A DNA stretch of 37,722 bases from the NCBI GenBank assembly GCA_019114345.1, contig DXFS01000092.1, positions 1-37,722 of the forward strand, written 5' to 3'. Source of the stretch: Candidatus Agathobaculum pullistercoris. Its GTDB lineage: Bacteria; Bacillota; Clostridia; Oscillospirales; Butyricicoccaceae. The position numbers and the translations under genes were made by a program. Every line of letters starts with the position of its first letter. Positions within the stretch are counted from its first letter, which is position 1. The notes beneath the pieces are model-generated. The model was not told where the DNA came from. It saw only the letters and a list, made by a program, of their open reading frames with translations, and made no database searches. Shown piece after piece: positions 1 through 37,722 of the stretch.

Positions 1-1
1 C

Positions 2-271
2 AACGCGCCGCACCCGCTTTCCGAGGTATTGGATGCGATCCCTGCCGGGACGCTGACGCTTGCCGGGTCGGTCCCCTTCTGGCTGCACGCCCGCGCCGTC
101 CAAAACGACCTGCCGCTGACCGATTACTTAACGCGCGATGAGCTTGCGATCCGCAACGCGGTACCGATCTCCTTAGCGGAAAAGCGCTTTTGCCGCAGCA
201 AACAGCAGGAGCCGGCCCGAAGGCCGGCTCCTGCTGTTGCATTTTGTCGTTTCCATGTGGCTCAGTCATGA
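2..271 (+). CDS. dpaA: Dipicolinate synthase subunit A, upstream fragment (interrupted dpaA/spoVFA)
   Basis: This is the middle of DpaA, the NAD(P)-type subunit of dipicolinate synthase, which makes the spore-core chelator dipicolinic acid in the mother cell. The gene begins before the window. Codons 2-166 give a segment ending R-D-E-L-A-I-R-N-A-V-P, which aligns with R-D-D-I-A-I-Y-N-S-I-P of Bacillus subtilis SpoVFA (recalled from family knowledge). In SpoVFA the next residues are T-V-E-G; here homology stops after the proline. The frame then runs through unrelated sequence, including a large hairpin, to TGA at 269-271. The matching downstream part starts at 4407. In the arrangement shown the product would be truncated and inactive. 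I infer a site-specific intervening element rather than decay, because both halves are intact up to the break. Confidence 0.9.
   Translation, partial: NAPHPLSEVLDAIPAGTLTLAGSVPFWLHARAVQNDLPLTDYLTRDELAIRNAVPISLAEKRFCRSKQQEPARRPAPAVAFCRFHVAQS
145..180. other. Left attachment site of the dpaA element
   Basis: The predicted crossover dinucleotide is CC at 164-165. To its left is dpaA sequence with GGTA directly next to the core. To its right is the element end, whose arm 166-179 pairs with the right-end arm 4393-4406 at 9 of 14 positions in the predicted circle, including all four positions 11-14 from the core (CCGC against GCGG). Position is inferred from protein homology plus symmetry. Confidence 0.65.
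201..238. terminator. 17-bp perfect hairpin just inside the left element end
   Basis: Arms 201-217 and 222-238 pair perfectly around a CGAA loop. On the plus strand a T-rich stretch follows (GCATTTTGTCGTTT). It lies 23 bp beyond the yitT stop codon and 35 bp beyond the dpaA break, so it can end yitT transcription and also stop the interrupted dpaA transcript. Confidence 0.7.
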
Positions 272-1167
272 GGCTTGCGGTAAAAATTCCCCGCCACATG
301 GTCGGTTTTCAGGATATTGATAAAGGCTCTGGGGTCGATCTCATGCACGGCCCGGGTGATCTGCTTGACCTGGTCGCCCGCGATGACCGAATAGATCATA
401 TCCCGCTCTTTGCCGTTATACAGGCCGGTACCGCGGAAGAGTGTAGCCCCGTGGTGTGTCGTATCTTTTATTCGTTCATATACCTCGATCGCACGGTCAG
501 AAATGATGAAAAGCGTGGTCCGCTTGAAGCGCAGGTCGAGCATATGTACAATCTGCGTGGAAGCAAACTGAAAGATGATCGAATACAGCGCTGCGTCCCA
601 GCCGAACAGCAGTCCGGCGACCGCCAGCATCACACAGTTGCCAAGGAAAATATAGTTCCATGCATCCACGCCCAGCCGCTCGCTCAGCGCGACCGAGATA
701 AAGTCTGTGCCGCCGCTTGTCGCACCTGCGAGCAGGCACAGGCTGATCGCAAGCCCGTTGAAAATGCCGCCGAAGATACATACCAGCAGCACATCGTTTG
801 TGATCGGCATGGACGGGATGAGGTCGGTCAACACGCTGGTCAGCACAATGGTCAGGCAGGAGTACAGCGTGAAATGCCTTCCAATCAGCTTATAGCTGAC
901 CACAGCCGGGATTGCATTGAGCGCAAGGTTGATCAGTGTAAACGGCAGCGTCACACCTGCAAACCGCTGCGCACTGCGCTGGATCAGCAGGGTCAGACCG
1001 TTAAATCCGCCCGGGAACAGGCCGCCCGCATCCACAAAGCTCTGGATATTGGCCGCCATTAGAACGGATGCGGCGATAATCAGCAGCAAGCGCCTGCAGG
1101 TTTGCCAGCCGCTCTGCGGCCGCGCCGGGAATCCCGCTGTTCCTCTGTCCTTTCCCCTGTTTCCCAT
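262..1167 (-). CDS. YitT family membrane protein (DUF2179 C-terminus)
   Basis: A 301-residue membrane protein of the YitT/YebE type. A short basic N-terminus is followed by five to six hydrophobic segments (about residues 25-180), including the family's conserved G-G-x-x-G-L and G-A-T-S-G-G-T-D stretches. A soluble C-terminal DUF2179 domain ends in a segment like I-D-P-R-A-F-I. The biochemical role of the family is not established; transport or small-ligand sensing is often assumed. The start at 1167 is chosen because a GGGGGAGA ribosome site lies five bases upstream; an in-frame codon at 1203 lacks one. A good sigma-A promoter precedes it. It lies wholly inside the dpaA element and is divergent from the permease. 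Confidence 0.85.
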   Translation of the reverse strand: MGNRGKDRGTAGFPARPQSGWQTCRRLLLIIAASVLMAANIQSFVDAGGLFPGGFNGLTLLIQRSAQRFAGVTLPFTLINLALNAIPAVVSYKLIGRHFTLYSCLTIVLTSVLTDLIPSMPITNDVLLVCIFGGIFNGLAISLCLLAGATSGGTDFISVALSERLGVDAWNYIFLGNCVMLAVAGLLFGWDAALYSIIFQFASTQIVHMLDLRFKRTTLFIISDRAIEVYERIKDTTHHGATLFRGTGLYNGKERDMIYSVIAGDQVKQITRAVHEIDPRAFINILKTDHVAGNFYRKPHD

Positions 1168-1220
1168 TCTTTCTCCCCCTTGATAAATGGATCGATAAAC
1201 CACCCTGTGTCTGCACGATT

Positions 1221-1250
1221 ATTATAGCACACAGCCGCTCCGGCCCTCAA
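1221..1250 (-). promoter_or_regulatory. Sigma-A promoter of the yitT-like gene
   Basis: On the minus strand, -35 TTGAGG (1245-1250), an 18-bp spacer and -10 TATAAT (1221-1226) lie about 55 bp upstream of the chosen start. This is a vegetative-type promoter inside the dpaA element. Confidence 0.65.
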
Positions 1251-1365
1251 GGCAGTAACCTGGGAATTCGCTGTAAATTTATCCGCGTTGTGGCGGTCGT
1301 TCCCTGTGTCATGTTCCCTATATTTGTGCTTTTCGACAAAGGATGCCGTTTTTTACAAATTTCCG

Positions 1366-1394
1366 TGGACATACCGGGTGGGATTTGATATGAT
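1366..1394 (+). promoter_or_regulatory. Sigma-A promoter of the NCS2 permease
   Basis: TGGACA (1366-1371), a 17-bp spacer and TATGAT (1389-1394), about 75 bp upstream of the permease start. The leader that follows contains the 1412-1436 hairpin. Confidence 0.6.
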
Positions 1395-1411
1395 AATAAG
1401 GTATTTCACTG

Positions 1412-1436
1412 CCCGCAGCCGCCGCACGGCTGCGGG
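1412..1436 (+). promoter_or_regulatory. Leader hairpin upstream of the permease
   Basis: A perfect 9-bp GC-rich stem (1412-1420 with 1428-1436) and 7-base loop sit in the permease leader. No T-run follows, so it is not a classic terminator. I could not find the conserved core of a purine riboswitch here. Confidence 0.4.
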
Positions 1437-1471
1437 CGCATTTCACAGAACAAAGGAAGGCTGTTGATCCA

Positions 1472-2800
1472 ATGCAAAAAGAGAAAACTTCGGGCGGAGA
1501 ACTGTTCCGGCTCGACGGCAAACCCTCCTGGGGGCAGGCGTTCCCGCAGGCGCTGCAGCATGTGCTGGCCATGCTGGTCGGCAACATCACCCCGCCGATG
1601 CTGATCGCGAGCACGCTCTCGCTTTCTGCCGGCGACCAGATCATCCTCACCCAGGCCGCTATGCTCATCGGCGGCATCACCACCCTGCTGCAGCTCTATC
1701 CCCTCCTGGGCTTCGGCATGGGGCTGCCGAACGTCATGGGTGTGGCGTTTGCTTACATGCCCATCCTGACCATGATCGGCACACAGTACGGCATTTCTGC
1801 CATTTTCGGCTCCCAGCTCGTCGCAGGCTTTGTCTCAATCTTTATCGGCATGTTCATGGGAAAGATCCGGCGTTTCTTCCCGCCCATCGTCAGCGGCACC
1901 GTAGTGCTCAGCATCGGCCTGACGCTGTATGAAACCGCGATGAACTACATGGGCGGCGGCTCAGCCGCACAGAATGCCGGCACCTTCGGCTCCGGCCAGT
2001 TCTGGATCCTTGCACTGATCACACTGGCTGTCACGCTGGCCTGCAGCCTGTTCGGCAAAGGCTATGTACGCGTTTCCGGTATGCTGATCGGCATCCTGGT
2101 CGGCTATGTGATCGCGCTGTTCATGGGCGGCATTGTGGACTTCAGCAGCCTCGGCGAGGCAGGCTGGATCTCGCTGCCCCGCCCGTTCTATTTCAGCCTG
2201 GCGTTCCATCCGGACGCAATCATTATGATGATCCTGATGTACGTCGTTCAGGCTGTGCAGACGATCGGCGATGTCTCCTCGACCGCTATGGGCGGCTTTG
2301 GCCGTGAAGCGACCGACAAGGAACTCGGCGGCGCAATCAAGGGCCAGTCGGTCTGCGGCATGATCGGCGCGGTCATCGGCGGTCTGCCGACCGACCCGTA
2401 CAGCCAGAATGTCGGCCTGATCTGCACGACCAAGGTTGTCGCCAAGCGTGTGTTTGTGATTGTCGGCGCGGTCATGCTGGTGGCGGGCTTCTGCCCCAAG
2501 TTCGGCGCGCTGATGACCACCATCCCGCAGCCTGTTCTGGGCGGTGCAACGGTTACTGTATTCGCGGCGATCACCATGTCGGGCATCCAGCTGCTGAACG
2601 AGCAGCCGATGAATTACCGCAACAAGATGATCGTGGGCATTGCGCTCGCGCTCGGCCTGGGCATCGACGCTGTGCCGGATATCCTGCAGTTCTGCCCGCA
2701 GCTTGTCCGCAACATCTTCGGCAGCTCGCTGGTGATATCTTTCCTTGTCGTGTTCCTGCTCAATATCATCGTGCCGGAGGACGATTCCCCGGCCACCTGA
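1472..2800 (+). CDS. NCS2 family nucleobase (xanthine/uracil-type) permease
   Basis: A 442-residue proton- or sodium-coupled nucleobase importer of the NCS2 (UraA/PbuX/XanQ) family in the cytoplasmic membrane. About 12-14 hydrophobic segments are visible. Family motifs include an N-terminal Q-H-V-L-A-M (about residue 29), a transmembrane-8-type Q-T-I-G-D with following S-S-T-A, and a downstream G-x-x-x-x-P-T-D-P-Y-S-Q-N-V-G-L block. These fit the xanthine branch slightly better than uracil, but substrate is not settled by sequence alone. The start ATG has AAGGAAGG about 11 bases upstream. It is cargo of the dpaA element, is driven by its own vegetative-type promoter, and converges on the recombinase gene through a shared terminator. 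Confidence 0.88.
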   Translation: MQKEKTSGGELFRLDGKPSWGQAFPQALQHVLAMLVGNITPPMLIASTLSLSAGDQIILTQAAMLIGGITTLLQLYPLLGFGMGLPNVMGVAFAYMPILTMIGTQYGISAIFGSQLVAGFVSIFIGMFMGKIRRFFPPIVSGTVVLSIGLTLYETAMNYMGGGSAAQNAGTFGSGQFWILALITLAVTLACSLFGKGYVRVSGMLIGILVGYVIALFMGGIVDFSSLGEAGWISLPRPFYFSLAFHPDAIIMMILMYVVQAVQTIGDVSSTAMGGFGREATDKELGGAIKGQSVCGMIGAVIGGLPTDPYSQNVGLICTTKVVAKRVFVIVGAVMLVAGFCPKFGALMTTIPQPVLGGATVTVFAAITMSGIQLLNEQPMNYRNKMIVGIALALGLGIDAVPDILQFCPQLVRNIFGSSLVISFLVVFLLNIIVPEDDSPAT

Positions 2801-2813
2801 CCCAATGACGGCA

Positions 2814-2848
2814 AAACGCCCCGAAACACTATGTGTTTCGGGGCGTTT
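2814..2848. terminator. Bidirectional terminator between permease and recombinase
   Basis: A perfect 16-bp stem (2814-2829 with 2833-2848, loop TAT) flanked by A and T tracts on both sides. It serves the plus-strand permease and the minus-strand recombinase, whose TAA stop (2847-2849) overlaps the stem. Confidence 0.85.
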
Positions 2849-4205
2849 ACGTATCCTGCACCCGTTCGCAGGAGGAAAAGATCCCGCGCTTCCAGTCCTC
2901 TGCCTGCAGGCGGAACATCCCCGGCACGCCGCGCAGCCGCACCGCCAGCGCCCGCTCCTCCACGGTGATCTGTTCGGGCAGCGCCGCATAGGCTGCGCCG
3001 CCGGGCAGGGACTCGGTCTGCAGGAAGGCGCGGCAGGCTTCCCCGTCCGCGCCCGCTGTTTTCAAGCAAAGTGCGGCGGTTTCGGTTGCCGCCCGCCCGG
3101 TGTCAATGCCTATCCGGTCCAGCAGATACAACATGCCTGCGCACACCGTGCTATGCGGGACGGGATGCATGGTGCAGCCTGCCCTGCCGTGCTGCACCTG
3201 CGCCCGGCAGGCCCAGAAGCGGTACATGCTCCCGTCCGCACGAATACGCTGCCGCGGCACAAAGCGGCTGCCGCAGCCCCCGCACACCAGCTTACCCGAA
3301 CACCAGTACCGCGCGGAATGGCGCTTTTTCTGCCCGTTCGGTGCGCGCCGTGCCAGTTCGCGCTGCACCGCGTCGAACTGCTCCCGCGGCACGATCGCTT
3401 CATGGTGCCCGCGCAGATAGACCTGCTCCTCCCGTCCGTCGTTTTTCACTTTCCTGTGGTCGAGGAAATCCGGCGTGCAGGTCTTTTTCTGCAGCAGGTC
3501 GCCGCAATATTTTTCATTGCGCAGCAGCCGCAGCACCATGGTAGATGACCAAGGCTTATCCCGTGCGCGCGGCGGCGGGATGCCCGCCCCGGTCAGTTCG
3601 CGCGCAATAATGTACGTCCCCTTGCCCTCGTGCAGGAATTTGTGGTACACCGTGCGGATGACAGCCGCCTCCTCCGGCTTGACCGTCAGCCGCCCGCCGC
3701 GCAAATCAAAGCCGTAAATGTTGTTGCAGCCGAACACCACGCCCTGCTCCATCGAACGCCGCTGTCCCCATTTGACGCGCTCCGAGGTCTTGCGGCTCTC
3801 CTCCTGCGCCACGCTCGCCATGATGGTCAGGCGGAACTCCCCGTCGTTCTGCCGGGTGTCGATGTTGTCCGTGATGAACACCACGCCCACGCCGATCCGG
3901 CGCAGCGCCCGTGTATGCGCGAGCGCGTCCACCGTATTGCGGGCAAAACGCGACACCTCCTTGGTCAGGATCAGGTCGATCTCCCCCGCCTGCGCCGCGG
4001 CAATCATGCGCTGGAAGGCTGGGCGGTGCACCGTAGTGCCGGACAGGCCGCGGTCCGCGTAGATCTCCACCAGCGCCCAGTCCGGCCGGCGGCTGATGTA
4101 TTCTGCAAAATAGCGCCGCTGGTGCTCGAGCGAGTGCAGCTGATCGTCCTGCGCGGTGGAAACGCGGCAGTATGCCGCCACGCGCAGCTGTTCCCCGCCG
4201 CTCAT
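2847..4205 (-). CDS. Large serine recombinase (SpoIVCA-like), element excisionase/integrase
   Basis: A 452-residue large serine recombinase, predicted to cut and rejoin the dpaA attachment sites. The N-terminal resolvase domain (1-150) has Y-C-R-V-S with catalytic Ser16, D-R-G-L-S-G (51-56), and E-V-S-R-F-A-R-N (83-90) with the active-site arginines. The Recombinase domain follows (about 160-265). Next is a zinc-ribbon domain with Cys308, Cys311, Cys333 and Cys344. SpoIVCA of B. subtilis is about 500 residues, so this is slightly short, with a limited C-terminal coiled coil. The start at 4205 is chosen because its ATG overlaps the TGA of the upstream 44-codon ORF (ATGA), implying translational coupling; an in-frame codon at 4268 has no ribosome site. 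The gene is intact and lies about 200 bp from the right boundary, as expected for an autonomous element. Confidence 0.93.
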   Translation of the reverse strand: MSGGEQLRVAAYCRVSTAQDDQLHSLEHQRRYFAEYISRRPDWALVEIYADRGLSGTTVHRPAFQRMIAAAQAGEIDLILTKEVSRFARNTVDALAHTRALRRIGVGVVFITDNIDTRQNDGEFRLTIMASVAQEESRKTSERVKWGQRRSMEQGVVFGCNNIYGFDLRGGRLTVKPEEAAVIRTVYHKFLHEGKGTYIIARELTGAGIPPPRARDKPWSSTMVLRLLRNEKYCGDLLQKKTCTPDFLDHRKVKNDGREEQVYLRGHHEAIVPREQFDAVQRELARRAPNGQKKRHSARYWCSGKLVCGGCGSRFVPRQRIRADGSMYRFWACRAQVQHGRAGCTMHPVPHSTVCAGMLYLLDRIGIDTGRAATETAALCLKTAGADGEACRAFLQTESLPGGAAYAALPEQITVEERALAVRLRGVPGMFRLQAEDWKRGIFSSCERVQDT

Positions 4206-4336
4206 GCGCGGTGCAGCGCGGCAAGCGCCTGGGCGAGCGCCTCCGGGCTGAGCCTGCCCGCTGCGCACAGTGCACGCAACATGCCCTCTTTGAGCGCCCG
4301 CTCAACCCTTTCCTTTTCTTCCCTCGTAACCTGCAT
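4202..4336 (-). CDS. 44-residue protein coupled to the recombinase; candidate directionality factor
   Basis: A small ORF starting at ATG 4334-4336 behind a near-perfect ribosome site (GGAGGTGATC) and ending in TGA that overlaps the recombinase ATG. The protein is mostly helical and charged (start M-Q-V-T-R-E-E-K-E-R). Its second half, G-R-L-S-P-E-A-L-A-Q-A-L-A-A-L, resembles the short SHOCT-like helical hairpin. I do not recognise a family with certainty. Established precedent: the Clostridioides difficile skin element encodes a small recombination directionality factor needed for excision. Its position suggests a similar role here, but this is inference; it could equally be a leader that sets recombinase translation. 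Confidence 0.7.
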   Translation of the reverse strand: MQVTREEKERVERALKEGMLRALCAAGRLSPEALAQALAALHRA

Positions 4337-4357
4337 ACCGGATCACCTCCCTACCGG

Positions 4358-4366
4358 TACTATATG
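4358..4366 (-). promoter_or_regulatory. Possible mother-cell (sigma-K-like) -10 element for the recombinase operon
   Basis: On the minus strand the sequence CATATAGTA fits the CATA-N3-TA pattern of sigma-K -10 boxes (and 6 of 8 positions of a sigma-E -10). A start about 7 bases on would fall next to the GGAGGTGATC ribosome site. No convincing -35 is visible, so this is only suggestive. Confidence 0.3.
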
Positions 4367-4388
4367 CGGCGTCACCGGACAGCATGCC

Positions 4389-4425
4389 TATACCGCAAAC
4401 AACCTCCCTACCTGCGAGGGTGCCA
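4389..4425. other. Right attachment site of the dpaA element
   Basis: The predicted core is CC at 4407-4408. To the right, TACC (4409-4412) mirrors GGTA (160-163), so the restored chromosomal site reads GGTA-CC-TACC with dpaA in frame. To the left is the element arm with CCGC at 4393-4396. A 2-bp non-palindromic core inside imperfect dyads is typical of large serine recombinases. Confidence 0.65.
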
Positions 4426-4889
4426 TCCAGCTCGCCATGGAGCAGACCGATTTCACCCTGCAGGGCGCGCGCTGCCTAGTGATCGGCTGCGGCCGTATCG
4501 GCGCGCTGCTCGCGCGCAAGCTGCATGCACTGGATGCGCTTGTGACGGTTTCCGCCCGCTCTGCGCGCGATTTTGCCCGCATCGAGGCAGCAGGCTTAGC
4601 CGCGCTCGACACCCGCCGTCTGGCCGGGCATCTGGACGGCTTTGACCTGGTGTTCAACACCGTGCCTGCGCCCGTGCTCGGCGCATCCGAGCTGGCCGGG
4701 CTCAAGCCGGGCTGCGTGGTGATTGACCTTGCCTCCCTGCCCGGCGGCATTTCGCCCGACGTCAAGCTGCCGCCCGCCTGCCGCGTGCTGCATGCGCTCT
4801 CGCTGCCGGGACGGGTCGCGCCGCTGTCCGCCGCCCGCGCGATCCACGATACTGTGTGTGCGATTTTGCAGGAGGAGGGTGTGCTGTGA
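4407..4889 (+). CDS. dpaA: Dipicolinate synthase subunit A, downstream fragment (interrupted dpaA/spoVFA)
   Basis: The C-terminal part of DpaA. From 4407 the frame reads P-T-C-E-G-A-I-Q-L-A-M-E-Q-T-D-F, matching the P-T-V-E-G-T-I-M-L-A-I-Q-H-T-D-Y block of SpoVFA. A Rossmann dinucleotide-binding motif follows (V-I-G-C-G-R-I-G), then the D-L-A-S-x-P-G-G and L-P-G-R-V-A-P motifs typical of the family's C-terminus. It ends at TGA 4887-4889, overlapping the dpaB start (GTGA). There is no start codon or ribosome site of its own at the boundary; upstream in frame is element sequence. Functional protein requires joining to the fragment at 2-166. No frameshift or premature stop is seen, which argues for ongoing selection. 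Confidence 0.92.
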   Translation, partial: PTCEGAIQLAMEQTDFTLQGARCLVIGCGRIGALLARKLHALDALVTVSARSARDFARIEAAGLAALDTRRLAGHLDGFDLVFNTVPAPVLGASELAGLKPGCVVIDLASLPGGISPDVKLPPACRVLHALSLPGRVAPLSAARAIHDTVCAILQEEGVL

Positions 4890-5476
4890 CCAACCCGCTC
4901 CGCATCGGCTTTGCCCTTACCGGGTCGTTCTGCACCTTCTCCAGGGTGCTGCCTGTCATCCAATCCCTGACCGGGGACGGCTGCGTCGTCACCCCGGTCC
5001 TGTCTGCAAATGCCGGGTCGCTCGATACGCGCTTCGGCACAGCCGCCGGCTGGCGCGACCGTCTGTCCACGCTGACCGGACGCGCGCCGATCGACACCAT
5101 CGCCGCCGCCGAGCCCATCGGGCCGAAGGCCATGTTCGACGTACTCGTCGTCGCACCATGCACGGGCAATACGCTCGCCAAGCTGGCGCACGGCATTACG
5201 GACACGCCGGTCACCATGGCGGTCAAGAGCCACCTGCGCAGTGAAAAACCGGTTGTGCTCGCCGTCTCCACAAACGACGGGCTGGCCGGCAGCGCGGCCA
5301 ACCTCGGCATGCTGCTCAACCGGCGGCATTACTACTTTGTCCCCCTGCGGCAGGACGCCCCGGCCGCCAAGCCCCGCTCACTCGTCGCGGATATGCGGCT
5401 CGTGCCCGACACCATTGCCTCCGCGCTGGAGGGGAGGCAGCTCCAGCCCATCCTGCTCGCGCCGGGCGATGGCTGA
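4886..5476 (+). CDS. dpaB: Dipicolinate synthase subunit B (flavoprotein-like)
   Basis: DpaB (SpoVFB), the flavoprotein-fold partner of DpaA. The two convert the lysine-pathway intermediate hydroxytetrahydrodipicolinate to dipicolinic acid in the mother cell. The 196 residues (B. subtilis about 200) show the N-terminal I-G-F-A-L-T-G-S-F-C-T-F motif, the V-V-A-P-C-T-G-N-T-L-A-K-L-A-H-G-I-T-D-T-P phosphate/flavin loop, and the C-terminal L-L-N-R-R-H-Y-Y-F-V-P-L-R-Q-D block. The start is GTG at 4886, inside the GTGA overlap with the dpaA stop and behind AGGAGGAGGG; this implies translational coupling. With the element in place, transcription from the dpaA promoter would probably not reach dpaB, so both subunits would depend on excision. 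Confidence 0.93.
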   Translation: MTNPLRIGFALTGSFCTFSRVLPVIQSLTGDGCVVTPVLSANAGSLDTRFGTAAGWRDRLSTLTGRAPIDTIAAAEPIGPKAMFDVLVVAPCTGNTLAKLAHGITDTPVTMAVKSHLRSEKPVVLAVSTNDGLAGSAANLGMLLNRRHYYFVPLRQDAPAAKPRSLVADMRLVPDTIASALEGRQLQPILLAPGDG

Positions 5477-5489
5477 CTGGATGTAAAAA

Positions 5490-5518
5490 CCCGCAAGGCA
5501 ATCGCCTTGCGGGTTTTT
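5490..5518. terminator. Bidirectional terminator after dpaB
   Basis: A perfect 10-bp stem (5490-5499 with 5504-5513), loop AATC, followed by TTTTT on plus and a T-run on minus. It ends both dpaAB and the converging lipid kinase gene. Confidence 0.9.
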
Positions 5519-5519
5519 G

Positions 5520-6452
5520 TCATGCTTCGGTTTTGTCGGATATCTGTCCCTTTTCTGTTTCCCGGCTGCTCCCGGTTACAAAGGTAACTGCACGTCTGAA
5601 ATTGGTGATTTCCGCCTGCTTCACCGCTCCGCCGAATTCACCGTCCAACGTCCACGGCACTTCTGCTTCTGCTTCAAAGGTGATATGGGAAGTACGGAAA
5701 TACACAAAACGTGTGGACGCAGTGTTGTGCGTCAGCAAGTCATTTACCAGCCATTGCAGTTCCATCGGGTTTTCTACCGGATAGACCAGCAGCACCTCAT
5801 ACAGGCCGTCATCCAGCACCACACCATCCGGTTCAATGGCTTTAAAGCCGCCGACCGATATGCTGTTGGATACCATGCCGTAGATGAAATCATCTTCTAC
5901 CGACATTTCCGCACTGTCGACACGGATATGATGCTGTTTGATATTGGTCAGCGCCTTGACGCCTTCAAAAATATAGGCTGCCCGTCCGAAGATGTTTTTG
6001 GACTGCTGCGGCGTGGCATAAGACACCTCGGTAAACACGCCGAACGCCGCAATATAATTGAAGTACCGGTCGTTAAAGCGGCCGATGTCAAGCGCCTGCA
6101 AACGATCTCCAGCCGCAACGACGGCCGCCTCTGCCGGCGTTTTGGGGATGCCGAGGCTGAGAGCAAAATCATTTGTCGTGCCTGCGGGGATATAGCCGAG
6201 CGGCGGACGCACCGGCGATTCCATCAGGCCGGTCACAACCTCACTGAGCGTGCCGTCTCCGCCTGCGCAGACGATGCGGTCAAATTCGCCCGCGCGCCCG
6301 CGCACGACGCGGGTCGCATCCTGCGCTCCCTGCGTCACATAGACGTTCACATCATATCCCGCCTGCTGGAACGCCGCCACACAGGGGATCACCTTGCCGC
6401 TCAGCGCGCCCCGTCCGGCGTGCGGGTTGACGATCCACAGCAGCTTTTTCAT
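5520..6452 (-). CDS. Diacylglycerol/lipid kinase family protein (YegS/DgkB type)
   Basis: A 310-residue soluble lipid kinase of the DAGK catalytic family, which phosphorylates diacylglycerol or related lipids at the membrane face and recycles them into phospholipid synthesis. Visible are the N-terminal N-P-x-A-G-R-G (about residues 9-15), the nucleotide-binding G-G-D-G-T-L-S-E (about 64-71), I-P-A-G-T-T-N-D-F-A (about 88-97), and the C-terminal D-D-G-L-Y and L-D-G-E motifs. Length is normal. AAAGGAGG lies 7 bases before the ATG. It starts 31 bp after htpG with no terminator between, so it is probably transcribed with htpG from the CIRCE-controlled promoter. Confidence 0.88.
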   Translation of the reverse strand: MKKLLWIVNPHAGRGALSGKVIPCVAAFQQAGYDVNVYVTQGAQDATRVVRGRAGEFDRIVCAGGDGTLSEVVTGLMESPVRPPLGYIPAGTTNDFALSLGIPKTPAEAAVVAAGDRLQALDIGRFNDRYFNYIAAFGVFTEVSYATPQQSKNIFGRAAYIFEGVKALTNIKQHHIRVDSAEMSVEDDFIYGMVSNSISVGGFKAIEPDGVVLDDGLYEVLLVYPVENPMELQWLVNDLLTHNTASTRFVYFRTSHITFEAEAEVPWTLDGEFGGAVKQAEITNFRRAVTFVTGSSRETEKGQISDKTEA

Positions 6453-6483
6453 TGGGGCGCCTCCTTTGCTTATCCGCCGAATT

Positions 6484-8391
6484 TCAGGAAATCAAATCAC
6501 ACACGGCGTTTGCATAGGCAACCGGATCCTCGACCGGCATGCCCTCGATCAGCAGCGCCTGCGTATACAGGATATTGGCATAGGTCTGCAGCTGCTCCGA
6601 ACCGGCCTGCTGCAGCTCACACAGCTTTTTGAAGATCGGATGCTCGGCGTTCAGTTCGAGCACACGCTCCGCATGCACGCGCTGGCTGTCGTCCATCGCC
6701 TGCTGGTTGAGCACCTTCTCCATCTCGAGCGTCACCGGCCCCTCCGCGCGCAGGCAGCAGGGATGGCTTTTGAGCCGTCCGGTCAGCTCAACCTTTTTGA
6801 CCTTGCCCTCCAGCGCCTTGCCCAGCGCGGCCAGCAGCGGCTCGTTCTCCTCGGAAAGCTTTTTGATCTCTTCTTTTTCGTCCTCGGTTTCCAGGCCGAG
6901 ATCCGCATCCGCAATGGACTTGAAGTCCTTCTCCTTATAGTTTGCCAGCATTTTGATGCAGAATTCGTCGATATTGTCGTCCAGGCACAGGACTTCATAG
7001 CCCCGGTCACGCAGCGTTTCCATTGCAGGCAGCAGCTTGATCTTATCTACGGTCTCGCCGCAGGCGTAGTAGATATACTTCTGCTCTTCCTTCATGCGGG
7101 AGACGTATTCCTCGAGTGTCGTCAGCTTATCCTCGGTGGAGGAATGGTACATCAGCAGGTCCTGCAGCAGTTCCTTATGCATACCGTACTGCACATAAGC
7201 GCCGTACTTGATCTGGCGGCCGAACGCCTTCCAGAACTTCTCGTAATCCTCGCGCTTGTCCTTCTGCAGCTTGAGCAGCTCGCTCTTGATCTTTTTCTCC
7301 AGACTCTGCGCAATCGCCTTCAGATGGCGGTCATGCTGGAGCATCTCGCGGGAGATGTTGAGCGACAGATCAGCCGTATCCACCATGCCGCGCACAAAGC
7401 TGAAATGGTCGGGCAGCAGATCGGCGCATTTGTCCATGATCAGCACGCCGTTGGAATACAGCTGCAGGCCTTTCTCATAATCCTTGGTATAGTAGTCCAT
7501 CGGCGCATGCGACGGGATGAACAGCATCGCCGTATAGGTTACTGCGCCCTCAACGCTTGTATGGATATGCATCAGCGGCGGCTGGTAATCGTAGAACTTC
7601 CCGGTATAAAACGAGTTGTAATCCTCGTCCGTCAGCTCCTTTTTGGACTTCTTCCAGATCGGCACCATGGAGTTGAGTGTTTCGTTTTCGACGTACTCCT
7701 CCCACTCGGGCTGGTAATCGTCGCCTGCGTCCGCCGGCTTCTCCTTCATGCGCGAGTGCGTCATGTCCATCTTGATCGGATAGCGGATGTAGTCCGAATA
7801 CTTCTTGACCAGTGACTGGATGCGGTACGGCTCGAGGAACTCGTCGTAATTCTCGTTTTCCGTGTTCTCCTTGATGGTCAGCGTGATCTTCGTGCCGTTT
7901 TCCGCCTTTTCGCAGGGCGTTACCGTGTAGCCCGCCGTACCGTCCGACTCCCAGCGGTTGGCCTCCTCGCTGCCAAGTGCGCGGGATACGACCTCGACAT
8001 GGCTTGCCACCATAAACGCCGCATAAAAGCCCACGCCGAACTGGCCGATGATATCCACATCGTCCATGTTCTCGTTTTCCTTCTTGAAAGCAAGCGATCC
8101 CGAGCGCGCGATCGTACCAAGGTTGCTTTCCAGCTCCTCCGCCGTCATGCCGCAGCCATGATCCTCAATGATGAACTTACGGTTCTCTTTATCGAGCGTC
8201 AGTTCGATCGGAAGGCTGTCGCGCGTGATACCGGTTTTGCCTTCCTTCATTGCATTGTAATACAGCTTATCCGTCGCGTCCGACGCGTTTGAGATCAGCT
8301 CGCGCAGGAAGATTTCCTTATGCGTGTAGATGGAGTTGATCATCAGGTCGAGCAGCCGCTTGGATTCCGCCTTAAACTGCTTTTTTGCCAT
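6484..8391 (-). CDS. htpG: Molecular chaperone HtpG (Hsp90)
   Basis: Bacterial Hsp90, a homodimeric ATP-driven cytosolic chaperone. The 635-residue protein shows the GHKL ATPase domain with L-R-E-L-I-S-N-A-S-D-A (about 28-38), D-H-G-C-G-M-T (about 80), and G-Q-F-G-V-G-F-Y-A-A-F (about 118). Middle and C-terminal domains follow, including I-S-R-E-M-L-Q. The start at 8391 gives M-A-K-K-Q-F with AGAGGTG about 10 bases upstream; the ATG at 8403 is only about one base from the same ribosome site. A perfect CIRCE operator lies in the leader, so repression by HrcA is expected. In B. subtilis htpG is not a CIRCE gene, so this wiring is notable. Confidence 0.95.
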   Translation of the reverse strand: MAKKQFKAESKRLLDLMINSIYTHKEIFLRELISNASDATDKLYYNAMKEGKTGITRDSLPIELTLDKENRKFIIEDHGCGMTAEELESNLGTIARSGSLAFKKENENMDDVDIIGQFGVGFYAAFMVASHVEVVSRALGSEEANRWESDGTAGYTVTPCEKAENGTKITLTIKENTENENYDEFLEPYRIQSLVKKYSDYIRYPIKMDMTHSRMKEKPADAGDDYQPEWEEYVENETLNSMVPIWKKSKKELTDEDYNSFYTGKFYDYQPPLMHIHTSVEGAVTYTAMLFIPSHAPMDYYTKDYEKGLQLYSNGVLIMDKCADLLPDHFSFVRGMVDTADLSLNISREMLQHDRHLKAIAQSLEKKIKSELLKLQKDKREDYEKFWKAFGRQIKYGAYVQYGMHKELLQDLLMYHSSTEDKLTTLEEYVSRMKEEQKYIYYACGETVDKIKLLPAMETLRDRGYEVLCLDDNIDEFCIKMLANYKEKDFKSIADADLGLETEDEKEEIKKLSEENEPLLAALGKALEGKVKKVELTGRLKSHPCCLRAEGPVTLEMEKVLNQQAMDDSQRVHAERVLELNAEHPIFKKLCELQQAGSEQLQTYANILYTQALLIEGMPVEDPVAYANAVCDLIS

Positions 8392-8422
8392 GGTTACATA
8401 CACCTCTGTGTTTTTGTTGGGA

Positions 8423-8449
8423 TTAGCACTCCATGCGCCCGAGTGCTAA
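8423..8449 (-). promoter_or_regulatory. CIRCE operator (HrcA binding site) of htpG
   Basis: TTAGCACTC (8423-8431), nine bases, GAGTGCTAA (8441-8449): an exact match to the CIRCE consensus. It lies between the htpG promoter and start codon, where HrcA binding blocks transcription until heat stress. Confidence 0.95.
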
Positions 8450-8456
8450 CATTGTT

Positions 8457-8485
8457 ATAATAATCCCAAGCCCGGTAAAAATCAA
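8457..8485 (-). promoter_or_regulatory. Sigma-A promoter of htpG
   Basis: On the minus strand TTGATT (8480-8485), 17-bp spacer, TATTAT (8457-8462), directly upstream of the CIRCE operator. Confidence 0.7.
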
Positions 8486-8547
8486 GTGTCCTGCTAAAAA
8501 TTCACGATTTATTTATATTTGGATTCTCCCTACTTCCACAGACAGAG

Positions 8548-8577
8548 CAAACGTCCGGGGCAGTCCCCGGACGTTTG
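8548..8577 (-). terminator. Terminator of the AI-2E family gene
   Basis: A perfect 13-bp stem (8548-8560 with 8565-8577), loop CAGT, just beyond the stop codon at 8579. The following sequence on the minus strand is only moderately T-rich. Confidence 0.75.
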
Positions 8578-8578
8578 G

Positions 8579-9742
8579 TTATTTGATTTTCTCCTCCGCA
8601 ATGCCGCGCTCGTGGATACATCTGCGGACATGTTCGCGCAGCAGCGTATAGACCACGGAAACCACCGGGATCGCGAACAGGATACCCAGCACGCCCCCCA
8701 GGCTCGCGCCCAGTGTGACCGCAACCAGCACCCAGATGGACGGCAGCCCAACCGATCCGCCCACAACACGCGGATAGATCACGTTGCCTTCAACCTGCTG
8801 CAGCACAAGGAACAGCACGAGGAACCACAGCGCCTTGATTGGGCTGGCGATCAGGATGAGGAAAACACCGACAAAGCAGCCGATAAACGCTCCGAAGATC
8901 GGGATCAGCGCGGTCACGCCGATCAGCACAGCAATCACCAGTGCATACGGCATGTTGAGCAGCGACATGCTGACAAAGAACATCGCCGCGAGAATGAAGG
9001 CCTCCAGGCACTGCCCGGACAGAAAGCTGTTGAACGAAGCCGATGTCAGGCTGCACACCCGCAGGAACCAGTCAACATGTTTTTCCGGCAACAGCGCATA
9101 GAACAGCCGCCGGAACTGCCGTCCCAGGTTCTCCTTCTGCAGCAGGATATAGATCGCAAAAACGATGCCGATGATCGTGTTGGCGACCCCGCTTACGACC
9201 GAGGTCGCGATGCTGAACGTACTGCTCAGAATATTACTCTCCTGAAGGAAATTCCTGACCACTGTGCCGATCTCCCGCCAGTTTACATTGAGAAAGCTCT
9301 CCCGCAGAGAATCGATCTCTGTTTCAAACATGGGCAGCATCTCGGCCGCATCATCGAGCAGTTGCGGGATGCGCGTAATCGCACGCGTCATTTCCCTGCC
9401 AATGGCGGCAAAGGAATTATACAGCTCCGGCACCACCATAAAGAGCACAACGACAATTACGCCGATCACTACAACCAGCGTCAGCAGAAGGCTCCCGATG
9501 CGCTTCATCTGACGCATTCTTTTATTTTGCGTTGCCTTTTTTCCTGTAAAGAGGTTGCGCTCAAAAAAACGCATGGGCACATTCAGCACAAATGCAATAC
9601 ACCCACCAATCAGGAACGGAGCAGTCAGACCCACTACATAGCGCAGCGCTGCAGAAACCAGCCGTGTATTCTGCAGGCCGACGTAAAGCAGGATCGCAAA
9701 GGCAATCAGCCCCATGATTTTTTTCATCGTATCGCGGTTCAA
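8579..9742 (-). CDS. AI-2E family transporter (YtvI/PerM type)
   Basis: A membrane protein of the AI-2E/PerM exporter family, about 387 residues. Members have been linked to export of autoinducer-2 or to sodium/proton antiport; substrate here is unknown. It shows two N-terminal transmembrane segments, a third after a basic linker, a soluble amphipathic region, then a C-terminal block of four to five segments. The conserved signature G-G-S-V-G-L-P-S-I-W-V-L lies near the end. No ATG has a good ribosome site. TTG at 9742 has GGAG nine bases upstream and lies after a plausible promoter, so I prefer it; ATG at 9727 (M-K-K-I-M-G) is the alternative. The frame opens upstream to 9799, but that lies at the -10 region. 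Confidence 0.85.
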   Translation of the reverse strand: MNRDTMKKIMGLIAFAILLYVGLQNTRLVSAALRYVVGLTAPFLIGGCIAFVLNVPMRFFERNLFTGKKATQNKRMRQMKRIGSLLLTLVVVIGVIVVVLFMVVPELYNSFAAIGREMTRAITRIPQLLDDAAEMLPMFETEIDSLRESFLNVNWREIGTVVRNFLQESNILSSTFSIATSVVSGVANTIIGIVFAIYILLQKENLGRQFRRLFYALLPEKHVDWFLRVCSLTSASFNSFLSGQCLEAFILAAMFFVSMSLLNMPYALVIAVLIGVTALIPIFGAFIGCFVGVFLILIASPIKALWFLVLFLVLQQVEGNVIYPRVVGGSVGLPSIWVLVAVTLGASLGGVLGILFAIPVVSVVYTLLREHVRRCIHERGIAEEKIK

Positions 9743-9788
9743 ATTCAATATCTCCGACCTCATCTGCATTTTAATTGCATATTGATAT

Positions 9789-9818
9789 AATCTAACCACT
9801 TTTTCCCCTGCAAGTCAA
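9789..9818 (-). promoter_or_regulatory. Promoter of the AI-2E family gene
   Basis: On the minus strand TTGACT (9813-9818), 18-bp spacer, TAGATT (9789-9794). Its predicted start point favours translation from the TTG at 9742. Confidence 0.5.
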
Positions 9819-9915
9819 GCATCTGCCCTCACAATTCACGCACTGTTTAAAAACTTTTTCACTCCTATTATTTTCCAATATATTCAACAAATTGCTGTAT
9901 TTTTCAATAAAATAC

Positions 9916-9944
9916 TTCATTTTTATTATCCAGCCTGCTAAAAT
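9916..9944 (+). promoter_or_regulatory. Extended -10 promoter of the D,D-carboxypeptidase gene
   Basis: TTCATT (9916-9921), 17 bp, TAAAAT (9939-9944) preceded by TGC, i.e. an extended -10 (TG-N-TAAAAT) compensating for a weak -35. The leader after it is about 85 bases and contains a second ribosome-site-like AAGGAGG at about 9978. Confidence 0.5.
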
Positions 9945-10033
9945 GGAAATAGCAGAAGCGCTCCGCCTGCGGCAATAAGGAGGCTTCTTGTTTGGCTGTA
10001 TGCAGCGGTTTCAATAAAAAAGGGGGCTTATTT

Positions 10034-11578
10034 ATGAAAAAAAGACTGTTTGCTGCATTTCTGACTGCAATCATCTGTATCTGCGGCAGCATGCCGTACG
10101 CATCCGCACTGAGTTTCCAGGCGGAGAGCGCATTTGTCATGGATGGGGATACCGGCGAGGAATTATATTCCTACAACGGCGATGTTGCCCGCGTACCCGC
10201 CAGCATGACCAAGGTACTGACTGCCTACATCATCTATCAGGAACTGGAGGCCGGCAGGCTGACACTTGAAACACCGGTCCGCATCAGCCATAATGTAGCG
10301 GTCAAGTCGCGTGACTCCAATTATCCGACTGCTGTTCCGCTGACCGAGGGCACCACCTATACGGTGGAGACCTTGCTGCACCTGATCATGATCCCGTCGG
10401 CCAGCGCGTCCTGCATCGCCATGGCTGAGCACATCAGCGGCAGCGAGAGTGCATTCGTTGCCCGCATGAACCAGACTGCCAAGGATCTTGGCCTGAATGC
10501 GACCTACTATAACTGCCACGGCGCACAGCCCAATTACATCACCGCCCGCTCGCAGGCAACGCTGACCAAGAAATTCATCGACACCTATCCGGACATCCTG
10601 CGGATCACCAGCAAGAGCGGCTACAGCTTCAACGGTACCTATTATAACAACACCAACCATCTGCTCAACACCATGGCCCCCTATGAGGGCCTGGATGGCT
10701 TCAAAACCGGCACCATCTCCGCTGCCGGCTACTGTGTGACCACAACAGCAGTCCGCAATGGCCGCCGCGTTATTTCGGTCGTCATGAAATCGACGAGTGA
10801 TTACCAGCGCTTTGCGGATTCGCGCCAACTGCTCGATTATGGTTTCGAACAGATTCAGCTGCGTGATGCGTCCCGCGCATCCACAGGCGTCACCTTCACC
10901 GCACAACCGGACAGCATCCGCCCTTACCAGACCGCTTCTTTCCAGGTGCAGCTGACTGGCGTTTCCTCTGCATATAACGCCCAAGCACAGTGGTATGTCA
11001 ATGGAGAGGCGGTACCGAACTACGGTAATCAGAACTTCCAGGCAACTGCAGGCAAAACCAGTACACTCAACTATACCCTGACTGAGATTCCCGGCGAAAC
11101 TGCAACCGTTTCTTTTGTACTGACCATGCCGGACGGCACGGAAAAGCGTGCGGATACGACGGTCGCCATCGAGCAGCGGCCGCTGGAATACACCGGTTCG
11201 CTGAATATCCTGAGCGCCGCAGTATATCCGGGCAAGACACTTACCGTCACTGCAGATATCACAGGGGAAAATGATATTGAACGCGTGCAGCTCCCTGCAA
11301 GCTGGCAATGGGACGGGGAGGATATCGCCGCCTATTCCAATGAGAATTTCACCATCACAGACGACAGCGCGCACAGCCAGTATCACATGACCATCCCGGC
11401 GGATGCGCAGCCCGGCACCCATACCGTCAGCTTCCGTGTCGGCAATGCGGACAGTACGGGTGTCAACCAACTGGTGCTGTCGGCTGAAATAGAGATCGTC
11501 CTGCCTGCGCAGGCAGATGAGGAAATCGTAGAGACGCCCGAAGCTGTGGATGCTGCGGACGCAGAGCAGGCTGCCTGA
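10034..11578 (+). CDS. D-alanyl-D-alanine carboxypeptidase (S11 family) with altered SxN motif
   Basis: A 514-residue secreted low-molecular-weight penicillin-binding protein that trims the terminal D-Ala from peptidoglycan stem peptides. It has a signal peptide (1-25, cut near A-S-A). The S11 domain has S-M-T-K with Ser57 and K-T-G at 224-226. At the usual S-x-N motif (P-S-G-N-D-A in relatives) the sequence is P-S-A-S-A-S (121-126), so Asn is replaced by Ser. The region after about 290 is not the usual PBP5 C-terminal domain plus amphipathic anchor. It is two beta-rich immunoglobulin-like modules and an acidic alanine-rich tail, with no membrane anchor. The start at 10034 follows AGGGGG and begins M-K-K-R-L; an earlier in-frame codon at 9992 has no ribosome site. 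Sporulation (DacF/DacB) versus vegetative role cannot be told from sequence. Confidence 0.9.
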   Translation: MKKRLFAAFLTAIICICGSMPYASALSFQAESAFVMDGDTGEELYSYNGDVARVPASMTKVLTAYIIYQELEAGRLTLETPVRISHNVAVKSRDSNYPTAVPLTEGTTYTVETLLHLIMIPSASASCIAMAEHISGSESAFVARMNQTAKDLGLNATYYNCHGAQPNYITARSQATLTKKFIDTYPDILRITSKSGYSFNGTYYNNTNHLLNTMAPYEGLDGFKTGTISAAGYCVTTTAVRNGRRVISVVMKSTSDYQRFADSRQLLDYGFEQIQLRDASRASTGVTFTAQPDSIRPYQTASFQVQLTGVSSAYNAQAQWYVNGEAVPNYGNQNFQATAGKTSTLNYTLTEIPGETATVSFVLTMPDGTEKRADTTVAIEQRPLEYTGSLNILSAAVYPGKTLTVTADITGENDIERVQLPASWQWDGEDIAAYSNENFTITDDSAHSQYHMTIPADAQPGTHTVSFRVGNADSTGVNQLVLSAEIEIVLPAQADEEIVETPEAVDAADAEQAA

Positions 11579-11594
11579 CACTGTTCCAGCAAGA

Positions 11595-11621
11595 AAAAAG
11601 GCTCCCATCGGGAGCCTTTTT
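11595..11621. terminator. Bidirectional terminator between carboxypeptidase and ferritin genes
   Basis: GGCTCCC (11600-11606) pairs with GGGAGCC (11610-11616), flanked by AAAAA and TTTTT, so it works in both directions. Confidence 0.85.
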
Positions 11622-11631
11622 CGTTTTGTTT

Positions 11632-12141
11632 TTACAGGGTCAGCGACGGTGCGGAATAGGTGCGTCCGCCGAGTTCACTGTTGAGCATGTACAGGCCCTT
11701 CGGATCACTGCCGAACAGTTCCATTTTGGTGATCAGGTCCGCGGAGTTCTTCTCCTCCTCGCCCTGCTCCTTAACAAACCAGTCGAGGAACTGCACGGTG
11801 CGGAAATCGTTCGCCGCCTGCGCTGCCGCGTAGATCGCGTTGATCAGCGAGGTGACGTATTTCTCGTGCTCAAGCGCTGCCTTGAGCGGGTCGATCAGTT
11901 CGGTATATACCTTGTCCGGTTTTGCGATCGCATCCAGCGTAACCGCCTCGCTGTTGTTATGCATGTACTGGTAGAACAGCATCGCGTGATCCTGCTCCTC
12001 CTTCGCCTGGATCTCATACCAGTTTGCGAAGCCATCCAGCCCCTTGGAAGCATAAAAGTTCGCCATATCCAGATAGAGATATGCGGAATAAAACTCCTTG
12101 TTGATCTGATCATTGAGCAGTTCTGAAACTTTTTTATCCAT
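11632..12141 (-). CDS. Ferritin (non-heme iron storage)
   Basis: A 169-residue bacterial ferritin of the FtnA type, a 24-mer cage that oxidises Fe(II) and stores Fe(III). The four-helix bundle is evident. Ferroxidase ligands are seen as K-E-F-Y-S-A-Y (helix A), W-Y-E-I-Q-A-K-E-E-x-D-H-A (helix B), a glutamate in helix C (A-L-E-H-E) and Q-G-E-E-E in helix D. No heme-binding methionine pattern of bacterioferritin is apparent. The start at 12141 (M-D-K-K-V-S) has GGAGG eight bases upstream; the codon at 12156 overlaps that site. A strong sigma-A promoter precedes it. No Fur- or PerR-type box was recognised. Confidence 0.93.
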   Translation of the reverse strand: MDKKVSELLNDQINKEFYSAYLYLDMANFYASKGLDGFANWYEIQAKEEQDHAMLFYQYMHNNSEAVTLDAIAKPDKVYTELIDPLKAALEHEKYVTSLINAIYAAAQAANDFRTVQFLDWFVKEQGEEEKNSADLITKMELFGSDPKGLYMLNSELGGRTYSAPSLTL

Positions 12142-12198
12142 AGTAATTACCTCCATTCAGTATTGCGCCAGCCCATGGCTGCGCTCTCTTATGTCTCC

Positions 12199-12226
12199 AG
12201 TATAGCATACGAGCGCGATCTGTCAA
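12199..12226 (-). promoter_or_regulatory. Strong sigma-A promoter of the ferritin gene
   Basis: On the minus strand TTGACA (12221-12226), 16-bp spacer, TATACT (12199-12204). Confidence 0.75.
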
Positions 12227-12374
12227 TAGCCGCGGCTTACTCCGCCCCTGTTCCCGGTTTGCTGCAGCTGCCTGTGCCGTGAAAACCGCTACGATACCTT
12301 CTCCGGCATCCCGGTGCAATGGTCCATACCTTTTCTGTGGCTCAATCTGTTTTGGACCGCCGTCTGATAAAAAA

Positions 12375-12408
12375 GCAGGCGCCATGTTCTGATGAACACA
12401 GCGCCTGC
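12375..12408 (-). terminator. Terminator of the Na/phosphate cotransporter gene
   Basis: GCAGGCGC (12375-12382) pairs with GCGCCTGC (12401-12408). An inner TGTTC/GAACA stem closes around TGAT. On the minus strand TTTTTTA follows. The remaining interval 12227-12374 shows no convincing gene. Confidence 0.85.
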
Positions 12409-12422
12409 ATATCATTATATTA

Positions 12423-14210
12423 TTATGCCTCGCCCGGCTGCACACCGATCTGGGTCAGATACTTCTGCTGGTAGAACCGCAGCTTCTCTGCAAACTGTGT
12501 TGTGGACTTATACTCCTTTTTCGCGTATGCATGTGTGTCAAATTCCTCTGCACCCTCACCGAGCTGAATAGTATAGATGGCAATATTTGAGCAATGATCA
12601 CAAATTTTTTCCAGATCATGCACGATGTCCAGGAACGGGATGCCGGTCTGCATGGTGCACTCGTTGCTGCTCAGGCGTTCAATGTGGCGGCTCTTCAGAC
12701 GCTCCTTCAGGGTATCAACCACCTCTTCCAGCGGCTCAACCGAGCGGGAGACCGATACCGACCGCGTCACATAACCTTCGACCGTCATCTCCAGCGCCTC
12801 ACCGACCGCATCGCACATTGCGCGCAGTTCACGCTTGGCCGCCGGCGAGAAGGCCAGCTCCGCCTGACGGAATTCCTCCATACGGCTGAAAATATTCTGC
12901 GCGTAGTCGCCAATCTTCTCAAAGTCGGAAAGCGAATGCATCATCTCCGCGGTCTGACGGCGCTGGTCTACCGACCGGATATTATGGATATTGGTCAGAT
13001 AACGGCCAATCTCGACCTCCGCGCGGTCAAGGAAGCTCTCATGCTCGCGGAAAGCATCCTCGTTGGGCGCAATGTTGCTGCTGAACAGCGGGTCGGTCGC
13101 CAGATGGAAGTTCTGCTTGGCTGCGTCGCCCATCTCTGCGATGCAGCGCTGCGCCTGCTCAAGCGCCAGGGAAGGCGTAGTCAGGAAGCGGGGCTCAAGC
13201 TTGGCAAGCGGATCCTCCTGCACCTCGCCGGAGGGCACGCTCCACGTTGCCAGCTTGACCAGCAGGCCGGTAAACGGCAGGAACAGGATGGTACAAGTCA
13301 CGTTGAACAGCGTGTGGAAATTCGCAATGCCGCCCTTATCGATCGGGGAATCCCAGAACGGGAAGCCGACCGTATACTGGATCGCATAAATAACGACCAG
13401 GAAGATAATCGAACCGATCAGGTTAAAGTAGAAATGCACCATCGCTGTGCGGCGCGCATTCTTCGAGCCGCCGAGCGACGACAGGAAGGCTGTGATACAG
13501 GTGCCGATGTTCTGTCCCAGGATGATCGGGATGGCGGCAGACCAGCTGATCACGCCCGTCGTGGAGAGCGCCTGCAGAATGCCGACCGAGGCCGAGGACG
13601 ACTGGATGATTGCAGTAACCCCTGTGCCGATCAGCACGCCCAGAACCGGGTTGGAGATCGCAGCGAACAGTTCCGCAAACTGCGGCAGATCCGCCAGCGG
13701 GGCAACCGAGCCCTCCATCACCGACATGCCGATGAACAGGATGCCGAAGCCGGTAAAGATATCCGCGATATCGCGCGTGCGGCGCTTTTTCGCCAGCATC
13801 ATGATGATCACGCCCGCCAGCACGACGATATAGGCCAGATTGCTTGGCTTAAGCATATCCATCAGCAGATTGCCGCTGCCCGTCCCGTTGTCCAGCCGCA
13901 GGATCTGCGCTGTGATCGTGGTGCCGATATTCGCACCCAAAATAACGCCGACAGACTGTCTCAGCGACATGATGCCAGCGTTTACAAAACCGACCACCAT
14001 GACTGTCGTCGCGGACGACGACTGAATCACCATGGTGACCACCAGACCCATCAGCAATGCCTTAAATACATTGCCAGTCATTTTTTCCAATGTTTTTTCA
14101 AGCTTTGAGCCAGCCGCGCGCTCCAGTCCTTTTCCCATTGTCGTCATGCCATAAATAAACAGCGCCAGGCCGCCTATCAGCTGCACAACGGACAGCATAT
14201 TAAATTCCAT
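12423..14210 (-). CDS. Na/Pi cotransporter family protein with PhoU-like C-terminus
   Basis: A 595-residue type II sodium-dependent phosphate cotransporter (NptA/YjbB family). The N-terminal half has two inverted Na/Pi repeats, each with the Q-S-S-S-A signature (Q-S-S-S-A-T-T-V-M-V and Q-S-S-S-A-S-V-G-I-L), spread over eight or more membrane segments. The C-terminal part (about 360-560) is a helical PhoU-like domain with heptad glutamates and E-K-I-G-D-Y-A and L-E-K-I-C-D-H-C metal-binding motifs. It moves phosphate across the cytoplasmic membrane; import versus export is uncertain. The start at 14210 (M-E-F-N-M-L) has GGAGG six bases upstream; GTG at 14228 does not. Expressed from a consensus promoter, divergent from the PuuD-like gene. 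Confidence 0.92.
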   Translation of the reverse strand: MEFNMLSVVQLIGGLALFIYGMTTMGKGLERAAGSKLEKTLEKMTGNVFKALLMGLVVTMVIQSSSATTVMVVGFVNAGIMSLRQSVGVILGANIGTTITAQILRLDNGTGSGNLLMDMLKPSNLAYIVVLAGVIIMMLAKKRRTRDIADIFTGFGILFIGMSVMEGSVAPLADLPQFAELFAAISNPVLGVLIGTGVTAIIQSSSASVGILQALSTTGVISWSAAIPIILGQNIGTCITAFLSSLGGSKNARRTAMVHFYFNLIGSIIFLVVIYAIQYTVGFPFWDSPIDKGGIANFHTLFNVTCTILFLPFTGLLVKLATWSVPSGEVQEDPLAKLEPRFLTTPSLALEQAQRCIAEMGDAAKQNFHLATDPLFSSNIAPNEDAFREHESFLDRAEVEIGRYLTNIHNIRSVDQRRQTAEMMHSLSDFEKIGDYAQNIFSRMEEFRQAELAFSPAAKRELRAMCDAVGEALEMTVEGYVTRSVSVSRSVEPLEEVVDTLKERLKSRHIERLSSNECTMQTGIPFLDIVHDLEKICDHCSNIAIYTIQLGEGAEEFDTHAYAKKEYKSTTQFAEKLRFYQQKYLTQIGVQPGEA

Positions 14211-14268
14211 GGGTGTCCTCCGTTTCACGTATCTCTTACAAATCTCTTACGTATCCCATACATTTCCC

Positions 14269-14297
14269 AGTATACTGTTTTCCAAAACCACTGTCAA
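14269..14297 (-). promoter_or_regulatory. Consensus sigma-A promoter of the Na/Pi gene
   Basis: On the minus strand TTGACA (14292-14297), 17 bp, TATACT (14269-14274). The -10 is almost palindromic, so TATACT (14271-14276) can also serve the divergent plus-strand gene. Confidence 0.75.
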
Positions 14298-14325
14298 CGG
14301 TAAATCCGGAATGGAGGATTTTTCT

Positions 14326-14988
14326 GTGAAATCACCTATGATCCTGGTTTCCAGCGGCCGGACAATGGGCAGTCTGTCCATGCAGCGGCAGCAATCCGCG
14401 CTGTACGGGATGTGCCTTGCATTGTCCGGCGGCACCGGCGTGCTTTCCAGCGGCGGCGATGCACGGACGCTTGCTGCGCGCTGCGACGGCCTGCTGCTCG
14501 CAGGCGGCGGGGACATCCACCCCTCCCGGTTCGGCCAGCCCGTGCAGAGCGAAAAGCTTTCCATTGATCCCGTACGGGATGAGGAGGAGCAGGCGCTATT
14601 CCAGGCGTTTTTCAGCCGCGGCAAACCCATCCTCGGGATCTGCCGCGGGATACAGGCAGTCAATGTCTTTCTGGGCGGCACGCTCCGGCAGCACATCGAA
14701 GGCCACAGCGATTGCTGCCACCGGGTGCGCTGCATCCCCCGGCTTGCGGCACTGGCCGGGGCTGCGCCCATGGTCAATAGCTATCACCATCAGGCGGTGG
14801 ATATCATTGCATCCAGTCTGCACGCCGCCGCATGGGCGGAGGACGGGACGGTCGAGGCACTGCTGCACGAAACCGCACCGCTGCTCGGTGTACAGTGGCA
14901 CCCCGAGCGCATGGTACCACCCCTGTGCGACGACGCGGCAGGAGCAAACCATCTGCCGCTGTTCCGCTGGCTGTGTGAACGCTGCTGA
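14326..14988 (+). CDS. Class I glutamine amidotransferase-like / gamma-glutamyl-GABA hydrolase family
   Basis: A 220-residue peptidase C26 family protein (PuuD-like). PuuD cleaves gamma-glutamyl-GABA in putrescine breakdown, releasing GABA and glutamate. The substrate here is not certain. The class I triad is complete: nucleophile Cys106 in G-I-C-R-G-I-Q, with His192 and Glu194 in Q-W-H-P-E. An N-terminal G-G-G-D-I-H-P motif (about 60-66) is typical of the family. The start GTG at 14326 has GGAGG eight bases upstream; the in-frame ATG at 14311 overlaps that site. A GABA link would fit the 4-hydroxybutyrate genes later in the window, but they are 17 kb away. Confidence 0.82.
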   Translation: MKSPMILVSSGRTMGSLSMQRQQSALYGMCLALSGGTGVLSSGGDARTLAARCDGLLLAGGGDIHPSRFGQPVQSEKLSIDPVRDEEEQALFQAFFSRGKPILGICRGIQAVNVFLGGTLRQHIEGHSDCCHRVRCIPRLAALAGAAPMVNSYHHQAVDIIASSLHAAAWAEDGTVEALLHETAPLLGVQWHPERMVPPLCDDAAGANHLPLFRWLCERC

Positions 14989-15030
14989 ACAACAAAGCGG
15001 GCAGGTCTTCCTGCCCGCTTTGTTGTCTTT
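14989..15030. terminator. Bidirectional terminator between PuuD-like and TspO genes
   Basis: A perfect 17-bp stem (14989-15005 with 15010-15026), loop TCTT, followed by CTTTT. It serves the PuuD-like gene and the converging TspO operon. Confidence 0.85.
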
Positions 15031-15495
15031 TCACCGGTTGAGCATCCACACGCCTGCGTTCAGGTAGGCTGCGAACAGCAGCCACAGAATATACGGCGCC
15101 AGCAGCCACACAGCCCGCCGGTCGATCCGCCTGAAAGCGAGCACGGTTTCCACCACCAGCACCAGCAGGATCACCAGCCAGACCAGCGCGAAGCCGTACA
15201 GCCCCGCCCGGAAGAACAGCAGCGGCCACGCAAAATTGACTGCCAGCTGCACGCCGTAAAGCGTCAGCGCACGCTTTTTCTCCACCTGCGGTGCGTCCGA
15301 CTTCCAGACGAGGAAGCTCGCCCAGCCCATCAGCAGATACAGGACGGTCCACACCACTGGGAACACCCACCCCGGCGGGGACAGCGGCGGCTGCGCCAGT
15401 GCGGCGAACTGCGCCATGCTGTCCATGGTCAGCCAGGCTGCCAGCCCGCCGACCGCCAGCGGGATCAGCAGGCTGATAATCAAAGCTTTCCGCAA
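15031..15495 (-). CDS. tspO: TspO/MBR family protein
   Basis: A five-helix membrane protein of the TspO (tryptophan-rich sensory protein, translocator protein) family, about 154 residues. It binds porphyrins and is linked to tetrapyrrole and stress responses. Features include P-P-L-S-P-P-G-W-V-F-P-V-V-W-T-V-L-Y after helix 1, N-F-A-W-P-L-L-F-F, and the final W-L-L-F-A-A-Y-L-N segment. AAGGGAGGG lies too close to the ATG at 15501; a TTG two codons later has ideal spacing, so 15495 is preferred. It is the last gene of the probable minus-strand run that begins with the GntR regulator. Confidence 0.88.
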   Translation of the reverse strand: MRKALIISLLIPLAVGGLAAWLTMDSMAQFAALAQPPLSPPGWVFPVVWTVLYLLMGWASFLVWKSDAPQVEKKRALTLYGVQLAVNFAWPLLFFRAGLYGFALVWLVILLVLVVETVLAFRRIDRRAVWLLAPYILWLLFAAYLNAGVWMLNR

Positions 15496-15540
15496 GCCCA
15501 TCCCTCCCTTTTGGTTCAGGATATGACATTTGCGCCGTTT

Positions 15541-15771
15541 TCATGTATGGCTGCCGAAGGCGCGCAGAAGCTGGCCGCGCTCCTCGTGGTTCTCCACCCA
15601 GTTTTCCACATAGCCGCAGTCATAGCAGACATAGCGGATCACCGGGATCTTACCGAACAATGTGACTTTTGATGTGTAAATATTGTTCCCGCTCCCATAG
15701 CGGCGCGCATTATCCGGCACACGGATGATGTGCGTCCCGCCGCACTTGGGGCACTTGCCTGTGTTTTTCAT
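15541..15771 (-). CDS. Small zinc-ribbon protein (76 residues)
   Basis: A small protein with two CxxC pairs: C-P-K-C-G-G near the N-terminus and C-Y-D-C-G-Y at about 49-53. Together they form a likely zinc ribbon. It starts M-K-N-T-G behind GGAGG (seven-base spacing). The family is not identified; such proteins often bind nucleic acid or serve as metal-bound adaptors. It lies 13 bp after a second, smaller zinc-ribbon gene and 45 bp before tspO, all on the same strand. Confidence 0.75.
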   Translation of the reverse strand: MKNTGKCPKCGGTHIIRVPDNARRYGSGNNIYTSKVTLFGKIPVIRYVCYDCGYVENWVENHEERGQLLRAFGSHT

Positions 15772-15784
15772 CCCGGAAGCCTCC

Positions 15785-15919
15785 TTACAGCAGGCCGAGC
15801 AGCAGCAGCTCTTCCTCGCTCAGCTCGCCGTCCTGCATCTCGCGCAGCGGCGCGCCGCAGTACGGGCAGATATCCGCATCGGTGTCCACCTTACGGCCGC
15901 ATTTATCGCAGTATTTCAT
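15785..15919 (-). CDS. Small zinc-ribbon protein (44 residues)
   Basis: A 44-residue ORF starting at ATG 15917-15919 with AAGGAG eight bases upstream, partly inside the end of the preceding permease gene. The N-terminus M-K-Y-C-D-K-C-G-R-K and the following C-P-Y-C-G-A-P form a CxxC-CxxC zinc ribbon of the zinc_ribbon_2 type. An acidic, leucine-rich tail (G-E-L-S-E-E-E-L-L-L-L-G-L-L) follows. The function is unknown. It is probably the fifth gene of the GntR/ABC operon. Confidence 0.75.
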   Translation of the reverse strand: MKYCDKCGRKVDTDADICPYCGAPLREMQDGELSEEELLLLGLL

Positions 15920-15921
15920 GG

Positions 15922-16593
15922 TCACAGCTCCTTTTTCCGATAGATCCGCACGCTGATGAGACAACAGATTGCATAAACCGCGAGCGCCGCCAGGACGCAG
16001 CCGAGCAGCAGCAGGAGGGCCGATGCGTCGCTTAGTCCCGCCAGCCAGGCCCGCAATCCGTCAGCTTGTGCAGCGGCGATATCCAGCCGGTCAACTGCGA
16101 AAAACGAGACCGGGATCAGCATGATCAAGGCAAATGCGCCCAGCAGAACATAGCCTGACTTCTGGATGCCCCACTTGAACGCCGCCGCCATCTGCGCACC
16201 GAGCAGGATGAGCGTCACAGCCTCGCCACCCAGCACCGCTCCGATGCACTCGACCAGCGTCGTTTCCGTATGCGTCAGCGCGCAGAACACTGCGGAAAAC
16301 ACCAGCCCGCACGCCAGCATGGCGGCATTGACCGCGAGCGAGAGCAAAAAGCGGCTCGCAACCACGTCGCGCCGCAGAACGGGCATGGACAGGCTGAGTT
16401 TATCCCACCCGCTCGTTCGCTCGACATTGAACACCGTGTTCGGGAACAGATAGCTTGTCACCACCAGCATGGTGGAAAACATGACCGGTTCCCCGGTCGC
16501 TGCCGTCCAGATCAGACAGAATACCATGATCAGTACGATCGTGCGTAACGATTGCTGGAAATTCATCCAGTCCGCATACAGCATAGCTTTCAT
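15922..16593 (-). CDS. ABC-2 type transporter permease (second of a tandem pair)
   Basis: A 223-residue ABC-2 permease with six hydrophobic segments, membrane partner of the upstream ATPase. It is a clear paralogue of the neighbouring gene 16610-17281: both start M-K-A-M-L-Y-A-D-W-M-N-F and end in C-x-L-I-S-V-x-I-Y-x-K-x-E-L, with equal length. It also shares the L-S-L-S-M-P-V-L-R-R-D-V-V block seen in lantibiotic-resistance and YtrB/BcrA-type exporters. GAGGGGAGGGG lies before the ATG. The pair probably forms a heterodimer. The substrate is unknown. Confidence 0.85.
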   Translation of the reverse strand: MKAMLYADWMNFQQSLRTIVLIMVFCLIWTAATGEPVMFSTMLVVTSYLFPNTVFNVERTSGWDKLSLSMPVLRRDVVASRFLLSLAVNAAMLACGLVFSAVFCALTHTETTLVECIGAVLGGEAVTLILLGAQMAAAFKWGIQKSGYVLLGAFALIMLIPVSFFAVDRLDIAAAQADGLRAWLAGLSDASALLLLLGCVLAALAVYAICCLISVRIYRKKEL

Positions 16594-16609
16594 AGGTTTT
16601 CCCCTCCCC

Positions 16610-17281
16610 TCAAAGCTCGGTTTTCTGATAGATTTTCACACTGATCAGGTAGCAGATCACATAAACCACCAGGCTGACTGCGAGCGCTGCCGCCAGCAGC
16701 AGGCTGATTTGCGCCTCCCCGGCAGTGTTCAGCCAGTTCCCCGCTGCATGCAGCGCGGTTTCAAACCACGGCAGCCGCTCCAGCAGGAATACGCCGAGCA
16801 CCGGCACCCATACGCACGCTATGATGATATAGCGTCCCTTTTCGATACCGAACTTGAACGAGAGCGCCATCAGCACGCCCATCATCAGGAACGCGACCGC
16901 CTCGCAGGCGAAGATGCCTGCCAGATTTTCCATCAAATCAGCCGACGGGTTGCCGGTTGCGTTTACCAGAACGTAAACCACGGTCAGGACCGTGCTGACC
17001 GACAGCAGGACCACATTGACCAGCGCGCCCATGACGAATTTGCTCCCGACCACGTCCTGCCGCAGGATGGGCATGGACAGGCTCAGCCGGTTCCAGCCAT
17101 AGGCCTGGTCGGCTGCAAACAGCGTGGTCGGCACCATGATGCTCAGGAACACCACGGTAAAGTTAAAAAACATCGGTCCGCTGAACGAAAACGCTGTTAA
17201 AGCGAATACTACCAGCACAAACAGGATCGAGCGGATCGACTGGCGGAAATTCATCCAGTCCGCATACAGCATGGCTTTCAT
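16610..17281 (-). CDS. ABC-2 type transporter permease (first of a tandem pair)
   Basis: A 223-residue ABC-2 permease with six hydrophobic segments and the L-S-L-S-M-P-I-L-R-Q-D-V-V-G-S-K motif. The ATG (17279-17281) overlaps the TGA of the ATPase gene (ATGA), so translation is coupled. It is a tandem duplicate of gene 15922-16593, 16 bp downstream. The set GntR regulator, ATPase and two permeases resembles YtrA-regulated cell-envelope-stress exporters. The exported substrate is not known. Confidence 0.85.
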   Translation of the reverse strand: MKAMLYADWMNFRQSIRSILFVLVVFALTAFSFSGPMFFNFTVVFLSIMVPTTLFAADQAYGWNRLSLSMPILRQDVVGSKFVMGALVNVVLLSVSTVLTVVYVLVNATGNPSADLMENLAGIFACEAVAFLMMGVLMALSFKFGIEKGRYIIIACVWVPVLGVFLLERLPWFETALHAAGNWLNTAGEAQISLLLAAALAVSLVVYVICYLISVKIYQKTEL

Positions 17282-18129
17282 CGGTCATTCTCCCCTCTCG
17301 TCAGGAACAGCATGATCTGTTCAATGTTGACCGGCTCGACTGCCCAGTTCTCCGGCACGCCGCCGCGCTGCACCAACGCCTCGCAGCCGAATGCGCCCAC
17401 GCGCTTGGCGCGCACCGCCGCCGGGTCGAGAGCCGCGAGCTGGTCGGCCGTGCAGTGCAGCACGCCGTAGGTGTCAAGCAGCTCATCGCGCGGCTCGGAG
17501 AGCACAATGCTGCCACCGTGAATGAAGGTGATATAGTCCGCGATCTTGTCAAGGTCGCTCGTGATGTGGCTGGACAGCAGGATCGCATGCCCCTCGTCCT
17601 GCATAAAGTCGTAAAACAGGTCGAGCACCTCGTCGCGCACCACCGGGTCAAGGCCGCTCGTCGGTTCGTCCATGATGAGCAGCTCTGCGCTGTGCGACAG
17701 CGCCGCCGCAATAGACAGCTTCATCCGCATGCCCTTGGAATAGTCCTTGATCTTTTTGCGCTCGTCGATACCAAAGCGCTTCATAAAACCGAAAAATTGC
17801 TCCGGATGCCAGTTTTGGTAGGCTTTTCCCATCAACGTATCCACCTGACGGGCGTTCAGGGTGTTGAGGAAGCATCCGTCCTCCAGCACGACGCCGATGC
17901 GCTCCTTGACCGCGCGCTCATCCTTGATGTTGTCCAGCCCAAGCACCCGGATCGCGCCCGCGTCGCGGCGGATCAGGTTCAGGATGGACTTGATTGTCGT
18001 GGTCTTGCCCGCGCCGTTTTCGCCGATAAAACCCATCACCGCGCCGCGCGGCAGGGTGAAGCTGACGTTTTCCAGAGCAAAGCCCTCATACTGCTTGCAC
18101 AAGCCCTTAATTTCAAGTGCGTTATCCAT
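17278..18129 (-). CDS. ABC transporter ATP-binding protein
   Basis: A 283-residue ABC ATPase with Walker A G-E-N-G-A-G-K-T-T (about 36-44), signature Y-S-K-G-M-R-M-K-L-S, and Walker B L-L-I-M-D-E-P-T-S-G-L-D (about 150-161). It also has the switch histidine in L-S-S-H-I-T-S-D-L. The signature Y-S-K-G-M (instead of L-S-G-G-Q) is typical of YtrB/BcrA-type exporters. The start ATG overlaps the GntR stop (TAATG), and the end overlaps the first permease (ATGA). It powers the two permeases in one membrane complex. Confidence 0.92.
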   Translation of the reverse strand: MDNALEIKGLCKQYEGFALENVSFTLPRGAVMGFIGENGAGKTTTIKSILNLIRRDAGAIRVLGLDNIKDERAVKERIGVVLEDGCFLNTLNARQVDTLMGKAYQNWHPEQFFGFMKRFGIDERKKIKDYSKGMRMKLSIAAALSHSAELLIMDEPTSGLDPVVRDEVLDLFYDFMQDEGHAILLSSHITSDLDKIADYITFIHGGSIVLSEPRDELLDTYGVLHCTADQLAALDPAAVRAKRVGAFGCEALVQRGGVPENWAVEPVNIEQIMLFLTRGENDR

Positions 18130-18506
18130 TATATCTCCTCCTCAAACAGCGTCTTTGCAATGTCGAGAAATTCGGTTTCGTCCAGATTGCCCAGATGGGC
18201 GGCGCGCACCGCATTCGTCAGGTGCTCCTCCACCGCGCGCAGCTGCTCCTCACGCAGCAGCTCGACGCCCACCGGGGCGACAAAGCTGCCGCGTCCGGTC
18301 TGGGTGATAATGAAACCCTCGCGCTCGAGCTCCTCATACGCGCGCTTGGTCGTAATCACGCTGATGCGCAGCTCCTTAGCCAGCAGCCGCATGGACGGCA
18401 GCGCCTCTCCTGCTTTGAGTTCCCCGCCGACGATTTTGGCCTTGATCTGCCGCACGATCTGCTCGTAGATCGGCGTGCCGTCAACGTTGGACAGGATGAT
18501 CTCCAT
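18129..18506 (-). CDS. GntR family regulator, YtrA subfamily
   Basis: A 125-residue repressor of the short YtrA branch of GntR: winged-helix domain (about 8-75) with P-I-Y-E-Q-I-V-R-Q-I-K and L-P-S-M-R-L-L-A-K-E-L and T-T-K-R-A-Y-E-E-L-E-R-E-G, then only a short helical C-terminus for dimerisation. YtrA proteins repress their own ABC-transporter operons and respond to cell-wall-active agents. The start at 18506 (M-E-I-I-L-S) has GGAG seven bases upstream; the in-frame codon at 18548 lies within the operator. Its TAA overlaps the ATPase ATG. A perfect inverted repeat covers its own promoter. Confidence 0.92.
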   Translation of the reverse strand: MEIILSNVDGTPIYEQIVRQIKAKIVGGELKAGEALPSMRLLAKELRISVITTKRAYEELEREGFIITQTGRGSFVAPVGVELLREEQLRAVEEHLTNAVRAAHLGNLDETEFLDIAKTLFEEEI

Positions 18507-18525
18507 GCCATCCGCTCCTTTCACT

Positions 18526-18548
18526 TTGTATATACTCATTATATACAA
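18526..18548. promoter_or_regulatory. YtrA-type operator (perfect 9-bp inverted repeat)
   Basis: TTGTATATA (18526-18534), CTCAT, TATATACAA (18540-18548). It covers the -10 box of the GntR/ABC operon promoter, as expected for autorepression. Confidence 0.85.
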
Positions 18549-18565
18549 TATCTACGCCATGTCAA
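18538..18565 (-). promoter_or_regulatory. Promoter of the GntR/ABC operon
   Basis: On the minus strand TTGACA (18560-18565), 16-bp spacer, TATAAT (18538-18543). Confidence 0.75.
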
Positions 18566-18586
18566 TAGCCTGCGCAAAATATTTTC

Positions 18587-18624
18587 AAGGCAGCACCGCA
18601 TGATTGTGTCAGCGGTGTTGCCTT
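18587..18624. repeat. Palindromic element, possible dispersed repeat
   Basis: AAGGCAGCACCGC (18587-18599) pairs with GCGGTGTTGCCTT (18612-18624), 12 of 13 plus one G-U, around a 12-base loop. There is no T-run on either side. It lies between the GntR promoter and the cupin terminator. Confidence 0.45.
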
Positions 18625-18633
18625 AAGCACAGC

Positions 18634-18660
18634 AAAAGGCGGCGGGAAATTCCCGCCGCC
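18634..18660 (-). terminator. Terminator of the cupin gene
   Basis: GGCGGCGGGA (18638-18647) pairs with TCCCGCCGCC (18651-18660); TTTTGC follows on the minus strand. Confidence 0.75.
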
Positions 18661-18677
18661 TTCGCGTGCAATATGTT

Positions 18678-19025
18678 TTATCCCTTGATAATCAGCGCCA
18701 TAAAGGTCAGGTCGGTGCCGCCAGTGTTGTCCAGACCGTGCGTGCCGCCGTCCTCGCAGAAGGTCACGTCGCCTGCCTTGACCGGATAGGACTTGTCATT
18801 GTCGTGATACACACCCTCGCCCGAGAGCAGGTAATAGGTCTCGGTCTCGCCGGTGTGGCCGTGTACGCCCAGCGTGCAGCCCGGCTCAAGGGTTACCTTG
18901 GCGTACAGGCCGCATTTGCCGTTCAGCTGCTCCTCGGTGAGCAGGCGCTCGATCAGGACGTGGCCCTTGCCGCCTGCCATCTGCTCTACCTTTTCGACCG
19001 CGCGGCCGTCATGGGAAGTCATCAT
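18678..19025 (-). CDS. Cupin domain protein
   Basis: A 115-residue single-domain cupin. Motif 1 is G-V-H-G-H-T-G-E-T-E-T-Y-Y-L-L-S-G-E-G with the His-x-His-x4-Glu metal set. Motif 2 is G-D-V-T-F-C-E-D-G-G-T-H-G-L with the last histidine. Cupins bind a divalent metal and act as small enzymes or sugar/ligand binders; the reaction cannot be told here. AAGGCGG lies before the ATG. A sigma-A-like promoter precedes it and it appears monocistronic. Confidence 0.87.
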   Translation of the reverse strand: MMTSHDGRAVEKVEQMAGGKGHVLIERLLTEEQLNGKCGLYAKVTLEPGCTLGVHGHTGETETYYLLSGEGVYHDNDKSYPVKAGDVTFCEDGGTHGLDNTGGTDLTFMALIIKG

Positions 19026-19093
19026 GTTTGTTTCCGCCTTTCTTGTGCGGCAGCGCCGTCTTACTGCGGCGCGCCCTGGATTGTCCCGCTTCC

Positions 19094-19121
19094 ATTATAA
19101 TCCGGATTTGACGGAATGCAA
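19094..19121 (-). promoter_or_regulatory. Promoter of the cupin gene
   Basis: On the minus strand TTGCAT (19116-19121), 16 bp, TATAAT (19094-19099). Confidence 0.6.
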
Positions 19122-19167
19122 GCCCCAATCCGGCGCGGCGGAAGCAAACCTGAGTTCCTGCAAAATG

Positions 19168-21273
19168 TCATGACGGCTGGACGCCGTACACCGGGAAGGT
19201 GATGCGCACCTTGAACAGGTCGCCGTCCACATCGACCGACAGCGCGCCGCCGCACGCCTCGACATAGCTCTTTGCGATCGCAAGGCCGAGGCCGCTGCCC
19301 TCGGTCGTGCGCGCCGCGTCCCCGCGGACAAAGCGCTCGGTGATCTCGCCTGCGTCAAAGTCCATCTCATAGTTTGCGATGTTCTTGAGTTCGATCCCCG
19401 CCTCGCTCTCCTGCTCGGATACCGTCACAAACACGCGCGTGCCCGGCATCGCGTACTTGATGCAGTTGCCGATCAGGTTTTCCATCACCCGGGACATCTT
19501 TTTGCCGTCTGCCCAGATCGGCACCTCATGTTCCGGGATATTCACCTTGAGCGTCAGCCTGCTTTCCGCGATCGCGTTGTCCTGCTCGCCGAGCGCCTGC
19601 CGCACGAGCGTGCACGCGTCGATGCGCTCGCACTGCATCTGCTCTGCGCCCGACTGCACCTTGGAGATGTCGAACAGGTCGCTCGTCAGGTTTTTCAGGC
19701 GCAGGCTCTTCTGGTGGATAATCTTTGCGTAGTCGTTGGCCTCTTCCGGGGTCAGGTGCTCCTGGCAGAGCAGGTCGGAATAGCTCAGGATGGACGTCAG
19801 CGGGGTTTTCAGATCGTGGCTGACGTTGGTGATCAGTTCGCTTTTCATGCGCTCGGCGCGCACTTCGCTCTGGATGGCGGCCTGCATGCCGTCGCCCAGC
19901 GAGTTGATATCCTCCGCCATGGAGGAAAGCACCCCGGCAGGCATGTCGGCCAGCTTATAGGTCAGCTCCCCGGCGCGCAGGCGCTTTAAGGCGTCCACGA
20001 CGCGGTCAAAGCCATCGAGCTGTTTGATTAAAAACGCGACGGCAAGCAGGAACCAGAGCACACCCAAGAGGCACACAAACAGCGCTGTACCATAATCGAT
20101 CATCACACCGAACATCATCCCCAGCACCGCAAGCACAGCCGAATAGACCAGCAGGATCAGCAGCACATTGCGGGTCTTATAGTCCTGGAACAACTTGCGC
20201 CACAGGTTGCGCCAAAAGCCTTTCTGGCCGCGTCCGATAAAATGCCAGAATTTCTTGCACAGGTCAATTGCCCAGCGGACAATCCGTCCCGCCGTCCTCC
20301 AGCACCAGCGCACGGCGCGCAGGATGAACGAACGCTCGACGAACGTGTGGTTCTTCAGATTGCGCACAAGCGAGAGGATCAGTTCCATCACAAGCGCGAA
20401 CGCGCAGACCAGCAGCGCCGTGAGCAGATACGTCATCATGCGGAACGAGACGCCGCTGGAAAGAGCCTCGTCTATGCCGACGACCACCAGCACAGCTGTT
20501 CCGATCGCAGCGCCCAGAATAATCGCGAGGTTGCATTCTACATACAGGCGGTCGATCAGCACCGCATGGACTTCCTCATCCTCTGCCCGGCGGCCGGTGA
20601 CGAACAGCAGGTAGATATATGCGATTAGTGCGAGGAAAAACAGGATGATCACCAACATCAGCGCATGATCGAATACACGCTGTCCCTCGAGCCATTCGGC
20701 CTGCAGGCTGTTTGCCTGTTCCTGCGTCAGGCGCAGCAGGATGCAGTCGCCCTCCTGATAGACCGGGGTCCTCTCCTCGGTCAGCGTATGGGTTTCATCG
20801 TTACGATAGTAGTTGGTCTGGTACGGGCTCAGCCATATCTCCGGAATATCATAACTGCTGATCTGCGGCAAATTGGTCTGGTAATCCCCCGGCGTAATAA
20901 CCAGATAAAACGGCGACTGCGTTGCTTCCTCCACTGTGAAGTCGGCATTTTTGAATACCTTATCCCCCACTTTGGCATAATAATCGCCGGTAAAGCCGCT
21001 CGACTTTACATATCGGTCAAGCAGTTCCTGCGTTGTCTGGTTATCCATCGCCCTGTCGATATCATGAAACGCATAGAGAAAGCTGTAATTCAGCATATTG
21101 GATTGTTCAAAACTGGACTCCAGCATATAGGTGCTGTTTCCGCCGCGCGTTTCATATTGTTCATAAAACCATTGCAGCGCATTGCCTGCGGACAGCGCCG
21201 CTGCGGCCACGCACACCAGGCACACTGCAAATGCAATGCCCTTTAATATAGGCGACCGTACCACCTTTTTCAT
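19168..21273 (-). CDS. Sensor histidine kinase (VanS-like, multi-pass)
   Basis: A 701-residue membrane histidine kinase. One N-terminal membrane segment (about 12-32) precedes an extracytoplasmic sensor domain (about 33-200). A further group of membrane segments follows between about 200 and 420, then a HAMP-like linker. HisKA has N-V-S-H-D-L-K-T-P-L with the phospho-acceptor His486. The HATPase domain has N-box N-L-I-G-N-C-I-K-Y and G-S-G-L-G-L-A-I-A-K-S near the end. It should phosphorylate the response regulator encoded just upstream. The start at 21273 has GGAG nine bases before it; GTG at 21279 is too close. It begins two bases after the regulator stop. The signal is unknown. Confidence 0.93.
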   Translation of the reverse strand: MKKVVRSPILKGIAFAVCLVCVAAAALSAGNALQWFYEQYETRGGNSTYMLESSFEQSNMLNYSFLYAFHDIDRAMDNQTTQELLDRYVKSSGFTGDYYAKVGDKVFKNADFTVEEATQSPFYLVITPGDYQTNLPQISSYDIPEIWLSPYQTNYYRNDETHTLTEERTPVYQEGDCILLRLTQEQANSLQAEWLEGQRVFDHALMLVIILFFLALIAYIYLLFVTGRRAEDEEVHAVLIDRLYVECNLAIILGAAIGTAVLVVVGIDEALSSGVSFRMMTYLLTALLVCAFALVMELILSLVRNLKNHTFVERSFILRAVRWCWRTAGRIVRWAIDLCKKFWHFIGRGQKGFWRNLWRKLFQDYKTRNVLLILLVYSAVLAVLGMMFGVMIDYGTALFVCLLGVLWFLLAVAFLIKQLDGFDRVVDALKRLRAGELTYKLADMPAGVLSSMAEDINSLGDGMQAAIQSEVRAERMKSELITNVSHDLKTPLTSILSYSDLLCQEHLTPEEANDYAKIIHQKSLRLKNLTSDLFDISKVQSGAEQMQCERIDACTLVRQALGEQDNAIAESRLTLKVNIPEHEVPIWADGKKMSRVMENLIGNCIKYAMPGTRVFVTVSEQESEAGIELKNIANYEMDFDAGEITERFVRGDAARTTEGSGLGLAIAKSYVEACGGALSVDVDGDLFKVRITFPVYGVQPS

Positions 21274-21275
21274 GT

Positions 21276-21971
21276 TCACTCGCTCCTCTCTATCTTATAG
21301 CCCACGCCCCATACGACCTTGAGGTAGCGCGGCTCCCTGGGGTTGATCTCGATCTTTTCGCGGATGTGCCGGACATGCACCGCGATCGCGTTGTCCGACA
21401 CGATTTCATCGTTCCACACCTGCCTGTAGATCTCCTCGGTCGAAAACACCTTGCCCGGATGGCGGCACAGCAGTTCCAGGATCTTATACTCAAGCGGCGT
21501 CATGCGCACCGGCTCGCCGTCCACGGTCACGGTTTTGCTCTCCGTGTCCAGCACCAGCCCGCGGATCACGATCTGCTTTTCGGTCGTCTGCATCGCGCCG
21601 AGCTGGGTGTAGCGCCGCAGCTGGCTCTTGACCCGCGCGACCAGCTCGGACGGGTTGAACGGCTTGGTGATGTAGTCGTCCGCGCCCGCGGTCAGGCCGA
21701 GGATCTTGTCCGCGTCCTCGCTCTTAGCCGAGAGCAGGATGATCGGGATGTTCTTGCTCTCGCGCACCTTGAGCAGCGTTTTGATGCCGTCCATTTCGGG
21801 CATCATGATGTCCAACAGCAGCAAATGCACCGTGCGGGTCATGATGATGTCGAGCGCCTCCAGCCCGTTATAGGCCTTTTCGACGGCATAGCCTTCCGCC
21901 CGCAGGAAGATCGCGATGCTGTCCACGATCTCCTTGTCGTCGTCCACCACCAGTACCTTTAATTGCTCCAT
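21276..21971 (-). CDS. Response regulator, OmpR/PhoB family
   Basis: A 231-residue two-component regulator. The receiver domain (1-118) has acidic residues D10-D12, phospho-acceptor Asp54 in L-L-L-D-I-M-M-P-E-M-D-G, the conserved S-A-K-S and the K in I-T-K-P-F. The C-terminal winged helix (about 135-228) shows L-T/M-T-P-L-E-Y-K-I-L-E-L-L and V-W-N-D-E and V-R-H-I-R-E-K-I. It resembles VanR/PhoB-type activators. GGAGGGGG lies before the ATG. It is co-transcribed with the kinase. A short direct repeat upstream may be its own binding site. Confidence 0.94.
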   Translation of the reverse strand: MEQLKVLVVDDDKEIVDSIAIFLRAEGYAVEKAYNGLEALDIIMTRTVHLLLLDIMMPEMDGIKTLLKVRESKNIPIILLSAKSEDADKILGLTAGADDYITKPFNPSELVARVKSQLRRYTQLGAMQTTEKQIVIRGLVLDTESKTVTVDGEPVRMTPLEYKILELLCRHPGKVFSTEEIYRQVWNDEIVSDNAIAVHVRHIREKIEINPREPRYLKVVWGVGYKIERSE

Positions 21972-22030
21972 AGCTCCCCCTCCTCTGTGGTTCTATCATA
22001 CCAAAGGATTCTTTTGATTTCCGCTACGAA

Positions 22031-22048
22031 TTTCTTAAGATTTTCTTA
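22031..22048 (-). promoter_or_regulatory. Candidate response-regulator binding site (direct repeat)
   Basis: TTTCTTA occurs at 22031-22037 and 22042-22048 (minus strand TAAGAAA), an 11-bp period that puts both copies on one face of the helix, as OmpR-family proteins prefer. It lies about 60-75 bp upstream of the regulator start, beyond a TATGAT -10 box at about 21996-22001. Confidence 0.45.
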
Positions 22049-22095
22049 TGATTTGCAGATATGCCCCATTTGCTTCCCGCAGGGCAGAAAAGCAA

Positions 22096-22148
22096 AAGCC
22101 CGGTCCGGCGCGGATTCCACAAGAGGGATCGCACACCGGATCGGGCTT
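22096..22148 (-). terminator. Terminator of ychF
   Basis: AAGCCCGGTCCGG (22096-22108) pairs with CCGGATCGGGCTT (22136-22148) with one G-U pair. The inner region can pair further (GGATTCC with GGGATC). The minus strand continues TTTTGCTTTT. Confidence 0.75.
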
Positions 22149-22171
22149 ATTTCCCGCTTCCTATATGTAAT

Positions 22172-23275
22172 TTATACGTTGAACCGGAACAGCACGACGT
22201 CGCCGTCCTGCATCACGTATTCCTTGCCCTCCGAGCGGACAAGGCCCTTTTCGCGGGCTGCCGCCAGCGAGCCGAGCTCGATCAGATCCTTATAATTGAT
22301 GACCTCAGCGCGGATGAAACCGCGCTCAAAATCCGAGTGGATCTTGCCCGCTGCCTGCGGCGCCTTGGTGCCCTTTTCGATCGTCCACGCGCGCACCTCC
22401 TGCTCGCCCGCGGTCAGGTAGCTCATCAGGCCAAGCAGGTCGTAGCAAACCTTGATCAGGCGGTCGAGGCCGGACTCATGCAGGCCGAGCTCGGACAGGA
22501 ACATCTCCTTTTCCTCTGCGTCCATGCCCGCGATGTCCTCCTCGAGCTTGGCGCAGATCGGCAGCACCATCGCGCCCTCCGCATCCGCGATCGCCTGCAC
22601 GGCCTTGAGGCGCTCGTTCTCCGCTGCATCGCCGGTAAAGCCGGCCTCGTCCATGTTAGCGGCGTAGATCACCTTTTTAGCCGACAGCAGGTCGCTTTCG
22701 TTCACCACGCGGATAACGTCCTCGTCCTCTCCAAAGCCCTCGAAGGTGCGGGCGGTTTTGCCCTCCTCAAGGTGCGCCTTGAGCGCCTCGAGGATCTCCA
22801 CGTCCTTATTGAGCTTTTTATCCGCCTTGGCCGCCTTGCGCGTGCGCTCGAGGCGGCGCTCCAGATGCTCGATATCCGCGAGGATGAGCTCGAGGTTGAT
22901 GGTCTCGATGTCGCGCGCCGGGTCGACCGAGCCCTCGACATGCACGATGTTGTCATTGTCAAAGCAGCGCACCACGTGGACGATCGCGTCCACCTCGCGG
23001 ATGTGGGACAGGAACTTGTTGCCCAAGCCCTCGCCCTTGCTCGCGCCGCGCACCAAGCCCGCGATGTCCACGAACTCCACGACCGCCGGGGTGGTCTTTT
23101 TCGCGTGGTACAGGTCGGTCAGCGGCTGGAGCCGCTCGTCCGGCACGGCGACCATGCCGACGTTGGGGTCGATCGTGCAGAAGGGATAGTTTGCGCTCTC
23201 CGCGCCCGCCTGCGTGATCGCATTGAACAGGGTGGACTTGCCTACGTTAGGGAGCCCGACAATGCCGAGTTTCAT
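22172..23275 (-). CDS. ychF: Redox-regulated ATPase YchF (Obg family)
   Basis: A 367-residue Obg-family P-loop protein that hydrolyses ATP rather than GTP and associates with ribosomes. G1 is G-L-P-N-V-G-K-S-T (about 8-16). G4 is the YchF-specific N-M-D-E in place of N-K-x-D. A coiled-coil hairpin (about 130-200) and the C-terminal TGS domain, with the E-V-R-A-W and G-D-V-V-L-F-R-F motifs, follow. Length is standard (about 363-367). The start at 23275 (M-K-L-G-I-V-G) matches family N-termini and has GGAGG ten bases upstream; the two in-frame codons further up do not fit. It is monocistronic, with its own promoter and terminator. Confidence 0.96.
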   Translation of the reverse strand: MKLGIVGLPNVGKSTLFNAITQAGAESANYPFCTIDPNVGMVAVPDERLQPLTDLYHAKKTTPAVVEFVDIAGLVRGASKGEGLGNKFLSHIREVDAIVHVVRCFDNDNIVHVEGSVDPARDIETINLELILADIEHLERRLERTRKAAKADKKLNKDVEILEALKAHLEEGKTARTFEGFGEDEDVIRVVNESDLLSAKKVIYAANMDEAGFTGDAAENERLKAVQAIADAEGAMVLPICAKLEEDIAGMDAEEKEMFLSELGLHESGLDRLIKVCYDLLGLMSYLTAGEQEVRAWTIEKGTKAPQAAGKIHSDFERGFIRAEVINYKDLIELGSLAAAREKGLVRSEGKEYVMQDGDVVLFRFNV

Positions 23276-23331
23276 AGATGCCATTCCTCCAAATAATAAG
23301 GGATTTCTGATTCCCGATTTTTTCTTCCAAT

Positions 23332-23360
23332 AGTATACCGCTTTCTGCGGATTTTTGCAA
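23332..23360 (-). promoter_or_regulatory. Promoter of ychF
   Basis: On the minus strand TTGCAA (23355-23360), 17 bp, TATACT (23332-23337). Confidence 0.65.
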
Positions 23361-23512
23361 CGGCTCTCTCGCCCGCAGGACACTTTCCTGTAAATTCACC
23401 GTCCCCGGGAGGACGCCGCCGCGTTTTTTGACAGACTGCTCTGGCTTTTTGCGCCGGGATGGCTTATACTATTCTAAAACCATATCTCGTGCCAAGCAAG
23501 GGAGGATGCCCC

Positions 23513-24415
23513 ATGCCGTCTTTCACCACCCATCACATATTCGCCGCGACCGTGCAGCGCGTCACCGGCGATTCCGCCGCGCGCATTGCCGCCGCTTATC
23601 CTGCGGGCTACCGCTGGGGTGCGCAGGGACCTGAGCCGCTCCTGCTGTACCACCTGCCCTTCCCCAGCCAGCTGCACCGGCTGGCGCACCGGATGCGCAC
23701 CGAACCGCCTGCTGAACTGTTCGAGGCACTGTGTGCCGCCGCGGCGCAAGAGCGCAATACCGCCGCGCTTGCCTATGTGTTCGGCTTTTGCACCAACTAC
23801 GCGCTTGACCGCGTCACCCATGCCTTTATCCAGGCGCAGGCCGACCGCCTTGCGCTGTTCATGCCCGGCTATTCAGCCGAAGCGCGGCGCAAGCTGGCCG
23901 AGAGCGATATCGACGGCATCCTGATCGCGGACTATATCGCCGCCGAGCCTGCGAAGTTTGAGGCCTTCCGCCTGCTCGACCCGAATGCCCCGGAATGCAC
24001 GGTGCTTGCACGCGTGGTTGCACGCGCGGCAAAGCAGGCATACGGTGTGCGGGTTGCTCCGGCATCGGTCTACCGCTCGCTGCACGACATGCGCCGCATA
24101 CTCCATCTGGCGCACAACGGCAGCCATGTGCGCGCCCGGCTCGAACGGCTCGAGCGTATCACGGGCAAAAGCGGGCTGGCCTCTTCACTTATCCGCCCGG
24201 CCGAGCCACTTGCCGCGGACTGCGCCAACCAGGCGCACCGCCCGTGGCTGTCGGACGGCGTCGAACGCACGGACTCGTTCACCGACCTGTTCGATGCGGC
24301 GGTGCCGCTCGCGGTCTCGCTCCAGCGCGCTGTTCTGGAGCGGTATTATCAGCAAAAGCCGCTCGATCCGCGTTTTTTCCCCACAAATTTTGCGGGACAA
24401 GTGGTAAAAAGTTAA
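23513..24415 (+). CDS. Zinc-dependent phospholipase C family protein
   Basis: A 300-residue protein resembling the zinc-dependent phospholipase C/S1-P1 nuclease fold proteins common in Clostridia. It starts M-P-S-F-T-T-H-H-I-F with early histidines. It has G-P-E-P-L (usually G-P-D-P-L/F in relatives), and the Y-V-F-G-F-x-x-N-Y-A-L-D-R-V-T-H-A-F helix supplies Asp and His metal ligands. No signal peptide is seen, so it is probably cytosolic and its true substrate is unknown. The start at 23513 has GGAGG seven bases upstream; an in-frame codon at 23459 does not. A TATACT box at about 23464 is a likely -10 without a clear -35. Confidence 0.75.
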   Translation: MPSFTTHHIFAATVQRVTGDSAARIAAAYPAGYRWGAQGPEPLLLYHLPFPSQLHRLAHRMRTEPPAELFEALCAAAAQERNTAALAYVFGFCTNYALDRVTHAFIQAQADRLALFMPGYSAEARRKLAESDIDGILIADYIAAEPAKFEAFRLLDPNAPECTVLARVVARAAKQAYGVRVAPASVYRSLHDMRRILHLAHNGSHVRARLERLERITGKSGLASSLIRPAEPLAADCANQAHRPWLSDGVERTDSFTDLFDAAVPLAVSLQRAVLERYYQQKPLDPRFFPTNFAGQVVKS

Positions 24416-24433
24416 ATTTCTGATAAACAGGCG

Positions 24434-24563
24434 ACAGGTTTCGCATGACTTCGCTCCCTCTGTTGCGTAAGCTGTTCATTGTTACCGAATTGTAACCTTG
24501 AATTGCGAAAGGAGGGAATATGGAGAGGTGTTTTTCTCCATACTACCGTCATGCGAAACCTGT
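24434..24563 (+). promoter_or_regulatory. Structured leader of the M23 peptidase gene
   Basis: A perfect 16-bp inverted repeat (24434-24449 with 24548-24563) spans the leader; its right arm contains the ATG start (24551). Inside, the strong ribosome site AAAGGAGGG (24508-24516) is separated from the ATG by an 8-bp perfect hairpin (24519-24526 with 24535-24542, loop of 8). Folding of the inner hairpin would bring ribosome site and start codon to normal spacing; the outer pairing would hide the start. Confidence 0.6.
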
Positions 24564-25849
24564 TATCTTTTGTTTTCGGCCTGGTCTCCGGGCTGCTGTA
24601 CGCGCTGGTGCGGGCTGTGCTCGCACTCGACCGGCTGATCTGCTGGTTCTATGACCTTCCGCTGTGGCCCGCCATTGGCCGCGCGTTCCACTTTGCGCAG
24701 CGCAGCCGTGCGGTATGCGCGTTTTCCCTGTTTGTACCGCTGTTCTTTGTGCCGGGCGCACTGCTGACACAGCCCGGCACGCTGGTGCTGGCGGACGGCG
24801 CCCCGCTCGGCGTGGTGGCGGATGCGGACACGCTCACCGCCACGGTGGATGCGCTCGAACAGAGTGCCTCCTCGCTCGCGGGCAGTGACTACGCCCTGCC
24901 CTTCACGCTCGAGACCCGTCCGCTGCGCGCGACTGCGTCCCAGTTCCTGACCGCGGATGAGCTGGAAGCCGGTCTGATCGAGGCGAGCGGCGAGCTGGAT
25001 ACGCTGGCTGTCATCTCGGTAAGCGGCGAACAGGCCGGTATCTGCCGCTCGGCGGAGGACGCGCAGGCGCTGCTCGACCGTGTAAAGGCGCAGTACACCA
25101 CGTCCGCGGATGAAAACGCCGACTTCATGCAGGAGGTGCGCGTGGATACCGTCGTAGCGCAGACCAGCCTGGTGTCCGACTTCGGCGCGCTGTACGACTA
25201 CCTGTCGCCCCGTCTGGACGTGACCGCGACCCGCTCGGTAACCTACACCGAGGAGATCCCCTATGAGACCATCACCCGCGAAAACGACCAGCTTGACCAG
25301 ACCTACCGCGCGACCGTGCAGGAGGGCAGCGCGGGCGAGGCGGTCGTCACTGCGGAGATCGAGACTGTGGACGGCGAGGAGCACGGCCGCACCATCCTTG
25401 CGCGCACAGTGCTGAGCAACGCGACCGATGAGATCATCGAGGTCGGCACCAAAAACATCGGCATCGGCACCGGCGAGTTTATGGTGCCTGTGACCAGCTA
25501 CACCTTTACTTCCGGCTTCAAGATGCGCTGGGGCAAACTGCACGGCGGCGTCGATCTGGCCGTGCCGGAGGGCACGCCGGTATATGCGGCGGACAACGGC
25601 AAGGTGATAGTCGCCGGGGATCTGGACAACGGCTACGGCAGCTATATTATCCTTGACCATCAGAACGGCTACAAGACGTTATATGCGCACAACTCCGAAC
25701 TGCTTGTTTCGGTGGGCGATATTGTTGCCCAGGGCGACCAGATCGCGCTCTCCGGCAACACGGGTAATTCGACCGGCCCGCATGTCCACTTTGAGATACA
25801 GGTGAACGACGAAAAGGTCGACCCGCAGCAGTATGTTACGCTGGTGTGA
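24551..25849 (+). CDS. G5-domain M23 family metallopeptidase (LytM-type endopeptidase)
   Basis: A 432-residue membrane-anchored cell-wall hydrolase. An N-terminal hydrophobic region (about 5-30 and 56-72) is followed by an extracytoplasmic part. A G5 domain (about 225-301) has Y-E-T-I-T-R-E-N-D, V-Q-E-G-x-x-G, and the closing I-I-E-V-G-T-K. The M23 domain (about 310-430) has zinc ligands His331 and Asp335 (H-G-G-V-D) and H-V-H at 411-413. It should cut peptide cross-bridges in peptidoglycan. The ATG at 24551 is the first plausible in-frame start, yet the ribosome site is 34 bases upstream; see the leader entry. In-frame TTG codons upstream are less likely. Confidence 0.88.
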   Translation: MRNLLSFVFGLVSGLLYALVRAVLALDRLICWFYDLPLWPAIGRAFHFAQRSRAVCAFSLFVPLFFVPGALLTQPGTLVLADGAPLGVVADADTLTATVDALEQSASSLAGSDYALPFTLETRPLRATASQFLTADELEAGLIEASGELDTLAVISVSGEQAGICRSAEDAQALLDRVKAQYTTSADENADFMQEVRVDTVVAQTSLVSDFGALYDYLSPRLDVTATRSVTYTEEIPYETITRENDQLDQTYRATVQEGSAGEAVVTAEIETVDGEEHGRTILARTVLSNATDEIIEVGTKNIGIGTGEFMVPVTSYTFTSGFKMRWGKLHGGVDLAVPEGTPVYAADNGKVIVAGDLDNGYGSYIILDHQNGYKTLYAHNSELLVSVGDIVAQGDQIALSGNTGNSTGPHVHFEIQVNDEKVDPQQYVTLV

Positions 25850-26178
25850 TGGGCAGCATGCCCACTTCCCAAGTGGGTCGAATTTGCGCCTGCGCGGCGC
25901 GGGCGGTTCGCCCAGCAGGGCAAACGTGTATGCCAGCTCTTAACTGGCTGGAATGCGGCCTGCGCGGCCGCACTGCGGGCAAGAGGGAGGAAACCGACGG
26001 TTTCCTCCCTCTTGTCAATCTCCCACCTTCCCTTTAGGGCGCGCTGCGCGCGCAAGGGTAAGTGACGCTTTCCGGCTGCCACCCGCTTGCTGCTGCGACA
26101 GGCATGGTATGGACTGCCACCCCAGAGGGCGCTGCCGCCGCCGGAAACGGCACAGCTTCCCCTTATATCCTATATATC
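25850..26178. other. Non-coding, hairpin-rich interval
   Basis: No supportable gene in about 330 bases. It holds several inverted repeats: CCCACTT/AAGTGGG (25861-25877), GCCAG/CTGGC (about 25932-25948), GCGGCC/GGCCGC (about 25955-25971), a near-perfect 17-bp pair (25980-25996 with 25998-26014), and GCGCGC runs near 26040-26053. The large pair may end transcription of the M23 gene. Dispersed repeat or structured RNA are both possible. Confidence 0.5.
25980..26014 (+). terminator. Large hairpin after the M23 gene
   Basis: Arms 25980-25996 and 25998-26014 are exact reverse complements with one unpaired base, giving a stem of about 15 bp with a tight loop. Only a weak T-tract follows (CTTGTC). 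Confidence 0.5.
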
Positions 26179-26179
26179 A

Positions 26180-26210
26180 AAAAACGCTATGGGATCTCCA
26201 TAGCGTTTTT
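26180..26210. terminator. Bidirectional terminator after the XRE gene
   Basis: AAAAACGCTATGG (26180-26192) pairs with CCATAGCGTTTTT (26198-26210). T-runs occur in both directions, and it overlaps the XRE stop codon (26209-26211). Confidence 0.85.
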
Positions 26211-26403
26211 ACTGTTCGTCCGGAAACACCTTGATGTCAAGTGCTTCACAGATTTGGAAAAACAAATCAAGGGAAGGGGTTTTCCGCCCGCTCTCAATCT
26301 CATAGATATAGGCCTGTGTCCGATCCACCATTTCCCCCAGTTGGGTCTGTGTCAAGCCCTTTTCCTGACGGCGTTTTTTGAAAAACGCGCGATAATCAAC
26401 CAT
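26209..26403 (-). CDS. Small XRE-family HTH repressor
   Basis: A 64-residue single-domain helix-turn-helix protein of the Cro/CI (XRE) type: Q-E-K-G-L-T-Q-T-Q-L-G-E-M-V-D-R-T-Q-A-Y-I-Y-E-I-E-S-G-R-K-T-P forms the HTH (about 14-43). It resembles antitoxin-like and phage-type regulators with no effector domain. GGAGGAGGG lies before the ATG. Its own promoter and the divergent promoter of an 86-residue gene both overlap copies of one 15-bp palindrome, implying autoregulation and control of that gene. Confidence 0.9.
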   Translation of the reverse strand: MVDYRAFFKKRRQEKGLTQTQLGEMVDRTQAYIYEIESGRKTPSLDLFFQICEALDIKVFPDEQ

Positions 26404-26468
26404 GCTCTCCCTCCTCCAACCGGGTTCATAAGGCGCGGTGACCTCGGCGCGCCGTCATCTTCGTAAAT

Positions 26469-26497
26469 ATTATAGCTGACAGCTATTTTTCCATCAA
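26469..26497 (-). promoter_or_regulatory. Promoter of the XRE gene
   Basis: On the minus strand TTGATG (26492-26497), 17 bp, TATAAT (26469-26474); the -10 overlaps operator copy 1. Confidence 0.7.
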
Positions 26498-26554
26498 TAT
26501 GGCTATCAGCCATTGACAGATCACCTTCTCCATATTATAATGGCTTAAAGCCAT
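26472..26554. promoter_or_regulatory. Three operators with consensus ATRGCT-N3-AGCYAT
   Basis: Fifteen-bp palindromes at 26472-26486 (centre GAC), 26499-26513 (centre ATC) and 26540-26554 (centre TAA). Copy 1 covers the XRE -10, copy 2 abuts the -35 of the divergent promoter, copy 3 covers its -10 and start region. Confidence 0.85.
26514..26542 (+). promoter_or_regulatory. Consensus promoter of the 86-residue gene
   Basis: TTGACA (26514-26519), 17 bp, TATAAT (26537-26542): a perfect sigma-A promoter framed by operator copies 2 and 3. Confidence 0.85.
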
Positions 26555-26571
26555 TATCAGGAGGCCATACT

Positions 26572-26832
26572 ATGACAGACACCACCTGTACCGAACTCTA
26601 CCAGGACTTGATGCAGAACGTCAGCGACCTGTTATGCGACATCTGCGTGATCGAAGCGCTTTACCGCTGCCGTGCGTCCCTCCCCTGCTTTGGCATGCGC
26701 CCCGAGCTGGGAGAAGAATTTCGCCGCGCCCGGGATTTTCTTGAGCAGCACGCCCGCGACACCGAGACCTGCGGCCGCTTCCTGCTTGACCGTCTTGCAG
26801 CGGATGTGGGCATGAAAAAAGAGCCGCTGTGA
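26572..26832 (+). CDS. Hypothetical protein (86 residues), XRE-controlled
   Basis: A short, mainly helical, soluble protein with five cysteines and alternating charged stretches. I do not recognise the family. No signal peptide or membrane segment is visible. The ATG has CAGGAGG ten bases upstream. It is divergent from the small XRE repressor and driven by a perfect promoter sitting between two of its operators, so it should be tightly repressed and strongly induced. A toxin/antitoxin-like or phage-remnant pair is possible, but nothing in the sequence identifies a toxin activity. Confidence 0.75.
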   Translation: MTDTTCTELYQDLMQNVSDLLCDICVIEALYRCRASLPCFGMRPELGEEFRRARDFLEQHARDTETCGRFLLDRLAADVGMKKEPL

Positions 26833-26850
26833 AACGGCCCCTTTTTCATG
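26811..26850 (+). terminator. Terminator of the 86-residue gene
   Basis: An imperfect stem (GAAAAAAG-GCCG side from about 26813, CGGC-CTTTTTC side to about 26848) with the stop codon in the loop, ending in TTTTT. Confidence 0.6.
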
Positions 26851-26880
26851 GGAAAATTATGAAGGGTATTATGGGAGGGA

Positions 26881-27435
26881 TCAGGTTTTGATGCGCACAT
26901 CCATCTCGTGGCTCGCATGGCTGAGCACGGGCAGCAGCACAGCGCCCACAATGATGCCGGCCAGCCCCTGTACGATGTTGAACGGCACGCCGGCCAGCAC
27001 CGACGCCGCTGCCGCTCCGGCCGCGCTGCCCGCAACGATCTGCATACCGGCCTCGTAAATAAAATAGCCGACCACCATTATAATTTCCGCCGGGATACCG
27101 GCAATCGCCACGCGCATCGGCGTGCGCAGCCCGGCATGTCCGGCCATGCGGTGGTACAGCCAGCCGCCCACCAGCGCGGTCAGCGCCTTGATGACCAGCG
27201 TGCCCGGCATATACGCGACCGCTCCGGCAAACAAATCAGCCAGCATCGAGCCGATACCGGCGGCAACCGCACCCAGCCACGGCCCGAGCAGGATGCCGCA
27301 GATCAGCACCATGCCGTCGCCCAGATGGATGTAGCCGAGCGTCGGTGTGGGGATACGGATGACCATGGTCGCAACCGTCGTCAGCGCTGCCAGCAATGCG
27401 GTCAGGATAATCGTCCTCGTTTTGTTCTCTGTCAT
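26881..27435 (-). CDS. ECF transporter S component
   Basis: A 184-residue membrane protein with six hydrophobic segments, the substrate-binding (S) component of an energy-coupling-factor vitamin importer. The N-terminal A-L-L-A-A-L-T segment is the helix that docks to the shared EcfT. The following I-P-T-P-T-L-G-Y-I-H-L-G-D-G-M-V stretch resembles the HmpT/PanT/ThiT-like group, so a B-vitamin precursor is likely; the exact ligand is uncertain. The start at 27435 (M-T-E-N-K-T-R) has AAGGTG six bases upstream. It is a solo S gene, as in group II ECF systems. No TPP or other riboswitch was recognised upstream. Confidence 0.85.
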   Translation of the reverse strand: MTENKTRTIILTALLAALTTVATMVIRIPTPTLGYIHLGDGMVLICGILLGPWLGAVAAGIGSMLADLFAGAVAYMPGTLVIKALTALVGGWLYHRMAGHAGLRTPMRVAIAGIPAEIIMVVGYFIYEAGMQIVAGSAAGAAAASVLAGVPFNIVQGLAGIIVGAVLLPVLSHASHEMDVRIKT

Positions 27436-27537
27436 AGCGGACACCTTCTTCTGTCTGAACTGACCTTATTGTAGTGTGCTTTTGGCCTTTTAGAAAGTAT
27501 CAGTTTTTGCATTTTTAACAATGCCAGATATCCCCCA

Positions 27538-27567
27538 AAAACAGCCCGCGGCTGGCGGGCTGTTTTT
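27538..27567 (-). terminator. Terminator of but
   Basis: AAAACAGCCCGC (27538-27549) pairs with GCGGGCTGTTTT (27555-27566), with T-runs in both directions. Confidence 0.85.
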
Positions 27568-27582
27568 GGCTTATTCGCATTT

Positions 27583-28923
27583 TCAACGCTTGTTAGAACG
27601 CTTCCAAATGTGCATTTTTTCCGCTTCCGCGATCAGCTGCTCGCGGAAGTCCGGATGTGCGATCGAGATCAGCGCCTCGGCACGCTCCCAGCTGGACTTG
27701 CCCTTGAGGTTGATCATGCCATACTCGGTAACGATATACTGGGTAGCCGAGCGGGTATCGGTGACGATCGAGCCATTGGACAACGTCGGACGGATACGGG
27801 AGGCAACCGTGCCATCCTTCTGCTTGAAGGTGGAGGACAGGCAGATGAAGGACTTGCCGCCGTTGGACAGGTACGCGCCCATGACAAAATCGAGCTGGCC
27901 GCCCGTGCCCGAGATCTGCTTGGTGCCCGCGGACTCTGCGTTGACCTGGCCGTACAGGTCGATATCGACTGCGTTATTGATCGAAATAAAGTTGTCGATC
28001 TGTGCAATTACACGCACATCATTCGTATAATCCACCGGAACCGAGGCACACTGTGGATTGTCGTTGAGATAATCATACAGCTTTTGCGTGCCTGCAGCGA
28101 ACGCGTATGCCTGACGGCCGCGGTCAATGGTCTTGCACCGGCCGGTGATCTTGCCCGCATTGGCAATATCCACAAACGCATCGACATACATCTCGGTGTG
28201 TACGCCGAGATCCTTGAGATCCGAGTCCGCAATCAGTGCTCCGACCGTGTTCGGCATGCCGCCGATGCCCAGCTGCAGGCAGGCGCCGTTCGGGATCTCC
28301 GGCACGATCAGCTCCGCCACCTTGCGGTCAACGTCGGTCGCCGGGATCGAACCCATCTCCGCCATCGGCGGGTTGTCGCCCTGGACAATCATATCCACCT
28401 CGGAGATATGGATGCAGTCCTCCATGCCGCCCAGGCAGCGCGGCATGTTCTCGTTGACCTCAACGATGATCTTGTCCGCCACGTCGCAGACCGCGCGCAG
28501 GTGCGAGGCCTGCGGGCCGAAGCTGAAGTAGCCGTGGCTGTCCATCGGAGCAACGACCAGCATCGCCACATCCACATGGCCGATGTTTTCACGGTAGAAG
28601 CGCGGCAGTTCGGAGTAGCGCATGGAGGCATAGAAGCCCGCACCGGTCGAGATGAACTTGCGCTCAATACCCGACATGTGCCACGAGTTCCAGGTCATGT
28701 GTGCGGCCGGGTCCTCGATCTGGTAAATCGCAGGCACGCGCATGAGTACGCCGCCGCGGAAATTCACATCATATAATTCGGGCAGGCGCTTTGCCAATGC
28801 CCGGTCCAGCGCGTCCGGCGTGCCGACGCACCAGCCATAATCCACCCAGTCACCCGACTTTACTACCTTGACGGCTTCGTCCGCCGTCGTCAGCTTCTGC
28901 TGATAGAGTGCAGCGTAATCCAT
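27583..28923 (-). CDS. but: Butyryl-CoA:acetate CoA-transferase
   Basis: The last step of butyrate formation in many gut anaerobes: CoA moves from butyryl-CoA to acetate, giving butyrate and acetyl-CoA. The 446-residue protein matches the Roseburia/Faecalibacterium But type, from family knowledge, in many blocks: [50 protein letters not shown]. The active-site glutamate lies in G-Q-V-N-A-E-S-A-G. The relative AbfT (4-hydroxybutyrate CoA-transferase) shares much of this, so activity on 4-hydroxybutyrate is possible. The start at 28923 (M-D-Y-A-A-L) has GGAGG nine bases upstream; TTG at 28932 overlaps the ribosome site. Promoter and terminator show a monocistronic gene. Confidence 0.9.
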
Positions 28924-28966
28924 CTTGCCCAACCTCCAGATTGTCTATTCTTTAACAATTTGTTTT

Positions 28967-28995
28967 ATTATACTATAACCTTCCGGTCAGGTCAA
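28967..28995 (-). promoter_or_regulatory. Strong promoter of but
   Basis: On the minus strand TTGACC (28990-28995), 17 bp, TATAAT (28967-28972). Confidence 0.8.
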
Positions 28996-29069
28996 GACAA
29001 TGCATGCCATGCAGCACAGGATTTCTGCAAAACGGCAAAAAATACCCAACAGCCACTCAAAAGTTTTTC

Positions 29070-29097
29070 TTGATTTTTCGAGATAAAGTGGTACAAT
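29070..29097 (+). promoter_or_regulatory. Promoter of the amino-acid ABC importer operon
   Basis: TTGATT (29070-29075), 16 bp, TACAAT (29092-29097), about 50 bp upstream of the substrate-binding protein start. Confidence 0.65.
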
Positions 29098-29148
29098 GAT
29101 AAATGACTTTCACAGTACAGTAAAGTAATATTTCAGGAGGGTACTTCT

Positions 29149-30078
29149 ATGAAAACCAAAAAGCTTCTGGCGCTGCTGCTTGCCGGCGCAATGAGCGCTT
29201 CCCTGCTGGCCGGCTGCGGCGGCAACAGCAATACAGACACCACATCCACGGATGACACTGCGGGCACCACAGAGGAAAGCGATTTCCAGTATATCCAGAA
29301 TAAGGGCACGCTGATCGTCGGCATCACCAATTTTGCCCCGATGGACTATCCCGATGAAAACGGCGACTGGATTGGCTTTGACGCCGACATGGCCAAAGCC
29401 TTTGCCGAGGAGATGGGCGTTGACGTTGAGTTCATCGAGATCAACTGGGATAACAAGATCTCCGAGCTCGAATCCAAGGCGATCGACGCTGTTTGGAACG
29501 GTATGACGCTGACCGACGAGGTCACCAGCAGCATGAGCTGCTCGGATCCTTACTGTGTCAATGCGCAGGTCGTGGTTGTGCCGTCAGACGTAGCAGACCA
29601 GTATCAGGATGCGGATTCTCTCAAGGATCTGAATTTTGCAGTTGAGTCGGGTTCGGCCGGTGAGGAAATGGCACAGACACTTGGCCTGAATTATACCGCA
29701 GTGCAGACCCAGGCAAATGCGCTGATGGAGGTTTCCTCGGGCGCTTCGGATGCCTGTGTGATCGACCTGCTGATGGCGGGCGCGATGATCGGCGAGGGCA
29801 CCAGCTACCCCGACCTGATTTACACGGTCAACCTCAACGAGGCGAGCGGCGCTGAGTCCGAGTACTATGGCGTCGGCTTCCGCAAGGGCTCGGACATGGC
29901 AGAGTCCTTCAACAACTTCTATGCTGCGATGTACGAAGCAGGCAAGGTGCAGGAAATCGCGCAGACCTATGGTGTACAGGAGTCTCTTGTCGAGCCCCAG
30001 GCAGCTGCAGACAGCGCGGACGCAGGTGCTGCCGCTGATACAGGCGACACGGCTGCCGCAGAGGACGCCGCTGCATAA
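29149..30078 (+). CDS. Amino-acid ABC transporter substrate-binding lipoprotein
   Basis: A 309-residue lipoprotein of the SBP_bac_3 (polar amino acid) family. The signal peptide ends in the lipobox L-L-A-G-C with the lipidated Cys23, followed by a Thr/Ser/Asp linker. The family core G-T-L-I-V-G-I-T-N-F-A-P-M-D-Y and G-F-D-A-D-M-A-K-A-F-A (about 55-85) binds the alpha-amino group. The usual arginine that grips the ligand carboxylate is not obvious. An unusual acidic Ala-rich tail of about 25 residues ends the protein. AGGAGGG precedes the ATG. It is the first gene of the importer operon. The ligand is uncertain; glutamate, GABA or lysine would suit the nearby metabolism (inference). Confidence 0.9.
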   Translation: MKTKKLLALLLAGAMSASLLAGCGGNSNTDTTSTDDTAGTTEESDFQYIQNKGTLIVGITNFAPMDYPDENGDWIGFDADMAKAFAEEMGVDVEFIEINWDNKISELESKAIDAVWNGMTLTDEVTSSMSCSDPYCVNAQVVVVPSDVADQYQDADSLKDLNFAVESGSAGEEMAQTLGLNYTAVQTQANALMEVSSGASDACVIDLLMAGAMIGEGTSYPDLIYTVNLNEASGAESEYYGVGFRKGSDMAESFNNFYAAMYEAGKVQEIAQTYGVQESLVEPQAAADSADAGAAADTGDTAAAEDAAA

Positions 30079-30100
30079 AGAAAAACACATAACAATCCAA

Positions 30101-30130
30101 GCAGAGGGCGGAAGCGCGCCCTCTGCTTTT
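30101..30130 (+). terminator. Hairpin between binding protein and permease genes (partial terminator)
   Basis: GCAGAGGGCG (30101-30110) pairs with CGCCCTCTGC (30117-30126), then TTTT. Such intercistronic structures commonly give more binding protein than permease by partial termination or mRNA protection. Confidence 0.7.
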
Positions 30131-30159
30131 GGACTGTCTGAAGAGAGGTAGTATCCCCC

Positions 30160-30885
30160 ATGTCTGCATCAGTTACATTCTCCTCGGTCACGATCACCTT
30201 GTTTGAAGGCCTTGTGACCACAGCGCAGTTATTTGTGCTGACGCTGGTATTCGCCCTGCCGCTTGGCCTGCTGCTCAGTTTCGGCACTATGAACCGGTGG
30301 CAGCCATTCTGTTTCCTACGCGGCACGAAATTTGCATCCGGCCGGTTTGGGCATGCGCTTGCCGGGCTGTGTCCAATCGCCCTCATTGTCAAAACCGTGG
30401 TCTGGATCATCCGCGGCACGCCGCTTATGCTGCAGATCATCGCGATCTTTTACGGCCCCGGTCTCCTGTGGGACGGTGACCTGCTCCCCCGCTTTACTGC
30501 TGCTTTGGTCGCGTTTGTCATCAACTATGCCTGCTATTTTTCTGAGATTTTCCGCGGCGGCATCCAGTCTATCCCGGTTGGCCAGCAGGAAGCCGGCCTT
30601 GTGCTCGGCATGACCAAACGGCAGATCTTTTTCAAGGTAACGCTTTTGCAGGTCATTAAGCGCGTGATCCCGCCCATGGGCAATGAATTCATCAACCTGG
30701 TCAAGGACACCGCCCTCGCCCGTACGATCGCAGTCTACGAGGTGCTCTGGATGGGTGAATCCTATATCAAGAGCGCCGGACTGATGTGGCCGCTGTTCTA
30801 CACCGCTGTTTTCTATCTGGCTTTCAACGGCATTCTTGTACTGCTGTTCGGCTGGCTGGAAAAGAAACTCGACTATTTCCGTTAA
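30160..30885 (+). CDS. Amino-acid ABC transporter permease
   Basis: A 241-residue permease of the HisM/GlnP type. It has about five membrane segments and the conserved EAA loop Q-Q-E-A-G-L-V-L-G-M-T-K-R-Q-I-F-F-K-V-T-L-L-Q (about 143-165), which couples to the ATPase. The I-R-G-T-P-L-M-L-Q motif is typical of polar amino-acid permeases. A basic stretch of about 25 residues before that motif (R-W-Q-P-F-C through to G-H-A-L) is longer than usual. It starts 13 bases after a GAAGAGAGG-type ribosome site and is followed after 12 bp by the ATPase gene. Confidence 0.9.
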   Translation: MSASVTFSSVTITLFEGLVTTAQLFVLTLVFALPLGLLLSFGTMNRWQPFCFLRGTKFASGRFGHALAGLCPIALIVKTVVWIIRGTPLMLQIIAIFYGPGLLWDGDLLPRFTAALVAFVINYACYFSEIFRGGIQSIPVGQQEAGLVLGMTKRQIFFKVTLLQVIKRVIPPMGNEFINLVKDTALARTIAVYEVLWMGESYIKSAGLMWPLFYTAVFYLAFNGILVLLFGWLEKKLDYFR

Positions 30886-30897
30886 GGAGGAGCCGTT

Positions 30898-31686
30898 ATG
30901 CCTATTCTCGAAGTAAAACATATCAATAAAAGTTTTGGCTCCACCCGTGTGCTGGACGACATTAGCTTTTCTCTCGACCGCGGCAAGGCGCTGGCCATCA
31001 TCGGGTCGTCCGGCTCAGGCAAGACGACCCTGCTGCGCTGTCTGAACTTTCTTGAGACCCCGAACGCGGGCCAGATCATCGTCAACGGCGAGACCCTGTT
31101 CGACGCGGCCGACCACTCCTCCAAAAGCGATGCGGAAATCCGTAAACGCCGCCTGCATTTCGGTATGGTGTTCCAGTCGTTCAACCTGTTCCCGCAGTAT
31201 ACCGCGCTGGAAAACGTTATGCTGGCCAGCCTGCTGCTCGCCAAGGAGCGGCCGGACTACAAGCAGCACAAGCGCGAGATCCATGAGGAGATCGAGCACC
31301 TCGCGATCGAACTGCTCAGCCAGATGAGCCTCGAGGGCCGCATGAGCCACTACCCGCACCAGCTCTCGGGCGGCCAGCAGCAGCGCGTCGCCATCGCCCG
31401 CGCGCTCGCCCTCAAGCCGGACATCCTCTGCTTTGACGAACCGACCTCCGCGCTCGACCCCGAGCTGACCGGCGAAGTACTCAAGGTCATCCGCTCGCTC
31501 GCGGACCAGCACACCACCATGATCATTGTCACGCACGAGATGGCCTTCGCCCGCGACGTTGCCGACCACGTGCTGTTCATGGATGGCGGCGTGATCGTGG
31601 AGCAGGGCACGCCGGACGAGCTGTTCGAAAACACGCAGAATGAGCGCACCCGCGCATTTTTGAGCCGTTTTTCGCAAAACAGCTAA
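30898..31686 (+). CDS. Amino-acid ABC transporter ATP-binding protein
   Basis: A 262-residue ATPase of the GlnQ/HisP group. Walker A is G-S-S-G-S-G-K-T-T-L-L-R-C-L-N (about 33-47). The Q-loop is F-Q-S-F-N-L-F, the signature L-S-G-G-Q-Q-Q-R-V-A-I-A-R-A-L, Walker B C-F-D-E-P-T-S-A-L-D-P-E, and the switch histidine lies in V-T-H-E-M-A-F-A. It powers import by the preceding permease and lipoprotein. AAGGAGGAG lies six bases before the ATG. It is the last gene of the operon; a terminator-like stem follows at 31766. Confidence 0.94.
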   Translation: MPILEVKHINKSFGSTRVLDDISFSLDRGKALAIIGSSGSGKTTLLRCLNFLETPNAGQIIVNGETLFDAADHSSKSDAEIRKRRLHFGMVFQSFNLFPQYTALENVMLASLLLAKERPDYKQHKREIHEEIEHLAIELLSQMSLEGRMSHYPHQLSGGQQQRVAIARALALKPDILCFDEPTSALDPELTGEVLKVIRSLADQHTTMIIVTHEMAFARDVADHVLFMDGGVIVEQGTPDELFENTQNERTRAFLSRFSQNS

Positions 31687-31765
31687 AGAATTGCGAAAGC
31701 AGCAAAAACTTTTCAGTATTTTCCACCAATAACCCATTTACAAATTGGTCGAAATACGATAAAAT

Positions 31766-31795
31766 AGTCCCGTACTGAGATGCGGGGCTTTTTTA
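31766..31795 (+). terminator. Terminator after the ABC importer operon
   Basis: AGTCCCG (31766-31772) pairs with CGGGGCT (31783-31789) including one G-U, followed by TTTTTTATT. Confidence 0.65.
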
Positions 31796-31853
31796 TTGTC
31801 TTTTTGTACAGGAACACTTGGTTGTTTTTTGGTGAAATTTTTGGTGATTTGTG

Positions 31854-31882
31854 TTGAAGTTGTGGCGTGAATTTGCTACAAT
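31854..31882 (+). promoter_or_regulatory. Promoter of the 4-hydroxybutyrate dehydrogenase gene
   Basis: TTGAAG (31854-31859), 17 bp, TACAAT (31877-31882). Directly upstream the decamer TTTTTGGTGA occurs twice (31826-31835 and 31838-31847). Confidence 0.65.
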
Positions 31883-31967
31883 AAAAACGCAGGGCCATTG
31901 TGTCCTGTCAAATGCATAAAAAGCCTGCACGGCCTTTTATAAAATTTTAGAATGGAGATGTTCAACT

Positions 31968-33149
31968 ATGGCTATGGATGCTTTCAGCGCCTCGCTGATG
32001 CAGGACAAGAGAGAAATCATCATCGCCCCGACTATTTACAAATTTGCTACCTTTGCTGATTTCGCAGAGGAGTTCAAGCTTGGTGAGCGCGACGTTGTCC
32101 TGACCAACGAATTCATCTACAAGCCCTTCATGGAAGAGCTGGGCCTTAAGAGCAAGTTCGTTTTCCAGGAGAAGTTTGGTGCCGGCGAGCCGTCCGAGGC
32201 TATGATCGAGACCATGTATGAAGCCATCCCGTATGACTCCTACGACCGCGTAATCGCTGTCGGCGGCGGCGCGATCATGGACCTGTGCAAGCTGCTTGGC
32301 TGCAAGCGCCCCTCTTCTGTACATGAGATGTACTTCAAGCGCGAGCCTGTTGTACATGAGAAGGAAGTTATCGCGATCCCGACCACCTGCGGCACCGGCT
32401 CCGAGGTTACCAACATCTCGGTTGCGATCGTCAAGGATGAGAAGGACGGCAAGCTGACCGGCGGCGAGACCAAGCTCGGCCTGGTTTCCGACGACATCAT
32501 CCCGAACAAGGTCTGCCTGGTTCCGGATCTGCTCAAGACCCTGCCGTACAAGCCGTTCGCTGCTTCTGCGATCGACGCGCTGATCCACGCGACCGAGTCC
32601 TTCCTGTCCCCGCACCGTAAGACCGTTACCTCTGAGATGTACTCGGTCAAGGCTGCTGAGATGATCCTGGAAGGCTTCCGCCGCATTGCGCTGGAAGGCC
32701 CGGACGCACGCATGGATTATCTGGGCGAGTTCGTTACCGCTTCCCTGTTTGCCGGCATCGCGTTCCTGAAGGCTGGCTGCGCTACCGTACACGGCATGTC
32801 CTTCCCGCTCGGCGGCACCTACCATGTACCGCACGGCGAGTCCAACTACGCCCTGTTCGGCAAGATCCTTGAGCTGTACGACGAGTACGAGCCGAACGGC
32901 GAGCTGGGCAAGTACAAGGAACTCGTTGCCCGCTGCCTGGGCTGCTCCAAGGACGATGCCCTGCGCACCCTGAATGTAACCCTCGAGAAGGTTCTCCCGC
33001 TCAAGCCGCTGCATGAGTACGGCTTCAAGGAAGAGGACATCAAGAGCTTCCCGATCTCGGTAGAGGCGAACCAGCAGCGTCTGATCACCAACTCCTACCG
33101 TCCGTGGAGCATTGAACTGAGCGAGCGCGTATACCGCGAGTGCTTCTGA
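31968..33149 (+). CDS. 4hbD: 4-hydroxybutyrate dehydrogenase (iron-containing alcohol dehydrogenase)
   Basis: A 393-residue group III metal-dependent alcohol dehydrogenase that interconverts succinate semialdehyde and 4-hydroxybutyrate with NAD(H). Seen are the dinucleotide motif A-V-G-G-G-A-I-M-D (about 100-108), I-P-T-T-C-G-T-G-S-E-V-T, and metal ligands in D-A-L-I-H-A-T-E-S and V-H-G-M-S-F-P-L-G-G-T-Y-H-V-P-H-G-E. The specific assignment rests on similarity to Clostridium kluyveri/Anaerotignum-type enzymes and on the following abfD gene. GGAG lies ten bases before the ATG. The gene uses codons typical of highly expressed genes. It has its own promoter and a strong terminator, so abfD may depend on partial readthrough. 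Confidence 0.88.
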   Translation: MAMDAFSASLMQDKREIIIAPTIYKFATFADFAEEFKLGERDVVLTNEFIYKPFMEELGLKSKFVFQEKFGAGEPSEAMIETMYEAIPYDSYDRVIAVGGGAIMDLCKLLGCKRPSSVHEMYFKREPVVHEKEVIAIPTTCGTGSEVTNISVAIVKDEKDGKLTGGETKLGLVSDDIIPNKVCLVPDLLKTLPYKPFAASAIDALIHATESFLSPHRKTVTSEMYSVKAAEMILEGFRRIALEGPDARMDYLGEFVTASLFAGIAFLKAGCATVHGMSFPLGGTYHVPHGESNYALFGKILELYDEYEPNGELGKYKELVARCLGCSKDDALRTLNVTLEKVLPLKPLHEYGFKEEDIKSFPISVEANQQRLITNSYRPWSIELSERVYRECF

Positions 33150-33169
33150 TTTTGTAAGCGTTTCGCCTG

Positions 33170-33208
33170 AACAGGGCGGGGACCCCCGCGTTCCCCGCCC
33201 TGTTTTTT
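33170..33208 (+). terminator. Terminator after 4hbD
   Basis: AACAGGGCGGGG (33170-33181) pairs with CCCCGCCCTGTT (33193-33204), followed by a T-run to 33208. No clear promoter is seen between here and abfD (33209-33261). Confidence 0.85.
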
Positions 33209-33261
33209 CTTAAAAGGCGCAACCCACATCTGTTTGAAAAGAGAAAGGATACTTGATCGCT

Positions 33262-34707
33262 ATGATGACCAAAGACCAGTACATTGAGTCCTTGCGCAAG
33301 CTCAAGCTCAACCTGTATATGTTCGGCGAGAAGGTGGAAAACCCGGTAGATAACCCGGTCATCCGTCCGTCGCTCAACTCCTTTGCCGCTACCTATGAGT
33401 TGGCCGAGGATCCCCAGTATGAGGATCTGATGACCGCGACCAGCCACATCACCGGCAAGAAGATCAACCGCTTCACCCACATGCACCAGTCGACCGACGA
33501 CCTGATCAAGAAGGTCAAGATGCAGCGCCTGCTCGGCCAGAAGACCGCAGCCTGCTTCCAGCGCTGCGTTGGTATGGACGCAATGAACGCCGTTTTCTCC
33601 TCTACTTATGAGATCGACGAGGCCTGCGGCACCAAGTACCATGAGAATTTCGTCAAGTTCCTGACCCGCGTACAGGACGAGGACCTTGCAGTTGACGGCG
33701 CAATGACTGACGTCAAGGGCGACCGTTCGCTTGCTCCCTCCAAGCAGGCGGATCCCGACCTGTTCCTGCATGTTGTCGAGCGCACCGCAGACGGCGTTTA
33801 CGTCACCGGCGCCAAGGCACATCAGACCGGTTTTGTCAACTCGCACGAGGTGCTGGTCATGCCGACCATCTCCATGCGCGAGGGCGACGAGGACTACGCG
33901 ATCTCCTTCGCAGTCCCGACCGATTCTGAGGGCATTACGCTGATCTACGGCCGCCAGTCCTGCGACACCCGCAAGCTGGAGGAGTATAACGACATCGACG
34001 TAGGCAACAAGGTATACGGCGGTCACGAAGTGCTGGTCATCTTTGATCATGTATTCGTTCCGAACGACCGTATCTTCCTCAACGGCGAAGTCAAGTTTGC
34101 CGGCATGATCGTTGAGCGCTTCGCGGGCTATCACCGCCAGTCTTACGGCGGCTGCAAGGTCGGCGTGGGCGACGTGCTGATCGGTGCGACCGCGCTGGCC
34201 TGCGATATGGCGGGCTGCGCAAAGGCTTCCCATGTTAAGGACAAGATCATCGAGATGACCCACCTGAACGAGACCCTGTACTGCTGCGGCATCGCATGCT
34301 CCAGCCAGGGCACCAAGACCAAGGCGGGCAACTACCTGATCGACCTGCTGCTCGCAAACGTGTGCAAGCAGAACGTCACCCGCTTCCCGTACGATATCGC
34401 GCGCCTGGCGCAGGATCTCGCGGGCGGCCTGATGGTCACCCAGCCGTCCGAGGCGGACTACCGCAACCCGGCGACCCACGATTACATCGAGAAGTACCTC
34501 AAGGGCGTGGCTTCCGTGCCGACCGAGGACCGTATGCGTGTCCTCCGCCTGATCGAGAACATGACCATGGGTACTGCTGCCGTCGGCTATCTGCCTGAGT
34601 CCATGCACGGTGCAGGCTCGCCGCAGGCACAGCGCATCATGATTGCCCGTCAGTCCAACCTCGAAATGAAAAAGGAACTGGCTAAGAAGATTGCTCGCAT
34701 CCAGTAA
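33262..34707 (+). CDS. abfD: 4-hydroxybutyryl-CoA dehydratase / vinylacetyl-CoA delta-isomerase
   Basis: A 481-residue FAD and [4Fe-4S] enzyme that dehydrates 4-hydroxybutyryl-CoA to crotonyl-CoA by a radical route and is oxygen sensitive. Cluster and active-site residues known from Clostridium aminobutyricum are all present: C-F-Q-R-C (Cys98 and Cys102 here) and H-R-Q-S-Y-G-G-C-K (histidine and third cysteine ligands plus Tyr and Lys). The FAD-site Thr is in H-Q-T-G-F-V-N-S. The start ATG at 33262 matches the family N-terminus (M-M-T-x-x-Q-Y-I-E-S-L-R-K-L). AAAGG is 13 bases upstream, and a TTG at 33253 is better spaced, so the exact start is uncertain by three codons. Confidence 0.95.
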   Translation: MMTKDQYIESLRKLKLNLYMFGEKVENPVDNPVIRPSLNSFAATYELAEDPQYEDLMTATSHITGKKINRFTHMHQSTDDLIKKVKMQRLLGQKTAACFQRCVGMDAMNAVFSSTYEIDEACGTKYHENFVKFLTRVQDEDLAVDGAMTDVKGDRSLAPSKQADPDLFLHVVERTADGVYVTGAKAHQTGFVNSHEVLVMPTISMREGDEDYAISFAVPTDSEGITLIYGRQSCDTRKLEEYNDIDVGNKVYGGHEVLVIFDHVFVPNDRIFLNGEVKFAGMIVERFAGYHRQSYGGCKVGVGDVLIGATALACDMAGCAKASHVKDKIIEMTHLNETLYCCGIACSSQGTKTKAGNYLIDLLLANVCKQNVTRFPYDIARLAQDLAGGLMVTQPSEADYRNPATHDYIEKYLKGVASVPTEDRMRVLRLIENMTMGTAAVGYLPESMHGAGSPQAQRIMIARQSNLEMKKELAKKIARIQ

Positions 34708-34720
34708 TCCTTGAGCACAT

Positions 34721-34755
34721 CATAGGCACTCATGGAGCACCCGTGAGTGCCTATG
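34721..34755 (+). other. Hairpin after abfD without a T-run
   Basis: CATAGGCACTCA (34721-34732) pairs perfectly with TGAGTGCCTATG (34744-34755). The following sequence is not T-rich, so mRNA stabilisation or processing is as likely as termination. Confidence 0.5.
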
Positions 34756-34792
34756 TTCGCAATTTCCACAAACAAAAGGGGGAAAACGCGCT

Positions 34793-35068
34793 ATGCTGCG
34801 CTGCACTGTAAAATTCTGCGGCGGCTGCAACCCGCGGTACGACCGCGGCGAGGCCTATCAGACCGTGCGCTCCTCCCTCTCCGGCACCGCCGAATTCTCT
34901 TACCCGGAGGACGGCGCCCGATACGACGTGCTGCTCATCATCCGCGGCTGCACCGGCTGCCCGTACCTGTACGAGGAGATCGACGCCGCCCACCGGGTGG
35001 TTATCACGGCAGCGGACGAAATAGCGCCCGCTATCCGTGAGATCGAGCAGCTCGCGTCCGGAACGTAA
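34793..35068 (+). CDS. Small cysteine-rich protein with CGGC and CTGC motifs (91 residues)
   Basis: A 91-residue protein of unknown function between abfD and a CoA-transferase gene. It begins M-L-R-C-T-V-K-F-C-G-G-C-N-P-R-Y-D-R and has a second pair in R-G-C-T-G-C-P-Y, giving CxxC, CxxC and a lone early Cys. The layout suggests metal or iron-sulfur binding or a thiol-redox role. The middle (Y-D-V-L-L-I-I-R-G-C) reads like a Rossmann-type beta strand followed by the cysteine loop. GGGGGAAAA precedes the ATG. Conservation of the C-G-G-C-N-P-R-Y-D-R start in anaerobes is my recollection, not a search. Context suggests help for the oxygen-sensitive dehydratase. Confidence 0.75.
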   Translation: MLRCTVKFCGGCNPRYDRGEAYQTVRSSLSGTAEFSYPEDGARYDVLLIIRGCTGCPYLYEEIDAAHRVVITAADEIAPAIREIEQLASGT

Positions 35069-35113
35069 CCTCTTGCCAACAAGGTTGCATTTTTATAGAG
35101 GAGGATGATAAAG

Positions 35114-36682
35114 ATGAAGAAAGTTAGCATTATCTCCGCGGAGGAAGCTGCCCTCAAAGTCCAGGACGGCGATACCATCGCTACCGGCGGCTTTGTAAGC
35201 TGTGCCTGCCCGGAGACCCTGTCCAAGGCGCTTGAAAAGCGCTTCCTCGAGACCGGCCACCCCAAGGACCTGACCCTGTTCTTTGCAGCCGGCCAGGGCC
35301 ACCGCGATGGCACCGGCGGCGACCACTACGGCCATGAAGGCATGGTCAAGCGCGTCATCGGCGGCCACTGGGACCGTGCTCCCCGTCTGGGCGAGCTCGC
35401 TCTGAACAACAAGATTGAAGCATACAACCTGCCGCAGGGTGTTATTTCCCACATGTACCGTGATATCGCGGCACATAATATCGGCACGATTACCCATGTC
35501 GGCCTGAAGACCTTTGTCGACCCGCGCAATGGCGGCGGCAAACTCAACGAAAAGACCACCGAAGACCTGGTCAAGATCGTCAACATCGAGGGCAAGGAGC
35601 GCCTGCTCTACAAGGGCTTCCCGATCAACGTCGTATTCCTGCGCGCTTCCTACTGCGACGAATACGGCAACTGCACCGTACATAGAGAAATCGGCCCGCT
35701 GGACGTCACCGCAATGGCGCAGGCGTGCAAGAACTCGGGCGGCAAGGTCATCGTACAGGTCGAGAAGATCGTACAGGGCGGCACGCTTGACCCGAAGCTG
35801 GTTGCAATCCCGGGCATCTATGTTGACTCGGTCGTCGTCGGTACGGACGAGGAGAACATGCAGTGCCTCGGCATGCCGTACGACGGCGCGCTGACCGGCG
35901 AATTCCGCATCCCGGTAGACGCGATCCCGCCCATCCCGCTGGACGCCAAGAAGATCCTTGCCCGCCGCGCAGCGATGGAGCTGCCGCAGGACGCGATCGT
36001 CAACCTCGGCACCGGCGCACCGGAAAAAATCGCCAACGTCGCGGCAGAAGAGGGCATTTCGGATAAGATGACCCTGACCGTCGAGGCTGGCTCGATCGCA
36101 GGTGTCCCCTACGGCGGCACCCAGTTCGGCGCTGCAGCCAATGCTATGGCGATCATCCCGCACAACGTGCAGTTTGACTTCTACCAGGGCGGCGGCTTGG
36201 ATGTTGCCTTCCTCGGCCTGGCTGAGACTGCACCGAACGGCGACCTGAATGTTTCCAAGTTCGGCACCCGTCTGGCTGGCGCGGGCGGATTTATCGACAT
36301 CACCCAGAACGCCAAGAAGGTCGTCTACTGCGGCACCTTCACCGCCAAGGGCCTCAAGACCGCCTGCGAGGACGGCAAGCTGGTCATCACGCAGGAAGGC
36401 GCCAAAAAGAAGTTTGTCAACAAGGTTGAGCATATTACCTTCTCCGGCGACTACGCCAACGAGACCCACCAGCCGGTCCTCTACATCACCGAGCGCGCGG
36501 TATTCGAGCTGCGTCCGGAAGGCGTTACCCTGATTGAGATCGCTCCTGGCATTGACCTGCAGACCCAGATCCTTGACCAGATGGAATTCGAGCCCAAGAT
36601 CGCCTACCAGCCGGACGGCACCATCAAGCTGATGGATGCGCGCATTTTCCGTGACGAGCTGATGGGTCTGGCAAACGACTAA
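35114..36682 (+). CDS. Acyl CoA:acetate/3-ketoacid CoA-transferase (propionate CoA-transferase type)
   Basis: A 522-residue family I CoA-transferase with fused alpha and beta halves (YdiF/Pct type). The N-terminal half has D-G-D-T-I-A-T-G-G-F and the G-G-H-W-D region. The C-terminal half has L-G-T-G-A-P-E and the catalytic glutamate in L-T-V-E-A-G-S-I-A-G-V-P-Y-G-G. It moves CoA between short acyl groups. Given the neighbours it may activate 4-hydroxybutyrate to its CoA ester or work on acetoacetate/butyrate; sequence alone does not decide. The start at 35114 (M-K-K-V-S-I) has GGAGG nine bases upstream; the ATG at 35105 abuts the ribosome site. It probably shares a transcript with the small cysteine protein. 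Confidence 0.9.
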   Translation: MKKVSIISAEEAALKVQDGDTIATGGFVSCACPETLSKALEKRFLETGHPKDLTLFFAAGQGHRDGTGGDHYGHEGMVKRVIGGHWDRAPRLGELALNNKIEAYNLPQGVISHMYRDIAAHNIGTITHVGLKTFVDPRNGGGKLNEKTTEDLVKIVNIEGKERLLYKGFPINVVFLRASYCDEYGNCTVHREIGPLDVTAMAQACKNSGGKVIVQVEKIVQGGTLDPKLVAIPGIYVDSVVVGTDEENMQCLGMPYDGALTGEFRIPVDAIPPIPLDAKKILARRAAMELPQDAIVNLGTGAPEKIANVAAEEGISDKMTLTVEAGSIAGVPYGGTQFGAAANAMAIIPHNVQFDFYQGGGLDVAFLGLAETAPNGDLNVSKFGTRLAGAGGFIDITQNAKKVVYCGTFTAKGLKTACEDGKLVITQEGAKKKFVNKVEHITFSGDYANETHQPVLYITERAVFELRPEGVTLIEIAPGIDLQTQILDQMEFEPKIAYQPDGTIKLMDARIFRDELMGLAND

Positions 36683-36726
36683 TCCCGGTTTTATTGCTTG
36701 TGTGTGTTGTGCAACTATTGGGTAAT

Positions 36727-36744
36727 TTGTTAAGTTTTTCACAA
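36727..36744. promoter_or_regulatory. Rex-like operator upstream of the thiolase gene
   Basis: TTGTTAA-GTTT-TTCACAA matches the Rex consensus TTGTTAA-N4-TTAACAA at 13 of 14 arm positions. It sits 16 bp upstream of the -35 box. A further TTAACAA half-site lies at 36747-36753. Rex senses the NADH/NAD+ ratio and controls butyrate-pathway genes in Clostridia. Confidence 0.7.
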
Positions 36745-36760
36745 GCTTAACAAAAAAACC

Positions 36761-36788
36761 TTGCACTTCTGCGCACATTTGATAAAAT
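36761..36788 (+). promoter_or_regulatory. Promoter of the thiolase gene
   Basis: TTGCAC (36761-36766), 16 bp, TAAAAT (36783-36788). A 9-bp hairpin (36818-36826 with 36829-36837) lies in the leader. Confidence 0.65.
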
Positions 36789-36861
36789 ATTAACGAACCC
36801 GCAAACCAATATCCCACTGCACCGGCTTGCCGGTGCAAGAGAAGAAAAGGAGAAACAGCAA

Positions 36862-37722
36862 ATGAACGTTTACATCTGTTCCGCTGCCCGTACCGCAATC
36901 GGCACCTACGGCGGCACCCTCCGCGACGTACCCGCTGCCCAGCTCGGCATTGCCGCTGCAAACGCTGCCGTAGAGCGCGCAGGCGTTGACAAGGCTGCGA
37001 TTGACGAGTGCCTGTTTGGCCAGGTACTGCAGGGCGGCGTCGGCCAGAACGTAGCCCGTCAGGTATCTCTCGGCATCGGTATGCCGCTTGAGACCCCGGC
37101 TATGACCCTGAACAAGGTCTGCGCATCTTCCATGCGCGCGATCTCCCTGGGTTCCCAGATCATCCGCTCCGGCGAAGATCAGATGATGCTGGTCGGCGGC
37201 TGCGAATCCATGTCCGGTGCTCCGTACATCTCCCGCAACATGCGCTGGGGCGCCCGCATGAACGATGTGAAGTTCGTCGATATGATGGTTTACGACGGCG
37301 TGTTCGATGTATTCAACCAGTACCACATGGGCATCACAGCGGAAAATGTTGCTGAGAAGTACGGCATCACCCGCGAGATGCAGGACCAGATCGGCTACGA
37401 GTCCCAGATGAAGGCTGCCAAGGCGATTTCCTCCGGCCGCTTCAAGGACGAGATTGTTCCGATCGAGGTCAAGAAGAAGAAGGAGACCGTTATTTTTGAC
37501 ACCGACGAGCACTGCCGCCCGCAGACCACCCTCGAGGGTCTGGCAAAGCTCCGCCCGGCGTTCAAGAAGGACGGCACGGTCACCGCAGGCAACGCTTCCG
37601 GTATCAACGACGCAGGCGCTGCGATGATCATCGCTTCCGAGGATTTCGTCAAGGCACACGGCCTCAAGCCGCTGGCTAAGATCCGCGCATTCGGTTCGGT
37701 TGGCTGCGACCCGTCCATCATG
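36862..37722 (+). CDS. Acetyl-CoA C-acetyltransferase (thiolase), 3'-truncated by window
   Basis: The first 287 residues of a type II thiolase (usual length about 390), which condenses two acetyl-CoA to acetoacetyl-CoA at the entry of the butyrate pathway. The nucleophile Cys87 is in N-K-V-C-A-S-S-M-R-A. G-G-C-E-S-M-S-G-A-P-Y (about 112-122) and the start of the N-A-S-G-I-N-D-A-G-A-A loop are present. The final His and second Cys lie beyond the window. GGAG lies nine bases before the ATG. Strong codon bias suggests high expression. Likely first gene of a thl-led operon under Rex control; what follows is not visible. Confidence 0.93.
   Translation, partial: MNVYICSAARTAIGTYGGTLRDVPAAQLGIAAANAAVERAGVDKAAIDECLFGQVLQGGVGQNVARQVSLGIGMPLETPAMTLNKVCASSMRAISLGSQIIRSGEDQMMLVGGCESMSGAPYISRNMRWGARMNDVKFVDMMVYDGVFDVFNQYHMGITAENVAEKYGITREMQDQIGYESQMKAAKAISSGRFKDEIVPIEVKKKKETVIFDTDEHCRPQTTLEGLAKLRPAFKKDGTVTAGNASGINDAGAAMIIASEDFVKAHGLKPLAKIRAFGSVGCDPSIM

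Follow-up and report, generated by a model that had tools for sequence, protein, structure and literature searches.

The sporulation gene dpaA (spoVFA) of an Agathobaculum genome is split in frame by a serine-recombinase element, and we put at about 85% the probability that this insert is a developmental excision element of the skin type. The gene has its role in the mother cell and, being split, would therefore probably work only after excision of the intervening DNA in this cell, which is discarded. We infer excision, its timing, the sigma factors involved and the role of coiled-coil loss in the recombinase from sequence comparisons and structure models. A literature search found no description of an element in dpaA/spoVFA, in agreement with the original prediction that such an element seemed undescribed. 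Features that the prediction did not cover are the non-phage cargo, the missing coiled coil of the recombinase, the occurrence of the split within and outside the genus, and the sister recombinases in cotJC.

Anatomy of the split gene and its element

The window, that is, the whole 37.7-kb stretch of DNA analysed here, is the first part of a contig (C60) in a 77%-complete MAG of 102 contigs. Because the window starts at the contig start, the first ~76 dpaA codons are absent from it; dpaA residues 2-75 were found at the edge of another contig (C44). The C-terminal fragment of dpaA matches NF006162 (1.4e-49) and TIGR02853 (1.5e-42), in each case under the whole-protein cut-off, and together with a few preceding residues it covers 131-291 of the DpsA model, which has 297 positions. 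When the halves are joined at the shared CC dinucleotide (Table 1), a single unbroken DpsA match spanning model positions 88-291 is obtained, with 193.5 bits; the C half by itself scores 169 bits. This continuous match bears out the prediction that the two fragments end and resume within NAVP/TCEGAIQ and that joining restores the frame, as does the measured distance for the proposed in-frame interruption of dpaA by a 4.2-kb element. An in-frame split of a mother-cell sporulation gene with exact restoration on joining is what characterizes skin-type elements. Since the third base differs between the two ends (CCG left, CCT right), strand exchange would take place at or before CC. The element also separates dpaB from the dpaA promoter.

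Table 1. Features of the split dpaA locus in the window
Feature	Position	Strand	Remarks
dpaA, N-terminal part	2..166	+	codons 78-132; in frame, last residues IRNAVP
Left crossover core CC (attL)	164..165	+	same CC at right end
Intervening element	166..4406		4,243 bp core to core
YitT/DUF2179 membrane protein gene (cargo)	262..1182	-	PF02588 6.7e-48, PF10035 4.1e-17
NCS2 purine/xanthine-type permease gene (cargo)	1472..2800	+	PF00860 2.4e-83
Large serine recombinase, 452 aa	2847..4205	-	Resolvase, Recombinase and zinc-ribbon domains; no coiled-coil motif
44-aa ORF, excision-factor candidate by position	4202..4336	-	overlaps recombinase start (ATGA)
CATATAGT, -10 of sigma-E-like promoter for small ORF and recombinase	4359..4366	-	
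GCATGCT, -35 of the same promoter	4381..4387	-	spacing 14
Right crossover core CC (attR)	4407..4408	+	same CC at left end
dpaA, C-terminal part	4410..4889	+	codons 133-291; first residues TCEG (TCEGAIQ)
dpaB (spoVFB)	4886..5476	+	NF006161 1.4e-80, TIGR02852 1.9e-72, each above cut-off

The seven elements that were read whole measure 2.5-6.6 kb and carry one recombinase each. The element of A. butyriciproducens DSM 100391 is 6.56 kb long and that of A. massiliense Marseille-P4005 3.9 kb. Host-type genes (YitT, purine permease, a Spo0A paralog) are found as cargo. Orthologs of the YitT/DUF2179 gene of the window (81-82% identity) lie inside the elements of G012 and G009, and a 92% identical copy of the permease, which matches TIGR03173 at 3.5e-114 but under that model's cut-off, lies inside the G017 element. 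Such cargo, common to several elements, suggests their long residence. Prophage origin of the window element was rejected, its proteins being YitT, the permease and the recombinase, with no phage gene. The G002 element (~23 kb, 16 ORFs) contains type IV pilus genes, and none of all 17 Pfam families matched in it is a phage structural family; in the G024 element (37 ORFs), integrases, sugar epimerases, helicases and transporters are among the 25 PHROG families listed of 45, and none of these 25 is a capsid, tail or terminase family.

Distribution of the split and selection on dpaA

Within the genus, an element occupies the exact codon NAVP/TCEG in 12 of the 20 dpaA-bearing genomes, and a recombinase ortholog adjoins the C half in all 12; a split at one codon shared by so many genomes is not due to chance. 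The remaining eight have uninterrupted dpaA reading NA[VI]PTCEG across the break point. Thus, relatives supply both the intact gene and the same insertion point. The decay of the halves that would have spoken against the prediction is not seen: all 12 split genomes are free of stops and constant in length. Median dN/dS in split genomes (0.145 for the N half, 0.157 for the C half) indicates purifying selection, with slightly lower values in unsplit genomes (0.109/0.107) and synonymous sites near saturation. Selection thus keeps the pieces of the host gene functional, as in skin-type elements. The incomplete genome of the window yielded a weak partial match to spo0A but no full canonical copy, so that the ability of this organism to sporulate is taken from its relatives.

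The same split was found near related recombinases in 28 more genomes outside Agathobaculum, from Flavonifractor, Pseudoflavonifractor, Intestinimonas, Flintibacter, Intestinibacillus and other genera. Near these recombinases, the NA[VI]P break is exact in 21/21 N halves, and the P/T[CA]EG restart is present in 28/28 C halves. The recombinase clade as a whole extends over many genera, with varied cargo and orientations. A sister group of recombinases occupies another sporulation gene, cotJC (LTDIG/TEELAH), and an N-terminal cotJC fragment is present on 4 of the best 80 viral contigs with related recombinases. Phage relatives of the dpaA group itself were also sought, and no dpaA fragment was detected at E<=1e-4 among the best 80 viral contigs.

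Separately, we observed DNA with a different recombinase at a second site in dpaA, KPGG/VD. Among the genes located there, dapF, thiG and others appear to be single-copy.

Recombinase, promoters and the proposed switch

The predicted intact serine recombinase between the dpaA halves is indeed present, as an uninterrupted ORF with the three expected domains at the right end of the element; as in skin-type elements, the site-specific recombinase is thus encoded by the element and adjoins an attachment site. The closest solved fold is that of SprA, the SPbeta integrase. Compared with the G012 enzyme, the window recombinase is missing ~70 residues, and structure models place a coiled-coil hairpin, a motif of the zinc domain, in some of the recombinases and none in the window enzyme, one of several to have lost it. 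Deletion of the coiled coil leaves LI integrase with weak (2.2%) excision in vitro and phiC31 integrase inactive (PMC10754689). In other integrases, recombination of attL with attR is normally blocked by the coiled coil; because the window enzyme is devoid of it, its direction may depend on the timing of production rather than on an excision factor.

The small ORF preceding the recombinase gene has no Pfam match, and a similar ORF is found in 12/12 split Agathobaculum genomes. Matches at E<0.05 were obtained for 10/10 Agathobaculum, 19/28 other dpaA-linked and 31/42 other loci. Given the matches at loci without a link to dpaA, we rejected a dpaA-specific excision factor; the ORF is still a candidate general excision factor of its recombinase group.

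A sigma-K-like dpaA promoter (AC-N17-CATAnnnTG) was recognized in all 15 genomes examined. Upstream of the recombinase, a CATAnnnT -10 is present in 12/12 split genomes. The window promoter, with its -35, agrees with the consensus at 11 of 14 positions, a score equalled by 0/200 shuffles. Sigma-E-like -10 and -35 elements occur together in four of the 12 (the window, G017, G004 and G008), and the -35 is not significant in the other eight. We considered sigma-K in place of sigma-E for the recombinase: the -10 fits both and the -35 favours sigma-E in those four genomes, the rest being undecided. At dpaA-linked loci of other genera, the -10 motif is accompanied by a Shine-Dalgarno sequence in only 6/28 cases, vs 3/42 controls.

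In the switch that we propose, the element would keep codons 133-291 and dpaB apart from codons 1-132 and their sigma-K-like promoter in growing cells and in the spore-bound genome. A sigma factor of early sporulation, sigma-E judging by the promoter, would transcribe the small ORF and the recombinase in the mother cell. The recombinase would join the two CC cores and free a circle that contains its own gene as well as those for YitT and the permease. The dpaA-dpaB pair would thereby be rebuilt in frame downstream of the sigma-K-like promoter, so that dipicolinate could be made.

Alternatively, a mobile element might merely be parked in dpaA, leaving occasionally for transfer, free of developmental control and allowing no dipicolinate until its exit. 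The breadth of the recombinase clade, with its differing cargo and orientations, and the sister recombinases on viral contigs with a cotJC fragment are compatible with this, as is the fact that excision itself is our deduction. Nevertheless, we find it improbable given purifying selection on both dpaA halves across large divergence, the long residence suggested by shared cargo orthologs and a sporulation-type -10 in every split genome of the genus. It is less probable still that the halves act as separate polypeptides and need no excision. The break presumably lies near the boundary of the N-terminal and NAD-binding domains, and the C half keeps the entire NAD-binding region, but the tails of the N halves vary in sequence and in length (13-115 aa; 7/7 read), start codons ahead of the C half lack a shared position in the 12 split genomes, and the C half and dpaB would be cut off from the dpaA promoter. 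With neither tails nor in-frame starts conserved, selection would require joining rather than two proteins, and we disfavour this explanation. Finally, dpaA could be dead in its carriers or the split an assembly fault, considering that the MAG is fragmented with dpaA at a contig end and that 5/25 genus genomes, one of them single-contig, have no dpaA at E<=1e-20. Yet the same structure is found in isolates, including A. massiliense (G012; 2 contigs, listed as 100% complete), and the intact frames, constant length and low dN/dS make this, too, very unlikely. We read the window element as a domesticated, dpaA-targeting variant of the skin-type developmental excision elements.

Implications and known developmental elements

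If excision is confirmed, Agathobaculum would depend on programmed DNA deletion for dipicolinate formation and hence for the heat resistance of its spores, and the same may hold for Flavonifractor, Intestinimonas and other related bacteria of the gut; such deletion would be a trait common to a genus and beyond. The list of target genes would grow by dpaA, with two sites, and by cotJC, and related enzymes with and without the coiled coil at one site would offer a natural test of direction control in serine integrases. Annotation may overlook dpaA in such genomes because the gene is split. We tentatively extend this to a wider reading in four parts, which taken together we consider slightly more apt to fail than to hold: one serine recombinase lineage would have specialised on mother-cell genes (dpaA at codon 132/133 and, in the sister group, cotJC); gut Clostridia would hold a domesticated, clade-wide system of developmental DNA excision; the smallest forms would repeatedly have lost the coiled coil, the enzyme thereby becoming its own excisionase, with timing set by the mother-cell promoter alone; and the elements would shelter host genes, the KPGG/VD DNA being locked into the genome by the apparently single-copy genes inside it.

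Among known systems, skin of Bacillus subtilis and skinCd of Clostridioides difficile are likewise serine-recombinase elements that interrupt a mother-cell gene in frame. In B. subtilis, the recombinase gene of skin is reported to be under sigma-E, and skr, which encodes the excision factor, overlaps the start of the recombinase gene in the same way as the small ORF here (PMC5025042, PMC6957869). The skin target is sigK, whereas the window element interrupts dpaA, shows no phage gene and encodes a recombinase devoid of the coiled coil; excision of skinCd reportedly depends on the factor CD1234, and its recombinase is expressed constitutively. The vfbin element of Bacillus weihenstephanensis splits spoVFB, the partner gene in the same dipicolinate synthase operon, and its recombinase is reported to be expressed in the sporulation phase (PMC4191935, PMC5595907); it differs in its target subunit (dpaB) and its phage-related genes. 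SPbeta excision from spsM by a serine integrase rebuilds a mother-cell gene, as proposed for dpaA, but SPbeta is an active prophage whose SprA is reported to require SprB, and the window enzyme shares ~20% identity with SprA and has no coiled coil. The gin element, which interrupts gerE in Bacillus cereus ATCC 10987, is likewise reported as a non-phage case of developmentally timed serine recombination (PMC5595907), so that phage genes are no defining feature of the skin type; it is 28.6 kb long with three recombinases and the factor GirX, in contrast to the small, single-recombinase dpaA elements read whole. Also in a clostridial mother-cell sporulation gene is yin (yabG of Clostridium botulinum); it is a prophage reported from one strain and dispensable for sporulation (PMC10747680), whereas the dpaA split recurs across a genus and beyond.

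The dpaA split in the window and across the genus

The window is the first stretch of contig C60 in an incomplete Candidatus Agathobaculum pullistercoris genome (G000; 2.06 Mb, 102 contigs, 77.4% complete), in which three genes separate the dpaA halves: YitT/DUF2179, an NCS2 purine permease (the sole match at E ≤ 1e-60 in this genome) and a minus-strand serine recombinase. The original prediction of an in-frame interruption restored on joining is borne out at the sequence level: joined at the CC common to both element ends, the halves give a continuous DpaA match of 193.5 bits vs 169 bits for the C half only. The recombinase is intact, as had been claimed, with resolvase, recombinase and zinc-ribbon domains all present. 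Joining the A. massiliense (G012) halves gives a protein of 244 bits, compared with 254 for a natural uninterrupted relative; both are below the model cut-off of 261. DpaA residues 2-75 of the window genome lie at the edge of a separate contig (C44:2-223). This genome also contains eight weaker serine recombinase matches (27-32% identity; contigs C12, C19, C42, C43, C57, C59 and C64).

Coordinates of dpaA parts and element-borne genes (window positions, or locus:positions for loci around related recombinases)
Feature	Position	Strand	Remark
dpaA N part	2..166	+	open reading frame from base 2; ends IRNAVP, proline codon 164-166
dpaA C part	from 4410	+	restarts TCEGAIQ; runs into dpaB
dpaB	start 4886	+	dpaA C part runs into it
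Divergent Spo0A paralog in element	L060:7738-8478
Divergent Spo0A paralog in element	L059:15732-16487
Divergent Spo0A paralog in element	L064:15534-16400
Divergent Spo0A paralog in element	L067:5868-6614
Second dpaA split, KPGG|VD	L131:5316-9895		LysA- and DapF-type genes between pieces
Second dpaA split, KPGG|VD	L097:4214-9875		ThiG and BATS/radical-SAM protein between pieces

Among 25 genomes of the genus (G000-G024), the dpaA C half was found in 20 at E ≤ 1e-20. Relatives include both uninterrupted dpaA and the same insertion point: the gene is unsplit in eight (G003, G005, G015, G018, G019, G020, G022, G023) and split in 12 (G000, G002, G004, G007, G008, G009, G010, G012, G013, G017, G021, G024), each time with the nucleotide break between residues 132 and 133. 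At that threshold no dpaA was detected in G001, G006, G011, G014 and G016, one of them a single-contig 4.0-Mb genome. All 12 split genomes carry, near the C half and on the opposite strand, a recombinase 54-77% identical to that of the window, the matched start lying 185-429 bp ahead of the C half. Element lengths are 2.49 kb (G021), 2.53 (G010), 3.25 (G017), 3.70 (G009), 3.92 (G012), 4.24 (window) and 6.56 (G008), and, computed from positions, ~23 kb in Butyricicoccus sp. Marseille-Q5471 (G002) and ~45 kb in Butyricicoccus faecihominis (G024); in G004, G007 and G013 the halves lie on separate contigs.

Stop codons or decay in the relatives' halves, which would have spoken against a functional split gene, were not seen: across the 12 split genomes neither half contains a stop codon, and lengths are constant (132 N and 159 C codons; the window has the last 55 N codons only). 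Median dN/dS is slightly higher in split genomes (N half 0.145, 55 pairs without the window; C half 0.157, 66 pairs) than in unsplit ones (N 0.109, 26 finite of 28 pairs; C 0.107, 20 finite of 21, G019 omitted because of length), all values being rough because synonymous sites are near saturation. On the DpaA+DpaB tree, three changes separate split from unsplit states, and 2 and 4 of 500 shuffles were equally low. It looks as if an old insertion had been cleanly lost a few times, repeated gain being the alternative. Some cargo orthologs recur, which would fit long residence: the window, G012 and G009 share YitT, and the window and G017 share the permease, as does G004 to judge from the gene's position close to its N half.

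Other cargo varies. Seven of the 12 elements (G007, G008, G009, G010, G012, G013, G021) contain a Spo0A_C match distinct from the canonical Spo0A elsewhere in the same genomes, and receiver plus Spo0A_C domains were confirmed in all four scanned (G008, G010, G012, G021); beyond the four tabulated, three more elements hold divergent paralogs. Such a paralog could influence sporulation from inside the element. The A. butyriciproducens DSM 100391 element (G008) also encodes QueT, a class-V aminotransferase and a PP-loop protein, that of G002 type IV pilus genes, and that of Flavonifractor sp. An100 (L143) an FtsW/RodA-FHA protein and a transpeptidase.

Related splits in dpaA and cotJC

Recombinase relatives were taken as the best 80 of 454 found across 84,980 species genomes. 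For 38 of these 80 the fetched DNA includes a dpaA half; 10 are from Agathobaculum and 28 from others, including Flavonifractor (with F. plautii ATCC 29863), Pseudoflavonifractor, Intestinimonas, Flintibacter muris and Intestinibacillus massiliensis. Because the search queries had been cut at the site, each junction was re-read: all 21 N halves reach NA[VI]P and then depart from DpaA sequence, and all 28 C halves begin T[CA]EGA after a foreign stretch with final P (one via an ambiguous base). Three changes account for the dpaA label on a recombinase tree of 82 rows (these 80, the window and G010), vs a shuffled mean of 27.6. Two genomes show a second dpaA split, at KPGG|VD, accompanied by another serine recombinase that shares ~30% identity with the query. 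Between the pieces lie the only dapF copy found in the L131 genome and the only full-length thiG in the L097 genome, elsewhere represented by one weak partial match (completeness unstated for both genomes).

Beside a sister recombinase group, the spore-coat manganese catalase gene cotJC is split near LTDIG|TEELAH. Pieces adjoin 27 of the 42 non-dpaA loci (for example L098, L099, L107, L109, L121, L132, L138 and L145): a C fragment near DIGTEELAH in 20, and in seven further loci an N fragment alone, found by motif search and mostly ending near LTDIG. Pfam Mn_catalase recognised cotJC in 3 of 39 flanking ORFs. The cotJC split possibly marks another undescribed sporulation-gene element. A cotJC N fragment also lies near four of the five viral recombinases closest to the query (viral contigs L200, L201, L202 and L204), which shows that relatives targeting cotJC occur on phage-like contigs. 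A contig filed as Parabacteroides sp. (L103) pairs a cotJC piece with a clostridial-type recombinase; its label is probably a binning error.

Putative crossover sites and promoters, and sporulation factors

Left junctions in Agathobaculum read AACGC.GT.CCT or nearly so, and right junctions GC.AACG.....CCT, then ACCTGCGAGGG. In the window the left end reads CCG and the right end CCT, and exchange therefore falls at or before CC. When candidate centres were ranked by symmetry over 22 positions in seven circle junctions, CC came best in three (window 11, G017 11, G021 13) and second in two (G010 11, G012 8); in G008 and G009 it ranked lower than third.

Upstream of dpaA, AC, exactly 17 bp and CATAnnnTG occur in all 15 genomes examined of the 20 with dpaA (each p 0.000-0.035, 200 shuffles), immediately before the Shine-Dalgarno sequence in 14 and farther upstream in G023; it matches the sigma-K pattern apart from its final base. 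In all 12 split genomes, GCATAnnnT plus Shine-Dalgarno lies upstream of the small ORF and recombinase. On both strands of the entire window it occurs once, at this place, and in 12 related loci 21 times, or 1 per 20 kb strand, own promoters included. Scored against the sigma-E consensus, a -35 at 14 bp gives 11 of 14 positions in the window, G017, G004 and G008 (p 0.000-0.025), 10 in G012 (p 0.115) and 8 in G009, G010, G013 and G021 (p 0.445-0.785); in G002, G024 and G007 the best sigma-E-like score lies elsewhere. The -10 motif plus Shine-Dalgarno is present in 10 of 10 Agathobaculum, 6 of 28 other dpaA-linked and 3 of 42 non-dpaA loci. Together these results support a putative sporulation-type promoter well within the genus and weakly elsewhere.

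Strong matches to canonical Spo0A were obtained for 21 of the 25 genomes, weak partial ones for G000 and G004, and none for G015 and G020; the five genomes lacking a dpaA match all contain canonical Spo0A. All 25 genomes have matches to sigma-E/K-type factors, every one below the model cut-off and one with an internal stop.

The recombinase and known elements

By alignment, the window enzyme lacks ~70 residues found in those of G012, G002 and G024. The predicted A. massiliense structure (mean pLDDT 80.3) has helices 377-422 and 428-460 in a coiled-coil-like hairpin, at whose place the predicted window enzyme (mean pLDDT 81.5) has 16- and 12-residue helices. Enzymes of 431-462 aa, called short by length and within the genus also by alignment, occur in the window, G004, G017, G008, G010, G013, G021 and L143; that of G007 is truncated at a contig end. 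Short enzymes occupy three places on the recombinase tree, and therefore at least three coiled-coil losses occurred if the motif was never regained. LI integrase without its coiled coil catalysed all four tested site pairings in E. coli, including attL x attR (PMC3783163), and in single-molecule tests was weak (2.2%), phiC31 integrase so deleted being inactive (PMC10754689). A 37-46-aa ORF lies upstream of the recombinase in 12 of 12 split genomes and is general in this recombinase group; in the window it overlaps the recombinase start via ATGA. In the skin element, skr, which encodes the excision factor, overlaps the spoIVCA start (PMC6957869).

The literature describes elements in sigK, spoVFB, spoVR, spsM, gerE, kamA and yabG (PMC4191935, PMC10747680, PMC5025042, PMC5595907, PMC6957869); a search for the gene names finds neither dpaA nor spoVFA in PMC4191935 and PMC10747680, and no dpaA in PMC5595907. 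A search of titles and abstract openings, subscription papers being largely outside its scope, returned no dpaA or cotJC element, and within that scope the supposition that a spoVFA element is undescribed stands. The element kind is already known; new are the target gene, a window element without phage genes, the coiled-coil-free enzyme and the spread.
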